Source of the DNA: an uncultured Spirochaetaceae bacterium
GTDB taxonomy: Bacteria; Spirochaetota; Spirochaetia; Sphaerochaetales; Sphaerochaetaceae
Length of the DNA: 59,452 bases
Direction of reading: 5' to 3'
Assembly (NCBI GenBank): GCA_944389075.1
Contig: CALXLA010000008.1
Span: forward strand, 1 to 59,452
Shown piece after piece: positions 1 to 59,452 of this stretch. Within the stretch, counting starts at the first letter, position 1. Every line of letters starts with the position of its first letter. Position numbers and translations under genes: made by a program. The notes under the pieces are model-generated. The model made no database searches, was not told the origin of the DNA, and saw nothing but the letters and a program-made list of their open reading frames with translations.

Positions 1-154
1 TGCCGAATCTGCGTGGACGGGTGAAGAGTATGGACTTGGCGCCATCTCTTATGATTCTTCCTATGTTTTCTGTCTTGTCTATGTAATAGCAGCTTCCCTC
101 GCGTATCTCCCTGAAATCCGTACGTCCGATCGGAAGCCTTATCGTCCTTTCCAT
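1..154 (-). CDS. AAA-ATPase-like protein, N-terminal part only (cut by window edge)
   Basis: Only the first 51 codons lie in the window. The translation shows LPIGRTDFREIR, then YYIDKT, then LFTRPRRFG, which is the usual N-terminal signature of the AAA-ATPase_like/PD-(D/E)XK family that is multi-copy in many anaerobes and spirochetes. The phosphate-binding loop would follow just beyond the edge. The ATG at 154 is preceded by GGGAGAAG and by a good promoter. The family is widespread and its cellular role is not settled, so no function is assigned. Confidence 0.8.
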   Translation of the reverse strand, partial: MERTIRLPIGRTDFREIREGSCYYIDKTENIGRIIRDGAKSILFTRPRRFG

Positions 155-170
155 ATCTTCTCCCACCAAA

Positions 171-199
171 AGTATACAATGATTATCTCCAAAGGACAA
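171..199 (-). promoter_or_regulatory. Promoter of the AAA-ATPase-like gene
   Basis: On the minus strand TTGTCC is followed after 17 bp by TATACT. The distance to the start codon leaves room for a leader with a Shine-Dalgarno sequence. Confidence 0.55.
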
Positions 200-245
200 A
201 GCGAGGAGTCCATTCCCATCAATTCAATCATTTCCGAACAGGAAA

Positions 246-286
246 AGAACAGCCTCCATCCTTCAGAGGCTGGAGGCACTGTTCTT
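246..286 (-). terminator. Terminator of the trmE-mnmG-rsmG-ftsK operon
   Basis: On the minus strand GAACAG and CCTCCA pair with TGGAGG and CTGTTC, with a two-base bulge, followed by a T-rich stretch. The stem begins at the ftsK stop codon. Confidence 0.8.
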
Positions 287-3252
287 CATTTATAGCAGAT
301 GATTTCCCTTGGCTTCGACCCATTAGGAGGACCGATGATGCCATCTTCCTCCATGCGGTCAATCATCCTCGCCGCTCTGTTATAGCCGATCTTCATCCTC
401 CGCTGCAGGAATGATGCGGATGCGACTTTCTTCTCATAGCAGATCTGCTTCGCCCTCTCATAGAGATCGTCATCGCTATCGCCTTCATCAAAAGACTCAT
501 CATCCGATTCCTCAGGCTCAGGAGCATCCTCGAAAATATCCTCGGCAAGATAATCAGGAGTGCTGTGAGCTTTCTCAAAGCCTACTATCGCATCAACCTC
601 GCCATCAGAGAGGAATGCTCCCTGTATTCTCTGGAGTCCTGGCTTCGAGCTGTCAAGAAGAAGCATATCACCTTTGCCAAGAAGGGATTCCGCGCCACCC
701 TCATCGAGGATGACCCTTGAGTTTACCGCGCTTGAAGCCGCAAATGCGATACGCGCAGGGAAGTTGTTCTTGATTGTGCCTGTTATGACATCGGAAGATG
801 GACGCTGTGTCGCAAGAATGAGATGGATGCCAGCGGCCCTTGCCTTTGCAGCAAGCCTCGAGACATTGGTCTCGATATCCTTGCCTACGACAGTCATCAG
901 ATCTGCGAACTCATCCATGATGAGCACGATATATGGAAGCTTCTCGGCAGGGATGTTCTCATCCTTGATCTTCTTGTTGAGGCCTTCGATGTTCCTGACA
1001 CCATAGTTGCTGAGCATCCTGTATCGCCTTTCCATCTCCTCAACAAGCCATTCAAGTGCCTTGACTGCCTTCTTCGCCTCTGTGATGACAGGAGTCAGAA
1101 GATGCGGGATGCCATTATAGATGGTCAGCTCGACCACCTTAGGATCAACCATTATGAATCTGATATCCTTAGGGCTTCTCGTGTAGATAGCCGTACAGAT
1201 GAATGTGTTTATGCAGACAGATTTTCCTGAGCCTGTAGTACCTGCAATCAGCATATGCGGCGCTTTCGCGACATCATAGACTATCGCCTCGCCTGTTATG
1301 GTACGGCCAAGGATCATCGGGACCTTCATTTTCTTGTAATCAGGATTCTTGTAATACTCATTGAGCATATCCTTGAATCCGATTACGGCTCTCTTCACGT
1401 TAGGCACTTCGATGCCGACCGCCCTTCTCCCCGGAACAGGCGCGAGGATTCTTATCTGGACGCCGCCGAGATTGTAGGAAAGATCCGTTTCCCTGCTGGC
1501 GATCCTGCTTATGGCCGTGCCTTCTGCCGGATTGATCTGATACATCGTGACAGTCGGGCCTTTGACAATCGAATCAAGCGTTGCCGTGATATGGAATTCC
1601 TTCAGCGTATTTATGATTATATCGCCAAGCTCCCTTGTCTCCTCATCAATCTCCGTGGAGACAGCAGGATAATCCTCAAGTATATCTGTGGAAGGTGCTG
1701 CATACTTCACCCTCTTCCTGCGGTTTATCGAGGCATAGCCAAGCTCATTCGACTGAAGTCCTCCGATGCCGACCATCAGTGAAAGATCATCCTTCTGTTC
1801 CGTGATATCCTCTGATGCCTGCTCCTCCTCTGCAGCTTCGGGAGCTTTCCGCGGAGGCTGCGGAGAAGCAAATGGATCGAATGTCGAGACTTTCCTTGTC
1901 TTTGAGGAAGGAGTCTGCTGAACAGGTTCTGGTTCTGCATCGATCTCCTCATCATCTTCAGCTGGAGCCGGGACAACAGGAGCTGGAGCTGTCCGCCTTG
2001 GTTTCTTCGGCTCTAAGGGCTCTTCCTCGATTATCACATCGTCCTCATCATCAGATGGGGCCGCAGGCTTTCTCTGAAGACTCTCGAACATCTTGTAGCG
2101 AGGATGGTCAGGGGAGAGATTCGAAGGTGCTATACCACCGCTCTTCCGGGGCTTCTCAGCCTCCTTCGGCTCATCATAGCCGATAATCGGGCTCTGTGGC
2201 GGAGAGACAGGCTTCTGCTCCGTATTGAGCATGGACTCAATAGTCGCTTCAAGCATACCGCCCTTGCTGAATGTCTTTGCGGAAGAGAAGCTGAGCTTTT
2301 TCTTCGCAGGCTTCTTCTCATCTTCCCTTTCGACTTCTTCCTTTATCGAAGAGAAGACATCGCTCTCCCTGAGAGGAGGTTCCGCTTCCTTAGGTGCGTC
2401 TTCTATAAGTGAATCTTTCAGAAGGATTGCCGAACTCTCTTTTCCATCAGCCTTGATTGTCTTCAGGTCAGGAACATCATCGAATTCTGGAAACTCGACA
2501 GGCTTTGAAGGATCTGGAGGTGTCAGCGGTTTCTGAACATAGCCGGATGTGGTGAATCTGTCTGTCACCTCATCTTCCTTGTCGGCCTTGCGCTGTGCCT
2601 TCTCAGCTTTCTTCTGAGCCTTCAGCTCTGCCTTTTCAGCTTTGGCCTGCGCTTTCTTCTCAGCTTTCTCCGCCTTTTTCTGCGCTCTCTTTGACAGAAC
2701 TGGCTGGGCTGTCTCTGGCTCAGTGCTTACCTCAGCTTCCTTCTGCGGGGACTCTTCCGCATACTTCTCCTGTCTTTCCTTCAGCTCAGCATGCTTGACC
2801 AGCTTCCTGTCGAGCGGCGCCACAAGCACTATAAGGGCAATATAGAGAAGGACCTCAAGCAGAACGCATACAAGCATCAGTGTCGAGCGCGATGGATCGA
2901 TCCTCTCCATAAGGAACGCAGGACTGGAAATTCCATTCATCAGATGTGCGAAAACAAGAAGAGTCAGGTATATCAGGGCGATGAATGGAACTGATATCAC
3001 CATGGATACACGGCGCTTGCGCCTCAGCATCAGGATGAACAGCCCTTCGATTATCATGAATATTCCCAACGAGAATGATGCATAGAGATCCGCGGAGAAC
3101 GATGCGGCCTCCAATGCTGCGATGACATACGGCGTTATCTTACTGTCCAATAGACCATTCGAAGCTGCATAAGCCAATGCGATCACGACAAAGCCTATGC
3201 AGAGAAGCCCCAGGGAAAGGGCTAGAGAGAATCTGTGCTTTTTCCTGCTCAT
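286..3252 (-). CDS. ftsK: DNA translocase FtsK/SpoIIIE
   Basis: This is a membrane-anchored, ATP-driven DNA pump that clears and aligns chromosome termini at the division septum. The protein has about 988 residues. Four membrane helices lie in the first 150 residues, followed by a Lys/Ala-rich segment and an acidic, proline-rich linker. The motor domain has a Walker A GTTGSGKS near residue 670 and a Walker B LIMDEFADL. The C-terminal winged helix (gamma domain, SFLQRRMKIGYNRAARMID) reads KOPS-type sequences in the family. The start at 3252 is chosen because it forms an ATGA overlap with the rsmG stop; an upstream ATG nine codons earlier would overlap rsmG further. It is the last gene of its operon. 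Confidence 0.95.
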   Translation of the reverse strand: MSRKKHRFSLALSLGLLCIGFVVIALAYAASNGLLDSKITPYVIAALEAASFSADLYASFSLGIFMIIEGLFILMLRRKRRVSMVISVPFIALIYLTLLVFAHLMNGISSPAFLMERIDPSRSTLMLVCVLLEVLLYIALIVLVAPLDRKLVKHAELKERQEKYAEESPQKEAEVSTEPETAQPVLSKRAQKKAEKAEKKAQAKAEKAELKAQKKAEKAQRKADKEDEVTDRFTTSGYVQKPLTPPDPSKPVEFPEFDDVPDLKTIKADGKESSAILLKDSLIEDAPKEAEPPLRESDVFSSIKEEVEREDEKKPAKKKLSFSSAKTFSKGGMLEATIESMLNTEQKPVSPPQSPIIGYDEPKEAEKPRKSGGIAPSNLSPDHPRYKMFESLQRKPAAPSDDEDDVIIEEEPLEPKKPRRTAPAPVVPAPAEDDEEIDAEPEPVQQTPSSKTRKVSTFDPFASPQPPRKAPEAAEEEQASEDITEQKDDLSLMVGIGGLQSNELGYASINRRKRVKYAAPSTDILEDYPAVSTEIDEETRELGDIIINTLKEFHITATLDSIVKGPTVTMYQINPAEGTAISRIASRETDLSYNLGGVQIRILAPVPGRRAVGIEVPNVKRAVIGFKDMLNEYYKNPDYKKMKVPMILGRTITGEAIVYDVAKAPHMLIAGTTGSGKSVCINTFICTAIYTRSPKDIRFIMVDPKVVELTIYNGIPHLLTPVITEAKKAVKALEWLVEEMERRYRMLSNYGVRNIEGLNKKIKDENIPAEKLPYIVLIMDEFADLMTVVGKDIETNVSRLAAKARAAGIHLILATQRPSSDVITGTIKNNFPARIAFAASSAVNSRVILDEGGAESLLGKGDMLLLDSSKPGLQRIQGAFLSDGEVDAIVGFEKAHSTPDYLAEDIFEDAPEPEESDDESFDEGDSDDDLYERAKQICYEKKVASASFLQRRMKIGYNRAARMIDRMEEDGIIGPPNGSKPREIICYK

Positions 3253-3899
3253 TGTCTTGAAATATTGCGGAGGACGCATAGTGTCCTCATCTTGTCGAGA
3301 TAAGGGACCCTCACATCCCTTACTGCGGCATCAAATGAATATCCTTCCCCTTTAAGGACTTCCAGCTCAGACTCCGCATTTGAGCGCTGCCCTTTGTAGA
3401 AGATCGCAGGTGCATCTGGCTTCAGGATCGGCTGCACATCATCGATGATGTCATACAGCGGATGGAAGGCACGCGCGGTCACTGCATCGAACGCACGTTT
3501 CTCATCCTTGATATCCTTCTCCGATATCTCTGCATTGCTGAGATGCAGACGCGCAACGGCTCCCATCAGGAACTGCACCCTCCTTCTCATGCGCTCGATA
3601 AGCACGAAATGCCTGTCCGGCATGAGAATCGAAAGGACTATCCCGGGAAGACCTGCACCTGTTCCAAGGTCTGCGATCACAGCCCCTGGCTCTGTCATCT
3701 CCATGAAAGCTGGACACCCGGCAGCTGAGTCCAGCACATGCGCGATTATAATCTCATCGGCATCTGTCTGTCCGACAAGCTTATATACAGGATTGAAGAG
3801 CATGATCTCGCTGACATAATCGGCTAACGCATCCACCGTATCAGCAGAGAAAGGAATCCCGATTCTCTCCAGGCCGGAAACCAGCAGCTCTTTATCCAT
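3249..3899 (-). CDS. rsmG: 16S rRNA (guanine-N7)-methyltransferase RsmG
   Basis: This enzyme methylates N7 of G527 in 16S rRNA using S-adenosylmethionine. The 216 residues match the family length. The SAM-binding glycine motif is clear (VIADLGTGAGLPGIVLS, near residue 72), followed by a second Rossmann strand with FVLIERMRRRVQFL. AAGGAG lies just before the ATG. The gene overlaps the end of mnmG by eight bases and is joined to ftsK by ATGA. The mnmG-rsmG (gidA-gidB) pairing is classical. Confidence 0.95.
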   Translation of the reverse strand: MDKELLVSGLERIGIPFSADTVDALADYVSEIMLFNPVYKLVGQTDADEIIIAHVLDSAAGCPAFMEMTEPGAVIADLGTGAGLPGIVLSILMPDRHFVLIERMRRRVQFLMGAVARLHLSNAEISEKDIKDEKRAFDAVTARAFHPLYDIIDDVQPILKPDAPAIFYKGQRSNAESELEVLKGEGYSFDAAVRDVRVPYLDKMRTLCVLRNISRQ

Positions 3900-5691
3900 T
3901 GCTTCTGCTCCTTACCGCTACAGCCAGAACAGCGATATCAGAGACACGCACTCCTGATATCCTCGATGCCTGGCCGATCGAAAGCGGTCTGACAGCCTTC
4001 AGCTTCTCCTTTGATTCTGAAGATATGCCATCTACTATATCATAATCGAAATCAGGAGGAATAACCATATTCTCCTGCTTCTTTGCTTTCTCCACTTCCC
4101 TTTCCTGACGCTTGAGATAACCTTCATATCTGACGTCGAGCTCTATTGTCTGGAGGAGGCTCTTCGGGAAGCGGCTGAGTTCCGGAACATCCATCTCAAG
4201 GACATCAGCATCAGGTTCCCTGAGCTTCTCATAAAGGCTCTTGCCATCTGCCTTGATCGATTTGAGGACAGAGACAGCATCTGAAATCATTTCCATCTTG
4301 CGCTCGAAACCCTCCATCCTTCCTTTTGATGCAAGACCTATCGAGGCAGCAACCGGAGTAAGGCGCTGATCGGCTGTGTCATGCCTCAGCGAAAGCCGGT
4401 GTTCCGCACGTGACGTGAACATCCTGTACGGCTCTTTCGTGCCTTTGGTGACAAGATCATCGATAAGCACGCCTATATATGAATCAGTCCTCTTCAGGAT
4501 GAGCGGCTTCTCCTTTCTGAGATAAAGCGCCGCGTTTATGCCTGCAACAAGCCCCTGCGCAGCTGCTTCCTCATATCCGGATGTGCCGTTTGTCTGCCCT
4601 GCTATGAAAAGGCCTGGGATGATCTTTGACTCAAGCGACGGATAGAGATCGAGAGGATCAAGATAATCATACTCGACAGCATATCCCGGCCTGATGATCT
4701 CAGCATACTCAAGTCCTGGAAGCGTATGGATGAAATCATGCTGGACTTCCTCCGGAAGCGATGACGAAAGTCCATTGAGGTACATCTCCTCGGTTCCCTC
4801 TCCCTCAGGCTCCACGAAGATCTGATGGCGGTCCCTGTCAGGGAATCTGACCACCTTATCCTCGATCGATGGGCAGTATCTGGGTCCTTTTCCCACGATC
4901 TTCCCACCATAAAGAGGCGATCTGTGTATATTGTCCCTGATGATCTGATGGGTGCTTTCATTTGTATATGTTATGTAGCATGGGATATCAGGACGATTGA
5001 TCTCATCATTCTCGAAAGAGAACGGAAGCATGGGCACATCCCCCGGCTGCACTTCCATCCTTGAGAAATCAAGAGAGCTCTTCCTGACTCTCGCAGGAGT
5101 CCCTGTCTTCATCCTTCCGACATGGAAGCCTTTTGACCTCAGTCTGTCACCCAGCCCTATCGCAGCCTTCTCCCCAAGGCGGCCGCACATCTCATCATAC
5201 TCACCGATGAAGATCCTGCCATCCATGAATGTGCCTGTCGTCATCACCACAGCCTTGGCGCTGATCCTCCATCCACGTTCAGTTACAACACCTGAGGCCC
5301 TGCCATCTTCTGTCATGATATCGACAACAGTATCCATGAAGATATGGAGATGCGGCTCACCTTCAAGCGTCTCCTTCGCAAGACGCGAGTACGAGAACTT
5401 GTCAGCCTGCGCACGCGGAGCCTGTACAGCAGGTCCCCTCCGCTTGTTGAGCATCCTCATCTGTATCATCGTGCTATCTATAAGATGGCCCATCTCGCCG
5501 CCAAGCGCATCAATCTCCCTGACGAGGTTGCCTTTCGCAAGACCTCCGATCGAAGGATTGCAGCTCATGCGGCCTATCGTATCAGCGGACTGGGTCACGA
5601 GAAGAGTCTCAGCCCCCATTCTCGCAAGCGCGAGGCCTGCCTCTATACCGGCGTGTCCGCCGCCTATCACTATTGCATCATAATCACGCAT
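3892..5691 (-). CDS. mnmG: tRNA uridine-5-carboxymethylaminomethyl modification enzyme MnmG
   Basis: This FAD- and NADH-dependent subunit works with TrmE/MnmE to place cmnm5/nm5 groups on U34 of tRNAs. The N-terminal dinucleotide motif is DAIVIGGGHAGIEAGLALAR. The family signatures SCNPSIGG and GPRYCPSIEDK are present, and the C-terminal helical domain ends near LSIGQASRISGVRVSDI. A longer frame opens at 5778 but would run into trmE; the start at 5691 gives MRDYDAIVIGGG, as in the family, one base after the trmE stop. The protein has 599 residues, slightly below the usual 620-630. Confidence 0.95.
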   Translation of the reverse strand: MRDYDAIVIGGGHAGIEAGLALARMGAETLLVTQSADTIGRMSCNPSIGGLAKGNLVREIDALGGEMGHLIDSTMIQMRMLNKRRGPAVQAPRAQADKFSYSRLAKETLEGEPHLHIFMDTVVDIMTEDGRASGVVTERGWRISAKAVVMTTGTFMDGRIFIGEYDEMCGRLGEKAAIGLGDRLRSKGFHVGRMKTGTPARVRKSSLDFSRMEVQPGDVPMLPFSFENDEINRPDIPCYITYTNESTHQIIRDNIHRSPLYGGKIVGKGPRYCPSIEDKVVRFPDRDRHQIFVEPEGEGTEEMYLNGLSSSLPEEVQHDFIHTLPGLEYAEIIRPGYAVEYDYLDPLDLYPSLESKIIPGLFIAGQTNGTSGYEEAAAQGLVAGINAALYLRKEKPLILKRTDSYIGVLIDDLVTKGTKEPYRMFTSRAEHRLSLRHDTADQRLTPVAASIGLASKGRMEGFERKMEMISDAVSVLKSIKADGKSLYEKLREPDADVLEMDVPELSRFPKSLLQTIELDVRYEGYLKRQEREVEKAKKQENMVIPPDFDYDIVDGISSESKEKLKAVRPLSIGQASRISGVRVSDIAVLAVAVRSRSNG

Positions 5692-5692
5692 A

Positions 5693-6991
5693 TCATTTAC
5701 CCAGACAGAAAGAAGAGAACAGACGTTCGAGGACATCGTCTGCAGTGATGTCTCCGACAAGTACTGACAACGAATCAAGCGATGACTGCAGGAAAAGCGC
5801 TATCACATCATAACCGGATGATTTCGCATCAACGGCTTCCCTCAGCGCAGAAGCAGCGGAAAGAAGACAGTCGCGCTGCCTCTCCGAATCTATCCTGATA
5901 TCATCAGAGCCATGCACTATGTCCCTGGATAATGCCTCACCGATGGCTTCGATTACGACATCGAGCCCCTCGCCCGTCACCGATGAGAACGACAGCCCCT
6001 CGTCTATTCCCGTGATATCACGCTTGGATCTGACAGTGAGGGCACCCGCCGGAACAGATGAATCATCCTCATCGCCATCGAGGACATAGACTATGAGATC
6101 TGCGGATTCCATCATCTCCTCTGTCCGCCTGATCCCTTCTGCCTCAACGGCTCCACCGGCCTTCCTCAGGCCCGCAGTATCGACAAGGCGCACGGGAATC
6201 CCGGCAATCGAAGCATCTGATTCAATATAATCCCTTGTGGTTCCTTCCTCAGGGGAGACAATGGAGCGGTCTTCCTTCAGCAGGGCATTGTACAGCGAAC
6301 TCTTCCCGGCATTCGCACGTCCTGCAAGCACTACGAGCGCACCATGGCTGTAAAGACGCGATGATGCGTATGTGGAGGCAATCCCCTCAAGTCTTGAAAT
6401 GATTTCCAGTATCCTCTCCTCAGGGAATTCCCAGTCCTCCGGAATCTCATCCTCACCATAATCCAGCTGCACTTCAAGGGAAGCCAGGATATCGAGGATG
6501 TCATCCTTCATCTGCAATGCGGCTGTCCTGAGGGTACCGGAAAGCCTGGAGAGGGCATCTGAACGTGCCCTGTCGCTTCTTGAAGAGACGATTTCCTCTA
6601 CAGCCTCTGCCTCCGTAAGATCTATTCTCCCATGAAGGAATGCCCTGTATGTGAACTCTCCTCTTTCAGCTCTTCTGAAGCCTATGGAATCCAGAAGCCC
6701 CGAGATTGCCTTTATCACGGCAATGGAACCATGCGACATGATCTCAAAGGCTTCCTCCGATGTATAGCCATGGCCTTTCGCATAGGAAACGACAACGACT
6801 TCATCAATGGCTTTACCATCCTTTCCGGAAATATAGCCATGGCTTGCCTTCCCAGAGGAAAGCCTGCCTGAGAAATATGGCCTGAGAAGATCCCATGATC
6901 CCTCTCCGCTTGCCCTTATGACAGCAAGCGCTGATGGCTGATAAGCTGTTGCAAGCGCATATATCGGTTCATCTACAGCATAGGAGGACAT
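5693..6991 (-). CDS. mnmE: tRNA modification GTPase TrmE/MnmE
   Basis: This GTPase partners MnmG in U34 modification. The 432 residues hold an N-terminal tetrahydrofolate-binding domain, a helical domain and an inserted G domain with GRANAGKSSLYN, DTAGLRK and the G2 loop EEGTTRDY. It ends with the invariant C-terminal Cys in FCLGK. It is the first gene of trmE-mnmG-rsmG-ftsK. The ATG lies only seven bases after a TACAAT -10 box and has no Shine-Dalgarno sequence, so the mRNA is probably leaderless. Confidence 0.96.
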   Translation of the reverse strand: MSSYAVDEPIYALATAYQPSALAVIRASGEGSWDLLRPYFSGRLSSGKASHGYISGKDGKAIDEVVVVSYAKGHGYTSEEAFEIMSHGSIAVIKAISGLLDSIGFRRAERGEFTYRAFLHGRIDLTEAEAVEEIVSSRSDRARSDALSRLSGTLRTAALQMKDDILDILASLEVQLDYGEDEIPEDWEFPEERILEIISRLEGIASTYASSRLYSHGALVVLAGRANAGKSSLYNALLKEDRSIVSPEEGTTRDYIESDASIAGIPVRLVDTAGLRKAGGAVEAEGIRRTEEMMESADLIVYVLDGDEDDSSVPAGALTVRSKRDITGIDEGLSFSSVTGEGLDVVIEAIGEALSRDIVHGSDDIRIDSERQRDCLLSAASALREAVDAKSSGYDVIALFLQSSLDSLSVLVGDITADDVLERLFSSFCLGK

Positions 6992-6998
6992 ATCACGG

Positions 6999-7050
6999 AT
7001 TGTATGTAACGTCAGGTTTTATTGCAACTGAGGCCACTAAAGGCTAGAAT
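6999..7050. promoter_or_regulatory. Divergent trmE/epmA promoters sharing one -35 box
   Basis: The self-complementary hexamer TTGCAA at 7022-7027 reads as a -35 on both strands. On the minus strand a 17 bp spacer leads to TACAAT (6999-7004), seven bases before trmE. On the plus strand a 17 bp spacer leads to TAGAAT (7045-7050), six bases before epmA. Confidence 0.75.
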
Positions 7051-7056
7051 CGGCTG

Positions 7057-8046
7057 ATGTTCGATTTCAACGCAGCAAGAAAACGCTCTGAGCTTTACAT
7101 GAATATACGGAAGTTCTTCATAGAGAAGGACTATCTTGAGGTCTTCACGCCGACACTGGCTCCTGCCCTGATCCCGGAGCCGACGATAAAGATATTCGGT
7201 ACTGAATTCAGGAATGAGTTCACAGGCAATCTGCCTCTCTACATGATCCCTTCGCCAGAAGTATTCATGAAGAAGCTCCTTGCCGCCGGTTCGCCATCGA
7301 TCTTCCAGATTTCGCAGTGCTTCCGTAACTCAGAACAACTTGGCGATATCCACAATCCTGAGTTCACCATGCTTGAGTACTACACGCTGGGCTTCGATGA
7401 GATGGATTCCATCAGGCTGACCATCGAGATGATTGAGAAGATAAAGGTTTCAGAGCCTGAATGGCTTTCAAAAGAGCCGCTGATAATAACCATGGATGAA
7501 GCCATGAAGGAGTATGCAGGCGTTGATATGGAGAAAGCCGAGGATATCATGTACCTGAGGACAGAAGCTGAGCGCCTGGGCCTTGATCCTCCGGAGAATG
7601 AGAGCTGGGATGACACATTCAACAGGATATTCCTCACCTACACAGAGCCATCGCTTCCTGCGGACAGGCAGGTCTATCTAACCGCGTACCCCGCAGGCAT
7701 AAGATGCCTTGCTAAGCAGGACGGAAGGACAAGGAAGCGATGGGAGATGTACATAAACGGAATGGAAGTCGCTAACTGCTATGCCGAGGAGACAGACAGA
7801 GCGGAGACTGAGGACTACTTCATGAAAGAGGAAGCGATCCTCGCAGAGGAAAGGAAGACAACGGGTGACGTGATTTCACCTGCAGATCCTGACTTCCCTT
7901 CGATAACGATGCCTGAATCATCAGGAGTCGCAATAGGCCTCGACAGGCTCCTTGCCGCCTATCTTGGACTTAAAACCATAGAGCCTTTACTTTTATTCCC
8001 TCTTTCTGATATGCTCACCTTTGGAAAATCCAGACAAAGCGAATAA
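7057..8046 (+). CDS. epmA: Elongation factor P--(R)-beta-lysine ligase EpmA (PoxA/GenX)
   Basis: This is a paralogue of the catalytic core of class II lysyl-tRNA synthetase that attaches beta-lysine to EF-P. The 329 residues match the family, with no anticodon-binding domain. Class II motif 2 is seen in FQISQCFRNSEQLGDIHNPEF, and motif 3 in SSGVAIGLDRLLAAYLG. The Ala in GVAIGLDR is the residue that distinguishes EpmA from lysyl-tRNA synthetase, which has Gly there. The target gene efp lies 15 bases downstream. The partner aminomutase EpmB is not in the window. The ATG lies six bases after the -10 box with no ribosome-binding site. Confidence 0.93.
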   Translation: MFDFNAARKRSELYMNIRKFFIEKDYLEVFTPTLAPALIPEPTIKIFGTEFRNEFTGNLPLYMIPSPEVFMKKLLAAGSPSIFQISQCFRNSEQLGDIHNPEFTMLEYYTLGFDEMDSIRLTIEMIEKIKVSEPEWLSKEPLIITMDEAMKEYAGVDMEKAEDIMYLRTEAERLGLDPPENESWDDTFNRIFLTYTEPSLPADRQVYLTAYPAGIRCLAKQDGRTRKRWEMYINGMEVANCYAEETDRAETEDYFMKEEAILAEERKTTGDVISPADPDFPSITMPESSGVAIGLDRLLAAYLGLKTIEPLLLFPLSDMLTFGKSRQSE

Positions 8047-8061
8047 TAGAGGTATATTGAA

Positions 8062-8625
8062 ATGATTAAAGCAGGACAGATTGACAAAGGTACTGCGCTC
8101 CTGATCAAGGGACAGCCTTTTGTCTGCATCGAACGCGAGTTCGTAAATCCAGGAAAAGGTTCAGCATTCGTGCGTCTCAAGCTCAAGAGCCCGGCAACAG
8201 GACAGGTTCTCTCAGAGACAATGAAGAGCCAGGACAATGCTGAGGACATCACAGTAGAGGACAGGGACATCCAGTATCTCTACAATGATGGCGAGAACTT
8301 CACATTCATGAGCACTGAGACATATGAGCAGCTCGAAGTACCAATGGCATCATTCCCTGACTATCAGTACTTCATGAAGGAAGGCGAGACATACAGGGCG
8401 ACATTCTGGGAAGATCAGGTCCTCGATATCATCATTCCTTCGAAGATCGTATTCACAGTTGCTGAAGCTGAGGAAGCAATCAAGGGTGACACAGTACAGG
8501 GTGCTACGAAGTTCGTAACGACAGAGACTGGCCTCCGCGTACGCGTACCTATCTTCATCAAGCAGGGTGAGAAGATCAGGGTCAACACTGAGACCAAGGA
8601 ATATCTCGAAAGAGTAAACGGCTAA
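8062..8625 (+). CDS. efp: Translation elongation factor P
   Basis: EF-P relieves ribosome stalling at proline runs. The 187 residues contain the KOW-like domain I and two OB domains. The exposed loop FVNPGKGSAF carries Lys32, the equivalent of the beta-lysylated Lys34 of E. coli. The C-terminal signature LRVRVPIFIKQGEKIRVNT is intact. GAGGT precedes the ATG. Co-transcription with epmA supports modification of Lys32 by beta-lysylation. Confidence 0.97.
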   Translation: MIKAGQIDKGTALLIKGQPFVCIEREFVNPGKGSAFVRLKLKSPATGQVLSETMKSQDNAEDITVEDRDIQYLYNDGENFTFMSTETYEQLEVPMASFPDYQYFMKEGETYRATFWEDQVLDIIIPSKIVFTVAEAEEAIKGDTVQGATKFVTTETGLRVRVPIFIKQGEKIRVNTETKEYLERVNG

Positions 8626-8629
8626 AAGC

Positions 8630-8655
8630 AAGGGCATCGCAGAAGCGGTGCCCTT
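8630..8655 (+). terminator. Terminator after efp, possibly bidirectional
   Basis: AAGGGCA and CGC pair with GCG and TGCCCTT around a small loop. T-rich sequence follows on both strands, so it may also serve nagB from the opposite side. Confidence 0.75.
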
Positions 8656-8686
8656 ATTCATTGCAATACATCAGGATAGATGTCAC

Positions 8687-9496
8687 TCAGAGAGCCATAG
8701 GCTCCAGATTCGCCTTCTCTATATCCTTGAAGTAGCGGTATGTTGCGACCTTGAGCTCATCGCACGCATCCTCATCACAGACTATGATTGCCCTTCTGTG
8801 CATCTGAAGCGCGGAACATGTCCATGCCTGCGATACCCCATCCTCGACAGTATGCTTCAGCGCCCTTGCCTTTGAATGGCCATTCACGAGAATGATGACT
8901 TCGTCTGCGGACATCACGGTCTCGACACCGACAGTGAGCGCTGTTGATGGGACTGCCGATATATTCCCTCCGAAGAACCTTGAGTTCATCACCTTCGTAT
9001 CATATGTAAGTGATTTTTCCCTGGTTCTGGAAGAAAGAGAGCTGAATGGCTCATTGAATGCGATATGCCCATCAGCGCCTATTCCGCCAAGGAAGAGATC
9101 TATACCGCCATATGATGCGATCTTCTCCTCATATGCCTGGCACTCTGCAACAGGATCCTCCGCCATGCCGTTGAGTATGTTTATGTTCTCAGCTGGAATA
9201 TCGATATGATCGAAGAAATTCTTATGCATGAATGTCCAGTAGCTCTGCTCATGCTCTCTGGGAAGCCCTACATACTCATCCATGTTGAAAGTGACGACAT
9301 TTCTGAAGGAGAGATACCCGGACTTCACAAGCCTGATCAGCTCCTTGTATGTCCCGATCGGCGATGAGCCTGTAGGAAGCCCAAGGACGAAAGGCCTTGT
9401 CTCGCCGCTTCTCTCATGCATCTTTATCCTTCTCGCTATATATCTCGCAGCCCAGAGCGAGAGCTTCTCATAATCTGGCTCGATAATGACTCTCAT
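8687..9496 (-). CDS. nagB: Glucosamine-6-phosphate deaminase
   Basis: This enzyme converts glucosamine-6-phosphate to fructose-6-phosphate and ammonia. The 269 residues match E. coli NagB. The catalytic residues are intact: the Asp of FNMDEYVGL, and the Asp, His and Glu of [11 protein letters not shown], with the phosphate-contact Lys in GHSKARAL. The start at 9496 is chosen over an ATG five codons upstream because GGAGGA lies seven bases before it. It follows mnmA by 44 bases. A divergent NagB-like paralogue lies at 29660. Confidence 0.95.
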
Positions 9497-9540
9497 CTTA
9501 AATTCCTCCACTGAAATGATAACATAAATAAGCTGATTTT

Positions 9541-10596
9541 CTACCTTATGAATCCAGATGCTATCACTGTATCGCCATCATATACCACAGCGCTCTGGCC
9601 GGGAGCCGCGCCTTTGACATATGAGAAAAACTTCATATCGAAACCATCAGCGGTTGCCATTACCTCTGCATCAGCCCCGGGAGAAGTGCTTCTTATCTTC
9701 ACCTGATAAGTCTTCCCTTCATCGAAATGGTCTGCTCCTACATATACTGCATCAGAGGCAGAGAGCATCGTGCTATGAGTCTCCTCCTCGGTACCGACTA
9801 TGACCCTGTTCCTATCCTTGTCGAGAGCTATCACATAGAGGGGCTCCGTATATGCGACATTCAGCCCCCTGCGCTGCCCTATCGTGTAATGCCAGTATCC
9901 TTTATGCTCACCGACCTTGCGGCCATCAGCCATCACGATATCACCGGTCTTATCCGGTGTTGAGAGAAGCACTGAATAATCACCGCCATAGAAGTCCTGG
10001 CTTTCAGATGAACCCGGTTCATGGAAGCCAAGCTCCTCATCGATAGCCCTGATCTGGTCCTTCGTATAGGAGCCGAGCGGGAAAAGAGTCCGTGCAAGCT
10101 GTTCCTGGGAAAGCCGCGAAAGGAAATAGCTCTGGTCCTTCCTCAGGTCCTTCGCCTTCAGGACCGCATACCGGTCTCCCCTCTTCTCGATCCTCGCATA
10201 ATGCCCCGTCGCGAAATAATCGAAATCAATGAGCTCAGAAGCTCTCTCAACCATCGCGCCGAACTTCACTTCTCTGTTGCACCAGATGCATGGATTCGGA
10301 GTATGGGCAGCAAGGTACTCCTCACGGAATCTGGAGAGCACTGCCTTCTCATAGATATCAGAGCAATCGATTATATGATGAGGGATCGAAAGGGATGAGC
10401 AGACTCTGGCAATCGTTTCCAGATCCTTTGATTTATCAGGGCAGTAGCAGCTGTTATTGCCCGCAGGGACAGGGAAAGGAGAATTCTCCTTCCAGATAAG
10501 CATTGTCACACCTTCGACTTCATAGCCTTCTTTTTTAAGAAGATAGGCGGCAACCGACGAATCGATGCCACCTGACATTCCTACAAGAACTTTCAT
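9541..10596 (-). CDS. mnmA: tRNA-specific 2-thiouridylase MnmA with unusual cysteine pattern
   Basis: This enzyme transfers sulfur to C2 of U34. The ATP-pyrophosphatase loop [15 protein letters not shown] is at residues 6-20. The first catalytic Cys is Cys106 in [12 protein letters not shown], where Cys103 forms a CxxC pair with it. The second, persulfide-forming Cys of the family (E. coli C199, in the GICF motif) is replaced by Tyr in [13 protein letters not shown] at residues 50-52 adds further cysteines. GHYARIEK and [11 protein letters not shown] are conserved. The gene lies 25 bases after livF, has no Shine-Dalgarno sequence, and has TAGCAT seven bases before its ATG. Confidence 0.9.
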
Positions 10597-10621
10597 GTTA
10601 AAAATGCTATCAGATTATCCT

Positions 10622-11350
10622 TCAAGCACCAAGATAGGCCTTCTGGACACTTTCATTGCTAAGGAGATTCTCTCCTGTATCCTCAAGGACAATACGGCCA
10701 TTCTCAAGCACATAGCCATAATCGGAGGAACGGAGAGCAAGACGTGCATTCTGCTCGACAAGGAAAACCGTAAGCTTGTTCTCCTCGTTGATGATCTTGA
10801 TCTTGCTGAAAATATCCTGGACAACAAGTGGTGCAAGACCCAGTCCCGGCTCATCGAGCAGGAGAAGGCGCGGAGACGACATGAGCGCCCTTGCGATAGC
10901 CATCATCTGCTGCTCACCGCCTGAAAGGGATCTTGTCTTCTGTTTCCTTCTCGCACCGAGAATCGGGAAGAAATCATACATCTCCTCCTTCTTGCGTGCG
11001 ATAAGCGCATTGTCACGGACCATGAAGGCACCCATATCGAGATTCTCCTCGACAGTCATATCAGCAAAGACATGGCGTCCCTCTGGAACGAGGGCTATCC
11101 CTTTCTGGACAATGAGGTCCGTCGTGAGCTTCTGATGCTTAGGCTGGCATATGACCTGATCTTCATATGACACCTTCCCATCCTGAAGCGGAACCAGCCC
11201 GACTATAGCATTCATAAGCGTGGACTTTCCCGCCCCATTGGCACCGATAAGGGCCACGATATCTCCCTCATTGACGGACATCGAAACACCGGAAAGCGCT
11301 CTGATGTTCCCATATGATACAGATATATTCTCGATATTCAGAAGCGTCAT
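10622..11350 (-). CDS. livF: Branched-chain amino-acid-type ABC transporter ATP-binding protein LivF
   Basis: This is one of the two ATPase subunits of a high-affinity hydrophobic amino-acid importer. Its 242 residues contain Walker A GANGAGKSTLMNA, the ABC signature LSGGEQQM and Walker B LLLLDEPGLGLAP. The subfamily marker FVVEQN/FLVEQNARLAL is present at the D-H loop region. The ATG overlaps the livG stop as TGATG. It is the last gene of the importer unit, just upstream of mnmA. Confidence 0.93.
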   Translation of the reverse strand: MTLLNIENISVSYGNIRALSGVSMSVNEGDIVALIGANGAGKSTLMNAIVGLVPLQDGKVSYEDQVICQPKHQKLTTDLIVQKGIALVPEGRHVFADMTVEENLDMGAFMVRDNALIARKKEEMYDFFPILGARRKQKTRSLSGGEQQMMAIARALMSSPRLLLLDEPGLGLAPLVVQDIFSKIKIINEENKLTVFLVEQNARLALRSSDYGYVLENGRIVLEDTGENLLSNESVQKAYLGA

Positions 11351-12129
11351 CAGATTTCCTCCCTGCCAAGATAGGCTTCGATTACATCCTTGTTCGACTT
11401 GATTGAATTAGGAGTTCCTTCCGCGATCTTCATCCCGAAGTTGAGCACAGTAATCTGATCGCAGATATTCATCACGAGCTTCATATCATGCTCGATGAGG
11501 ACGACAGAGACTCCAAGGGAACGGATCTTCTCTATCACGGACATCAGATGAGCAGTCTCCGCAGGATTCATGCCGGCTGCAGGCTCATCGAGGAACAGGA
11601 GCTTCGGCTCTGCGGCAAGCGCCCTTGCGATCTCAAGTTCCCGCTGCGTTCCATAAGGGAGATTCCTCGCATACTCCTGCGCACTGTTGCTGATATCGAA
11701 GAAAGCAAGCCATTCCATCGCCATGCCATACATATCCATGTTCTCCGAATTTGCGAACATATAGCTCTTGATGGCCTGCACAAAGCGATTCCTGAACGGA
11801 TCAGTACCGACCTTGAAATGCAATCCAAGCATGACATTCTCGACAGCTGTGAGATCTTTATAAAGCCTTATATTCTGGAACGTGCGGGCAATGCCAAGGC
11901 GGCTTATCTTCCATGCAGGAAGCCCTGTTATATCCTTTCCGTCGAAGATGACTTTGCCGGAAGTAGGCTTGTCCATACCTGTAATCTGATTGAAAAGCGT
12001 TGTCTTGCCTGCTCCATTAGGACCGATGAGCCCTGTCACGAGCCCCTGCTCCACCTTGAAGCTCACATCATTCACAGCAATGACACCACCGAATTCCCTT
12101 GTAAGGTTCTGTGTTTCGAGTATCCTCAT
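11350..12129 (-). CDS. livG: Branched-chain amino-acid-type ABC transporter ATP-binding protein LivG
   Basis: This is the second ATPase subunit of the importer. Walker A is GPNGAGKTTLFN and Walker B is LLFLDEPAAGMNP, followed by VVLIEHDMKLVM. The signature region reads PYGTQRELEIARAL, as is usual in LivG, where the ABC signature is degenerate. The start at 12129 (MRILETQ) is chosen over a longer frame because it gives an ATGA overlap with livM. The protein has 259 residues. Confidence 0.93.
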   Translation of the reverse strand: MRILETQNLTREFGGVIAVNDVSFKVEQGLVTGLIGPNGAGKTTLFNQITGMDKPTSGKVIFDGKDITGLPAWKISRLGIARTFQNIRLYKDLTAVENVMLGLHFKVGTDPFRNRFVQAIKSYMFANSENMDMYGMAMEWLAFFDISNSAQEYARNLPYGTQRELEIARALAAEPKLLFLDEPAAGMNPAETAHLMSVIEKIRSLGVSVVLIEHDMKLVMNICDQITVLNFGMKIAEGTPNSIKSNKDVIEAYLGREEI

Positions 12130-13040
12130 ACAGCACCTTCCTTCTTCTTGCCGAAAAGACGCTTCTTCTCGCATCCGTAGCGGAACTTATCGCGTCCGAG
12201 TATACCCTGTGGCCTCCATACCATCATCACGACGAGAATCAGGCCGAAGATCATCTGCTTTGCCTGCGCAGGAATGACATTGGTAAGACCTGTAAGCTGA
12301 GGGAAATACGAGATGAACTGGATTATCACGGCACCGAGTATGACAGCCTTTCCATTGCCCATGCCGCCAAGAACGACTGTGCAGAGAACCATCACAGAGA
12401 CCATGAACGTATAGGATGCAGGCGAGACTGTCAGCGTATAAGCTGTCTGGAAGCATCCGGCGATTCCGCCGACTGCAGCTCCAAGCACGAAGGATACGAT
12501 CTTGTACTTGGTAACATCGATTCCATTCGAAGCAGCTGCGACCTCATCTTCCCTTACAGCAGTCATCGCACGTCCGATGCGGCTATGAAGCAGCCTCTGG
12601 AAAAGGAGATAGAAAATGAGGACAAATGCCCAGATGAGAATAATGAAGGCCCATTTGTTCCTCGACATGAAGACATAGCCGAAAAGCTCTACACGGGGAA
12701 TCTGGCTGATACCTACAGGATTGAGGTTAGTCGCCACATTCCTGATGATCTCGCCAAGTCCGAGAGTCGCGATGCAGAGATAATCGCCTTTGAGACGAAG
12801 AGTCGGCACGCCAATCAGGAAGCCGATAACTCCCGAGATGATAGCTGCGACAGGAAGCGAAAGCCAGAAGGAGAAGCCAAGTACCTTGCAGATGATCGCA
12901 GTCGCATAGCTTCCGACGCAGAAGAATCCTGCGTGGCAAAGCGAGAGCATTCCCGTGTATCCTGTTATGCAGTTCTGGCCGATTGCCATGATTGCGTAGA
13001 CACCTGCATATATGAGTATGAGCTGGAAGAAATTAAGCAT
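12126..13040 (-). CDS. livM: Branched-chain amino-acid-type ABC transporter permease LivM
   Basis: This is a polytopic inner-membrane permease of 304 residues with about eight to ten hydrophobic helices. The family core NCITGYTGMLSLCHAGFFCVG lies near the N terminus, and VPTLRLKGDYLCIATLGLGEI is the conserved cytoplasmic loop. It is shorter than E. coli LivM, as in many anaerobes, but close to the common length of about 300. The start shares its A with the livH stop (TGATG). Confidence 0.93.
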   Translation of the reverse strand: MLNFFQLILIYAGVYAIMAIGQNCITGYTGMLSLCHAGFFCVGSYATAIICKVLGFSFWLSLPVAAIISGVIGFLIGVPTLRLKGDYLCIATLGLGEIIRNVATNLNPVGISQIPRVELFGYVFMSRNKWAFIILIWAFVLIFYLLFQRLLHSRIGRAMTAVREDEVAAASNGIDVTKYKIVSFVLGAAVGGIAGCFQTAYTLTVSPASYTFMVSVMVLCTVVLGGMGNGKAVILGAVIIQFISYFPQLTGLTNVIPAQAKQMIFGLILVVMMVWRPQGILGRDKFRYGCEKKRLFGKKKEGAV

Positions 13041-13960
13041 CAGACCTTCTCCCTCTCGTTCTTGCCGAGTATTCCATCTGGCTTGACCAGAAGGATTATG
13101 ATAAGTACAGCGAAAGCCACTGTATCCCTCATGCCATTAGGGATATGAAGAAGCGGTGCGCCTACAGCCTCAAGTATTCCGAGGAGCACTCCGCCAATCA
13201 TAGCACCCTGTATATTGCCGATGCCGCCGATTACAGCTGCGACAAATGCCTTGAGGCCTGTCATCGTTCCCATCGAAGGATAAACGCGGAAATCGAAAGC
13301 TGCCAGCATACCGCCAACTGCGGCGAGTGCGGAACCTATTGCGAATGTCAGGGATATCACCCTGTTCACATTGATACCCATAAGCATCGATGTCGGCTGA
13401 TCGAGGGATGTCGCCCTCATCGCCTTTCCCATCCTCGTCTTATTGACGAAGAACGCAAGGAGAACCATCATCGCCACAGATACTATAATCACAAGAATCT
13501 GATGAGGCGTGATCGTGACACCTCCGATATGGATGGGTTCATTTTCGAAAGGATATGGGAAGCGGCGCGATGTCGTTCCGAATATCCAGGCAGCACCATT
13601 GGAGAGGATGAATGACACGCCGATTGCCGAAAGCAGAGGAGCAAGACGATTCGCATTCCTCAGTGGCTTATATGCCACGCGCTCTATGAACATTCCCAGG
13701 AATGCACAGAATGCCATGCTTATGACCATTGCGATGAAGAAGCAGAAAATCGTCCACATCCCAGGTTCTGCAGCTCCTGCAAGCGCCTCATAAACAAGAA
13801 GGCCTACAAAAGCACCGACCATAAGGACATCTCCATGAGCGAAGTTAATGAACTTCAGGATACCATAGACCATGGTATACCCGAGAGCAATCAATGAATA
13901 TATCGCTCCGAGCGTAATGCCATTCACGATATACTGCATGTAGAGTGTGAAAGTGCCCAC
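13040..13960 (-). CDS. livH: Branched-chain amino-acid-type ABC transporter permease LivH
   Basis: This is the permease that pairs with LivM to form the membrane channel. It has 306 residues and about eight helices. Conserved elements are GAIYSLIALGYTMVYGILKFINFAHGD near the N terminus, and KTRMGKAMRATSLDQPTSMLMGI, the ATPase-coupling loop. It lies 95 bases after livJ, separated by a hairpin that probably lowers permease expression relative to the binding protein. Confidence 0.94.
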   Translation of the reverse strand: MGTFTLYMQYIVNGITLGAIYSLIALGYTMVYGILKFINFAHGDVLMVGAFVGLLVYEALAGAAEPGMWTIFCFFIAMVISMAFCAFLGMFIERVAYKPLRNANRLAPLLSAIGVSFILSNGAAWIFGTTSRRFPYPFENEPIHIGGVTITPHQILVIIVSVAMMVLLAFFVNKTRMGKAMRATSLDQPTSMLMGINVNRVISLTFAIGSALAAVGGMLAAFDFRVYPSMGTMTGLKAFVAAVIGGIGNIQGAMIGGVLLGILEAVGAPLLHIPNGMRDTVAFAVLIIILLVKPDGILGKNEREKV

Positions 13961-14005
13961 AAATGCCTCCGGAAGCTGTTCAGCTAATTACATTAAACAC
14001 AGAAA

Positions 14006-14034
14006 GCTGCCGGAAGGTATACACCTCCGACAGC
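14006..14034 (-). terminator. Attenuator-like hairpin between livJ and livH
   Basis: On the minus strand GCTG-CGGA pairs with TCCG-CAGC around the loop, each arm carrying one unpaired base, followed by TTTCTGTGTTT. It lies between the binding protein and the permeases, a common place for partial termination or mRNA protection. Confidence 0.55.
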
Positions 14035-14055
14035 ATATACTTATAGAAAAGGGAA

Positions 14056-15240
14056 TCAGTCTACCTGTACGATCTGTCCGTTCTGCACCTGGAATGCACC
14101 GACATAGACAGGTGTTGTGCCTTCTACATCATAGACACCCTGGCTGGCAACAAGGTCGCCATTCTCTGCGAAGTTGATGATACCATTGGCGCCTGCGAAA
14201 TCAGTGGTTGCCTCGATCTGATCGCGGAGAGTGGAGCGGTCGACGCCCTCGCCTGCTCTCTTGATCGAATCGGCAAGGATGTATGTGGCATCATAGGAGT
14301 TCGTCGCGAATGAGTCAGCCTCATCGCCATTGTATGCTTCTCTGTATGCAGCCTGGAAATCAGTGAGGATCGTCGATGCTTCTGCCTGTGCAGGTCCTAC
14401 ATAGATGACACCATCCGTATAATCACCAGCCAGCTGGTAGATCATCGGATCTGAGAAGCCATCTGATGAAAGATATGGACCAACGCCAAGCTGGGCACCC
14501 TGCTCAAGGATCTGGGCATCCTCAACTGTATAATTAGGAATATACACGGCCTCAGGATTTGCGCTCTTGATTCTTGCGAGCTGTGTTCTGAAGTCCTTGT
14601 CTCCGACCATGCATGTCTCGCTTGCCACAATATTGCCGCCAAGAGATGTGAATGTCTCCTCAAGCCCCATCGCAAGACCCTGGCTGTAGTCATTCATCGC
14701 ATAGAGCATTGCGAGATTCCTGTATCCGAGGACCTGATAGAAGTAATATGCGGCAACCTCAGACTGGAGTGAATCCGATGGGACAGTCCTGAATACATAG
14801 TTCTTTCCATCAGGATTTGTCCTATCCTGGTTCGTGACATCCTTATGTGTCGCAGATGGGCTGATCATAACGATGCCATCTTCCATGCACCTCTGGGCAA
14901 CAGCAAGAGCAGGAGAAGTGAAGACAGGTCCGATAATCGCGAGGACATTGTCGGAATAAGCAAGCTTCTCATAGCTCGCGATTGCTTTGTCGACAGTGCC
15001 TTCGCTGTCTTCTGCAATCAGTTCAAGCATCTTTCCGTTCACACCGCCAGCTTCGTTGATTTCATCAATTGCAAGGCGTGCTGCATTGGAACATCTGATT
15101 CCATAATTTGCATTGTCTCCTGTAAGAGGGCCGATGAAGCCAATCTTATAGGTGTTTCCATCATCTTCGCTGCTGCCACCGGCAAATGCGCCAGCAATGC
15201 AGAGCATAGCTACAAGAAAAACAGCAAAAACCTTTTTCAT
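14056..15240 (-). CDS. livJ: Branched-chain amino-acid-type ABC transporter substrate-binding protein
   Basis: This is the periplasmic binding protein (type 1 fold, Peripla_BP_6) of the importer. It has 394 residues with a signal peptide ending near AGAFA, so signal peptidase I cleavage is likelier than a lipobox. The mature part starts TYKIGFIGPLTGDNANYG and contains the substrate-pocket element SPSATHKD. GGAGGT lies eight bases before the ATG. It is the first gene of the unit. The ligand could be Leu/Ile/Val, another amino acid, urea or an amide; the sequence alone does not decide. Confidence 0.92.
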   Translation of the reverse strand: MKKVFAVFLVAMLCIAGAFAGGSSEDDGNTYKIGFIGPLTGDNANYGIRCSNAARLAIDEINEAGGVNGKMLELIAEDSEGTVDKAIASYEKLAYSDNVLAIIGPVFTSPALAVAQRCMEDGIVMISPSATHKDVTNQDRTNPDGKNYVFRTVPSDSLQSEVAAYYFYQVLGYRNLAMLYAMNDYSQGLAMGLEETFTSLGGNIVASETCMVGDKDFRTQLARIKSANPEAVYIPNYTVEDAQILEQGAQLGVGPYLSSDGFSDPMIYQLAGDYTDGVIYVGPAQAEASTILTDFQAAYREAYNGDEADSFATNSYDATYILADSIKRAGEGVDRSTLRDQIEATTDFAGANGIINFAENGDLVASQGVYDVEGTTPVYVGAFQVQNGQIVQVD

Positions 15241-15276
15241 AAAACCACCTCCAAGTGTTCACGAAAAGTTAATCTG

Positions 15277-15305
15277 TGTATACAGAAATTCGTATTATTA
15301 TGCAA
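15277..15305 (-). promoter_or_regulatory. Promoter of the liv operon
   Basis: On the minus strand TTGCAT is followed by 17 bp and TATACA. The predicted start gives a leader of about 30 bases that includes the GGAGGT of livJ. Confidence 0.65.
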
Positions 15306-15404
15306 TATCTCAACAGGCACGTGAAAAGAAAATAATAATAAAATATTGAGAAGGCTGAACTTAGCAAAAACAAAAGAATATTGTACCAAATCAATTCCAG
15401 GCTA

Positions 15405-15433
15405 TTGCAATATGCATGGCAATTATGTTAAAT
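15405..15433 (+). promoter_or_regulatory. Promoter of tRNA-Arg(CCT)
   Basis: TTGCAA is followed by 17 bp and TTAAAT, about 32 bases before the 5' end of the tRNA. Confidence 0.55.
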
Positions 15434-15465
15434 TAACGCGAGCAGAAATTTTTCATATCTCAAAA

Positions 15466-15539
15466 GATCCTGTAGCTCAGCTGGATAGAGCGTCCGCCTC
15501 CTAAGCGGAAGGTCAGCAGTTCGAATCTGCTCAGGATCA
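15466..15539 (+). tRNA. tRNA-Arg (anticodon CCT)
   Basis: A complete cloverleaf is seen: acceptor GATCCTG/CAGGATC with discriminator A, D arm with AGCTCAGCTGGATAGAGC, anticodon stem CCGC/GCGG around loop CTCCTAA, and T arm with GTTCGAATC. CCA is not encoded. It reads the rare AGG codon. Confidence 0.97.
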
Positions 15540-15584
15540 CTCCAGGAAGTTTCCTCCTTGCTTTCTGGCCAATTCCTGTTATTC

Positions 15585-15610
15585 ATGCCTCATTATGAGG
15601 CATTTTATTT
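15585..15610 (+). terminator. Terminator of tRNA-Arg(CCT)
   Basis: ATGCCTCA-TTA-TGAGGCAT forms a perfect eight-base stem followed by TTTATTTT. Confidence 0.85.
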
Positions 15611-15632
15611 TCCAGAAACTATAAAGGACTTC

Positions 15633-15654
15633 GCCAGGGTTCTACGTCCCTGGC
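15633..15654 (-). terminator. Hairpin after topA
   Basis: GCCAGGG and CCCTGGC form a perfect seven-base stem just after the topA stop. The T tract on the minus strand is weak. Confidence 0.5.
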
Positions 15655-15662
15655 AACCTCTC

Positions 15663-18182
15663 CTACTGTGGCTGGCTCTTCTTCCTGTAGACTGTCCGCT
15701 TCCTTGGCTCTGGAGCTGCAAGCGCAATCTCTTTCGCACGCTCTTCGGTTATAGCCATAGGATCCTTCTTGTCATCACCCTTGAGCGCACAGTTCCTGTC
15801 GCCCCATTTGATATACGCGCCGTAACGTCCTGATACAAGCGCCAGGCTCTTTCCTTCAAGGTCCTGGAACTTCTTCATAGGACCTGCTGGCTTTTCAGAT
15901 GTGATTGCATCTATATCCACATTGTAAGGATCGGTGACTCTTGTATTCTTGCCATTGTACTGCGCATAGAAGCCAAAAGGACCATGGCAGAGCATGACAG
16001 GATTGCCATCCCTATCCTCTCCTATGTTTTTCGGAAGCTCGAAAAGCAATGCGATTTCATCAGCGGAATAGGATGATGCCTTCTTCCCTTTCGGAAGCGT
16101 CACTGTCTTACCATCGCTTTCACGCTTGAAATACTCACCGAACCTTCCTGAAAGGGCAACGATTCCGGGAACCGGCTCTGCTGGAGCGGCTTCGGCAGGA
16201 TACAGTATCCCATGAGCATCATTGTCAGTGAATGTACCGGGGAAATACTTAGTCTGGTCTATCGAAGCCATCTTATTCTTTCCCGTAGCGCTTTCAATCA
16301 CATCGGCCTGAAGGTATGGACCGAACTTGCTTGTCTTTATCTCATATCTCACAGTATTGCCGGCTTCCTCAAATGAATAGGAAAGACCTGTAAGATGCAA
16401 CGTCTTCGCATCTGTGCGCCTTACGCCGACACGGACAGTATCAATATCCCTGGCGAGCCCGGAGAATGAATCACTGCCACGCCAGAAGGCATCAAGGAAG
16501 CTGTTCTTCGCGAGCTTTCCGTCTGCGATCTTGTCAAGGGAAGACTCCATCTCGGATGTGAAGCTGTATCCGATATACACAGGGAATGATGACTCGAGGA
16601 ACGAATCGACGAAGAAGCCTGTGAATGTAGGAACAAGCTGATCCTTTACCCTGAGGACATATTTCCTGTCAATCAATGTAGAGATTATCGTGGCATAAGT
16701 CGAAGGACGTCCGATCCCCTCGCTCTCAAGTTTCTGCACAAGCGATGCCTCATTGTATCTTGCAGGAGCTTCTGTCTTATGGTCCTTGACCTCAACGCCC
16801 TCGGCTTTTACGGTACTGGAGACAGCATCAAGCTTCGGAAGGATGCCTTCTTCTTTCTCATCATCATCGCCAGATGCGGAATAAAGGGCAAGGAAACCCG
16901 GGAACTTGAGTGTCGTACCTGAAGACTGAAGAGTATAGCGTCCAGACTGGAATATGACAGTAGTAGAGCTCTTCTCAGCTTCCCTCATCTGCGTTGCGAG
17001 AGTGCGTCTCCAGATAAGCGTATACAGCTTCAGCAGATCACCCGAAAGACCTGTATCCTCCGGCCTCCTGAACTTATCGCCAGCAGGCCTTATAGCCTCA
17101 TGAGCTTCCTGGGCAGATGCCTGGCTCGCCTTGTAGTTCCTGACTCTCGCCGAAAGATATTCCTTTCCGAACATGGCCTCGACCTGCTCTCTCGATGCAT
17201 TTATGCATTCCTGCGAAAGCGTCGGGGAATCCGTTCTCATGTATGTTATGAAGCCATTCTCATAAAGGGACTGTGCAAGAGCCATGATCTCGCGGACTCC
17301 CTTCCTGAGCTTCCTCGAGGCATCCTGCTGCAGCGTCGATGTCGTGAAAGGCTTTGCAGGCTGTGAAAGGATATCCCGATAGGAGATGCTGAGAATCGAC
17401 ACCCCGCCTTCCATTATCTCGGAAGCGATGCGCTCGCCATTCTCCCTGTCAAGCTGGATGACGCCATCCTTTATCCTGCCTGTTTCCTTATCATAGCTTT
17501 TCGATGAGGCCACCTGCTTGTCATCAATAGCTGTCAGCACTGCCGGGAATACAGAATTCCCGGAAGAAAGCGTCGCTTCGACAGAGCAGTAGCCTGAAGA
17601 CACGAAAGCCCTTCTGATCTTCTCTCTCTCGACAATGAGCTTCAGCCCCGGGGACTGGACGCGGCCTGCGCTGTAGCGGCCTCCGAGCTTGCGTGAAAGC
17701 ATCGGTGATATCCCATAGCCCTGCAGACGATCAACCGTACGTCTTGCCTCCTGCGCGGCAACGAGATTCATATCGATCTCACGGCACGATGAGAATGCCT
17801 TTGTGATCGCCTGCCTTGTTATCTCATGGAACACCATGCGGTACACAGGGCATTCCGGCTTGAGCTGATTGAGAAGCTGCCATGAAATCGACTCGCCTTC
17901 CCGGTCCTCATCGGTTGCGAGAATAAGCTGCTCCTTGCCTTTGAGCGCCTTCTTCATTTCAGCAAGGACCTTCTTCTTCTCATCCTCTATTACATATTCA
18001 AGCGCATAGCCATTATCGACATCGACACCATATACACCTGTCGTAGGATTTGGAGCAAGCTCAACGACATGCCCCTTCGATGCAATCACCGTGCATGAAG
18101 ATGGAAGATACTTCGAGATTGTATTCGCTTTTGTAGGCGACTCAACGATTATAAGTGTGCTTTTTGCAGGATCAGCAATCAA
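15663..18182 (-). CDS. topA: DNA topoisomerase I
   Basis: This type IA enzyme relaxes negative supercoils. It has 839 residues. The Toprim domain starts at IIVESPTKANTI and contains ATDEDREGE. The catalytic Tyr lies in GFITYMRTDSPTLS near residue 315. The C-terminal third carries topoisomerase C-terminal repeats (FGEYFKRESDGKTVTLPKG, FGFYAQYNG, YGAYIKWGD) and no four-Cys zinc ribbons, unlike E. coli TopA. No ATG is available; the start is TTG at 18182, seven bases after GGAGG. That ribosome-binding site partly overlaps the stop codon region of the upstream gene, so the two are co-transcribed. Confidence 0.95.
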   Translation of the reverse strand: MIADPAKSTLIIVESPTKANTISKYLPSSCTVIASKGHVVELAPNPTTGVYGVDVDNGYALEYVIEDEKKKVLAEMKKALKGKEQLILATDEDREGESISWQLLNQLKPECPVYRMVFHEITRQAITKAFSSCREIDMNLVAAQEARRTVDRLQGYGISPMLSRKLGGRYSAGRVQSPGLKLIVEREKIRRAFVSSGYCSVEATLSSGNSVFPAVLTAIDDKQVASSKSYDKETGRIKDGVIQLDRENGERIASEIMEGGVSILSISYRDILSQPAKPFTTSTLQQDASRKLRKGVREIMALAQSLYENGFITYMRTDSPTLSQECINASREQVEAMFGKEYLSARVRNYKASQASAQEAHEAIRPAGDKFRRPEDTGLSGDLLKLYTLIWRRTLATQMREAEKSSTTVIFQSGRYTLQSSGTTLKFPGFLALYSASGDDDEKEEGILPKLDAVSSTVKAEGVEVKDHKTEAPARYNEASLVQKLESEGIGRPSTYATIISTLIDRKYVLRVKDQLVPTFTGFFVDSFLESSFPVYIGYSFTSEMESSLDKIADGKLAKNSFLDAFWRGSDSFSGLARDIDTVRVGVRRTDAKTLHLTGLSYSFEEAGNTVRYEIKTSKFGPYLQADVIESATGKNKMASIDQTKYFPGTFTDNDAHGILYPAEAAPAEPVPGIVALSGRFGEYFKRESDGKTVTLPKGKKASSYSADEIALLFELPKNIGEDRDGNPVMLCHGPFGFYAQYNGKNTRVTDPYNVDIDAITSEKPAGPMKKFQDLEGKSLALVSGRYGAYIKWGDRNCALKGDDKKDPMAITEERAKEIALAAPEPRKRTVYRKKSQPQ

Positions 18183-18193
18183 ACAACAGCCTC

Positions 18194-19012
18194 CTAGATC
18201 TTGCTGAAAATAAACGCATCGCCTTCGTCCGGGTTCGGATTTCTGAAAAGTATAGCGTTGGCAATTCCGGATGCTTTTGTCTCATATGCTATCTTCTGCA
18301 CGCCGTCCTCCATAAAGAAGCGGCAGGTTACTTCCATATCAAACGTTAAGCCGAGTGCGCTTGTCTGAATGTACGCAGAAGTCGAATCATAGTCAATGAC
18401 AATCCTGTCAAGCCGCCATCTTGAAGGCTTCATTACCGATGTATTCAGTTTTTCCGCATTGATCCTGTAAGCAACTGCTGCGATGCTGTCGCCATTATAG
18501 TCTTCCCACTTTCCTGCCTCAGCAGATCCCAGCGGATAGAGCGGGAATATGCGCACCTCAGTCCCATCAGGCTCTATTATGAAGATATTCAGGAACTGCC
18601 CATAGACATTATCATGGCCAGTCTCGATGCGGAGGGTCATCTCTTTCATCCGCCCTCTGTTGTCATCATCGGTCCTGTTCTCCCATCTGTAGATTCCATC
18701 CCATGAACCTGTGGCGGCAGTGTCCCAGGCTACGGCTATATCATTATTTACACTATCCCTTGCAGCAACGCAGATCTGGTATTCCCTGCCTGATTCAAGG
18801 CCCCTGATCTGATAGCTGTCCGCATCGGCATCAAGGCGCACGATGGGGGTATTATCAGCATAGATATCGTAGAACACAGCACCTTCAACAGGATTCCACG
18901 AAAGATCCACACCCGTCGGAAATGGCTCGGATTCAAGCTTGAGATCTCCTCCAGCCAAGCCGAAAGCCGCCGCAATCATGAGGAAAACCATGAAAAAAGT
19001 TCTTTTTGGCAC
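18194..19012 (-). CDS. Secreted protein with an FN3-like domain, function unknown
   Basis: I do not recognise the family. The 272-residue product starts with a hydrophobic signal peptide (FFMVFLMIAAAFGLAGG). Residues of about 30-100 look like a fibronectin type III fold: GVDLSWNPVEGAVFYDIYAD, then YQIRGLESGREYQICVAARD. The remaining 170 residues look beta-rich (IYRWENRTDDDNRG, FFMEDGVQKIAYET) and may be a ligand- or glycan-binding domain. The start is GTG at 19012, behind GAGGT and a TGGACA-N16-TAAAAT promoter. It is transcribed into topA. Export to the periplasm or surface is likely. Confidence 0.75.
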   Translation of the reverse strand: MPKRTFFMVFLMIAAAFGLAGGDLKLESEPFPTGVDLSWNPVEGAVFYDIYADNTPIVRLDADADSYQIRGLESGREYQICVAARDSVNNDIAVAWDTAATGSWDGIYRWENRTDDDNRGRMKEMTLRIETGHDNVYGQFLNIFIIEPDGTEVRIFPLYPLGSAEAGKWEDYNGDSIAAVAYRINAEKLNTSVMKPSRWRLDRIVIDYDSTSAYIQTSALGLTFDMEVTCRFFMEDGVQKIAYETKASGIANAILFRNPNPDEGDAFIFSKI

Positions 19013-19031
19013 TTCTCTACCTCATTTCCAG

Positions 19032-19059
19032 ATTTTACAGAAAAGGATGAAGTTGTCCA
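19032..19059 (-). promoter_or_regulatory. Promoter of the FN3-like gene and topA
   Basis: On the minus strand TGGACA is followed by 16 bp and TAAAAT. The plus-strand promoter of the neighbouring lipoprotein lies back to back with it. Confidence 0.5.
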
Positions 19060-19064
19060 CATGA

Positions 19065-19093
19065 TTGCACATACCAACATATTGCATTAAGCT
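19065..19093 (+). promoter_or_regulatory. Promoter of the lipoprotein gene at 19101
   Basis: TTGCAC is followed by 17 bp and TAAGCT. The -10 box ends seven bases before the ATG, which predicts a leaderless mRNA. Confidence 0.55.
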
Positions 19094-19100
19094 CAGAAGC

Positions 19101-19799
19101 ATGAAGAAATTGTCTGTAATACTCATTTCGATGATGATGCTTCTTGCATCGTGCACAGTAACGGAAACCATTGATGTCACAGCATCTGATTCAGGAAAAA
19201 GCACAACGGATGTCCAGGTAGAGCAGTTCTTCATCGATGTGCTCTACAGCTTCGCTGACTTCCTGCCTGAAGAGAATGCGGACATAATGGGCAATGCAGT
19301 TGCGGACTTAAGCTCACAGCTTGAATCACTGCCTTCAGTCGAGTCACCATCAATAGAAACTGTCGAAGAGAACCATTATAGGCTATCATTTGATTTCACT
19401 GATATTGCAGAACTCATCACTGATCTCGGTATAAGCGAGCAGTCGATCTTCTCAATCGGAGACAATTCATTCTCCTTCTATCTGGATATAAACAACTATC
19501 CGGAGCTGAAGACATTCCTCCCGTTCCTCTCAGATCCGAACTTCGATGTTTACGGACCTGAATACAATCAGGGAATGAGCGAAGCAGATTATCTTGAAAT
19601 GATGTCATTCCTTCTTGGAGAGGAAGCTCCTGATGCGATAACAAACAGCCAGATAACAATACAGCTTAATGTTCCAGGCACGATCTCAGAGAATGTCAAT
19701 GCAGAAGTCATAGATTCCGATACGGTCTCATTCACATTCCCTCTGGTGAAGTTCCTGCTCCTGTCAGAGCCTATCGAATTCTCCGTATCCTGGTCCTGA
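19101..19799 (+). CDS. Predicted lipoprotein, function unknown
   Basis: I do not recognise the family. The 232-residue product has a lipoprotein signal peptide: MKKLSVILISMMMLLASC, with Cys18 in a good lipobox. The mature part is acidic and Ser/Asp/Glu-rich, with alternating hydrophobic strands (FSFYLDINNYPELKTFLPF, QLNVPGTISENVN), suggesting a beta-rich surface or periplasmic domain. The start at 19101 is set by the signal peptide; an in-frame ATG 12 codons upstream would precede the -10 box. No Shine-Dalgarno sequence is present. Confidence 0.8.
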   Translation: MKKLSVILISMMMLLASCTVTETIDVTASDSGKSTTDVQVEQFFIDVLYSFADFLPEENADIMGNAVADLSSQLESLPSVESPSIETVEENHYRLSFDFTDIAELITDLGISEQSIFSIGDNSFSFYLDINNYPELKTFLPFLSDPNFDVYGPEYNQGMSEADYLEMMSFLLGEEAPDAITNSQITIQLNVPGTISENVNAEVIDSDTVSFTFPLVKFLLLSEPIEFSVSWS

Positions 19800-19806
19800 A
19801 TGCAGA

Positions 19807-19826
19807 GGGGGGGCAGATGCCCCTCC
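19807..19826 (+). terminator. GC-rich hairpin after the lipoprotein gene
   Basis: GGGGGGGC-AGAT-GCCCCTCC forms an eight-pair stem including one G-U pair. There is no clear T tract, so it may be a weak or Rho-assisted terminator. Confidence 0.5.
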
Positions 19827-20207
19827 ATCTTCTCTTCGCCTTCTGGCAGATTACCGCCTGCGGCATCGACAATGAAGCATGAGATATCACCCATCTGGAA
19901 GATTTGAGATCACGGCCTTATCTTGCTGGTTCCAGGGCTTTTCCAATATGCTCTTCACTCTTTAATCGAAGAAACTCAAGGCCGGCAGCATGCCTGATCG
20001 CTTCATTCAATCACACATCAACAGTTCTATCATGCACAGAAAATGAAATGAAGCGGTGCAGCCCGAATGAATCCCCTGATGAAAACGAAAGGCAACCCAC
20101 CCTGAAGCCATTGCTTCTAGACGGATTGCCATCAGTTTCATTGGATGTTCCAGTACTCTCTACCCACTGTCAGCTTTTGCTGCTCAATGGACTGGAGATC
20201 ATCAATT
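19827..20207. other. Non-coding stretch with no recognised gene
   Basis: No convincing gene is seen on either strand. A plus-strand reading of 114 codons starting at 19904 runs antisense through the tRNA and is an artefact. On the minus strand a short reading ending near 19925 is interrupted by a TGA and could be a gene remnant, but it cannot be assigned. Confidence 0.5.
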
Positions 20208-20280
20208 TAGCAGGGGCAGGACTCGAACCTGCGACCTCCGGGTTATGAGCCCGACGAGCTGCCAACTGCTCTACCCTACG
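20208..20280 (-). tRNA. Initiator tRNA-fMet (anticodon CAT)
   Basis: The cloverleaf has anticodon loop CTCATAA on a stem with three consecutive G-C pairs (GGG/CCC), A11-U24 in the D stem, and an unpaired first acceptor position (C1 opposite U72). These are the hallmarks of an initiator rather than elongator tRNA-Met. CCA is not encoded. Fmt, which formylates it, is encoded at 51613-52533. Confidence 0.93.
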
Positions 20281-20293
20281 TCGTTTCGTACAG

Positions 20294-20322
20294 AATTTAC
20301 AGGAAACAGAGGCATGTGTCAA
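20294..20322 (-). promoter_or_regulatory. Promoter of tRNA-fMet
   Basis: On the minus strand a consensus TTGACA is followed by 17 bp and TAAATT, ending 13 bases before the tRNA 5' end. Confidence 0.8.
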
Positions 20323-20561
20323 TACCTTGATGAAAAAGTTCTTAAAGGATTCTACATTATTCAGGAAAATCATATGCAGTATTTCATAACTATTACTGGC
20401 TATAAGACTTCAGAATATGATTCATTCCCCAATGGCTAAATCTACATTTATAATGAATATTCTCTGACAGCATTGCATATATACGATATAATTATATTTC
20501 TAATAAGAGATTATATCTTTATATAATGTATTAGTAGCCATGAAAATCTCTATAGCTAATC
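20323..20561. other. AT-rich intergenic stretch
   Basis: This stretch is clearly richer in A and T than its surroundings, especially 20420-20545, and no gene is seen. It precedes the DUF4143 ATPase gene and may mark an acquired segment or hold its promoter. Confidence 0.5.
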
Positions 20562-20617
20562 GGAATTTTTCAAGAAAATTCCTATCATAAGTCGGAATTT
20601 TTGGATATAATTCCGAC
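20562..20617. promoter_or_regulatory. Two operator-like dyads before the DUF4143 ATPase gene
   Basis: GGAATT-N9-AATTCC occurs twice, at 20562-20582 and 20594-20614. The second is extended to a perfect nine-base inverted repeat, GTCGGAATT and AATTCCGAC (20591-20617). The dyad centres are 32 bp apart, about three helical turns, and the second ends 14 bases before the ATG. Confidence 0.7.
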
Positions 20618-20631
20618 TACAGGTAGGTAAT

Positions 20632-21789
20632 ATGGCATATATCAGAAGAGCATTGGAGATTGAATCACTGTTAGAGGAAAGCTCGCTTTTCCTGTTCGGA
20701 CCAAGAATGACGGGCAAGACATCGTATATTGAAAATGAACTGCAGAAAAAAGCTATCCTCTCCATCACATTTCTCGACGGAGACACCCTTGAGGCTTTTC
20801 AGCGGAATCCTGTTCTTCTAAGATCGATGCTGAATGACAAGAAAGAAGGCTTCGTCATTGTAGATGAAGTCCAGCTTTTCCCACCTGTTCTCCTAGATAT
20901 ACAGCACATAATGACGCATAGCGATATCCAGTTTCTCCTTACAGGCTCAAGTGCAAGGAAAATAAAGAAAAGCGGCAATAACCTTCTTGGAGGACGAGCA
21001 GGGATTATGTCAATGCATCCGCTTGTCTGGAAGGAAATCAAGGATGTGAATCCAGAACTTGATTCAATCTTTTCCACCGGAATGCTTCCTAAGATATTCC
21101 GGTCAAAAACATATCAGGTTCTTCTGCGGAACTACGTCAGGGCGTATCTGGATAATGAGATCGCGGCTGAAGGCGAAAGCCGTGATCTTGGGGTATTCAG
21201 CAGTTTTCTTGCATTTGCAGCTTCCGAAAATACGGAGCTTATGAACTTCTCGAACGTATCAAGAGATATTGGTATGTCCGCTGATACCATAAAGAAATGG
21301 TATCAGATACTTGTAGATACATTCATCGGATATTATCTCAGGCCATATAGGAAAGGAACAAAACGAGTACCGGTAAATACATCAAAATTCTATTTCTTCG
21401 ATGTCGGTGTTGCAAGAACAGCAGCAAGAATGGCAGTTCCCACAGAAACAATGACAGAATATGGAAAGCTGTTTGAAAACTACATTTTCATGGAGCTGAA
21501 AGCTTATATTGATTACAGCATGAGCGATGATGAACTTTATTTCTGGCGTACACGCGAAGGTTATGAAGTTGATTTCATTGTAGAAAACAAGGCAGCAATA
21601 GAGGTAAAGACGTCAAAGAACATCACTCATAAAGAACTCAAGGGGTTGCGGGCGTTCATGGAAGAAAATGCCGTCAAGGAATACATAATCGTTTGTCGTG
21701 AGCTCTTTGAACGTACCACTGACGATGGAATCAGGATAATTCCATGGAAGCAATTCCTGGATAACCTATGGGACAATAAAATCATATGA
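20632..21789 (+). CDS. AAA ATPase with C-terminal DUF4143 (PD-(D/E)XK-like) domain
   Basis: The 385-residue product has an AAA_14-type ATPase domain with FLFGPRMTGKTSYI (Walker A), FVIVDEVQL (Walker B) and LLTGSSARK (sensor 1). A helical middle part follows (LLRNYVRAYLDNEI). The DUF4143 C-terminal part has YEVDFIVENKAAIEVKTSK, which resembles a PD-(D/E)XK nuclease core. The family is common in anaerobes and spirochetes, often in variable genome regions, and its role is not established. AGGTAGG precedes the ATG. Two dyads sit in front of it, suggesting autoregulation or a bound repressor. The AT-rich upstream region hints at recent transfer. Confidence 0.9.
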   Translation: MAYIRRALEIESLLEESSLFLFGPRMTGKTSYIENELQKKAILSITFLDGDTLEAFQRNPVLLRSMLNDKKEGFVIVDEVQLFPPVLLDIQHIMTHSDIQFLLTGSSARKIKKSGNNLLGGRAGIMSMHPLVWKEIKDVNPELDSIFSTGMLPKIFRSKTYQVLLRNYVRAYLDNEIAAEGESRDLGVFSSFLAFAASENTELMNFSNVSRDIGMSADTIKKWYQILVDTFIGYYLRPYRKGTKRVPVNTSKFYFFDVGVARTAARMAVPTETMTEYGKLFENYIFMELKAYIDYSMSDDELYFWRTREGYEVDFIVENKAAIEVKTSKNITHKELKGLRAFMEENAVKEYIIVCRELFERTTDDGIRIIPWKQFLDNLWDNKII

Positions 21790-21796
21790 AATTACC

Positions 21797-21822
21797 GGAG
21801 CATCCTGAACACAGAATGCTCC
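21797..21822. terminator. Hairpin between the convergent ATPase and deaminase genes
   Basis: GGAGCAT and ATGCTCC form a perfect seven-base stem in the 38-base gap between two gene ends. No clear T tract follows on either strand. Confidence 0.5.
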
Positions 21823-21827
21823 ATTAA

Positions 21828-22325
21828 TCAGCGATTTTCCCAGAAGCCTCTGTGATCGCGGAGTATAAGTTCCGCAAGTTCCTCATCATCGACAGGACCG
21901 GCAATCTCTACATTGCGCTGTCCCCGGGATATCACCTCGCGCGAAGAGAGCGAGAATGTAGGGTTTTCATGGTTGTCCCCAGTCTCTTCGAGAAGCCTCT
22001 TCTCGGAAAGGCCATACACGATACGCCCTATTCCAGACCAGTAGACTGCTCCTGTACACATGCAGCATGGTTCGAAGTTCGTATAGAGCGTGCACTTGGA
22101 CAGGAACTCAGGACTGTACTCCTTTGCAGCTCTCAGCACAAGGAGAGTCTCTGCATGATAGGCGCTGCCACCTTCAGTGAATGCATTGCCCTGCTCAAGA
22201 AGTACATTGCCATCTCCATCTGCAAGAAGAGCCCCGAAGGGATGATTACCGTCCTCCATTGCCTTATGAGCAACCTCAGCACAGCGTCTGAGAAGCTCCT
22301 TATCCTTTTCCGTGATTTTTTCCAT
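21828..22325 (-). CDS. Nucleoside/guanine deaminase of the cytidine deaminase fold
   Basis: The 165-residue enzyme has the zinc motifs YHAETLLVL (His ligand and catalytic Glu) and EPCCMCTGAVYWSGIGRIVYG (two Cys ligands). HPFGALL near residue 30 is typical of guanine deaminase and related purine deaminases. The likely reaction is hydrolytic deamination of guanine or a related base; tRNA adenosine deaminase is less likely, given the C-terminal half. It lies 20 bases after the SDR gene. A TATTAT box preceded by TGC ends six bases before the ATG, and there is no Shine-Dalgarno sequence. Confidence 0.85.
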   Translation of the reverse strand: MEKITEKDKELLRRCAEVAHKAMEDGNHPFGALLADGDGNVLLEQGNAFTEGGSAYHAETLLVLRAAKEYSPEFLSKCTLYTNFEPCCMCTGAVYWSGIGRIVYGLSEKRLLEETGDNHENPTFSLSSREVISRGQRNVEIAGPVDDEELAELILRDHRGFWENR

Positions 22326-22331
22326 GGCAAG

Positions 22332-22355
22332 ATAATAGCACAGAGTCAGACTCTG
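22332..22355 (-). promoter_or_regulatory. Deaminase promoter with embedded dyad
   Basis: On the minus strand the extended -10 TGC-TATTAT (22332-22337) lies six bases before the deaminase ATG. A perfect dyad, CAGAGT-CAG-ACTCTG, occupies 22341-22355 and overlaps the SDR stop codon. Confidence 0.45.
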
Positions 22356-23164
22356 TACATCTTCTTCAGTATTGCGAGGATCACGGAATCAGGAAGAAGC
22401 CTGGCAAGAACCATCAGTGCCTTATACTGGAAACCTACTGCAACACGGAGAGGTGGATGCTTCTTCTTGGATACTTTGAACACGACATCTGCAACAGACT
22501 GTGGACTCATGCCATTGAGTTCATCGTCAACCATCCTTGCGACAGCTCTTTCCGCCATGTCCTTATATACGCTGTTCTCTATATGGGGGAAGGACCTATG
22601 CTCAGTGAATCCAGTCCTTATATCGCCAGGCTCGACAAGAGTGCATTCGACACCGAAGCATGCAGCCTCCATCTTAAGGCATCCTGCATATGCTTCCAGC
22701 GCATACTTCGATGAACTGTAATGGCTCTGGAAAGGTATCGGAACACGGCCAGCGATCGAGGAGATTATGACAACAAGACTCTTTGCGTGCTTTCTCATTA
22801 CAGGAAGGGCATGCCTGTTCATGTTCAGCACGCCGAAGTAGTTTGTCTCAATCTGCTTTCTTGCCGCATCAGGAGGAGTATCTTCAGCGGCGCCGGCTAT
22901 GCCGAATCCTGCAGAATGGACGATTATGGAGAAATCACCGATTCTCTCAATCGCATGGCTGATGCTCTCATCATCAGTCACATCGCAACGGACTCCCGTG
23001 ATGCTCCCCTTCCCTACATCAGTCCTCTTCTCCTCAATCGTCCTGCTGAGACCGAAGACCGTATATCCTTCTGATGCGAAGCGCTCGGCAACAGCCTTGC
23101 CGATACCGCTTCCGGCTCCAGTGACCACAATCCTGTCAGTATATAGGAAATCGTTTCTGCTCAT
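22346..23164 (-). CDS. Short-chain dehydrogenase/reductase
   Basis: This is an NAD(P)-dependent oxidoreductase of the classical SDR family, 272 residues long. The cofactor motif VVTGAGSGIGKAVAERF is at the N terminus, the NAG-like segment reads HSAGFG, and the catalytic Ser and YSSSKYALEAY (Tyr-x3-Lys) are intact. The 60-residue C-terminal tail (VADVVFKVSKKKHPPLRVAVGFQYKALMVL) is typical of SDRs annotated as ketoacyl- or lipid-related reductases. The substrate cannot be told. The start at 23164 lies six bases after a consensus TATAAT and removes a non-homologous 68-codon extension. Confidence 0.88.
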   Translation of the reverse strand: MSRNDFLYTDRIVVTGAGSGIGKAVAERFASEGYTVFGLSRTIEEKRTDVGKGSITGVRCDVTDDESISHAIERIGDFSIIVHSAGFGIAGAAEDTPPDAARKQIETNYFGVLNMNRHALPVMRKHAKSLVVIISSIAGRVPIPFQSHYSSSKYALEAYAGCLKMEAACFGVECTLVEPGDIRTGFTEHRSFPHIENSVYKDMAERAVARMVDDELNGMSPQSVADVVFKVSKKKHPPLRVAVGFQYKALMVLARLLPDSVILAILKKMYRV

Positions 23165-23170
23165 GCCCTG

Positions 23171-23203
23171 ATTATAGTGATATCGCGGCACGTCTGCTAT
23201 CAT
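23171..23203. promoter_or_regulatory. Bidirectional promoter between the SDR and alkD-like genes
   Basis: On the minus strand TATAAT (23171-23176) lies six bases before the SDR start. On the plus strand an extended -10, TGC-TATCAT (23198-23203), lies six bases before the alkD-like start. The two -10 boxes are 21 bp apart, so each promoter's -35 region lies on the other's -10 box. Confidence 0.6.
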
Positions 23204-23209
23204 CGGAAC

Positions 23210-23818
23210 ATGAATCCATTCTACAGCGGCCTTATTGATGAGAAATACAGAGATTTCAGCACAAAGATAGTCAAAGATGACACGCTCCCTGTACTGGGTG
23301 TCAGAATCCCTGATATCAGGAAACTCGCGAAGAAACTCGAGAGCATGGACTTCCCCATACTCTGCCATGAGGATGTGCTTCTCAAAGGCCTCATGATAGC
23401 CTCGCGGAAAACAACATTCAGCGACAAATCAGCGATGCTCGATGAATTGCTTCCCTGCCTTTCCGCATGGGATCATTCAGATATCATAGGATCTGCGATG
23501 AAGATTATGAAAGGCGATGAGGAGGATGCCTTCAGATATTTCTCATCACTTCTCAAATCGGAAATGATCTATGCAAAGCGCATCGGGATAGTCTATCTAT
23601 TCACACACAGGACGCTTTACAGAGACAAGGATATCCTTTCATTGATAACCGCCGCAGATAGCGATGAATATTACATCGCAATGGCTGTAGCATGGGCAAT
23701 CCAGGTTTTCTGGAAGGAAGATCCCTCAGTCATTGAACGCATCAGGGTCTCAGACAGGACCAGAAAGCGTGCGGAACAGAAAATAAGAGATTCGATAAGA
23801 GAGCGCAGAAGCCATTGA
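23210..23818 (+). CDS. DNA alkylation repair protein, AlkD-like HEAT-repeat family
   Basis: The 202-residue all-helical protein belongs to the AlkC/AlkD superfamily of DNA glycosylases acting on alkylated bases. The N-terminal element VLGVRIPDIRKLAKKL is characteristic. The segment SAWDHSDIIGS carries the Trp and Asp that match the AlkD active site, and MAVAWAIQVFW provides a further Trp. The start at 23210 is chosen over one 11 codons upstream, because the latter lies inside the promoter. No Shine-Dalgarno sequence is present. Activity on DNA is inferred from the family. Confidence 0.85.
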   Translation: MNPFYSGLIDEKYRDFSTKIVKDDTLPVLGVRIPDIRKLAKKLESMDFPILCHEDVLLKGLMIASRKTTFSDKSAMLDELLPCLSAWDHSDIIGSAMKIMKGDEEDAFRYFSSLLKSEMIYAKRIGIVYLFTHRTLYRDKDILSLITAADSDEYYIAMAVAWAIQVFWKEDPSVIERIRVSDRTRKRAEQKIRDSIRERRSH

Positions 23819-23876
23819 CATCCGTTTCTAAAGATAGTAGCATTACTGTTGACAATAACACTGAAGGAGCTTGCAT

Positions 23877-25166
23877 ATGAATCTTGTCACAAATGGAATA
23901 GACACAAAAGGACTTCCGGATGAGAAAGGATATTTCGGAGAGTATGGCGGATCATATATCCCTGAGGAACTCCAGCGCGTCATGGATGAAGTCACAGAGG
24001 CCTATGAGAAAATATCGGCTGACCCAACATTCATCGAAGAGCTGAAGGACCTGAACGAGCACTACACAGGACGCCCAAGCCCTGTATATCATGCGAAAAG
24101 GCTCTCAGAGGCTGCCGGGGGAGCTGAGATATACCTCAAGAGAGAGGATCTCAACCATACAGGAGCCCATAAGATCAATCACTGCCTTGGTGAAGTCCTC
24201 CTTGCAAAGAGAATGGGCAAGAAGAAAGTCATAGCAGAAACGGGAGCCGGACAGCACGGAGTCGCACTTGCCACGGCCGCTGCCCTTCTTGGTCTTGAAT
24301 GCGATATCTACATGGGTGAAATCGATGTGAAGAAGGAGGCTCCCAATGTCTCGAGGATGAAGGTCCTTGGAGCGAAAGTTGTTTCCGTGACACGCGGGAC
24401 AAGGACGCTCAAGGATGCTGTCGATGCTGCTTTTGAGGCTTATCTCGCAGACCCCGTGACACAGATCTACTGCATAGGCTCTGTTGTGGGACCACATCCA
24501 TTTCCGATGATGGTTCGTGACTTCCAGTCAATCGTAGGAATGGAAGCCAGAGAGCAGATGCAAAGCTACGCGGGCTCCCTTCCTGATGCAGTAGTCGCAT
24601 GTGTAGGAGGCGGTTCCAACGCGGCAGGCATCTTCTCGGCATTCCTCAAGGACAAGGATGTCGCGCTCTATGGAGTCGAACCAGCTGGAAAAGGACTCGA
24701 CACTGACAAGCATGCCGCAACGATATCAAAAGGAACTGTAGGAATACTCCATGGATTCAAGTCACTTGTATTGCAGGACAAGAGCGGAGAAGTCCTTCCT
24801 GTCTACTCAATCGCATCAGGCCTTGATTACCCGGGAGTCGGGCCACAGCACAGCTATCTCCATCAGATAGGAAGAGTCAATTACACGACAGCGACGGACA
24901 GGGAGGCTGTGGAAGCATTCTATGCGCTCTCAAGAATGGAAGGCATCATCCCTGCCCTTGAGTCATCGCATGCTGTCGCTTATGCGGTGAAACTTGCGAA
25001 AGAACTCGGAAAGGGAAAGAAAATCCTCGTCAACCTCTCGGGAAGAGGCGACAAGGATATAGATTACGTCATGGAGCATTACCCACTGACAGAATATGAG
25101 CCTGAAGAGAATCTCAAGGATGGATACGATGAATTCCTGAAGCACATCGGCGGCGAGAAGAACTGA
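23877..25166 (+). CDS. trpB: Tryptophan synthase beta subunit, without trpA or other trp genes nearby
   Basis: This PLP enzyme condenses indole and serine to tryptophan. It has 429 residues, a little longer than common TrpB1. The PLP Lys lies in [11 protein letters not shown], the phosphate-binding loop is GGGSNAAG, and [10 protein letters not shown] is conserved. A TTG two codons upstream is in frame, but the ATG at 23877 has GGAG at suitable distance. No other trp gene is in the window, so it may salvage indole or work with a TrpA encoded elsewhere. Its stop codon abuts the yitT stop, forming TGATCA. Confidence 0.93.
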
Positions 25167-26075
25167 TCATTCATCATTCCTGAGGGCTTTCTTCACAGGC
25201 ATGAAACCCCTTCCAAGAACCTCATATGCCTCGGTCACGAATATGAAGGCCGAGGCATCTTCATGGCTGACGATGGAAAGAAGCGCATTCAGCTGGTTGT
25301 TCGGGACGATTACTATCAGCATGTATTTTGATTTCATCGTGTAGAGCCCCTCTCCTTCGAATACAGTTCCTCCCCTGTGCAGCTTTTCAGTAACGGCTTT
25401 TGAGATATTCGGTATCTTCTCGATATCCGTAAGGATATGGACAGCCTTGGACATATTCGTACCGAATCCCATGAGAACGAAGTTTGTAAGCTGCGCGGAA
25501 AGATACATGGCGATTATCGCGAAAAGCATCGGCTGGAGCCCGAGGAAAATGCCACCACAGCTGACGACCACTGCGTTTACAGTGAAACTGACAGCTCCTA
25601 CAGAGACAGGAAAACGGCTTGCGACCACCTGTGAGATTATATCGGATCCACCTGTGTTGCTTCCTGTCCTCATCGTGAGGCCTATGCCGACACCCATCAG
25701 GACACCGCCATAAATAGCGGAAAGGAGAACATTGACAGGCTCGGATGTATCAAGGAATCCCTGATAATCAGTAAGCCTGCCGACTACTGTCGTCATCAGC
25801 GAGACCATCACGGAACCGACAAGTGTCCTGATTCCGTAGCGCCATCCGAACACCTTCATTCCGAAAAGAACCAGAGGAATATTGATCATCATCATTCCAA
25901 TACCCTGGTCAAGCCCGAAAAGATAGTAGAGGATCGTACCGATACCGGTGGCACCACCGCCTGTTATTTTAGCAGGGGTGTAGAAACCAGCAGCTGCCAC
26001 TCCCGAACACAGAGGTCCGAGAATAAGCAGCACATAATCTGAAGCCCTTGAATAAATCGGCTTATGCTTAAGCAT
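25167..26075 (-). CDS. YitT family membrane protein (DUF161 + DUF2179)
   Basis: The 302-residue protein has about five to six membrane helices (YVLLILGPLCSGVAAAGFY, GIGMMMINIPLVLFGM, VLLSAIYGGVLMGVGIGL), with the conserved GSNTGGSDIISQVVASRF. A cytosolic C-terminal DUF2179 domain of about 80 residues follows. Members are widespread and some have been linked to metabolite transport, but the function here is unknown. GGAG lies five bases before the ATG. It follows the uxu genes in the same direction after a hairpin. Confidence 0.9.
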   Translation of the reverse strand: MLKHKPIYSRASDYVLLILGPLCSGVAAAGFYTPAKITGGGATGIGTILYYLFGLDQGIGMMMINIPLVLFGMKVFGWRYGIRTLVGSVMVSLMTTVVGRLTDYQGFLDTSEPVNVLLSAIYGGVLMGVGIGLTMRTGSNTGGSDIISQVVASRFPVSVGAVSFTVNAVVVSCGGIFLGLQPMLFAIIAMYLSAQLTNFVLMGFGTNMSKAVHILTDIEKIPNISKAVTEKLHRGGTVFEGEGLYTMKSKYMLIVIVPNNQLNALLSIVSHEDASAFIFVTEAYEVLGRGFMPVKKALRNDE

Positions 26076-26087
26076 AGAAACTCCAGA

Positions 26088-26107
26088 CCCTTGCCCGAAG
26101 GCAAGGG
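26088..26107 (-). terminator. Stable tetraloop hairpin between uxuB and yitT
   Basis: On the minus strand CCCTTGCC-TTCG-GGCAAGGG is a perfect eight-base stem with a UUCG loop. No T tract follows, so it may stabilise or partly end the uxu transcript. Confidence 0.55.
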
Positions 26108-26115
26108 CATAAGAT

Positions 26116-27720
26116 TCAGTTTACAGCTTTGTGTATAGTTGCCCTGACACATCCAGGACCTGCGATCATAGCCCTGAAATACTCAAGAACGAGATCAGCA
26201 AGACCTGCCTCATAAAGGTCAACACCGAAGATCTTCTGATTGGAAAGCACAGTCCTGAGCTGATCGAGTGAACCTTCGTATCCGAGTGTTATCCCCTTCA
26301 GGGCATCCTGCGCATAGCCGAGAAGCGGATCAGGAGATGGTTCGAACGCCTTGCCCTCATCATCTACACCCATCACATACCTGAGCCATGCTGCGAATAC
26401 AAGAGGAATGCACCTGAGATCCGAAACCGAAAGCTTGTCAGAAGCAAGATATGCCTTGATCGTCTCGCCGAACCTGATCGGGAGCTTCTGGGATGTATCT
26501 GTTGCAATGCGCTGCGGCGTATCGGGCATGAACGGATTAGGGATGCGGATGTTCACTACCTCATCGATGAACTTCTCAGGACTGATGATGCCTGGATCTA
26601 CTACTACCGGAAGACCTTCCTTATACCCGATTGTCTTCACAAGCTTCACGAGGTCCTCGTCCTTCATCTCATCCGCAATCAGCTTATAGCCAAGAAGGCA
26701 TCCGCAGACAGCAAGCGCCGTATGGAGAGGATTGAGACATGTGCAGACCTTCATCTTCTCTACCTTGTTCACAGTCTCCCTGTCCGTGAAATAGACACCC
26801 GCATTCTCCAGAGCGGGGCGGCCATTCGGGAAGCTGTCCTCGATTACAAGATACTCGCACTCTTCCGCATTGACGAAAGCTGCTGTATATGTGTGCTTTG
26901 ATGTGACGATGACATCTGTATCCTCAAAGCCATCCTTCCTGAGCATCTCCGCGACACTTGCATCCGGACGAGGGGTGATCTTATCGATCATCGACCATGG
27001 ATAGGAGACCTTATCAGAGGAGAGATACTCTTCAAATCCCTTCTCTGCGAGTCCGTTCGCAACCCACTCATGTGCGATTGTCTGCATAGCGAGCTGGACC
27101 TTCTCTCCATTATGGGAACAGTTGTCCATCGAAACGAGTGCTATAGGAGCGGCATTCTTCCTGTAGCGGTACAGAAGAAGCTCCGCAAGACGCGAAAGGA
27201 ACATAGAGCCCTTTCCAGGACCTGCCTTGAAATCATTGACATAGCCTGGGAAATACTCGCCATCAGGATTCTTCAGCGCATAGCCTTTTTCCGTAATGGT
27301 GAAGGAGACCATCTGCAGCGAGGGATTCTCGAAAACCTCTATGAAGCGCTTCCAGTCCTCTTCCGCCTGATAATCGCATGGATGTGCTTCCGTAACGGAA
27401 CCGACCACTGTCTTGTCGATGGAGCCATCCGCCTTGAGAGTCACAAGCAATGTGAGATTGTCGAAGCGGTCATAGACATCGCTGATGATTTCGAAATCAA
27501 ATCCCTCACCTACGACAATGCCTTTATCGGCAAGTCCTTTCTCGATAAGCTCCTGCTGAAGACGTGCCGGAAAACCGCGGAATATATTGCCAGCACCGAA
27601 ATGGACCCATACCGGATTCTCCGCGGTCCTTTTCTTCAGTGCCTCCCTGTCATAGGATGGGACTTTGAATCCTTTTTCGCTCCAGATGCTGCTCTGGAGA
27701 CCTTTATCGCTAAGCTTCAC
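26116..27720 (-). CDS. uxuB: D-mannonate oxidoreductase (fructuronate reductase)
   Basis: This is an NAD-dependent polyol dehydrogenase of the mannitol dehydrogenase family that reduces D-fructuronate to D-mannonate in glucuronate breakdown. The 534 residues include the N-terminal Rossmann part (VWVHFGAGNIFRGF) and the family segment TCLNPLHTALAVCG. The assignment as UxuB rather than another mannitol dehydrogenase family member rests on the adjacent uxuA. The start is GTG at 27720, behind AAGGAG, and overlaps the gntR end by 11 bases. Confidence 0.9.
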   Translation of the reverse strand: MKLSDKGLQSSIWSEKGFKVPSYDREALKKRTAENPVWVHFGAGNIFRGFPARLQQELIEKGLADKGIVVGEGFDFEIISDVYDRFDNLTLLVTLKADGSIDKTVVGSVTEAHPCDYQAEEDWKRFIEVFENPSLQMVSFTITEKGYALKNPDGEYFPGYVNDFKAGPGKGSMFLSRLAELLLYRYRKNAAPIALVSMDNCSHNGEKVQLAMQTIAHEWVANGLAEKGFEEYLSSDKVSYPWSMIDKITPRPDASVAEMLRKDGFEDTDVIVTSKHTYTAAFVNAEECEYLVIEDSFPNGRPALENAGVYFTDRETVNKVEKMKVCTCLNPLHTALAVCGCLLGYKLIADEMKDEDLVKLVKTIGYKEGLPVVVDPGIISPEKFIDEVVNIRIPNPFMPDTPQRIATDTSQKLPIRFGETIKAYLASDKLSVSDLRCIPLVFAAWLRYVMGVDDEGKAFEPSPDPLLGYAQDALKGITLGYEGSLDQLRTVLSNQKIFGVDLYEAGLADLVLEYFRAMIAGPGCVRATIHKAVN

Positions 27721-28396
27721 TGAAAACTCCTTTTTCCTTTGTTATGAAATAGCCGGGATTGGCTTCTATAAGGCTGTCAGCCTCATACTTGAGCTTTGAA
27801 AGATGCTCTATCTCGATTGCCCTTGCCCTGTTGAAATCTTTCTCCTTGAGAGCAGAGAGAAGCGCTTCATGCTGCCTTATATTCAGCAGAAGCACGTCTT
27901 TTGCTGACATCGAGAGAATGCGCATGCGCCTGTGGCTTCCTGTCTCCCTGAGAATCAGCTGCCAGAGACGCATAAGTCCCGTCGAATCAAAGAAAACGGC
28001 ATGCATATCATCATCAGCATTGTAGAATGCTATTGAATCACAAGCTTCTGCCGCCTCTTTCTGCACTTCGATGAAATACTCAATCTTCGTGAGATCCGAG
28101 CTCTTGATGAATGACGGATAGCGCTCAAGGACACCCTTCTCCAGGGCAAGCCTGAAGAAGCACTCGTCATCTACCCTGTCAAGATCGATTCGCGATACCC
28201 AGCAGCCACGCTGCGGACGCATCACCACAAGAGCATCGGAGCTGAGACGCATAAGCGCATCGCGCACAGGAGAGCGGGACACTTCGAACTGCTCGGAGAG
28301 CGCATCCTGATCGATCTCTTCCCCAGGTTTCCGCTTGAGGAAGATGATCTCCTCTTTCAATGTCTCATAGATCGTCTCGCTAGACGTCCTTCTCAT
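27710..28396 (-). CDS. GntR/FadR-family transcriptional regulator of the uxu genes
   Basis: The 228-residue protein has an N-terminal winged helix-turn-helix (DALSEQFEVSRSPVRDALMRLSSDALV) and a C-terminal all-helical FCD-type ligand domain (DMHAVFFDS, LRETGSHRRMRILS, HEALLSALKEKD). It sits between uxuA and uxuB with overlaps on both sides (ATGA with uxuA), so a hexuronate or mannonate effector is likely. It probably represses the operon from an operator near the promoter at 29509-29537. Confidence 0.9.
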   Translation of the reverse strand: MRRTSSETIYETLKEEIIFLKRKPGEEIDQDALSEQFEVSRSPVRDALMRLSSDALVVMRPQRGCWVSRIDLDRVDDECFFRLALEKGVLERYPSFIKSSDLTKIEYFIEVQKEAAEACDSIAFYNADDDMHAVFFDSTGLMRLWQLILRETGSHRRMRILSMSAKDVLLLNIRQHEALLSALKEKDFNRARAIEIEHLSKLKYEADSLIEANPGYFITKEKGVFSEA

Positions 28397-29472
28397 TTTA
28401 CAAGCCTCTTCTCGCTCTTCTCGACAGCTTCCCAGAGTCCGAGGATGTACTCAGCGCCCAGAGCTCTGTCATAAAGGCCATAGCCTGGCATCGAGACTTC
28501 TCCCCAGATAGCCCTTCCATGATCCGGGCGGATCGGGCCATCGAAGCCTGTCTCATAGAGAGCCCTCACGATCTCATACATATCGAAAGAACCATCGGAT
28601 GAAAGATGGGCAGCTTCCTCGAAAAGACCAGGGGCAAAATGATGGAGATTCCTGACATGAGCGAAATGAACACGTCCTGGAAGAGCCCTGATGATGCCCG
28701 GGAGGTCGTTCTTCGGATTGGTGCCGAATGAACCTGCACAGAATGTAAGACCATTGAAAGGAGAATCAACAGCCTTCATGACCTTGAGGATCTTCTCCTT
28801 CGATGTGATGATCCTCGGAAGTCCGAATACAGGCCATGCCGGATCATCCGGATGGATTGCCATCTTGATTCCATACTTCTCGCAAACTGGCTGGATTGCC
28901 TTGAGGAAGTATACGAGATTATCGAAAAGCTTCTCCTCTGTGACATCTTTATAAGCCTCGAAAAGCTCCTTCACCCTGCTCAGTCTCTCAGGTTCCCAGC
29001 CTGGCATCACAAAGCCATTCGAGCTGTCATTTGTCTGATCGAAGAACTTCTGCGGATCAATCGTGTCGACAACCTTCTGGTCATAAGCGAGGACAGTCGC
29101 TCCATCTGGCCTTGCCTTTGCAAGATCTGTCCTTGTCCAGTCGAATACAGGCATGAAGTTGTAGCACACGAGCTTGATATCGCACTTTGCGAGATTCTCA
29201 AGTGTGACAATGTAGTTCTCGATATACTTATCGCGCGTAGGAAGTCCGATCTTGATATCATCATGGATATTGACGCTTTCGATACCTGCGATATTCAGCC
29301 CGGCATCTTCCACTTCCTTCTTGAGAGCCTGGATCTTCTCGATAGGCCATACATCCCCTGCCGGGATATCATAGAGAGTCGTGATGACTCCTGTCACCCC
29401 TGGAACCTGTCTGATCTGCCAGAGCTTGACCGAATCAAACTTATCTCCGAACCATCTCATTGTCATCTGCAT
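28393..29472 (-). CDS. uxuA: Mannonate dehydratase
   Basis: This enzyme dehydrates D-mannonate to 2-keto-3-deoxygluconate. The TIM-barrel signature is clear: MRWFGDKFDSVKLWQIRQ at the start, MAIHPDDPAWPVFGLPRI with a metal-binding His, HFAHVRNLHHFAPG, and IRPDHGRAIWGE near the C terminus. The protein has 359 residues, against 394 in E. coli. The ATG at 29472 is preferred over one seven codons upstream because AGGAG lies ten bases before it and the N terminus then matches the family. It heads uxuA-gntR-uxuB. Confidence 0.93.
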   Translation of the reverse strand: MQMTMRWFGDKFDSVKLWQIRQVPGVTGVITTLYDIPAGDVWPIEKIQALKKEVEDAGLNIAGIESVNIHDDIKIGLPTRDKYIENYIVTLENLAKCDIKLVCYNFMPVFDWTRTDLAKARPDGATVLAYDQKVVDTIDPQKFFDQTNDSSNGFVMPGWEPERLSRVKELFEAYKDVTEEKLFDNLVYFLKAIQPVCEKYGIKMAIHPDDPAWPVFGLPRIITSKEKILKVMKAVDSPFNGLTFCAGSFGTNPKNDLPGIIRALPGRVHFAHVRNLHHFAPGLFEEAAHLSSDGSFDMYEIVRALYETGFDGPIRPDHGRAIWGEVSMPGYGLYDRALGAEYILGLWEAVEKSEKRLVK

Positions 29473-29508
29473 AGCGATAATACTCCTTTTCATAACTGAT
29501 ATATTAGT

Positions 29509-29537
29509 ATAATAGTAGGCTTATGCACTATTGTAAA
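29509..29537 (-). promoter_or_regulatory. Promoter and likely operator of the uxu operon
   Basis: On the minus strand TTTACA is followed by 17 bp and TATTAT. The -10 box lies in an AT-rich near-palindrome, and imperfect arms ACTGATA and TATCAGT flank the region (29495-29551), a plausible site for the GntR-type repressor. Confidence 0.55.
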
Positions 29538-29659
29538 GAAATATTATCAGTATTCTAACACGAGTTTGGCTCCCATGCTTTATGGAAACTCCACAAACGC
29601 TTCCGGGGCCTGTCTGTTCACGCTTCGCGATAATCTTTAATATAGGCATGGAGCCAAAG

Positions 29660-30409
29660 ATGAGAATAACGATCTGTGAAGATAAGATAGAGCTTGGCAG
29701 ACAGGCTGCTGCCATGGGCAGGCATTACATCAAAACGACAATAAAGGAAAAGGGTTTTGCCAATGTGGCATTCGTCACTGGAACAAGCCAGATAGGTCTT
29801 CTTGAGAATCTCAGGAAAGCAGAGATCGAATGGGACAAGGTGAATGCTTTCCTTCTCGATGAGTTCATAGGACTTGAGGATGGACATAAAGCATCTTCAG
29901 AGACATTCCTGAAGGAGAATTTCCTGAACTATATTCCTGCGATCGGGAGCTTCCATCCGATATCACGCGACAAGAACACATCAGCCACCCTTAAGAAGAT
30001 GAACAAGCTGATGAAGGACTACCCTCTCGACGTCGCATTCATCTGCATAGGAGAAAATGGACACCTTGCATTCAACGACCCTCCTGCGGATCTCGATGTC
30101 ACGGATCCATACATCCTCGTAGACCTTGAGAGGCGGTCAAGAAGGCAGCAGGTCGGCGAAGGATGGTTCAAATCAATCGACGATGTGCCTAGCGAAGCCA
30201 TCACGATGTCCATCAAGGAAATCCTCTCGGCGAAGAACATAATCTGCGCATGTCCCGAGCAGAGGAAGGCAAAGGCTGTCGCCATGTGCATCTATGATGA
30301 CATAGGGCCTGCGGCGCCTTGCGCAGCGCTCAAAAGGAAGAACAACTGCGATGTCTTCCTCGACAGGCAATCAAGCTGCCTGATACTTGGCGACAAGAGG
30401 AATTTCTGA
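29660..30409 (+). CDS. NagB-like sugar-phosphate isomerase/deaminase, divergent active site
   Basis: The 249-residue protein has the NagB/6-phosphogluconolactonase fold. It keeps VTGTSQIGLLENL, LLDEFIGL and the Lys of QRKAKAVAM, but the catalytic block reads GENGHLAFNDPP where classical NagB has [10 protein letters not shown]; the Asp is replaced by Asn and the Glu by Asp. It may act on another amino or keto sugar phosphate. The ATG at 29660 has GGAG six bases upstream. It is divergent from the uxu operon, and a true NagB is encoded at 8687. Confidence 0.8.
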   Translation: MRITICEDKIELGRQAAAMGRHYIKTTIKEKGFANVAFVTGTSQIGLLENLRKAEIEWDKVNAFLLDEFIGLEDGHKASSETFLKENFLNYIPAIGSFHPISRDKNTSATLKKMNKLMKDYPLDVAFICIGENGHLAFNDPPADLDVTDPYILVDLERRSRRQQVGEGWFKSIDDVPSEAITMSIKEILSAKNIICACPEQRKAKAVAMCIYDDIGPAAPCAALKRKNNCDVFLDRQSSCLILGDKRNF

Positions 30410-30415
30410 AGTCCA

Positions 30416-30440
30416 GCCGCTCCAAAGTGAGCGGTTTTTT
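30416..30440 (+). terminator. Terminator of the NagB-like gene
   Basis: CCGCTC-CAAAGT-GAGCGG is followed by six T residues. Confidence 0.92.
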
Positions 30441-30522
30441 CGTCTCTTCAGCTGCTTTTTCCGGTCTGAGCCTTTCAAGATATTTGCCAGAAGGGAAAAG
30501 TGAGGGCAGAATAATCAATGAT

Positions 30523-30559
30523 ACTGCAGGATATTAAGGGGATGAGACAGTCCTGCAGT
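30523..30559. promoter_or_regulatory. Inverted repeat in the leader of the efflux operon
   Basis: ACTGCAGGA and TCCTGCAGT form a perfect nine-base inverted repeat with a 19-base spacer, ending four bases before the AAAGGAG of the TolC-like gene. It could be an operator or an mRNA hairpin that affects translation. Confidence 0.6.
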
Positions 30560-30572
30560 CAAAGGAGAGACG

Positions 30573-31895
30573 ATGCTTCGGAAAGCATTCATTGGTGCGG
30601 CTCTTGCCTTTCTCTGCCTTCTGCCAGTGTCTTCCGATGATGTGCGCATCATCACATTGGAAGAAGCGATCAGAAGCGCGGCCGAACATAACCTTGATAT
30701 AGAGTACGCAAAGACCGAGTTATCAAGCACCTTGCGTATACAGGACAATGTCATGTCCACATTCATGCCAGAGATATCGCTCAGGGCATCGGTATCACCC
30801 GCAGTGAACTTCCCTACATCATCAGGTACTGCCATCTCTTATGATGGACTGACAGTAAGCGCAGGCGCTGATGTATCATTTCCATTCACTGGAGGGATGC
30901 TGAATGATGGCAGGGACAGAAGCATAGCCAGAGAAGAAGCATCTCTCGGATTCAGATCAGCATATCTTTCCGTTGAAGAAGATGTCGTGGATGCATACTG
31001 GGACCTGGCAGGAGCTGCCGCAGAGCGGGACAGTGCTGAAGCAGCATTCAATCTGGCTGATGAGCAATACAAATCAGCGCAGGCCGGCTATGAAAGCGGA
31101 AGAATCAGCGAGCTTTCGCTCCGGCAGACAGAGTATTCATTATCAACAGCTGCATTGACGCTATCAGAGGCAGAGGATTCGCTTCTCATCGCTCAGGAAG
31201 AGCTGAAAGCGCTGACAGGGCTCGAAGGCGATTTCTCTGCAATGCCGCTTCCAGAGCCTGTATTTCTCTCGCTTCCTTCTGAAGATGATCTCTTCGCAAA
31301 ATACTCGGAGGGCACCATAGATATACAAGCTGCCAGAAACAGCCTTGAAAAGGCCATATCCGCAAAAGAGACGTCTGTTCTGAATACATATGTCCCATCG
31401 CTCACTGCATCAATCGGTTATTCATATAGCGGAAAGGCAAACGGCTCATGGGATTACAGCCATAGCACGAACCGCCTTTCCGGCTCGATATCCCTGAGGG
31501 TGCCTATAAGCCAGATGCTTCCCGGAGGCAGCGGTGATTCCGCCATAAAGCTGGATGAGGACACAATCAGGCTGGAGACCATTGCCCTGTCACAGGCAAA
31601 TAAGACGCTCCTGCAGGATATCAGGCTGAGTGTCATAGAGATATCGCATCAGCAGAAGACAATAAATGATGCTCTCAGATCCGAAGAGCTGGCAAGACGT
31701 ACATATCAGCTCTCACAGGAAGGTTATGATGCAGGCATCGTATCCGCACTTGATCTTGCCAATGCAAGAACAGAGCTTCTCAGGAGCCAGATGACCACGA
31801 TAAGCTGCAAGGTAGATCATCTGAAGGAGTGCTATGCACTCTCCTATCTTCTTAATACGGATTTATCCGCACTGCAGGCCGCATACAGCATATAA
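30573..31895 (+). CDS. TolC-family outer-membrane efflux protein
   Basis: This is the outer-membrane channel of a tripartite efflux pump. The 440 residues start with a signal peptide (RKAFIGAALAFLCLLPVSS). Two related halves follow, each with long amphipathic helices (DAYWDLAGAAAERDSAEAAF, and RTYQLSQEGYDAGIVSALDL), the usual OEP repeat pattern. AAAGGAG precedes the ATG. It is the first gene of the operon, ten bases before the adaptor gene. Confidence 0.92.
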   Translation: MLRKAFIGAALAFLCLLPVSSDDVRIITLEEAIRSAAEHNLDIEYAKTELSSTLRIQDNVMSTFMPEISLRASVSPAVNFPTSSGTAISYDGLTVSAGADVSFPFTGGMLNDGRDRSIAREEASLGFRSAYLSVEEDVVDAYWDLAGAAAERDSAEAAFNLADEQYKSAQAGYESGRISELSLRQTEYSLSTAALTLSEAEDSLLIAQEELKALTGLEGDFSAMPLPEPVFLSLPSEDDLFAKYSEGTIDIQAARNSLEKAISAKETSVLNTYVPSLTASIGYSYSGKANGSWDYSHSTNRLSGSISLRVPISQMLPGGSGDSAIKLDEDTIRLETIALSQANKTLLQDIRLSVIEISHQQKTINDALRSEELARRTYQLSQEGYDAGIVSALDLANARTELLRSQMTTISCKVDHLKECYALSYLLNTDLSALQAAYSI

Positions 31896-31905
31896 GGGAG
31901 GAACC

Positions 31906-32886
31906 ATGCCAGACAGCAAAATAGATTTCAGCAAGCTTGCCCGCGAAGGAGAATCATCGAAACTCGCGAAGGCAATGAACGTGATTCTCACCCTTATCTG
32001 CATAGCACTGGCGGGAGTCATAATATATACAAGTTTCTTCTCCGGAGAGGATGACAGTTCCGAAACCCCGCAGGCTGCGGCACAGAGCCAGGCTGTCAAT
32101 GTATCGGTCAACCCTTCATATATCGGAACATACACGAAGATATCGAGGCTCAATGGAGAGATAAGGCGCGATGGCCTTGATATCTCGATCATGCCGGATA
32201 TAACAACGACAGCAATCGTCACGGACATCCTCGTAAAGGAAGGAGATCATATAGCTGCCGGCGATGTCGTCGCCCACATCGATGCATCACGGCCCGGAAC
32301 GGCATACAGGCCAAGTCCCGTGATTGCAAGAAGCAGCGGCATCGTCATAAGCGTTGATGCCTCTCCCGGGCAGACCGTGTCAGCGACAACGTCTGTCGCG
32401 ACAATAACAAGCAATGAGGATCTTGTCATAGAAGCAGCCATCCCTGAGAAGTTCCTCGGATCTCTCAGGACGGGAATGACTGCTTCTTTCGAAACTGTCG
32501 CATATCCCGGCAGAATGTATTCAGCAACGCTTACATACATCTCTCCATCGCTGAGCACTTCATCACGTACGGCGGCCATCAAGCTGTCGATAGATGAAGA
32601 GGCTGAAGAGCTCAAGTCGGGAATGTATGTAAAACTCTATCTGGAGACAGAAAGGATAGACAATGCGCTCATTGTCCCTTCAGCGGCACTCGATGAATAC
32701 ATCGGAGACGACATCGTCTACACAGCAGAAGATGGCACAGCCGCAAGGAAGATCGTCACTGTCGGCAGTGATAATGGAACAGAAGCTGTCATCCTCGATG
32801 GACTTGAGGCCGGAGAGCTTGTGATCACTGCGGGAAATGTAACAGACGGATCGATTGTCAATGCAATACGGGCAGAGGGGGACTGA
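31906..32886 (+). CDS. RND efflux periplasmic adaptor (membrane fusion protein)
   Basis: The 326-residue protein is anchored by one N-terminal helix (VILTLICIALAGVIIYTSFF). The biotinyl-lipoyl half motifs are GDHIAAGDVVAHIDAS and GIVISVDASPGQTVSATTSVATI; there is little or no alpha-hairpin, so it is a short adaptor. The beta-barrel domain has GMTASFETVAYPGRMYSATLTYISPS, and the C-terminal membrane-proximal part ends with the GLEAGELVITAGNV motif. AAGGGAGG precedes the ATG at 31906. The stop codon abuts the start of the RND gene. Confidence 0.92.
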   Translation: MPDSKIDFSKLAREGESSKLAKAMNVILTLICIALAGVIIYTSFFSGEDDSSETPQAAAQSQAVNVSVNPSYIGTYTKISRLNGEIRRDGLDISIMPDITTTAIVTDILVKEGDHIAAGDVVAHIDASRPGTAYRPSPVIARSSGIVISVDASPGQTVSATTSVATITSNEDLVIEAAIPEKFLGSLRTGMTASFETVAYPGRMYSATLTYISPSLSTSSRTAAIKLSIDEEAEELKSGMYVKLYLETERIDNALIVPSAALDEYIGDDIVYTAEDGTAARKIVTVGSDNGTEAVILDGLEAGELVITAGNVTDGSIVNAIRAEGD

Positions 32887-35800
32887 ATGACATTATCTGA
32901 ATTATCAGTCAGACGACCTGTCCTCATGACAATGGCATATGTCCTGATATCAGTCATATGCATTGTCTTCCTGCCACGGCTGGATCTGGCGCTCTACCCT
33001 TCCGTTGACTATCCTGTGATATCCGTGAACATCTCATGCAATGATGCGGGCCCGGAGGAGATAGAGCTTCAGGTCACGAAAGTCATGGAGGATGCGCTTG
33101 ATTCGCTTTCGAATCTCGAGGAAATGACAAGCCAGTCCAGGGAAGGCCGCTCATCAGTGACGCTTGAATTCAAATACGGGACGGATCTCGACGATGCATA
33201 CAATGACGTGAATGCAATCGCATCGAGAATCTCGCGATTCCTTCCGGACTGGGCAGAATCCCCGACAATCATAAGATATGATTCAATGGGATCGGGTTCG
33301 ATTCTCAGGCTGATACTCACAGGAGACAGGACGAAGGATGAACTTCAGTACATAGCGGAAAACACGGTACAGCCACTGATCGAGAGAATAGATGGAGTCG
33401 CACAGGTCAATGTCTATGGCGGTGCTCCTATCGAATTCGAAGTGCAGGTGGATCCTAACAGGCTGGAGGCTTATGGCTTGTCGCTGACATCGATTGCCAA
33501 TGCGATCGAGGCAAGGAATGTGCAGAGCACAGGCGGTGAGATAACACAGCGCGGAAAAGACTTCCAGATTACGACTGATGCACGGTACATGACGCTGAGG
33601 GATATCAGCGAGACAATCATAGGCTACGCGGCAGATGGCAATCCGATTCTTGTACAGGATGTGGCAGAGGTCGTCGAGGAAACAGCATCGGGCGGCAGAC
33701 TCAACTATCTCAACGGGAATGAAGTAGTCACCATCTCCATATCCAATGATTCCGAATCAAATGAGACAACTGTCGCATCGGATGTAATGGCAGAGCTCGG
33801 CAACATACGTGCGGAACTTCCTCCCGGACTCGATCTTGTTATACAGAGAGACAACACTGAGCTCATCAGGAACACTATGAGCGAAGTCGCATCCTCTGCA
33901 GTCCAGGGAGTCATACTTGCGGCCGTGATCATCTTTGTCTTCCTCAGGAATATAAAGAGCACAATCATCATCTCCCTCTCAATGCCCATCTGCATACTGA
34001 TAACGCTCATGCTGATGTCGCTTACAGGAATGTCCGTCAATGCGATGTCGATGTCCGGGCTCATACTCGGCATCGGAATGACTGTCGATGCTTCAATCAT
34101 CATCCTTGAGAACACATACTCATTCAGGGAACGCAATGAGCGCAGCGCAATAGCGGCGATTCTCGGAAGCGAGAACATGTTCACTGCAATCGTTGCCTCT
34201 ACACTGACAACAATCTGCGTATTCCTGCCGATAATAATATACAAATATGAGATAGGCATGATCGGAGTGATGTTCCAGGACCTCGTCATCACTGTCTGCA
34301 TATCGCTTCTCTCATCGCTTTTCGTCGCTGTAACTCTCGTTCCTGCCCTATCTGGCTCAATCCTAAAGATCAATACGAGAGTGCAGAAACCGCTGAAGAG
34401 CAAGCTGCTGAAAACAATCGACAGCTTCATGACAGAAGCTGAGGAGAGAATGAGAAACGGTTATGTGCACGTCCTGTCATTCTTCCTTGACAGGAAGATG
34501 CTCCTTATCGTCATCCTTGTCCTTCTCCTCATCATATCCATGCAGCGCTTCAGCTCGCTTGGCATATCACTTGTTCCGAGATCCTCTTCGGACGATGTGA
34601 TAACCGCAGAGCTCACGCTTGACCCCGGAACCACCCAGGATGTGACGAAGGAGTATGTCTTCGAGATGCAGAAGAACATACTATCAGTACTTCCGGAAGG
34701 AAGCTATGAGGAAATCATGACGACTGTCGGAAGCAGCAATACAGGCTCAATAGAGATAGAGCTTCCTCCGATAGATGAGCAGACCTATTCCGTGACGGAA
34801 CTCCAGGATCTGATCAGGCCATTCCTGGATGACAGGCCGGAAGCCGACTGGATCTTCTCGACATCAAGAAGCCTCTCGGGGCAGGGAATCGATGTCGCAG
34901 TTTACTCTGAATCACCAGATGTATCGCTTGCGGCAGTTGAGGAAATCATGTCGCTTCTCGAGAACAATGTATATCCTGTAGAGAATATACGTTCGGATCT
35001 TTCCAACGGAGCGCCTAAATATTCGATCGTGATCGATTACCAGAAAGCGGAAGATCTGGGTGTGACAGTCTCGACACTGACGAATACAGTCAATGCGGCA
35101 CTTACAGGAATAACAGCCACAGAGATCTCGACATTCACCGCAGATGAGACATACGATGTCGTCGTACTCATCGATCCTGACGAGATACAGAGCGTTGATG
35201 AGCTTTCCTCCCTGATGATTCCTACAGACAAGGAAACGATGGTACGCCTGGATACAATCGCATCATTCGAACTCGGAACGGCACCAAGGACAATAACCAG
35301 AGAAGACAAGGTAAGGGTCAATCATGTCTATGCGACAATCAGGGAAGGCTTCGCAGCGAGCGATGTGCAGGCTATCGTTGACAGCGTGCTTGCAGAGAAG
35401 CTGGTCCTTCCTGAAGGTGCGAGCATAGAACAGCGTGGAGAGATGTACACATTCAATGAGTATCTCCCTACCCTCATCATGATTGTCTGTCTGGCCCTCT
35501 TTCTCGTATATGCAGTCATGGCGGCACAGTTCGAGTCATTGATAGATCCATTCATAATCTTCGCGACAATTCCACTGCTGATGATCGGCGTCATATGGAT
35601 ACACATCGCCATGGGTGAGGAATTCTCCCTGTTCTCCCTTGTCGGCATCATTGCCCTGATCGGCGTCGTCGTAAATAACGGAATTGTCCTAGTGGACTGC
35701 ATAAACAGGCTTGTGGACCAGAAAATGCCGGTAAAGCAGGCATGCCTCCAGGCAGCGTACGGACGACTCAGGCCTATTCTGATGACAACGCTCACCACGA

Positions 35801-36042
35801 TACTCGGAATGATACCTATGGCATTCTTCCCCGGAGAAGGAGCTGAGATGATGCAGCCTATCGCAATCACGTTCGTCGGAGGAATAACGACAGGCGCATT
35901 CCTGACATTGCTTCTATCCCCTGTCCTCTATCTCATATTCAACAAGCGGAGGGAAAAGAGATTCAGCGACCCCGATGCCCTGACAAACCAGCTGCATGAA
36001 TATGATATGAGGAAGCTGAAGCATATAGACTCAATCCTTTGA
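32887..36042 (+). CDS. RND multidrug efflux permease (HAE1/AcrB type)
   Basis: This is the proton-driven inner-membrane pump of the operon, 1051 residues with the standard layout: one N-terminal helix, a large periplasmic loop, six helices, a second loop and five helices. Motifs include VRRPVLMTMAYVLISV, GIGMTVDASIIILENTYSFR in TM4, and GVVVNNGIVLVDCIN in the second half. Of the two TM4 aspartates of AcrB (D407, D408), only the first is kept (VDAS). Substrates cannot be told. Its 3' end overlaps the convergent gene at 36031 by 12 bases. Confidence 0.95.
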   Translation: MTLSELSVRRPVLMTMAYVLISVICIVFLPRLDLALYPSVDYPVISVNISCNDAGPEEIELQVTKVMEDALDSLSNLEEMTSQSREGRSSVTLEFKYGTDLDDAYNDVNAIASRISRFLPDWAESPTIIRYDSMGSGSILRLILTGDRTKDELQYIAENTVQPLIERIDGVAQVNVYGGAPIEFEVQVDPNRLEAYGLSLTSIANAIEARNVQSTGGEITQRGKDFQITTDARYMTLRDISETIIGYAADGNPILVQDVAEVVEETASGGRLNYLNGNEVVTISISNDSESNETTVASDVMAELGNIRAELPPGLDLVIQRDNTELIRNTMSEVASSAVQGVILAAVIIFVFLRNIKSTIIISLSMPICILITLMLMSLTGMSVNAMSMSGLILGIGMTVDASIIILENTYSFRERNERSAIAAILGSENMFTAIVASTLTTICVFLPIIIYKYEIGMIGVMFQDLVITVCISLLSSLFVAVTLVPALSGSILKINTRVQKPLKSKLLKTIDSFMTEAEERMRNGYVHVLSFFLDRKMLLIVILVLLLIISMQRFSSLGISLVPRSSSDDVITAELTLDPGTTQDVTKEYVFEMQKNILSVLPEGSYEEIMTTVGSSNTGSIEIELPPIDEQTYSVTELQDLIRPFLDDRPEADWIFSTSRSLSGQGIDVAVYSESPDVSLAAVEEIMSLLENNVYPVENIRSDLSNGAPKYSIVIDYQKAEDLGVTVSTLTNTVNAALTGITATEISTFTADETYDVVVLIDPDEIQSVDELSSLMIPTDKETMVRLDTIASFELGTAPRTITREDKVRVNHVYATIREGFAASDVQAIVDSVLAEKLVLPEGASIEQRGEMYTFNEYLPTLIMIVCLALFLVYAVMAAQFESLIDPFIIFATIPLLMIGVIWIHIAMGEEFSLFSLVGIIALIGVVVNNGIVLVDCINRLVDQKMPVKQACLQAAYGRLRPILMTTLTTILGMIPMAFFPGEGAEMMQPIAITFVGGITTGAFLTLLLSPVLYLIFNKRREKRFSDPDALTNQLHEYDMRKLKHIDSIL

Positions 36043-36372
36043 GCCAAGGCTCTTTGCATAATCACGGAATGATGAGAGATGATAGACCCTGCTTATCACA
36101 GAATGCTCATCATTCCATGAGAGTCCCTTCTCCTTAACGGCTTTCCTCACAGCTTCCTTTGCCTTGTCCCTGAACTCCTCATCGGATGAGAAGACCACGT
36201 CCCAGAAAAGCTCCCTGTCAAACCGGAACAGGAACAAGGCACCATAGCCTGATGCCTTTATGGTGGAGGCACAGAGGGACGTATTCTCCTCAAGATATTT
36301 CCTATACCCCTGAAGCAGCGCCTTATAGCCAAGGCCTGATATCTCATTCCGCATATCCTGGATCATGGCCAT
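36031..36372 (-). CDS. Small hypothetical protein
   Basis: I do not recognise this 113-residue, mainly helical, charged protein. It has no signal peptide or membrane helix. A central SGYGALFLFRFDRELFWDVVFSSDEEF segment looks like a conserved core. Its ATG shares a base with the stop of the preceding lipoprotein gene (TGATG), so it is translationally coupled and probably functionally linked to it. Its end overlaps the RND gene on the other strand. Confidence 0.6.
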   Translation of the reverse strand: MAMIQDMRNEISGLGYKALLQGYRKYLEENTSLCASTIKASGYGALFLFRFDRELFWDVVFSSDEEFRDKAKEAVRKAVKEKGLSWNDEHSVISRVYHLSSFRDYAKSLGSKD

Positions 36373-36812
36373 CAGATTCCAAGGAACGAAGGATCAAGAA
36401 GCTTTCCATTGAGCCGGAGCTCTGTTATTCCGCTTATCGTATCATCGCTTATATCATCCATATGGCCCTTGATCAGGAGAGACATCGAATCATCCCTTAT
36501 GTCCATTATCATGTTATCCTCTGCCCCGCTGGATTTATCGAGAGCGAACACGCCTGATACAGGAGAGCTTCCAAGCAGTCTGAATGACGAGAACTCAAGA
36601 GTATATGACAGATTTCTCATATCTATGTTCTTATCGAGTGTCGCATCCTCAGGAGACAGCATGCCAGCAGCGACAGCCGCAAAGCCCTTTGTCATTCCCG
36701 CAATCACCTGGACCTTTTCCTCGTCCGTGGGAACTGCGGGAGTCTCTCCGGCTGTTGCACAGCCAGATACGAATAACACTGCCAGTATAATGAAAAGAAG
36801 CTTCTTTGCCAT
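36372..36812 (-). CDS. Predicted lipoprotein, LEA-like/DUF type, function unknown
   Basis: The 146-residue product starts MAKKLLFIILAVLFVSGC, a lipoprotein signal with Cys18 in a good lipobox. The mature part has strands LSYTLEFSSFRLLGSSPVSG and LLIKGHMDDISDDTISGITEL that resemble a small beta-sandwich of the LEA/WHy kind; this is tentative. The start at 36812 is set by the signal peptide and by a promoter whose -10 box ends seven bases before it. There is no Shine-Dalgarno sequence. Confidence 0.7.
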   Translation of the reverse strand: MAKKLLFIILAVLFVSGCATAGETPAVPTDEEKVQVIAGMTKGFAAVAAGMLSPEDATLDKNIDMRNLSYTLEFSSFRLLGSSPVSGVFALDKSSGAEDNMIMDIRDDSMSLLIKGHMDDISDDTISGITELRLNGKLLDPSFLGI

Positions 36813-36819
36813 ATAATCG

Positions 36820-36848
36820 TTTATCCGACAGCAGGCAGTGGCAGTCAA
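36820..36848 (-). promoter_or_regulatory. Promoter of the lipoprotein gene at 36812
   Basis: On the minus strand TTGACT is followed by 17 bp and GATAAA, ending seven bases before the ATG. It lets the last two genes of the cluster be transcribed apart from the his operon. Confidence 0.65.
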
Positions 36849-36864
36849 GCGCCAATCATGGAAA

Positions 36865-37464
36865 TCACACAATTTCTACAGAAAGAAGAGCTGCTATGCA
36901 CATCATCTGCGTGATATCCAGCCTTGCTCCCCTGAGCTCATGGAAATCCTCGGAAAGGGCAATCGACTCTATCGAGGACTCATGCAAATCAATGGCATTC
37001 ATAGAAGTTCCCCTGAAAGACGACCTTGAGAAATCAGAAGAAGAGAATATGCAGCCTGTGCACTTCATCTCATCGAATGCCGAATCTGTAAACGATGACT
37101 GCTCTATCCTCAGCAGACTTGCAGAAGCTGATGAGAAAGAAGAATAGCGGGCGGAAGATCTTACGATTTTGGCATTCTTGATGCGGGAAGATGAGAATAC
37201 AGTTCCGTAAAGCCTGGAGCCGACGATTTCGGAATCCTTTATATATGCCCCTGAGAAATCAGCCCGGGAGAGATCTGAATCGGAGATCGATGAGGACATA
37301 AGGCCGCCTCTGGAAAAAGACGTGCCTTCAAGATCACATGATATGAATGAGCAGTTCCTGAAAATAACTGTTGAGAAATCCATCCCGGATAAGTCCTCAT
37401 CTTCAAAGACAAGGCCATCAGCTTCCCCTTCATCGAGGATGGATTCAATCAATTCGCTGTCCAT
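36865..37464 (-). CDS. Pentapeptide-repeat protein coupled to the his operon
   Basis: The 199-residue cytosolic protein is built of five-residue repeats, such as DLSGMDFSTVIFRNCSF, DLSRADFSGAYIKDSEI and DFSRSSFRGTSM, which predict a right-handed quadrilateral beta helix. Some members mimic DNA and protect gyrase; others have no known role. No quinolone-resistance signature is evident. The start shares a base with the hisIE stop (TGATG), so it is translated from the his mRNA. Confidence 0.85.
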   Translation of the reverse strand: MDSELIESILDEGEADGLVFEDEDLSGMDFSTVIFRNCSFISCDLEGTSFSRGGLMSSSISDSDLSRADFSGAYIKDSEIVGSRLYGTVFSSSRIKNAKIVRSSARYSSFSSASASLLRIEQSSFTDSAFDEMKCTGCIFSSSDFSRSSFRGTSMNAIDLHESSIESIALSEDFHELRGARLDITQMMCIAALLSVEIV

Positions 37465-38072
37465 CAGCGGCTGTGTCTGTCCTTGAGGACATTTATGACC
37501 TCAGCAAGAGCGGTATCTTTCTGTGCGAGGAGCACCAGGAAGTGATAGATGAGATCTGCAGCCTCTCCAAGGAAGAGATCCTTGTCATCATCTTTTGATG
37601 CGATCACGAGCTCGACAGCTTCCTCGCCGACTTTCTGCGCGATCTTGTTCAGGCCGCGGGAGAAAAGATGATTGGTATATGATCCCTCAATAGGATTCGT
37701 CCTTCTGTCACGGATTACTGACTCCAGATAGAAAAGGAACTCCGGCGATGAGATTTCAGAAGGCTGGTTCTCTTCCCCGAAGCATGTATCGGCACCTGTA
37801 TGGCATACAGGACCGGAGGGGATTGCCTTGACAAGAAGCGTGTCACCATCACAGTCCGCAAGAATCTCCCTCACCTGAAGGAAGTTCCCTGAAGTCTCTC
37901 CTTTTGTCCATATCCTGTTTCTCGATCTTGAGAAGAAAGTGACCAGCCCACGGTCAAGAGTAAGCCTGTATGCCTCTTCATTCATATAGCCAAGCATAAG
38001 GACTTTCCTTGTAACAGCATCCTGGACAACCGCAGGAACCAGACCGCCGCCTTTAGCAAAATCAATAGTCAT
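37464..38072 (-). CDS. hisIE: Bifunctional phosphoribosyl-AMP cyclohydrolase/phosphoribosyl-ATP pyrophosphatase
   Basis: This protein carries out steps two and three of histidine synthesis. The 202 residues hold the HisI cyclohydrolase domain, with ADCDGDTLLVKA (metal ligands) and CHTGADTCF, and then the HisE pyrophosphatase helices (KVGEEAVELVIASKDDDKD, EAADLIYHFLVLL) from about residue 115. It lies ten bases after hisF. Confidence 0.96.
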   Translation of the reverse strand: MTIDFAKGGGLVPAVVQDAVTRKVLMLGYMNEEAYRLTLDRGLVTFFSRSRNRIWTKGETSGNFLQVREILADCDGDTLLVKAIPSGPVCHTGADTCFGEENQPSEISSPEFLFYLESVIRDRRTNPIEGSYTNHLFSRGLNKIAQKVGEEAVELVIASKDDDKDLFLGEAADLIYHFLVLLAQKDTALAEVINVLKDRHSR

Positions 38073-38082
38073 TCTCTCCCCC

Positions 38083-38847
38083 TTAGATCCTCATAGGAAT
38101 TCCTTCATCATCAAGATAGGCTTTCAGTTCCGGAATATCTATCTCACGGAAATGGAAGACGGATGCCGCAAGCGCCGCATCGGCTTTGCCATATCGGAAG
38201 ATTTCAAGGAAGTCCTCCTTCGAACCAGCACCTCCTGATGCAATAACAGGAATAACAATATTACTGCTTATAATTGAAGTTAAGTCAACATCAAAGCCAT
38301 TTTTTGTCCCATCAGCATCCATTGATGTGAGGAGAATCTCGCCAGCTCCGAGAGAAGCTGCCTGCTCTGCCCATGAAAGCGCATCGAGTCCTGTACCTGT
38401 CCTCCCGCCATCTATCACGGTCTCGAAGCCAGACGGCATGGCAGGATTCCTCCTGGCATCGAGGGCAAGGACAACGCACTGAGAGCCAAACTGGCTTGCA
38501 AGCTCAGGAATCATCCCGGGATTGCGCACAGCAGCTGAGTTGACCGAGATTTTGTCAGCACCAGCGGAAAGCAGCCTGTCCACATCATCCTTTGTCCTGA
38601 TTCCCCCTCCTACTGTGAATGGAATCGAGATCCTGTCAGCGACATCGCATACCAGCTGGACCATCGTGCCCCTGTTCTCGACAGTAGCGGTTATATCAAG
38701 GAAGACAAGCTCATCCGCGCCATGCTCTGAATAATACGAAGCAAGTTCGACAGCAGAACCGGCATCACGGAGATTGAGGAAATTAACGCCTTTGACAGTA
38801 CGCCCATCCTTGACATCAAGGCACGGTATGATTCTCTTCGTCAGCAT
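38083..38847 (-). CDS. hisF: Imidazole glycerol phosphate synthase, cyclase subunit
   Basis: With HisH it makes imidazole glycerol phosphate and AICAR. The 254-residue TIM barrel has the catalytic Asp in [15 protein letters not shown] and the second in [18 protein letters not shown] and [13 protein letters not shown] are the phosphate-binding loops. It overlaps the hisA end by seven bases. Confidence 0.97.
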
Positions 38848-39557
38848 TCTGCCTCCTTAAGCTCTTTCAGCGTGATGTATCCCTCATAAATTGCCTTGCC
38901 GACAATCGCCCCATAGCATCCGATATTCCTCAGCGTCTCAAGATCCTTCCTGGAGGAGACGCCACCGGATGCGATTATCTCGGCAGAAGGAAGACTGTCA
39001 ATGATATCCTTATACAGGTCAACAGATGGTCCTGAGAGCATTCCATCCTGGGCGATATCGGTAACGACAGCCCTCCTGAGGCCACAGGAGACAAAGCGCT
39101 CTATGAACGGGATAAGCGGAATCGATGTAGTCTCAAGCCAGCCCGAGACAGCGACAAGCCCCTTCCTCGAATCTGCGCTGAGGATAATCCTGTCTGGCCA
39201 TCTCTCTGCCCATGAAAGCACTTCCTCAGGGCTTTTCGCCGCAGCAGACCCTACATTCACGGCATCAGCTCCCGCGGAGAAAGCAGCCTCCACATCAGAA
39301 AGCTTCCTTATACCGCCGCCGAAATCGATTATGAGATCCGTTGCGGATGCAATCTCCTCAAGCACATGGAGATTCCTTTCCCCATCGCCCTTTGCCCCAT
39401 CAAGATCGACAAGATGCAAATGGCTGAGACCGGCATCCTGAATCATCTTCGCGAACTCAGCAGGATTGCTGCTATAGCTTTTCGCTGTAGAGTAATCCCC
39501 TTCCGAAAGCCTGACGACAGATCCGTCTATGAGATCAATTGCAGGAATTGCTATCAT
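38841..39557 (-). CDS. hisA: ProFAR isomerase HisA
   Basis: This enzyme performs the Amadori rearrangement of ProFAR. The 238-residue TIM barrel has the catalytic Asp in [19 protein letters not shown] and the second in [25 protein letters not shown] and [14 protein letters not shown] bind the phosphates. It is joined to hisH by ATGA. Confidence 0.97.
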
Positions 39558-40144
39558 AAATCCTCCAGGAAAGCGGAAAGGATCCTCTCGCCAGAGCTCC
39601 CGCTCTTCTCAGGATGGAACTGCGTCCCCATGAAATTGTCTTTAGCCAAAGCGGCAGAGAACTCAATTCCACCATAGCTGCAGGTCGCTGCAGTATTCTG
39701 CGAGAGCGGAACATAGTACGAATGGACGAAGTACATGAAGCTTCCTTCACTTACAGAACCGAAGAGAGGTCCTTTCAGGCCGCTTATCGAATTCCAGCCC
39801 ATATGAGGGACCTTTGAATCTGCGGATGAAGGGAAACGGATGACTCTTTCAGGGAAGATGCCGAGTCCTTCTGTATCACCTTCTTCCGAGAAGGAGCACA
39901 TAAGCTGCATTCCGAGGCATATTCCCAGGAAAGGCTGCGTAAGCGACCTCAGCACATCATCAAGCCCTTTCTCACGGAGAGCCTTCATAGCCTGCGATGC
40001 CTCGCCGACTCCGGGGAATATCACCTTATCCGCACATCTTATCGTATCGGGATCATCTGTCACGATTCCCTCGTATCCAAGTCTGGAAAGGGCTGACAGT
40101 ACGGAACGTATATTGCCTGCACCATATTTCACTACGGCTATCAT
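39554..40144 (-). CDS. hisH: Imidazole glycerol phosphate synthase, glutaminase subunit
   Basis: This class I glutamine amidotransferase supplies ammonia to HisF. In the 196 residues the nucleophile Cys lies in FLGICLGMQLM and the His/Glu pair in TQFHPEKSG. GAGNIRSV and PGVGEASQAM are family motifs. ATGA overlaps link it to hisB and hisA. Confidence 0.97.
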   Translation of the reverse strand: MIAVVKYGAGNIRSVLSALSRLGYEGIVTDDPDTIRCADKVIFPGVGEASQAMKALREKGLDDVLRSLTQPFLGICLGMQLMCSFSEEGDTEGLGIFPERVIRFPSSADSKVPHMGWNSISGLKGPLFGSVSEGSFMYFVHSYYVPLSQNTAATCSYGGIEFSAALAKDNFMGTQFHPEKSGSSGERILSAFLEDL

Positions 40145-41280
40145 AGGACCCCCTTCGTGCTTGAGATACCAGTCTCTCCCGGAATTCTCCTCACAGCCTT
40201 CCTCAGGGCCCTTGCGAATGCTTTGAAAAGCGCCTCCGCCGTATGATGGCTGTCGCCGCCTTCAGTAGCCTCAAGATAGAGATTGCACCTCGCCGCCGAT
40301 GAGAATGAACGGAAGAAATGCCTTATAAGCTCAGTAGGGAAATCCCCGATATAATCATAATCGAAACGGAAACTGCCCATGAATTCAGGACGGCCGGAGA
40401 AATCAATCGCGGCAAGCGCAACAGTATCATCCATCGTCACGACAGCGGAGCCATAGCGCTCAACGCCTCTCTTCTCACCGAGAGCTGAGAGGACAGCCTC
40501 CCCTAGTACAAGCGCCGTATCCTCTACCGTATGATGGAAATCAACGAAAAGATCGCCATCGACGGTACCTGAGATATCACAGCGGGAATGCTTCACTACC
40601 TGATCGAGCATATGGTCAAAGAAGCCTATGCCTGTCTCTATCCTGCCCTTGCCTGTCCCATCGAGATCCGCTTTGAGCCTTATCTTCGTTTCCCTGGTAT
40701 CCCTTGAGATTTCTGCCGTACGATGCGTCTCTATGCCCTTGCATGCGAGGAATGCCGCTATATCAAGCCAGCTTGTGGCATTCAGGGCAATCACAGAACT
40801 GTATTCCTCCGGGATCTCCATCTTCTTATCAGTATACCAGATTCCCTTTGCGCCAAGATTCCTGGCAAGCTCCATATCGGTAAGCCTGTCTCCTATCATG
40901 AAAGAAGAGGCAAGGTCATAGCTTCCATCAAGATAATCCGAAAGCATCGCTATCCCCGGCTTCCTGCCCGGACATCCATCCTCAGGAAGGGAGTAGTCCA
41001 CATTGATATCATCGAATGCGATATCCTCTCCCGCAAGAGTCTCCAGGATTCTCTCCATAGGGCCTGCGAAAGACTCATACGGAAAAGATGGTGTACCGAC
41101 ACCATCCTGATTCGAAACCATGACAAGCTCATAATCAGTCTCTCTGGATATTGCCCTGAGAGCCTCGAAGACATGCGGCTTATATATAATTCTCTCGTAG
41201 CTATCGATCTGGTCTTCGATGACTATCACGCCATCCCTATCGACAAACAGGGCCTTCTTCCTGCATTTTGCTGTATCCAA
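40141..41280 (-). CDS. hisB: Bifunctional histidinol-phosphatase/imidazoleglycerol-phosphate dehydratase
   Basis: The N-terminal HAD phosphatase (about residues 1-170) has ALFVDRDGVIV, VSNQDGVGT, GRKPG and IGDRLTDMELA. The C-terminal dehydratase has GIGFFDHMLDQ, DFHHTVEDTALVLGEA and GDSHHTAEALFKA. The HAD zinc loop, CPHxPxxxCxC in E. coli, reads VDYSLPEDGCPGRKP here, so three of four zinc ligands are lost. No ATG is available; a TTG at 41280, six bases after AGGAGG, is preferred and gives MDTAKCRKKALFVDRDG. The gene overlaps hisC by 44 bases. Confidence 0.93.
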   Translation of the reverse strand: MDTAKCRKKALFVDRDGVIVIEDQIDSYERIIYKPHVFEALRAISRETDYELVMVSNQDGVGTPSFPYESFAGPMERILETLAGEDIAFDDINVDYSLPEDGCPGRKPGIAMLSDYLDGSYDLASSFMIGDRLTDMELARNLGAKGIWYTDKKMEIPEEYSSVIALNATSWLDIAAFLACKGIETHRTAEISRDTRETKIRLKADLDGTGKGRIETGIGFFDHMLDQVVKHSRCDISGTVDGDLFVDFHHTVEDTALVLGEAVLSALGEKRGVERYGSAVVTMDDTVALAAIDFSGRPEFMGSFRFDYDYIGDFPTELIRHFFRSFSSAARCNLYLEATEGGDSHHTAEALFKAFARALRKAVRRIPGETGISSTKGVL

Positions 41281-42313
41281 CAAGCGCCTCCTCAAGCTTC
41301 ATGTTCTCTTCCTCGGATCCGATCGTGATTCTCACTCCTCCTGATAGCAGCGGCTCAGATGAGCGGTTCCTGACAACAATACCGCAGGATGCGAGATAGC
41401 TGCAGAAACGCCCGGGATCATCAACACCTGCGAGTATGAAATTGGCTTCCGATGGAATCACCCATCTTATATACGGCAGGAGAAGAAGAAAGGCACCCAG
41501 CCTCTTCCTTTCCCTGCGGATCTCATCCACAACGGCTTTTTCAGCTTCAATGTTCACAAGTGCGCCGATGGCTGCATCCTGCCCGAGTCTTGAGACATTG
41601 TATGGTGCTTTTGCCTTGTTGAATACCGCAATGATCTCCGGATCTGCCGCCATTATGCCTATTCTCGCACCCGCAAGTCCCCAGGCTTTCGAGAGCGTCC
41701 TCATCACGACAACGCGCTTGTTGCTCTCTATGAGGGAAACCGCTGAACGGAAATCCTCGGAGAAATCCGAATATGCCTCATCGACGACTGTTATACCCTC
41801 ATTGCAATCTGCCAGCTCCGCAATATCATCGAGGCTGTACACTATCCCCGTCGGATTGTTGGGAGAGCAGATGAAGAGGATCTTCAGCTTCCTTTCCGCA
41901 ATTGCCTTAAGCATCCCGGACTTGTCAAGCTGCAGGCTTTCCTGCAAAGGCACGTCAATCACAGCCACATTATTCAGGGATGCCAGGACGCTGTACTCCC
42001 CATATGTGGGCCGCTCGATCATCACGGAATCCTTTCCAGGCTCGCAGAATATGCGGATCAGCATATCTATGATCTCATCGGATCCATTTCCTACTGCTGT
42101 CATCTGATAGGGAATTCCCAGAGTCTTCTCAATCTCCTTCCTGAGCTTCCTGCAGAGAGGGTCAGGGTATCTGTTTATGCCATCATTGCCGCCAAGCCAC
42201 GATTCATTCGCATCAAGATAGATATCCGCATGCCCTGAGAACTCATCGCGTGCGGATGAATAAGGGACCATCTCCCTTATATGCTTGTTCATCAATGTTT
42301 CAATTTCCGTCAC
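41237..42313 (-). CDS. hisC: Histidinol-phosphate aminotransferase
   Basis: This PLP enzyme converts imidazole acetol phosphate to histidinol phosphate. The PLP Lys lies in RTLSKAWGLAGARIG; NPTGIVYS and VVDEAYSDFS are conserved fold I motifs, and VRITIGSEEEN near the end has the substrate Arg. The start may be GTG at 42313 (14-base overlap with hisD, with AGGTGA upstream) or the ATG at 42292; the first is given with modest confidence. Confidence 0.94.
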   Translation of the reverse strand: MTEIETLMNKHIREMVPYSSARDEFSGHADIYLDANESWLGGNDGINRYPDPLCRKLRKEIEKTLGIPYQMTAVGNGSDEIIDMLIRIFCEPGKDSVMIERPTYGEYSVLASLNNVAVIDVPLQESLQLDKSGMLKAIAERKLKILFICSPNNPTGIVYSLDDIAELADCNEGITVVDEAYSDFSEDFRSAVSLIESNKRVVVMRTLSKAWGLAGARIGIMAADPEIIAVFNKAKAPYNVSRLGQDAAIGALVNIEAEKAVVDEIRRERKRLGAFLLLLPYIRWVIPSEANFILAGVDDPGRFCSYLASCGIVVRNRSSEPLLSGGVRITIGSEEENMKLEEALVGYSKMQEEGPVCR

Positions 42314-43586
42314 GGCATCTCACCTTCGCAGCTTCGCTGTGTGCCCAGAGGCCCTCAGCTTCTGCCATAGTCACAATTGTCTTTCCAAGCTTTCTGATTC
42401 CATCCCTGGCAAGCTTCTGCACAGTGATCTTCTTCAGGAATGAGTCAAGCGATACTCCGGAAGAGGAACGGGCCCATCCTGATGTCGGAAGCGTGTGATT
42501 GGTTCCTGATGCATAGTCTCCTGCTGATTCCGGAGACCAGCTACCAAGGAATATGGAACCGGCATTCCTGACTCCTTCAAGAATAGCCTCCGGCTCTCTT
42601 GTGCTTATGATCAGATGCTCAGGGGCATATTCATTTATGATATCGACAAGCATCTCATCACTATACACCGGGAATGCAGCTGAATGGGAAAGCGACGGAA
42701 GCACATACTCAGATCTTCCAAGACGCTTCACGGCCTTCTCCATCTCCTCCTCGATCCTCGCATAGATCCCGTCAGCCTCCATCCTGTCCTCTGCCCTGAT
42801 CGCGAGAATCACCTGGCTGTCCTTCCCATGCTCTGCCTGAGACAGGAGATCGAGCGCGGCGAATTCAGGATCCGTCGAGGAATCAGCCGCCACCATGACC
42901 TCGGAAGGTCCCGCAATCATATCTATAGCCGTATACTTCGAGACAAGTTCCTTGGCCCTAGATACGAACCTGTTGCCAGGGCCGAAGATCTTATCGCGGC
43001 GGACAATGCTCTCAGTGCCGAATGCGAAGGCGGCTATAGCCTGGGCACCACCGACCTTGAGGATCCTGTCAACTCCTGATACCGATGCAGCATAGAGAAT
43101 GGCAGGATTGACCACACCATTCCTGGCAGGAGTCGCAAGCATTATATCGCTGCAGCCAGCAGCCTTTGCGGGAAGCGCAAGCATGAGGACAGTGGAGAAC
43201 AAAGGAGCCGTTCCCCCGGGGATGTAGAGACCTACCCTCTCTATGGGGACGATCTTCCTTGAGCAGACAACGCCCGAGGCTGTCTCAACGCATTCCTCTT
43301 CCGGCATCTGAGCCTCATGGAACGCCAGGATATTCTTCTTTGCCTCAGCTATGGCTTCCTTAAGCTCCGATGGCACCGATGCGGAAGCTTCCCTGATCTC
43401 TTCATCTGTCACGAAAAGCCCATCAGGCCTCCACCCATCAAAACGCTCAGCAAGATTGCGGAGAGCATCATCTCCGCCTGTCCTCACCTCATCGATTATG
43501 GCCTTCACGGCCTCTGCGATATCATCATCATTATCAGCAGGACGCTTCAGAAGCCTGCTGCTATATTCTGAATATGGAAGAAGCAT
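42300..43586 (-). CDS. hisD: Histidinol dehydrogenase
   Basis: This zinc enzyme makes the last two oxidations to histidine. The 428 residues contain GLYIPGGTAPLFSTVLM, VGGAQAIAAFAFGTESI, FGPGNRFVSRAKELV, DMIAGPSEVMV and YAPEHLIIS, all family signatures. It starts four bases after hisG. Confidence 0.97.
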   Translation of the reverse strand: MLLPYSEYSSRLLKRPADNDDDIAEAVKAIIDEVRTGGDDALRNLAERFDGWRPDGLFVTDEEIREASASVPSELKEAIAEAKKNILAFHEAQMPEEECVETASGVVCSRKIVPIERVGLYIPGGTAPLFSTVLMLALPAKAAGCSDIMLATPARNGVVNPAILYAASVSGVDRILKVGGAQAIAAFAFGTESIVRRDKIFGPGNRFVSRAKELVSKYTAIDMIAGPSEVMVAADSSTDPEFAALDLLSQAEHGKDSQVILAIRAEDRMEADGIYARIEEEMEKAVKRLGRSEYVLPSLSHSAAFPVYSDEMLVDIINEYAPEHLIISTREPEAILEGVRNAGSIFLGSWSPESAGDYASGTNHTLPTSGWARSSSGVSLDSFLKKITVQKLARDGIRKLGKTIVTMAEAEGLWAHSEAAKVRCRDGN

Positions 43587-43590
43587 GGCA

Positions 43591-44451
43591 TCACTCCGTC
43601 ATCTTCTCGATGTTCATCACGAGAATACCTTCAGCGCCGATTCCCCTGAGATCCTCAAAGACAGACCAGAATCTCTCCTCATCGACCGCTGACTGCACAG
43701 AGACCCAGTCCCTGTCCATAAGCGGAGTGACAGTGGGGCTCTTCATTCCACCGATGATCCTGGCCGCCTCATCGAGATTCGCCGCAGGGAGATTGAAAAG
43801 TATGTACTTCTTCTTCCTTGCCATCATGACGGCATCGATTCTCTCCATGAGCCTTGCAAGGATCGCTCTCTTGGCTTCGGACATTCCGGGGCTTCCGATC
43901 ATGACAGCAGATGAGCGGTAGATCACCTCCGCCTCTTCAAGGCCATTCGCCTTGAGCGTAGTCCCTGTGGAAACGAGATCCGCAATCGCATCGGCCACTC
44001 CTATCTGGACTGTGATCTCGACAGAGCCGGCAACTGTCACGATCTCCGCATTGACGCCGTATTTGTCGAGAACGGATCTCAGAAGCCGGGGATAGGATGT
44101 GGCTATCCTCTTTCCTTCAAGCGATGACAGATCCTTATAATCAAAACCATGAGGGACGGCCACCGACAGACGGCAGGATGCGAACTTCAGATCCTTTATG
44201 ACATCAAGCTGCTTGCCGGACTCATCATATTCATTGCGGCCGACAATGCCAATGTCAGCAACACCTGACTCCACATAGCCGGGAATATCATCATCCCGGA
44301 CAAACAGGAACTGGAGAGGAAAATTCGAAGCCATCTCCCTCAGGACCCTGCTGTCGGAGGCAAAATCAATTCCGCATGACCTTATGATATCCAGACTCTT
44401 CTCTGAGAGCCTTCCGCTTTTCTGGATTGCAATGCTGAGGATATTATCCAT
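43591..44451 (-). CDS. hisG: ATP phosphoribosyltransferase, long form
   Basis: This catalyses the first, committed step of histidine synthesis. The 286 residues include the two-lobed catalytic part (IAIQKSGRLSEKS, ADIGIVGRNEYDE, IADLVSTGTTLKANGL) and a C-terminal ACT-like regulatory domain from about residue 205, so no HisZ partner is needed and histidine feedback is expected. AAGGAG precedes the ATG. No leader peptide or attenuator is visible in the 51 bases upstream. Confidence 0.96.
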   Translation of the reverse strand: MDNILSIAIQKSGRLSEKSLDIIRSCGIDFASDSRVLREMASNFPLQFLFVRDDDIPGYVESGVADIGIVGRNEYDESGKQLDVIKDLKFASCRLSVAVPHGFDYKDLSSLEGKRIATSYPRLLRSVLDKYGVNAEIVTVAGSVEITVQIGVADAIADLVSTGTTLKANGLEEAEVIYRSSAVMIGSPGMSEAKRAILARLMERIDAVMMARKKKYILFNLPAANLDEAARIIGGMKSPTVTPLMDRDWVSVQSAVDEERFWSVFEDLRGIGAEGILVMNIEKMTE

Positions 44452-44502
44452 ATAGACTCCTTGAAAGGATTCTAATCTCTAGCAAACCTTTTTGATAAGA
44501 GC

Positions 44503-45162
44503 TCAGAGCCCGGCATTCCCTCTTTTGATGATGGATTTTCCTTTCTCTGAAACGGAATGCATCAGCTTCCTGTCCATTGCATCCGCGACATCGGACACCC
44601 TGATGCCGTCTCTCGCCCCGAGTTCCAGCAGGACTGACGAGATATCAGAGGCAAGCCTCAGCCTCATCATCCCGGCAGTGAAGGCGGCAGTCCCGAGCGC
44701 AAGCACGAAAGCCGCGGCAACTCTGAATCCGGGTTTCGACATTATGAACGGATAGAGAATCAGGACGATGCCGAGGGCGAAGCTTATCAGCGTTCCCGGA
44801 GACAGATAATGCCTGCCGGTCGCGAAGTACTGAATCGTATTGACAGCAGCGATCATCATAAGAAGAGCGCCTGCGATGAACACGAAGAGCGAGAACAGAA
44901 GCGATGGAAGCGCGAATATAAGGACAAGGAGCGCGATTCCAGAGATGATCAGCATCGCGTTCTTGATGGTGATGAGGATGAAAAGCCATCTTGGCCCATA
45001 TTCCTTCCTTGTCGCCAGAAGGCTTCTTATTCCCTCACATTCGATATAGATGGCAACAAGCGCTATGGCAAGGGTCCCAAGGCTCACGGGAGACAGAAGC
45101 ATGCAGAGCCCTATCGCGATGAAAATAGCGCCTGAGACAAGGTATGGTACAGCTTTCCTCAC
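44503..45162 (-). CDS. DUF308/HdeD-like membrane protein
   Basis: The 219-residue protein has about six membrane helices in paired hairpins (VSGAIFIAIGLCMLLSPVSLG, AMLIISGIALLVLIFALPSLL, LLMMIAAVNTIQYF) and a charged cytosolic tail. It is paralogous to the preceding gene, to which it is joined by ATGA. HdeD in E. coli is an acid-resistance membrane protein, but the role here is unknown. It ends 51 bases before hisG and may be co-transcribed with the his operon. Confidence 0.82.
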   Translation of the reverse strand: MRKAVPYLVSGAIFIAIGLCMLLSPVSLGTLAIALVAIYIECEGIRSLLATRKEYGPRWLFILITIKNAMLIISGIALLVLIFALPSLLFSLFVFIAGALLMMIAAVNTIQYFATGRHYLSPGTLISFALGIVLILYPFIMSKPGFRVAAAFVLALGTAAFTAGMMRLRLASDISSVLLELGARDGIRVSDVADAMDRKLMHSVSEKGKSIIKRGNAGL

Positions 45163-45734
45163 ATCGCTTCCCCATCTGCATGCCTGCTGTTCCTTATTTC
45201 CCTTGCAAGGCGTATTGACCAGAAACAGCTTACGGCCGCAACTGCTCCGAATGCTATGATGGCAGCGGCTGCCAGATAGAACGCAAAGGAGCCTATCATC
45301 ATAGGGAAGAAGAACATGAGCGCCGCTATCGCTATTTCAAGGAAGCTCTCCATCCCGAGAAGACCCATGCGGATTCCTGCTCTCCTCAGGAAGATGAAAT
45401 CCGCAAGGTTTATGAGTCCCGCGAGGAGGAAAGCAGCAGCGACGACATACACGAGCACTGTCATGACAATCGCAGGATTGATGACCGTAAGGGCAATTAC
45501 GATGATTCCAAGGACAATGTTTATGATTCCCTTCGAGAGGACTGCGGAACGTACTCCTCTCGGTATGCTCCTGTACTTGAAGAAAGCGTACAGGCTCCTG
45601 CAACCATCGAATATCATGTATACAGCGAACATCGCAGTGCCTATCGTCAGGAAGCTGTCCGGCGAGACAATCATGAACACACCGATCGCAATAAGCAACA
45701 GTCCAGCAACAAAGTAACCGATAGCTCTTCTCAT
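45159..45734 (-). CDS. DUF308/HdeD-like membrane protein
   Basis: The 191-residue protein has six predicted helices: FVAGLLLIAIGVFMIVSP, then VLSKGIINIVLGIIVIALTVINPAIV, then LIAIAALMFFFPMMIGSFAFYL-type segments, followed by a short basic tail. It is the first of a tandem pair. A GATAAT box ends seven bases before the ATG, and the only purine-rich sequence (GGTGG) is too far upstream, so a leaderless start is likely. Confidence 0.82.
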   Translation of the reverse strand: MRRAIGYFVAGLLLIAIGVFMIVSPDSFLTIGTAMFAVYMIFDGCRSLYAFFKYRSIPRGVRSAVLSKGIINIVLGIIVIALTVINPAIVMTVLVYVVAAAFLLAGLINLADFIFLRRAGIRMGLLGMESFLEIAIAALMFFFPMMIGSFAFYLAAAAIIAFGAVAAVSCFWSIRLAREIRNSRHADGEAM

Positions 45735-45741
45735 GGCTATG

Positions 45742-45774
45742 ATTATCCACCATGACGCTGTTTTCTGCTACTCT
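45742..45774. promoter_or_regulatory. Bidirectional promoter between the DUF308 and yjjG-like genes
   Basis: On the minus strand GATAAT (45742-45747) lies seven bases before the DUF308 start. On the plus strand TGC-TACTCT (45769-45774) lies six bases before the yjjG-like start. The 21 bp between them equals the spacing at 23171-23203. Confidence 0.45.
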
Positions 45775-45780
45775 TAAGAT

Positions 45781-46479
45781 ATGACACATCTTCTTTTCGA
45801 TGCAGACGGAACGCTTTACGATTTCAAAGCCTCCGAGGATTATGCGCTCAGGAAGGTTTTCCAGAACCACTCAATACCGTATACAGCTGAGAATTACGGA
45901 CTGTACCAGATAGGCAACAGAGATTGCTGGAACAAATACGAGAATGGACTGATGGAGATGTCCGATCTCAGGTCAAGGAGATTCTCTCTCTTCTTCGAGG
46001 CCCTCGGGCTTGATGCTGACGGAAAGGAAGCAGGCGATGACTATACAGAGTACCTTGGGGAAACAGGGTTCCTCATTCCGGGAGCTGAGGAATTCATAAG
46101 GAAGATATATCAGCTGGACCCGATATACATCGTCACGAACGGAATTCCGTCCACACAGCACAGAAGGATAGAGAATTCCGGGATGGAAGGCTTCTTCAGA
46201 AAGATATACATAAGCGATGAAATAGGAGTCGCCAAGCCTGACAGGAGATTCTTCTCCCATGTCCTCAGCGATATAGGCTGCTCAGAAGATGATGCCATAG
46301 TCATCGGTGACAGCGAGAAAAGCGATATCCAGGGTGCGAGGAACAGCGGAATCAGAAGCATCTACATCTCTTTCGATGGACATGAATCAGAAATGGCAGA
46401 CTGGTCCGTATCGTCCTATGACGAGCTTTATGGATTACTCAATGATATCGAGAAGCTCAATCTCGAAAATAAGCAGTGA
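45781..46479 (+). CDS. yjjG: HAD-family hydrolase, YjjG-type nucleotidase
   Basis: The 232-residue phosphatase has the HAD motifs LLFDADGTLYDF (nucleophile Asp), IVTNGIPSTQHRR (motif II), AKPDRRFF (Lys) and VIGDSEKSDIQGA. The TNG motif and the cap match the YjjG family of pyrimidine 5'-nucleotidases that remove non-canonical dNMPs. There is no Shine-Dalgarno sequence. Its 3' end overlaps the convergent FKBP gene by 45 bases. Confidence 0.88.
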   Translation: MTHLLFDADGTLYDFKASEDYALRKVFQNHSIPYTAENYGLYQIGNRDCWNKYENGLMEMSDLRSRRFSLFFEALGLDADGKEAGDDYTEYLGETGFLIPGAEEFIRKIYQLDPIYIVTNGIPSTQHRRIENSGMEGFFRKIYISDEIGVAKPDRRFFSHVLSDIGCSEDDAIVIGDSEKSDIQGARNSGIRSIYISFDGHESEMADWSVSSYDELYGLLNDIEKLNLENKQ

Positions 46480-47118
46480 GCCTGGCTCAACTATGGAATT
46501 GCCTTCATCCCCATAACCGAGTTCAGGAGGCAGCCAGAATCTCATCCTGTCCCCTATATGCATCAGATGCACAGCTTCCCTGAAGCCGCTGACGACACGC
46601 CCGAGATCCATGGAGGCATCCTGCTGTGAATCGGCAACCGTACCATCAGGAAGGGTGAGCGTATAGTCAACGACGACTTCCGACGCCCCTTCCGCGCTCT
46701 CCCCGGAACCTTTCCCGAGCACCTCATACTGCAGTCCGGATTCCATAGTAGAAACGCCTGTACGCTGTCCATTTATGCGGAGAAACTCGGCAGCAGATGC
46801 CCTGTTGCTCTCTGCAAGCGCAGCTCTCCGGCTCTCCATATCAGCAAGAAGAAGCTGCTGATAGCGAGTCAGGATATCATTCATCTCAGGCGCTGAGAAT
46901 TCCGGGGAGGAATATGAATAATCAGAAATACCATGAATGACCTGACTGTAATCCATATCCCTGTAATCCGCAGCCGCTTCTGCCAGAAGGAATCCATAGA
47001 CATAGCTGAATTTCTGAGGGAGAGTATCAGGTTTGCTGAACTTCCCCATATTCCCATCATCCTCTTTAGCACATGACGATAGCGAAAGTACCATGGCAAG
47101 GAGGAGAAGCAATCTCAT
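46435..47118 (-). CDS. FKBP-type peptidyl-prolyl isomerase lipoprotein (FkpA/Mip-like)
   Basis: The 227-residue protein starts with a lipoprotein signal (LLLLLAMVLSLSSC, Cys16). A helical dimerisation region follows (FSYVYGFLLAEAAADYRDMD, and a Glu/Arg/Ala-rich helix), then a C-terminal FKBP domain (VVVDYTLTLPDGTVADSQ, MHIGDRMRFWLPPELGYGDEG, LLIFEIELLDI). It probably folds periplasmic or outer-membrane proteins. ATGA joins it to the fumarase beta gene. Confidence 0.92.
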   Translation of the reverse strand: MRLLLLLAMVLSLSSCAKEDDGNMGKFSKPDTLPQKFSYVYGFLLAEAAADYRDMDYSQVIHGISDYSYSSPEFSAPEMNDILTRYQQLLLADMESRRAALAESNRASAAEFLRINGQRTGVSTMESGLQYEVLGKGSGESAEGASEVVVDYTLTLPDGTVADSQQDASMDLGRVVSGFREAVHLMHIGDRMRFWLPPELGYGDEGNSIVEPGSLLIFEIELLDIIE

Positions 47119-47645
47119 ACGCTGCTCCTGAAAAGCCTTCCTCTGCTGTCAATCATGCAGAAGACCGGGAAATCATGGACCGTTATCCTCAGAAGCGCTT
47201 CCGGGCCGAGTTCAGGATATGCGATCACCTCTGCGGAATCTATCCTTGATGAGTACAGCGCACCGCATCCGCCATATGCCTGAAGATACAATCCATGGTT
47301 GTCCTCCACCGCTTTCCTGACAGCCTCGCTTCTCGGTCCCTTGCCTATCATCACAGCAAGGCCATGTCCTGCAAGAAGCGGAGAGAAAGGATCCATCCTG
47401 GCGCTCGTCGTAGGACCTGCTGCACCAAGCGCATAACCTTCCGGTGCCGGAGATGGTCCCATATAGTAGATCGCATTGCCAGCAAATCCGAAAGGAAGCT
47501 CCTGCCCGGAGGAGATGGCATCTGCAAGACGCTTGTGCACCTGATCCCTGCCGACATATATCACACCGGAGATTATCACCTCATCTCCAGCTTCAATCGC
47601 ATCAAGATCACCTGGACTGTATGGCAGAATCAAGGACTTTCTCAT
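47115..47645 (-). CDS. Class I fumarase/tartrate dehydratase, beta subunit
   Basis: The 176-residue protein matches the C-terminal domain of two-subunit class I Fe-S hydratases. Motifs are GDEVIISGVIYVGRDQVHKRL, FAGNAIYYMGPSPAPEGYALGAAGPTTSARMDPF and VMIGKG. With the alpha subunit encoded just upstream it interconverts fumarate and malate, or dehydrates tartrate. ATGA overlaps occur on both sides. Confidence 0.92.
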   Translation of the reverse strand: MRKSLILPYSPGDLDAIEAGDEVIISGVIYVGRDQVHKRLADAISSGQELPFGFAGNAIYYMGPSPAPEGYALGAAGPTTSARMDPFSPLLAGHGLAVMIGKGPRSEAVRKAVEDNHGLYLQAYGGCGALYSSRIDSAEVIAYPELGPEALLRITVHDFPVFCMIDSRGRLFRSSV

Positions 47646-48460
47646 ATCTCCCCCTTTTCAAGCACGACACTGCACTTCCTGTCTGCCCAGCAGTTTATGG
47701 TCACTGCAACAGGCAATCCTGCTATATGGGTAGGTTCTGTCACACATGATGCATCAAGAACCGTATGGCTTCCCCCGAGGCCTCCTGGCCCGATATCAAT
47801 GGAATTGAGACGCTTGAGGAGCTTATCCTTGAAAGCAAAATCACCATCGGCGAAGAAGGCCTTCTTCGAAAGGAAAGCAGCCCTATCCATGGTCCCTCCG
47901 ATTCCGATGCCAAGGAACATAGGAGGACATGGCTTACCTCCGGCTTTCCGGACAATATCCTCAACAGCATCCATCACCCCTTCTTCTCCAGCTGTCGGAT
48001 TGATCATCCTCAGCGATGAGCAGTTCTCTGAGCCGAATCCCTTGAGAAGGAAGTGAAGGACGACAGCGTCACCATCGACAAGCTCATATGAGATGACAGG
48101 AGGAAGGTTCGTCCTCGTGTTCTTCCTTGAATATACTGGATCCTCGACAACGCTTCTGCGGTAATAGCCTTCCTCTGCAGCTTTCCCGCAGCCCCTGATG
48201 ACAGCATCCTCAATCCTCTGGAGGGGAACATCCGAAGAACGCCCGACAGAAGCCAGGCACCAGAACATGCCTGTATCCTGGCAGAGCGGGAGTCCCGTCC
48301 TTGCCGCTTCCGAAATATTCTCCTTTATCGCATTCAGCACGATCCTGCCAGCTTCGCTCTCTTCGCTGTCAGCCGCCTCTATAATCAGATGCTCAACATC
48401 ATCCGGAAGCTTCCTTATCGCTTTTATCAATGCATTCTTTATCTTATCTTCAGCTTTCAT
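47642..48460 (-). CDS. Class I fumarase/tartrate dehydratase, alpha subunit
   Basis: The 272-residue Fe-S subunit has the cluster Cys in LPLCQDTGMFW, then KGFGSENCSSLRMINPTAG, GKPCPPMFLGIGIGGTMDRA and GPGGLGGSHTVLD, as in FumA/TtdA. The substrate (fumarate or L-tartrate) cannot be told from motifs. The start at 48460 is chosen because GGGGGA lies at a suitable distance and the preceding 27 codons lie within yhcC; it overlaps yhcC by 11 bases. Confidence 0.92.
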   Translation of the reverse strand: MKAEDKIKNALIKAIRKLPDDVEHLIIEAADSEESEAGRIVLNAIKENISEAARTGLPLCQDTGMFWCLASVGRSSDVPLQRIEDAVIRGCGKAAEEGYYRRSVVEDPVYSRKNTRTNLPPVISYELVDGDAVVLHFLLKGFGSENCSSLRMINPTAGEEGVMDAVEDIVRKAGGKPCPPMFLGIGIGGTMDRAAFLSKKAFFADGDFAFKDKLLKRLNSIDIGPGGLGGSHTVLDASCVTEPTHIAGLPVAVTINCWADRKCSVVLEKGEI

Positions 48461-49430
48461 ACAGATCCCCCTGCATTGTACCATGCTCCTCCATTCTCTC
48501 ATCAAGTCTTGAAAGGAAAAGACTCTTATCAGGAAAGACACGAGGTGCCAGAAGCCTGTGATACGGCGTCTCGCATATAAGACGCTGTATTATGATAGCA
48601 GGATCCAGATGTCTCAGCACAAACTCTGCATCCTCAAGATACCTGCCTTCAGAAGATGCGGTAAAACACCCCTCAAGATATTCATCACCCATCCGGGTTC
48701 CACCCGGAATATGGAGATTGTGTATCTTCACACCATCGGAATGCACATCATTCACGAGATCCACAGTCGCGAGATACTCTTTCCGGCCCTCACCAGGAAG
48801 CCCTATGATTATATGAGATGAGAGCATCAGGCCGTGCGCCTTTACCCTCAGAGCCGCATTCCTCCAGCATTCAGCGCTGTGCCCTCTTCCTATGGCTTCA
48901 AGCGTCTTATCCGAAGCGCTCTGGAGCCCGAGCTCAATCCATACAGCGCATTTATCCTGATAGGATGCAAGAAGCTCGATCACTTCATCAGAAAGGCAAT
49001 CAGGTCTGGTGGATACTATGAATTCCTCATACTCGCCTGTAGAGAACGCTCTGTCATATATCCTCCTGAGATTATCAGGGCTGTCATATGTATTCGTATA
49101 TGACTGGAAATACAGGGAGAACAGCTTCGCCTTGTATCTCCTCTGAAGGAACTCCCTGCCTCGCTCTGCCTGTTCCTCAATGGACAGAAGGCGCGGAAGG
49201 AGCGATGTGGCTGTCTCTTCCGAATACGGACTGGTGCGGAAAAAGCCTGATTCACTCTTTCTCTGATAGACAGCTATCGCGCCGGTACCATCGCAGAAAG
49301 AACAGCCTCCATGGCCATCCTGAAGGCGGTTCGGACAGGAAAAGCCTCCATCGATGCCTATGCGGTAAACAGCATCTCCGTACATTCTCTTAAGATAAGC
49401 CGAGTAATTGTTCCAATGCTTATACATCAC
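48450..49430 (-). CDS. Radical SAM protein, YhcC/TIGR01212 family
   Basis: The 326-residue protein has a shifted radical SAM cluster motif, DGGFSCPNRLQDGHGGCSFCDG (three Cys), and the family segments LYFQSYTNTYDSPDNLRRIYD, WIELGLQSASDKTLEAIGRGH and HIIIGLPGEGRKEYL. The family resembles Elp3-like radical SAM enzymes, but its reaction is not known. ATGA joins it to the patatin gene. Confidence 0.92.
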   Translation of the reverse strand: MMYKHWNNYSAYLKRMYGDAVYRIGIDGGFSCPNRLQDGHGGCSFCDGTGAIAVYQRKSESGFFRTSPYSEETATSLLPRLLSIEEQAERGREFLQRRYKAKLFSLYFQSYTNTYDSPDNLRRIYDRAFSTGEYEEFIVSTRPDCLSDEVIELLASYQDKCAVWIELGLQSASDKTLEAIGRGHSAECWRNAALRVKAHGLMLSSHIIIGLPGEGRKEYLATVDLVNDVHSDGVKIHNLHIPGGTRMGDEYLEGCFTASSEGRYLEDAEFVLRHLDPAIIIQRLICETPYHRLLAPRVFPDKSLFLSRLDERMEEHGTMQGDLYES

Positions 49431-51616
49431 TCAATCTCAACCATGAACGAGACACGCGGATTCACAGAGACATACAGCGTTGCCTTTATGGTTCCGAATG
49501 ATGTGATTATACCACCGGAGAGACATCCTCCGATATCATAGTCATTGATGGTCGCCATCGGTATGAGATCGGTATCATAGACCCAGGAAGCAGTGCGTTG
49601 CTGATTCGAGAAGCCTTCTGCATATGCGCCTATATCAAGGAATGCCGATGATGGAAGAGGGACTCTGACTCCGAGGAGAAGATAAAGATAATCAGCTGTC
49701 TTAAGCCCTGTAGTCATGACTCGGTATGCAGATGAAAGATACCATGGCCTCCTGACTGAAGATGCCTGCCCCTCTGCGAAGAACTTCACATCATCTCCCG
49801 GCCCATATGCACCGAAGAACTCCCAGTCAATCGAATAGGAGAACATATTCTCAGGCAGATCCCCTCCTATCGTCACTTTGAGCTCTGTCTCGAACCCATC
49901 ATCGGAAGCGCTTCCCCCATCATAGATGTCGTAGATGAAGCCAAGGCCGAAGTAGGGATAGATATTGTTTATGGATGGGATCTTCGCCATGTCCGTATCG
50001 CTTCCGGAAAGATATGTATAGTCAAAACCGAATATGGAATCCACTCTCAGGTTATTCGCGTCAACATATCCGAAACCTGTCCTGAAACAGAGTCCGACAT
50101 CGCGCCCATATGCAGACGTGATTGTCCCAGGAATGGAAACGGAAGAACTTGATCCATATTTGAGCTCAAGGTCAAGATAGAAGAACGACTTGTCAAGAAC
50201 CGGTATCGTGAGACCTGAGTTTATGAATACGCTGTCGCTAACGGAAACTCCGATGGTGGCATACAGGAGCTGCGATATGCTGAACTGGGCCTGCACAGAG
50301 AACCTTGGCGTATAGGCGAAGAAGACATCGCGGCCATCGAACCTCACCCCAACTCCGCCATTGAGGCCCATAGCCATATACCCAGAAAGAAGAGGATACG
50401 ACTTCCCTGTGATGTGGATCCGGGTCCCTGAGATCCTGTAGCTCACGTTCTCAAGCCCATCATGGCGTCTGAGGCGTTCAAGGAGAGCATCCAGCTCAGA
50501 AAGCGTATCATAGTCCATAGGGCGTCCGATGAAGGATTCAAGCTGGCTGCGGTAATTGTCAGATATTCCAGTGTATCCGATATCCGAAATCAGATGGACA
50601 GGGAGCTCATCATAATGAGTATAGCTCTTCTCCTCCTTATAAGGCCCAAGGACTGCCTCTATCTCATCAAAGAGAGCCTGCATCTCATCCGATGCAACGA
50701 CAGCCTCAGCTCTCTCAAGTATTCCTGGAACATTCGAGAAATCAAAAGTCGCGATGCCTGTATAGTCAGGAGATATGAGCCAGTCAGCTTCAAGGGCATC
50801 TGAAGCTGTATCGGCTGAGAGCATCGTATCGATTATCTGGCTGATGACAGCTGTCAGCGTTTCCGGAGGAACAGCCTCATCCTCATCCTTATATTGTCCA
50901 AGAGCATCGCCGCAGTCCACGGCCAGTATGTAGTCAGCCCCAAGCTCACGCGCGATCTTCACTGGAAGATTGGCTGTCACTCCTCCATCGACGACGACAG
51001 AGCCATCTTCGAGGATCACAGGAGCGAAGACTACAGGGAATGCCATTGAAGCACGCACCGCATCAAAGAATGAGCCTGAACCGAATACCACAGTCTTGTT
51101 ATTAGTCACATCAGTGCCGATTGCCCTGAATGGTATCGGAAGATCATCGAAGTCATCATATACCATGACTCTCGAAAAAAGCTTCATCAGCAGATTATTG
51201 ACCTTCGTATCGTCAAGCACGCCAAGCTGGCTGCCAATGCCTTTATCACCTATTTCGACTTTCAGGAGATTGCTTGGCCGTTCATCAAAAGCACTGCGTA
51301 TAGTTCCGACAGTACGCATCGGAGGCATGGAATAGACAGCATCCTGCAGATTCTCATTAAGAGCCACTTCCTCAAGTGCATCGCCATCATATCCTGCTGC
51401 ATAAAGCCCGCCTACAAGTGCACCCATGCTCGTTCCGAGGACCATATCAGGGACGATTCCCCTCTTCTCCAGTTCCTGTATGACAGGAATATGCGTGAGC
51501 CCTCTGGCACCTCCTCCTGAAAGAACCAGCGCGAATACCGGCTTCTCCGCTGATGCGAAGGCAGAAGCGAGGGAGACCAGGATGACAAGAATGCTCATCA
51601 GGGCTTTCCGGATCAT
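49427..51616 (-). CDS. Patatin-like phospholipase with POTRA and outer-membrane barrel (type Vd autotransporter-like)
   Basis: The 729-residue protein has a signal peptide (RKALMSILVILVSLASAFA), then a patatin domain of about residues 28-320: oxyanion loop LSGGGARGLTHI, nucleophile Ser in GTSMG, and catalytic Asp in VVDGGVTANLPV. A POTRA-like domain follows (LISDIGYTGISDNYRSQLESFIG). Residues of about 410 to the end show alternating beta strands (YMAMGLNGGVGVRFDGRDVFF to VSFMVEIE), like a BamA/Omp85 barrel. This is the PlpD layout. ATGA joins it to fmt. Lipase activity at the surface or in the periplasm is inferred. Confidence 0.92.
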   Translation of the reverse strand: MIRKALMSILVILVSLASAFASAEKPVFALVLSGGGARGLTHIPVIQELEKRGIVPDMVLGTSMGALVGGLYAAGYDGDALEEVALNENLQDAVYSMPPMRTVGTIRSAFDERPSNLLKVEIGDKGIGSQLGVLDDTKVNNLLMKLFSRVMVYDDFDDLPIPFRAIGTDVTNNKTVVFGSGSFFDAVRASMAFPVVFAPVILEDGSVVVDGGVTANLPVKIARELGADYILAVDCGDALGQYKDEDEAVPPETLTAVISQIIDTMLSADTASDALEADWLISPDYTGIATFDFSNVPGILERAEAVVASDEMQALFDEIEAVLGPYKEEKSYTHYDELPVHLISDIGYTGISDNYRSQLESFIGRPMDYDTLSELDALLERLRRHDGLENVSYRISGTRIHITGKSYPLLSGYMAMGLNGGVGVRFDGRDVFFAYTPRFSVQAQFSISQLLYATIGVSVSDSVFINSGLTIPVLDKSFFYLDLELKYGSSSSVSIPGTITSAYGRDVGLCFRTGFGYVDANNLRVDSIFGFDYTYLSGSDTDMAKIPSINNIYPYFGLGFIYDIYDGGSASDDGFETELKVTIGGDLPENMFSYSIDWEFFGAYGPGDDVKFFAEGQASSVRRPWYLSSAYRVMTTGLKTADYLYLLLGVRVPLPSSAFLDIGAYAEGFSNQQRTASWVYDTDLIPMATINDYDIGGCLSGGIITSFGTIKATLYVSVNPRVSFMVEIE

Positions 51617-52533
51617 GTCAGGACCTTCCCCGGCAAATCCCTGTATCCATTTGCGAAAGCAGCCGCATCCATCTCTTTCCGCATCGGAGGATGAACCCTG
51701 CTTATATAGATATAGCCATCTCCTGAGGCCACCTTCAGACCTTTTCCCTTCTGCATAGAAACAATGGTCCCCGGGATTTCCGAAGATGACTCAGCAGAAT
51801 CGAATCCAGAACCATGAACCCCTGTTATATACAGAGGGTTCCCATCAAGGAGCGCATATGCTTTTGGCCATGGATATGATGCTCTTATGAGGGCATGGAC
51901 CTCAGAGGCAGGACGGTTGAAATCGATTTTCCCATCTTCCTTGGATATGAAGCCCGTATATGTAGGCTCTCCATGCTGTGGCTTTGGCTCAGGAAGATTT
52001 CCAAGAAGATCCAGCACGAACCGTGGAGCTTCGTCAGAAACCCTCTTCTCAAGGCTTTCCTGTGTCTCCGTACCATCGAGAGGAAGCCTGAGCGTGCCAT
52101 AGACCGCGCCTTCATCAACACCTTCAGCGATAGCCTGTACGGTAATTCCCGTCTCCCTGTCGCCTTCCCTTATCGCGGCATAAATCGGCGAACATCCTCT
52201 ATGAAGCGGGAGAAGCGAAGGATGGACGTTGAAAGTCCTCCCGAACATGGCAAGGAACATCGGCCCGAAGATCTTCCCATAGCAGAAAGACATCAGGGCA
52301 TCGCAGCAAAATGACTTCGCCTCTGCCCTGGCATCTTTCCTGAGAGTCTCTGGCTGCATTACAGGAATCCCCAGCTCAATTGCCTTTTCCTTCACAGGAG
52401 AAGGAAGCAAAGCCCTTCCCCTCTTCCCCGGAGCATCCGGAGCCGTAAGGACAGCGCCTATATAGCCCTTGGCTGCCAAGGCCTCAAGAAGCGGTACCGC
52501 GATATTTCCTGTTGCTGCATAGAGGATTCTCAA
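51613..52533 (-). CDS. fmt: Methionyl-tRNA formyltransferase
   Basis: This enzyme formylates Met-tRNAfMet with 10-formyltetrahydrofolate. The 306 residues contain SFCYGKIFGPMFL, the catalytic NVHPSLLPLHRGCSPI (Asn, His), and GVDEGAVYG with the catalytic Asp; the C-terminal OB-like domain follows. Its ATG directly follows the def stop codon without a gap. Confidence 0.96.
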   Translation of the reverse strand: MRILYAATGNIAVPLLEALAAKGYIGAVLTAPDAPGKRGRALLPSPVKEKAIELGIPVMQPETLRKDARAEAKSFCCDALMSFCYGKIFGPMFLAMFGRTFNVHPSLLPLHRGCSPIYAAIREGDRETGITVQAIAEGVDEGAVYGTLRLPLDGTETQESLEKRVSDEAPRFVLDLLGNLPEPKPQHGEPTYTGFISKEDGKIDFNRPASEVHALIRASYPWPKAYALLDGNPLYITGVHGSGFDSAESSSEIPGTIVSMQKGKGLKVASGDGYIYISRVHPPMRKEMDAAAFANGYRDLPGKVLT

Positions 52534-53046
52534 TCAGACTCTCCTTTTCCTGTTCTTCCTTGCCTTGTTCTTCTTCTCATAAAGTCTGAGAAGTTTCTCC
52601 CTTTCGGCATCAGTAAGATAATCTATGTAGAGCTTGCCATGAAGATGGTCGTTCTCATGCTGTATGACCCTTGCAAGAAGACCATCTGCATCAAGCGTGA
52701 AAGGCTTTCCATCTGCATCGAAGGCCTGAACCTTCACACGCTTAGGCCTGACGACATTATGGTACATTCCGGGAACGGAAAGACATCCTTCCTCATAAGG
52801 GCATGTCTCTATGCTTGTCTCGACAATTTCAGGATTGATGAAGACCAGCGGGTCTTCCTCCGGGATCCATACTACGAATATCTTCTCAGGAACACCTACC
52901 TGAGGCCCTGCGAGGCCAACCCCATCCGCTTCCTTCAGAGTCTCAAGCATAGCATCCGCAAGCATCTTGAGAGCTGAATCGAAAACCTTTATATCCTTAC
53001 ACTCCGTGCGTAGCACGTCATCGCCAAGTACACATATATCAAGCAT
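52534..53046 (-). CDS. def: Peptide deformylase
   Basis: This metal enzyme removes formyl from nascent N termini. The 170 residues have the three family motifs: GVGLAGPQVGV, EEGCLSVPG (Cys ligand) and QHENDHLHGKLYID (HExxH variant). It is the first of a seven-gene chain. A TAAATT -10 box ends six bases before the ATG, with no Shine-Dalgarno sequence. Confidence 0.96.
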   Translation of the reverse strand: MLDICVLGDDVLRTECKDIKVFDSALKMLADAMLETLKEADGVGLAGPQVGVPEKIFVVWIPEEDPLVFINPEIVETSIETCPYEEGCLSVPGMYHNVVRPKRVKVQAFDADGKPFTLDADGLLARVIQHENDHLHGKLYIDYLTDAEREKLLRLYEKKNKARKNRKRRV

Positions 53047-53052
53047 GGTATA

Positions 53053-53082
53053 AATTTAGGATATAACGCGATGGAGGGTCAA
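53053..53082 (-). promoter_or_regulatory. Promoter of def-fmt and downstream genes
   Basis: On the minus strand TTGACC is followed by 18 bp and TAAATT. The predicted start of transcription is at or next to the A of the def ATG. Confidence 0.6.
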
Positions 53083-53093
53083 CTGAAACCACG

Positions 53094-53118
53094 AAAAAGA
53101 CCCCGGCTTCCCGGGGTC
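53094..53118 (-). terminator. Terminator downstream of rpsD and the structured region
   Basis: On the minus strand GACCCCGG-GAAG-CCGGGGTC is followed by TTTTT. Confidence 0.95.
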
Positions 53119-53120
53119 CT

Positions 53121-53241
53121 GCATGCCTCTGTACGTTTCCTGTTTGAGGGCAGCCGTCAGGAAACGCTTCCAGGATGGAACGATATTGGAATGTGGTTCG
53201 TATCCTTTCTCTTCCCCTTGTGGAGAGGGACAAGGCATAGC
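53121..53241 (-). ncRNA. Candidate structured RNA or structured 3' UTR of rpsD
   Basis: Between the rpsD stop and its terminator lie about 135 bases with no gene but strong pairing. An eight-base closing stem with one bulge joins 53233-53241 to 53121-53128. Inside it are a perfect nine-base stem (53134-53142 with 53158-53166) and a bulged stem (53177-53183 with 53198-53205). I see no match to 6S, SRP, RNase P or tmRNA signatures. No clear promoter of its own is seen, so it may be cleaved from the rpsD mRNA. Confidence 0.5.
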
Positions 53242-53253
53242 TATCGAAGACTT

Positions 53254-53847
53254 TTACTTTGAGTAGAACTCGACAACGAGCTGGTCATTGACCTGCACTG
53301 GGATCTCCGATCTCTCTGGAAGTCTGACGAACTTGCCTGAGAATTCCTCTTCGTTTCTCTCGAAGTATGGGAGATTGAATGCCGGGTGGCCGAGGAAGCA
53401 ATCCCTGAAGTGCTCATTGCTTCTGGACTTCTCCTTGAGGGAGATGACATCGCCGACCTTGATCTGATAAGAAGGAATGTCGACCTTCTTGCCATTGACG
53501 AGGATGTGTCCGTGTGTAACGAGCTGACGTGCGAGTCTGATTGAGTTGCCGAAACCGATGCGGTATACAGCATTGTCAAGTCTTCTCTCAAGTGAGATGA
53601 CAAGAGCATCGCCTGTAGCCATGCTGGACTTGAGAGCCGATTCGAAATACCTTCTCATCTGCTTCTCAAGGATTCCATAGTAAGCTCTGAGCTTCTGCTT
53701 CTCAGTCAGCTGCCTGCTGTAGTCAGTTGGCTTCTTCCTCTTTGCGAAAGCTGGGCTGTTTGCCCTGTTCATTGCCTTGGGGTGTCCACATGTATTCACA
53801 CCAAGTCTTCTGCACTGCTTAAATCTAGGACCTGTGTATCTTGCCAT
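53254..53847 (-). CDS. rpsD: 30S ribosomal protein S4
   Basis: S4 nucleates assembly of the small subunit. The 197-residue protein begins [17 protein letters not shown], followed by the S4 RNA-binding domain ([37 protein letters not shown]). GGAGGG precedes the ATG. It stands alone, away from the usual ribosomal operon, with its own promoter and terminator. Confidence 0.98.
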
Positions 53848-53883
53848 AGATTTTACCCTCCAGTAAAGTGACAGTTTTATCGA

Positions 53884-53936
53884 CTGTGCATAAGCACAGC
53901 TTTAACAATCTACATTGCAAAGCGGTCCAATGTCAA
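53884..53936 (-). promoter_or_regulatory. rpsD promoter and leader hairpin
   Basis: On the minus strand TTGACA is followed by 18 bp and TAGATT (53907-53912). The hairpin CTGTGC-TTAT-GCACAG (53884-53899) would form at the very 5' end of the transcript. Confidence 0.6.
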
Positions 53937-53962
53937 TCAGGAATCAATGCATTTCTTTGCAA

Positions 53963-53991
53963 TTGAAATAATAGACGATAACATCTAACAT
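53963..53991 (+). promoter_or_regulatory. Promoter of the antiporter gene
   Basis: TTGAAA is followed by 17 bp and TAACAT, ending six bases before the ATG at 53998. There is no Shine-Dalgarno sequence. Confidence 0.65.
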
Positions 53992-53997
53992 CTCGAT

Positions 53998-55605
53998 ATG
54001 TCATTTTCACTGCTGCTGATTTCAGCTGTTCTCATATTGTGCGTCTTAGGAACGAAGCTTGCTGAGAAAACAGGCCTCCCATCACTGATCCTTTTCATAT
54101 TCATAGGCATGCTTGCAGGCTCTGATGGCCTTCTGGGCATAGAATTCGGGGATTATGCGGCAACAGAAGCAATCTGCTCTGCCGCCCTTATATTCATAAT
54201 GTTTTATGGTGGATTCGGCACGAAGTGGGAAGCGGCAAAGCCAGTCGCGAAAAGCGCAATACTACTTTCATCGCTGGGCACCATAGCGACCGCCCTCCTC
54301 ACAGCCGCATTCTGCCACCTTGCCCTCGGCATGAGTATGCTGAACGCATTCCTGATCGGAAGCGTCATATCATCGACAGATGCTGCATCTGTCTTCTCCA
54401 TCCTGAAATCGAAGAAGCTTTCTCTCAAGTATAATACTGACTCGCTGCTGGAAATCGAAAGCGGATCAAATGATCCCTTCGCCTACATGCTCACGACAAT
54501 AGCACTCTCTGCGATGGAAAGCGGAGCGGTTTCGGCAGGAAGGATAATCATTGACATCATCCTCCAGATAGGAATAGGTGCTCTGTTCGGATTCCTGACT
54601 GCATTCGCATCGATATGGCTTCTCAGAAAGCTCCGTCTTGCAGAGGGATTCTCTGCAGTGCTTATTGTGGCAGTTGCGATTCTGACTTATGCGGTCACCT
54701 CACTCTGCAGGGGCAACGGATACCTCGCCGCATATATTGCGGGCATAATGCTTGGCAACGCGGATATGACAGGAAGAAGGCAGCTCGTTTCATTCTTCAG
54801 CGGCCTTGATTCGATAATGCAGATCCTGATCTTCTTCCTCCTGGGCCTTCTTGCCTTCCCTCACCAGATCATAAGCAACGCACCTGTAGCCATCGCGATA
54901 TTCCTGTTCATGACGATAATAGCCAGACCTGTATCTGTATTCCTGATCATGAAGCCAGCCCACGCAACCATGATGCAGATGATGACCATCGCATGGGCAG
55001 GCCTGAGAGGTGCTTCCGCAATCGTATTCGCCATTGCAGCGGCAGTGAATCCTGCTTATCTCAACACGGATATCGTCAACATCGTGTTCATGATCGTCAT
55101 CATCTCTATAGTGATACAGGGCTCGCTGCTTCCTGCAGTCGCCAGAAAGACCAGGATGATTGATGAGACCGGAAACGTCATGAAGACATTCTCGGACTAC
55201 AACGACAAGGATCAGATACAGTTCGTCAACTTCCCTGTCACGAAGGACAGCCAGTGGAGCGGCAAAGCCATAAAAGATGCTGTATTCCCGGAAGGCTTCA
55301 TAGTCGCATCAATCGAGAGAGGCAGCGGGACATTGCTTCCGAGAGGCAATACGGTAATAGAAGCCGGCGACACCCTGATTCTCGGCATGAGAGATACAAG
55401 CGACAGGCATAAGGCAAACTTCGAAGAGTTCACAATCGGACGTGGCCACAGCTGGCTTGGAAAGAAACTGAAGGATGTAAAGACTGATGCACTGATCCTT
55501 CTCATCACAAGAAATGGAAAGGACATCATCCCCAATGGCGAAACAATCTTCATGAAAGGAGATGATGTCCTCACGGTATCAGAACAGAAGGAAATCAGAC
55601 ATTGA
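53998..55605 (+). CDS. Cation/proton antiporter, CPA1 NhaP2/CvrA type
   Basis: The 535-residue protein has about 12 membrane helices in residues 1-390, with the ion-binding region SVISSTDAASVFSIL and LEIESGSNDPFAYML, and GLRGASAIVFAIAA, as in K+/H+ antiporters of the NhaP2 family. A cytosolic tail carries two TrkA_C-like regions (IVASIERGSGTLLPRGNTVIEAGDTLIL and LILLITRNGKDIIPNGETIFMKGD). K+ or Na+ specificity is not decided. Its end overlaps ychF by 11 bases. Confidence 0.9.
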   Translation: MSFSLLLISAVLILCVLGTKLAEKTGLPSLILFIFIGMLAGSDGLLGIEFGDYAATEAICSAALIFIMFYGGFGTKWEAAKPVAKSAILLSSLGTIATALLTAAFCHLALGMSMLNAFLIGSVISSTDAASVFSILKSKKLSLKYNTDSLLEIESGSNDPFAYMLTTIALSAMESGAVSAGRIIIDIILQIGIGALFGFLTAFASIWLLRKLRLAEGFSAVLIVAVAILTYAVTSLCRGNGYLAAYIAGIMLGNADMTGRRQLVSFFSGLDSIMQILIFFLLGLLAFPHQIISNAPVAIAIFLFMTIIARPVSVFLIMKPAHATMMQMMTIAWAGLRGASAIVFAIAAAVNPAYLNTDIVNIVFMIVIISIVIQGSLLPAVARKTRMIDETGNVMKTFSDYNDKDQIQFVNFPVTKDSQWSGKAIKDAVFPEGFIVASIERGSGTLLPRGNTVIEAGDTLILGMRDTSDRHKANFEEFTIGRGHSWLGKKLKDVKTDALILLITRNGKDIIPNGETIFMKGDDVLTVSEQKEIRH

Positions 55606-56701
55606 ACCTGAAGAATACGATATCGCCATCCTGGACGACGTATTCCTTGCCTTCCAGTCTGAGCTTTCCTGCTTCCTTGACCCTGGCTTCGCTGCCATAT
55701 TCAATCAGATCATCAACTGAATAGACCTCAGCTTTGATGAATCCTTTCTCAAAATCGGTATGAATGATTCCTGCACACTGTGGAGCCTTCATGCCGGCTC
55801 TGAATGTCCATGCCCTATCCTCATCAGGACCTGCCGTGAAGAAAGTCCTGAGTCCGAGTGCCTTGTAAGCTGCACGGATCAATGGATTGAGACCGCTTTC
55901 GGAAAGCCCTGAAGCCTCAAGGAACTCCTTGCGGTCCTCTTCGTTTTCGAGTGCTGCGATCTCCGCCTCTATCTTTCCGCATATGACGACGACAGGAGCA
56001 TTCTCTGCCTCTGCGATCTTCCTGACGGTCTTCACATAATCATTGTCCTCAGCAATGCCGTCCTCATCTACATTGCAGACATAGATGACGGGCTTCAGCG
56101 TAATGAGATGAAGATCATAGACAAGCTCAAGCTCTTCCTCGGACAGTCCGAGAGTCCTTGCAGGAACACCTTCCTCCAGGCATTTGATGAGCCTTTCATA
56201 AAGAGGAAGGAGCTTCTCATTCTCCTTCTGCTGCTCTTTTGAGACCCTGGAGAGCCTGGACTGCTTGTCATAGCGCTTCTGCACAGTCTCAAGATCCGCA
56301 AGCGAAAGCTCTATGTTTATAGTCTCGATATCCGAAGCGGGATCGATCCTGTTATTCACATGTATGATATCGCTGTTCTCGAAGCATCTGACGACATGCG
56401 CAATCACGCCTACTTCCCTGATTGATGCAAGGAATCTGTTTCCAAGCCCTTCTCCCTGGCTCGCACCTTTCACAAGTCCTGCGATATCCACGAATTCGAC
56501 AGTTGCCGGAACAACTCTCTTTGTCGGGATAAGACGTACAATCTCATCAAGCCTGTGATCAGGAACCGAAACTATGCCTACATTCGGATCTATTGTGCAG
56601 AATGGATAATTGGCCGCTTCTGCCGGAGCTGATGAAACAGCTGAGAATATCGTTGATTTGCCAACATTAGGAAGTCCTACAATACCGCAATTGAGTGCCA
56701 T
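55595..56701 (-). CDS. ychF: Ribosome-associated GTPase/ATPase YchF
   Basis: This Obg-family P-loop protein binds ribosomes and, in other bacteria, ATP. The 368 residues show GIVGLPNVGKSTIFSAV, DIAGLVKGASQGEGLGNRFL, a coiled-coil insert and the C-terminal TGS domain (CAGIIHTDFEKGFIKAEV). The start at 56701 matches the family N terminus (MALNCGIVG) and has AGAGGT upstream; the long extension to 56866 is not coding. Confidence 0.96.
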   Translation of the reverse strand: MALNCGIVGLPNVGKSTIFSAVSSAPAEAANYPFCTIDPNVGIVSVPDHRLDEIVRLIPTKRVVPATVEFVDIAGLVKGASQGEGLGNRFLASIREVGVIAHVVRCFENSDIIHVNNRIDPASDIETINIELSLADLETVQKRYDKQSRLSRVSKEQQKENEKLLPLYERLIKCLEEGVPARTLGLSEEELELVYDLHLITLKPVIYVCNVDEDGIAEDNDYVKTVRKIAEAENAPVVVICGKIEAEIAALENEEDRKEFLEASGLSESGLNPLIRAAYKALGLRTFFTAGPDEDRAWTFRAGMKAPQCAGIIHTDFEKGFIKAEVYSVDDLIEYGSEARVKEAGKLRLEGKEYVVQDGDIVFFRFNV

Positions 56702-56720
56702 CTGTAACCTCTCAGGCCAA

Positions 56721-56748
56721 TGATTAACCAATAGGCATAAAGTGTCAA
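56721..56748 (-). promoter_or_regulatory. Promoter of ychF
   Basis: On the minus strand TTGACA is followed by 16 bp and TAATCA, upstream of AGAGGT and the ATG. Confidence 0.5.
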
Positions 56749-56759
56749 CTTGATGTAGT

Positions 56760-58034
56760 ATGTCAGCAATGGAAGGGACAGTTCTTCTTGTATCAGTCAG
56801 AGAGATGGGAATGAGCGACAGGGCATCATTCCTGAAAGAAGCCGAGATGCGCTCACTGCTCTCCACACTGGAGCTTCAGGTAGTATATGCGCTATCTTTC
56901 ACTGTAAGGGAAAAGAACAACCAGTTCTATATAGGAAAAGGACAGGCAGAGACAGTCAAGGAAGCTGTACTTGCCTACTCTCCCGATGAGGTCGTCATCG
57001 ATACCTCGATATCACCAAGGCAGGAAAGCCACCTTGAGAAGCTTTTCGAAGTACCTGTCTCGGACAGGGAAGCCGTGATTCTCTCGATATTCTTCCAGAA
57101 TGCACGCTCAAGAGAGGCAAGGCTTCAGATAGAGAAAGCGGAAGCAGAATACCTAAGGCCACGTCTTGCGGACAGAGAAGCGAATCTCTCACAGCAGCGC
57201 GGAGGCGTAAGAGGCGCAAAAGGCGAAGGCGAACGCAGGATAGAACTGCAGAGGCGCAGGATCGATGAGCGGATACGTGCACTTGCCTCGGCGATACAGG
57301 AAAGCTCTGAGGTAAGGAACATCCAGCGTCAGGCAAGAATGAAGGCAGGATTGTTCTCATTTGCGCTTGTCGGCTATACGAATGCAGGGAAATCCACGAT
57401 ACTCAATGCGCTTACCGATGCTGATGTGCTTGCGGAGGACAAACTGTTCGCGACTCTTGATACAGTGACACGTTCTCTGAAGCTTCCGAATGGGCAGAAG
57501 GTCTTGCTGTCAGATACAGTAGGATTCATATCAGATCTGCCGGCAGGTCTTGTTAAGGCATTCTCATCGACTCTTGAGGAAGCACTATCGGCAGATGCCC
57601 TTATAATCGTCGCGGATGCATCGCATCCTGATGCTGCGGGATGCTTCAGGAATACAAAGGAGACACTGGAAAGCCTGAATGCTTACCACAAGGCAAAGAT
57701 CCTCGTAATCAACAAGACAGACTCAATCTATGATGATATCTCATACTCATATCTCAAAAGTCAGGATTTCATCATAGTCGAGGCAAGCATGAAGGAAGGC
57801 ATCGGCAGGAAAGAGCTCCTCGATGCGATGTGCAAGGCAACAGATGAGGCTTATGAGGATATAGAGGTAACGGAAAGCGCATCCTCCGATATCATCTCAA
57901 GGCTCTCCGCTGATGCCTCAATAAGGACAATCGAATATTCAGATGACACTGTCACAGTGAAAGCAAGGATAAGGAAAAACATTTCTCCCAAATACACTGG
58001 CAAGCCACAGCCCTCTTCTCCTGGGTGGAAATAA
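56760..58034 (+). CDS. hflX: GTPase HflX
   Basis: HflX splits stalled ribosomes under stress. The N-terminal HflX domain has YIGKGQAETVKEAV and a coiled-coil with QQRGGVRGAKGEGERRIELQRRRI. The G domain has FALVGYTNAGKSTILNAL, LSDTVGFISDLPAGLV and NKTD. The protein has 424 residues from 56760. The ATG at 56769 is an equally good start: a weak TAGTAT box ends eight bases before it, and no Shine-Dalgarno sequence serves either codon. Confidence 0.95.
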   Translation: MSAMEGTVLLVSVREMGMSDRASFLKEAEMRSLLSTLELQVVYALSFTVREKNNQFYIGKGQAETVKEAVLAYSPDEVVIDTSISPRQESHLEKLFEVPVSDREAVILSIFFQNARSREARLQIEKAEAEYLRPRLADREANLSQQRGGVRGAKGEGERRIELQRRRIDERIRALASAIQESSEVRNIQRQARMKAGLFSFALVGYTNAGKSTILNALTDADVLAEDKLFATLDTVTRSLKLPNGQKVLLSDTVGFISDLPAGLVKAFSSTLEEALSADALIIVADASHPDAAGCFRNTKETLESLNAYHKAKILVINKTDSIYDDISYSYLKSQDFIIVEASMKEGIGRKELLDAMCKATDEAYEDIEVTESASSDIISRLSADASIRTIEYSDDTVTVKARIRKNISPKYTGKPQPSSPGWK

Positions 58035-58056
58035 GAAAATACGTCTATTTTGTTCG

Positions 58057-58085
58057 TTGACAACTTCCACATGCCGGAAGACAAT
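58057..58085 (+). promoter_or_regulatory. Promoter of the outer-membrane protein gene
   Basis: TTGACA is followed by 17 bp and GACAAT, giving a leader of about 38 bases with AAAAGGAGG. Confidence 0.55.
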
Positions 58086-58128
58086 TTATGATATAGACAA
58101 TACAAGCAGAAAAAAGGAGGCACAATAT

Positions 58129-58686
58129 ATGCGTAAATTGCTCTTAGCGGTCCTTATCCTCGTCATGATTGCAGTACCTTCTGTATATGCAGATGATGTG
58201 ACAGTTGATCTTGTCGGAGGTGTAAAAACATCAACGGGATTTTTGGGATATGAACCTGGTACCCAGATAGGAATTGGTTTCAATACATGGATGAACAGTT
58301 TCAACTTCAATCTCGGAATTGATGCTGAGGCAGATATCTTCTTCAACGAAAATCATGGTATGTACGTAGGAGCTAGCTTCCTTCTTGGAATATCATCAAG
58401 TACAACTATCGGATATGATGCTAGTGTCGGTTATGCATACAAGACATATTTCGATGGTTTTGATCTCGTTGTTACAGCAGGTCCTCATGTAACAGGCGTA
58501 AGTAATTCTGGAATGCTTGGAATTGAAGGCAATGTATATCTTGACTTCTACTTCGCACGTGACTGGTTCATGAGGGCAGGTGCTGGCTTAAGCATGGACT
58601 TCCTTTTATTTGGCCAAGGCGGAGCACAAGGTGGATTCTCATTCATGATAACAGGTCCATACCTCGGTTTCGGATACTCATTCTAA
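58129..58686 (+). CDS. Small outer-membrane beta-barrel protein, function unknown
   Basis: The 185-residue product has a signal peptide (RKLLLAVLILVMIAVPSVYA) and then alternating strands rich in Gly, Tyr and Phe (VDLVGGVKTSTGFLGYEPG, MYVGASFLLGISSSTTIGYDA, YLDFYFARDWFMRAGAGLSMDF). It ends in a terminal aromatic residue (YLGFGYSF), as is usual for outer-membrane barrels. An eight-strand barrel is likely. AAAAGGAGG sits eight bases before the ATG. Codon use and strong signals suggest high expression. It has its own promoter and terminator. Confidence 0.85.
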   Translation: MRKLLLAVLILVMIAVPSVYADDVTVDLVGGVKTSTGFLGYEPGTQIGIGFNTWMNSFNFNLGIDAEADIFFNENHGMYVGASFLLGISSSTTIGYDASVGYAYKTYFDGFDLVVTAGPHVTGVSNSGMLGIEGNVYLDFYFARDWFMRAGAGLSMDFLLFGQGGAQGGFSFMITGPYLGFGYSF

Positions 58687-58708
58687 GCACAGGATACATT
58701 CCAATTGG

Positions 58709-58736
58709 CGGCTTCTCAACAAGGGAAGCCGTTTTT
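58709..58736 (+). terminator. Terminator of the outer-membrane protein gene
   Basis: CGGCTTC and GAAGCCG pair around a nine-base loop, followed by TTTTT. Confidence 0.88.
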
Positions 58737-58844
58737 CATACAAAATCATGCACTTAAACAAATCAATGCAATGCAGAAGAATTAAAGCCATAGAGTCTGA
58801 TTCCATGCACAGCTGACTGTCAGAAATCGCACTTCCGAGTGTAT

Positions 58845-58869
58845 CTCTTATAAGAGCATATATAAGCTC
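58845..58869. promoter_or_regulatory. Palindromes before the nuclease-like pseudogene
   Basis: CTCTTATAAGAG (58845-58856) is a perfect 12-base palindrome. A near-perfect 16-base palindrome with GAGC and GCTC arms around TATATA overlaps it (58854-58869). Confidence 0.45.
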
Positions 58870-58881
58870 CTGAAAGGTTAT

Positions 58882-59452
58882 ATGGATTCAGCCAATAGCA
58901 GGATAAGAAAAGCACTGAAAGAGATGTGCCTTATGGACGATGCCCTCTTCTCCAAGTGCTTCGATGGTGACAGGAAGTGCTCCTCCCTCATGCTCAGGAT
59001 AATCCTCGGCAGGAATGACCTTGATGTCACTGAGGCAAGGACACAGAGATGGATACAGAACATAGAGAACCATTCCATCAAGCTGGACATAGCCGCAAAG
59101 GACAGCAAAGGGAAGCTGTACAACATAGAGATGCAGAAGGCATCTGGCAGGTCCCTGAGGAAGAGGGCAAGATACTACAGCGCCATGATTGATGCCAGGT
59201 CACTGAGGAAGGAACACGGCTATGACAGGCTTCCTGAGTCTTACGTCATATTCATAACGCGGAAGGATATATTCAGGAAGGGACAGGCCATATACGAGAT
59301 AGACAGGTACATAAAGGGTTCCTGAGAACCATATGACGATGGCACGCATATAATCCATGTATGCGCAGCGAATGCTGATGAGGATACGGCCCTTGGGCAT
59401 CTTGTGCATGACCTTTTATGTACAGATCCGGAAGACATATATTACAATGAGC
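58882..59452 (+). pseudogene. PD-(D/E)XK nuclease/transposase-like (Rpn family) gene with internal stop, cut by window edge
   Basis: The first 147 codons give a protein with KLDIAAKDSKGKLYNIEMQ, the PD-(D/E)XK-like core, and RARYYSAMIDA, typical of the PDDEXK_2/Rpn family of putative transposases. A TGA at 59323 ends it, but the same frame continues with EPYDDGTHIIHVCAAN and TDPEDIYYNE, the normal family continuation, up to the window edge. One base change (for example GGA to TGA) explains the break, so the copy is probably inactivated. AAAGG precedes the ATG. Confidence 0.82.

What the first reader, a model, noticed from the sequence alone, without database searches (positions are those of the whole stretch)
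53094..53241. Candidate new structured RNA 3' of rpsD
The 135 bases between the rpsD stop and a very strong terminator hold a bulged eight-base closing stem, a perfect nine-base inner hairpin and a second inner hairpin. Most gene gaps here are near zero, so a retained, highly paired gap is unusual. It could be a 3'-UTR-derived small RNA or an element for S4-dependent control. It does not show the signatures of known housekeeping RNAs.
Basis: partly seen in the sequence, partly recalled or inferred. Interest (0 to 1): 0.6.

Follow-up and report, generated by a model that had tools for sequence, protein, structure and literature searches.

The report
New structured RNA after rpsD gene
The stretch after the gene for ribosomal protein S4 in a group of gut spirochaetes makes a previously undescribed folded RNA with three hairpin loops that hardly ever change, kept next to that one gene in dozens of species and probably used to control its output or that of other genes.

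Summary
On the rpsD (minus) strand, between the rpsD stop and its terminator, lies a four-way-junction RNA: closing stem P1, hairpins P2, P3 and P4, and loops CCACA, CAUUCC and CGGCU[G/A]CCCUC. I read it in 58 loci from two sister genera of Spirochaetales (the window's genus and the Bullifex/Aphodenecus genus), each time directly after rpsD. Stems vary by compensatory change (22/22 modelled pairs). With a null that keeps the tree, 6 of 4656 column pairs are significant and all 6 lie in the structure. A covariance model finds one copy per genome in 45/48 and 13/16 genomes of the two genera, and none in the other 131 genera of the class sampled. No Rfam 15 family matches. Downstream genes differ, so the element belongs to rpsD. 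The mechanism is not shown. I favour a C-rich-loop 3'-UTR regulator: loop L4 (UGCCCUC) can pair with the invariant rpsD Shine-Dalgarno sequence GAGGGUA, as in Staphylococcus aureus icaR, or a processed sRNA does so in trans. That pairing is not exceptional against other genes, so confidence in the mechanism is modest. A protein-binding role (S4 or another) remains open.

The parts
53254..53847 (-). rpsD, ribosomal protein S4 (host gene of the element)
   Evidence: NCBIfam NF003717/TIGR01017, E 5e-72
53907..53936 (-). conserved sigma-70-type promoter of rpsD (TTGACA...TAGATT)
   Evidence: conserved upstream of rpsD in relatives; coordinates; function inferred
53852..53867 (-). rpsD ribosome-binding site UUUACUGGAGGGUAAA (SD in loop of a weak hairpin); GGAGGGU invariant in both genera
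   Evidence: only start in the window with GGAGGGU
53246..53252 (-). AGUCUUC leader right after the rpsD stop, conserved in most of the window's genus
   Evidence: alignment
53233..53241 (-). P1 5' strand of closing stem (one bulged U)
   Evidence: fold; P1 helix varies in sequence but is re-formed across relatives
53215..53229 (-). P2 hairpin with loop motif CCACA (53219-53223)
53173..53205 (-). P3 hairpin with loop motif CAUUCC (53188-53193)
53134..53166 (-). P4 hairpin: nine-base stem with loop L4 ACGGCUGCCCUCAAA (53143-53157)
53121..53128 (-). P1 3' strand of closing stem
53094..53118 (-). intrinsic terminator of the rpsD transcript (stem plus U-run; stem sequence unrelated between relatives)
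   Evidence: sequence and fold; other stems in relatives

Best explanation
It is the 3' UTR of a one-gene rpsD transcript and forms a so far undescribed conserved RNA: a four-way junction (P1-P4) showing three near-invariant C-rich hairpin loops. Shown: structure, conservation, linkage to rpsD, narrow distribution. Inferred mechanism: the RNA, within the mRNA or cut free as a sRNA of about 130-160 nt, base-pairs through its loops to Shine-Dalgarno regions. The first target is rpsD's own invariant GAGGGUA, matched by UGCCCUC or UACCCUC in loop L4, so that S4 synthesis feeds back on itself. Confidence: about 0.97 that it is a real conserved structured RNA acting with rpsD, about 0.35 for the SD-pairing feedback mechanism.
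For: Covariation: 22 of 22 modelled pairs change on both sides, 91.7% of cells paired versus 66% in shuffles and 40-50% when slid. The MAFFT-only seed agrees. Tree-preserving null: 6 significant pairs, all in the structure, none outside. Standard pairs include 53 G-U against 32 A-C mismatches, which fits the rpsD strand. Loops kept in all 58 loci apart from single-base variants. One copy per genome beside rpsD, with unrelated downstream sequence. rpsD has its own promoter, and its SD context GGAGGGU is the same in every rpsD start read in both genera. L4's one variable base is G or A, facing U in that SD, so pairing is kept. Precedent: the icaR 3'-UTR UCCCCUG motif pairs with its own SD (PMC3868564); OppZ and CarZ repress their own operons (PMC7821165).
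Against: L4 pairing to the rpsD SD ranks only 8th of 54 gene starts in the window, as expected of any anti-SD-like loop. RNAcofold, which cannot represent loop contacts, does not choose it. Only 7 of L4's 13 conserved bases are explained, and CCACA and CAUUCC are not. The diverged copy in L118 weakens the pairing while the SD is unchanged. No expression data.
Confidence: 0.4

Rival explanations
1. A trans-acting 3'-UTR-derived small RNA: cut from rpsD mRNA, it uses three C-rich loops to bind SD regions of many mRNAs (like C-rich-loop sRNAs of Firmicutes), coupling other genes to ribosome synthesis; rpsD is source, not target.
For: Three separate unpaired C-rich loops, invariant while stems drift; own terminator; several window genes pair with L4 at least as well as rpsD.
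Against: No conserved long target: exact complements of the 11-nt L4 core in 48 genomes lie inside unrelated genes, with one pair recurring in two close species. No promoter of its own was looked for systematically; no RNA-seq.
Confidence: 0.3
2. A protein-binding element: S4 (or a loop-reading RNA-binding protein) binds the four-way junction and its loops and controls decay or translation of rpsD mRNA; S4 autogenous control placed at the 3' end.
For: Strict linkage to rpsD in both genera and absence from genomes with another rpsD type; invariant loops on a fixed scaffold; S4 is an autogenous repressor elsewhere (leaders listed in PMC7247131).
Against: All S4 elements listed there are 5' leaders. 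The resemblance of L4 plus SD to 16S helix 18 fails with this clade's own 16S, which has no GGAGGGU.
Confidence: 0.25
3. Only a stability/termination structure: the hairpins shield the 3' end of rpsD mRNA from exonucleases.
For: It sits directly before the terminator.
Against: Loops rather than stems are invariant, folding energy is ordinary (mean z -0.84), and a separate terminator already serves as barrier.
Confidence: 0.05
4. Chance pairing in an ordinary intergenic gap.
For: Single-sequence folding z is only about -1.4 to -2.0.
Against: Covariation and distribution.
Confidence: 0.005

Closest known systems
Staphylococcus aureus icaR 3'-UTR (5'-3' UTR pairing, UCCCCUG anti-SD motif; PMC3868564)
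   Same: A C-rich motif in the 3' UTR complementary to the SD of the same mRNA.
   Different: Here the motif lies in an invariant loop of a covarying four-way junction with two more invariant loops, in a ribosomal-protein gene, kept across two genera; the pairing is not tested.
OppZ/CarZ-type 3'-UTR-derived autoregulatory sRNAs (Vibrio cholerae; described in PMC7821165)
   Same: RNA at the 3' end of a transcript that could be cut free and repress its own operon.
   Different: No processing, chaperone or target shown here; different sequence and fold.
Ribosomal protein S4 leaders (alpha operon, Bacillus rpsD, and leaders in PMC7247131)
   Same: Structured RNA tied to rpsD.
   Different: Those are 5' leaders; this is 3' of the stop codon and matches no Rfam 15 model.
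C-rich-loop sRNAs of Firmicutes (RsaE, LhrC type; from own knowledge)
   Same: Several unpaired C-rich loops that suit SD regions.
   Different: No sequence or structural relation found; different phylum.

Membership tests
any Rfam 15 family | match at or near the family's gathering score | tested here: not met
   No match in the element for the window; no match up to E=1 in seven relatives
icaR-like 5'-3' UTR regulated mRNA | 3'-UTR motif complementary to own SD | tested here: met
   UGCCCUC/UACCCUC against GAGGGUA, 7 bp with one G-U or all Watson-Crick; not exceptional against other genes
icaR-like 5'-3' UTR regulated mRNA | pairing occurs and represses translation / gives an RNase III substrate | not testable with these tools
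   needs reporter, toeprint and RNase III assays; RNAcofold cannot represent the loop contact
3'-UTR-derived sRNA | located between stop codon and intrinsic terminator of a coding gene | tested here: met
3'-UTR-derived sRNA | a discrete stable RNA of 100-160 nt | not testable with these tools
   no transcriptome data available
S4 autogenous leader | 5'-UTR position upstream of the regulated operon | tested here: not met
   element is 3' of rpsD in all 58 loci
S4 autogenous element by 16S mimicry (helix 18) | shared sequence with the S4 site of the clade's own 16S | tested here: not met
   clade 16S helix 18 reads CGGCUAACUACGUG...UACGUAGGGG; no GGAGGGU and no CCCUCA in 16S; only CGGCU(A) shared
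housekeeping RNAs (SRP RNA, RNase P RNA) | the genome's copy would be this locus | tested here: not met
   SRP RNA and RNase P RNA found elsewhere in 8 of 8 genomes
6S RNA | match to RF00013 | tested here: not met
   no match in 8 genomes, at this locus or elsewhere; four-way junction is unlike the 6S rod

The most novel reading that the evidence does not exclude
The first ribosomal-protein gene known to be feedback-controlled by a conserved structured RNA in its 3' UTR, either by S4 binding the junction or by L4 closing the rpsD start site, having arisen when this spirochaete lineage took up a clostridial-type rpsD.
Probability: 0.3. Interest if true: 0.72.

Novelty: new variant of a known kind. 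Interest (0 to 1): 0.5.

Why it matters
Ribosomal-protein genes in bacteria are normally controlled through 5' leaders. A highly conserved, covarying RNA fixed to the 3' end of an r-protein gene in two genera, with invariant loops, suggests 3'-end control of ribosome synthesis or a sRNA whose dose follows it. It gives a ready alignment and covariance model for an RNA family not in Rfam, in gut spirochaetes whose RNA regulation is almost unstudied, with one cultured member (Bullifex porci) in which to test it.

Tried and rejected
Rfam at gathering and lax thresholds: no match. 16S helix-18/S4-site mimicry of L4 plus SD: attractive with the E. coli sequence from memory, dropped because the clade's own 16S lacks GGAGGGU (47, 51). 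L4 (CGGCUGC) pairing with the 16S 530 loop GCAGCCG: a 7-mer is expected by chance about once in eleven 16S lengths, and the A variant breaks it; not pursued. Long conserved antisense target for L4: 37 non-self hits of GAGGGCAGCCG in 48 genomes, inside unrelated coding regions. Duplex energy ranking of gene starts: rpsD 8th of 54. RNAcofold: uninformative for loop contacts, rpsD 43rd of 54. rpsB as a control for SD conservation: its GGAG core is conserved too, but the following bases vary, so SD invariance in rpsD is only mild support. Coding: distances stop-L3 and L3-L4 fall in all three phases, against a conserved ORF. Riboswitch for the downstream gene: downstream sequence is unrelated in relatives and a terminator intervenes. 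Dimer through GGCUGCC: broken by the GGCUACC variant.

Full report
Location and anatomy. The window is contig C8 of a 2.23 Mb Spirochaetales genome. rpsD lies on the minus strand at 53254-53847 and is a clear S4 gene. Reading that strand after the stop codon there is a short leader (AGUCUUC), then a closing stem P1 (GC[U]AUGCCU / AGGCAUGC), hairpin P2 (loop CCACA), hairpin P3 (loop CAUUCC), hairpin P4 (nine perfect pairs, loop ACGGCUGCCCUCAAA) and an intrinsic terminator at 53118-53094. Single-sequence folding energy is only mildly unusual, so this alone would not have been convincing.

Relatives. rpsD was found in 98 of 100 related genomes and in named contigs including Bullifex porci and Candidatus Aphodenecus pullistercoris. 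Immediately after the rpsD stop, all species of the window's genus and its sister genus whose sequence I read carry the same RNA: stems of different sequence, loops the same, then a terminator of unrelated sequence. In 58 loci the loops read CGGCU[G/A]CCCUC (one copy has lost one base), CAUUCC, and CCACA with rare single-base variants. The search expression there required the second and third motifs, but no locus tried was lost. Distances between the parts fall in all three reading phases, so this is not a conserved reading frame. Treponema MAGs whose rpsD is about 60% identical, and clostridia, lack it.

Covariation. A covariance model from ten MAFFT-aligned sequences found the others. On the resulting alignment (48 distinct sequences) every one of 22 pairs has changes on both sides, 91.7% of cells pair against 66.1% in shuffles, and the covariation score is 0.69 against 0.23; sliding the partner by 1-3 columns destroys it. 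The seed alignment, not fitted to the structure, shows the same. Because shuffles ignore kinship, I also ran a null that replays the same substitutions along a FastTree tree: 6 of 4656 column pairs are significant at E<0.05, all six in the structure (one in P2, two in P3, three in P4) and none outside it. The alignment for that test had been fitted to the model. P1 is not in the model. Per-sequence helices are better than shuffles (27 of 58 at or below 0.1) and differ completely between groups, for example CUUGCC/GGCAAG, GGGAUACG/UGUAUCCC and GGGUUUC/GAAACCC.

Distribution. One copy per genome: 45 of 48 genomes of the window's genus and 13 of 16 of the sister genus, none in the other 75 genomes (20 genera) of the family, and none in the other 131 genera among 395 genomes of the class. 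The three missing in the genus have no rpsD in the assembly or only a fragment of it. One of the three missing in the sister genus (L118) has a diverged copy that the model scores weakly. A second weak hit in G009 is identical in sequence to sister-genus copies and sits at the end of a 3.5 kb contig, so it is probably contamination.

What it is not. No Rfam 15 family matches at gathering or lax thresholds. SRP RNA and RNase P RNA are encoded elsewhere in all eight genomes tested, and 6S RNA was not detected anywhere in them. It is not a leader of the downstream gene (deformylase def in the window), because the downstream sequence differs between relatives and a terminator separates them. Paper searches gave no description, though the library is open-access only.

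How it may work. rpsD here is a one-gene unit with a conserved promoter. The stretch (C/U)GGAGGGU before the start codon is the same in every rpsD start read in both genera, and no other start in the window has GGAGGGU. The L4 loop contains UGCCCUC, or UACCCUC in some lineages, which can pair with GAGGGUA. That is the arrangement shown experimentally for icaR, where a 3'-UTR C-rich motif pairs with the SD of its own mRNA and blocks translation (PMC3868564). 3'-UTR-derived sRNAs acting on their own transcripts are also known (PMC7821165). I therefore favour SD pairing with feedback on rpsD. The steps 'conserved RNA' and 'complementarity present' are shown; 'pairing occurs', 'S4 synthesis falls' and 'cis or trans' are inferred. 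Against it, any anti-SD-like loop pairs with many starts (rpsD 8th of 54), cofolding does not select it, and two of the three loops stay unexplained. An S4-binding or other protein-binding element remains a strong rival. A 16S helix-18 mimic was considered and failed on the clade's own 16S. No long conserved antisense target for L4 exists in the genus.

Verdict. A real, undescribed, lineage-specific structured RNA family bound to the 3' end of rpsD; new as a family, and a variant of known regulatory 3' UTRs. The mechanism is open, with experiments named that would settle it.

Noticed in passing
53254-53847: The S4 of this genus and its sister genus is about 57-62% identical to clostridial S4 and to a few Treponema MAGs but only about 40-47% to S4 of the other genera of its family; rpsD looks replaced by horizontal transfer, and the 3' RNA is found only with this version.
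   Followed up: partly
53852-53936: The rpsD 5' region is itself strongly conserved: promoter, a 5'-end hairpin GCUGUGC..GCACAG, and UUUAC-UGGAGG-GUAAA that can hold the SD in a small loop; a possible second control element.
   Followed up: partly
53246-53252: AGUCUUC(N)AUAG directly after the rpsD stop is conserved in most of the window's genus but not in the sister genus; perhaps a processing site.
   Followed up: no
53143-53229: All three loops of the RNA end in or contain a C-rich NCA motif (CCACA, (N)CAUUCC, CCCUCA), which would also suit several copies of one RNA-binding protein.
   Followed up: no
L173: A 3.5 kb contig of genome G009 carries a copy identical in sequence to the sister-genus version besides the genome's own copy: probably MAG contamination.
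   Followed up: partly
whole genomes G000, G014, G034, G046, G020, G058, G112, G103: No 6S RNA detected with RF00013 in any of eight genomes of the two genera.
   Followed up: partly
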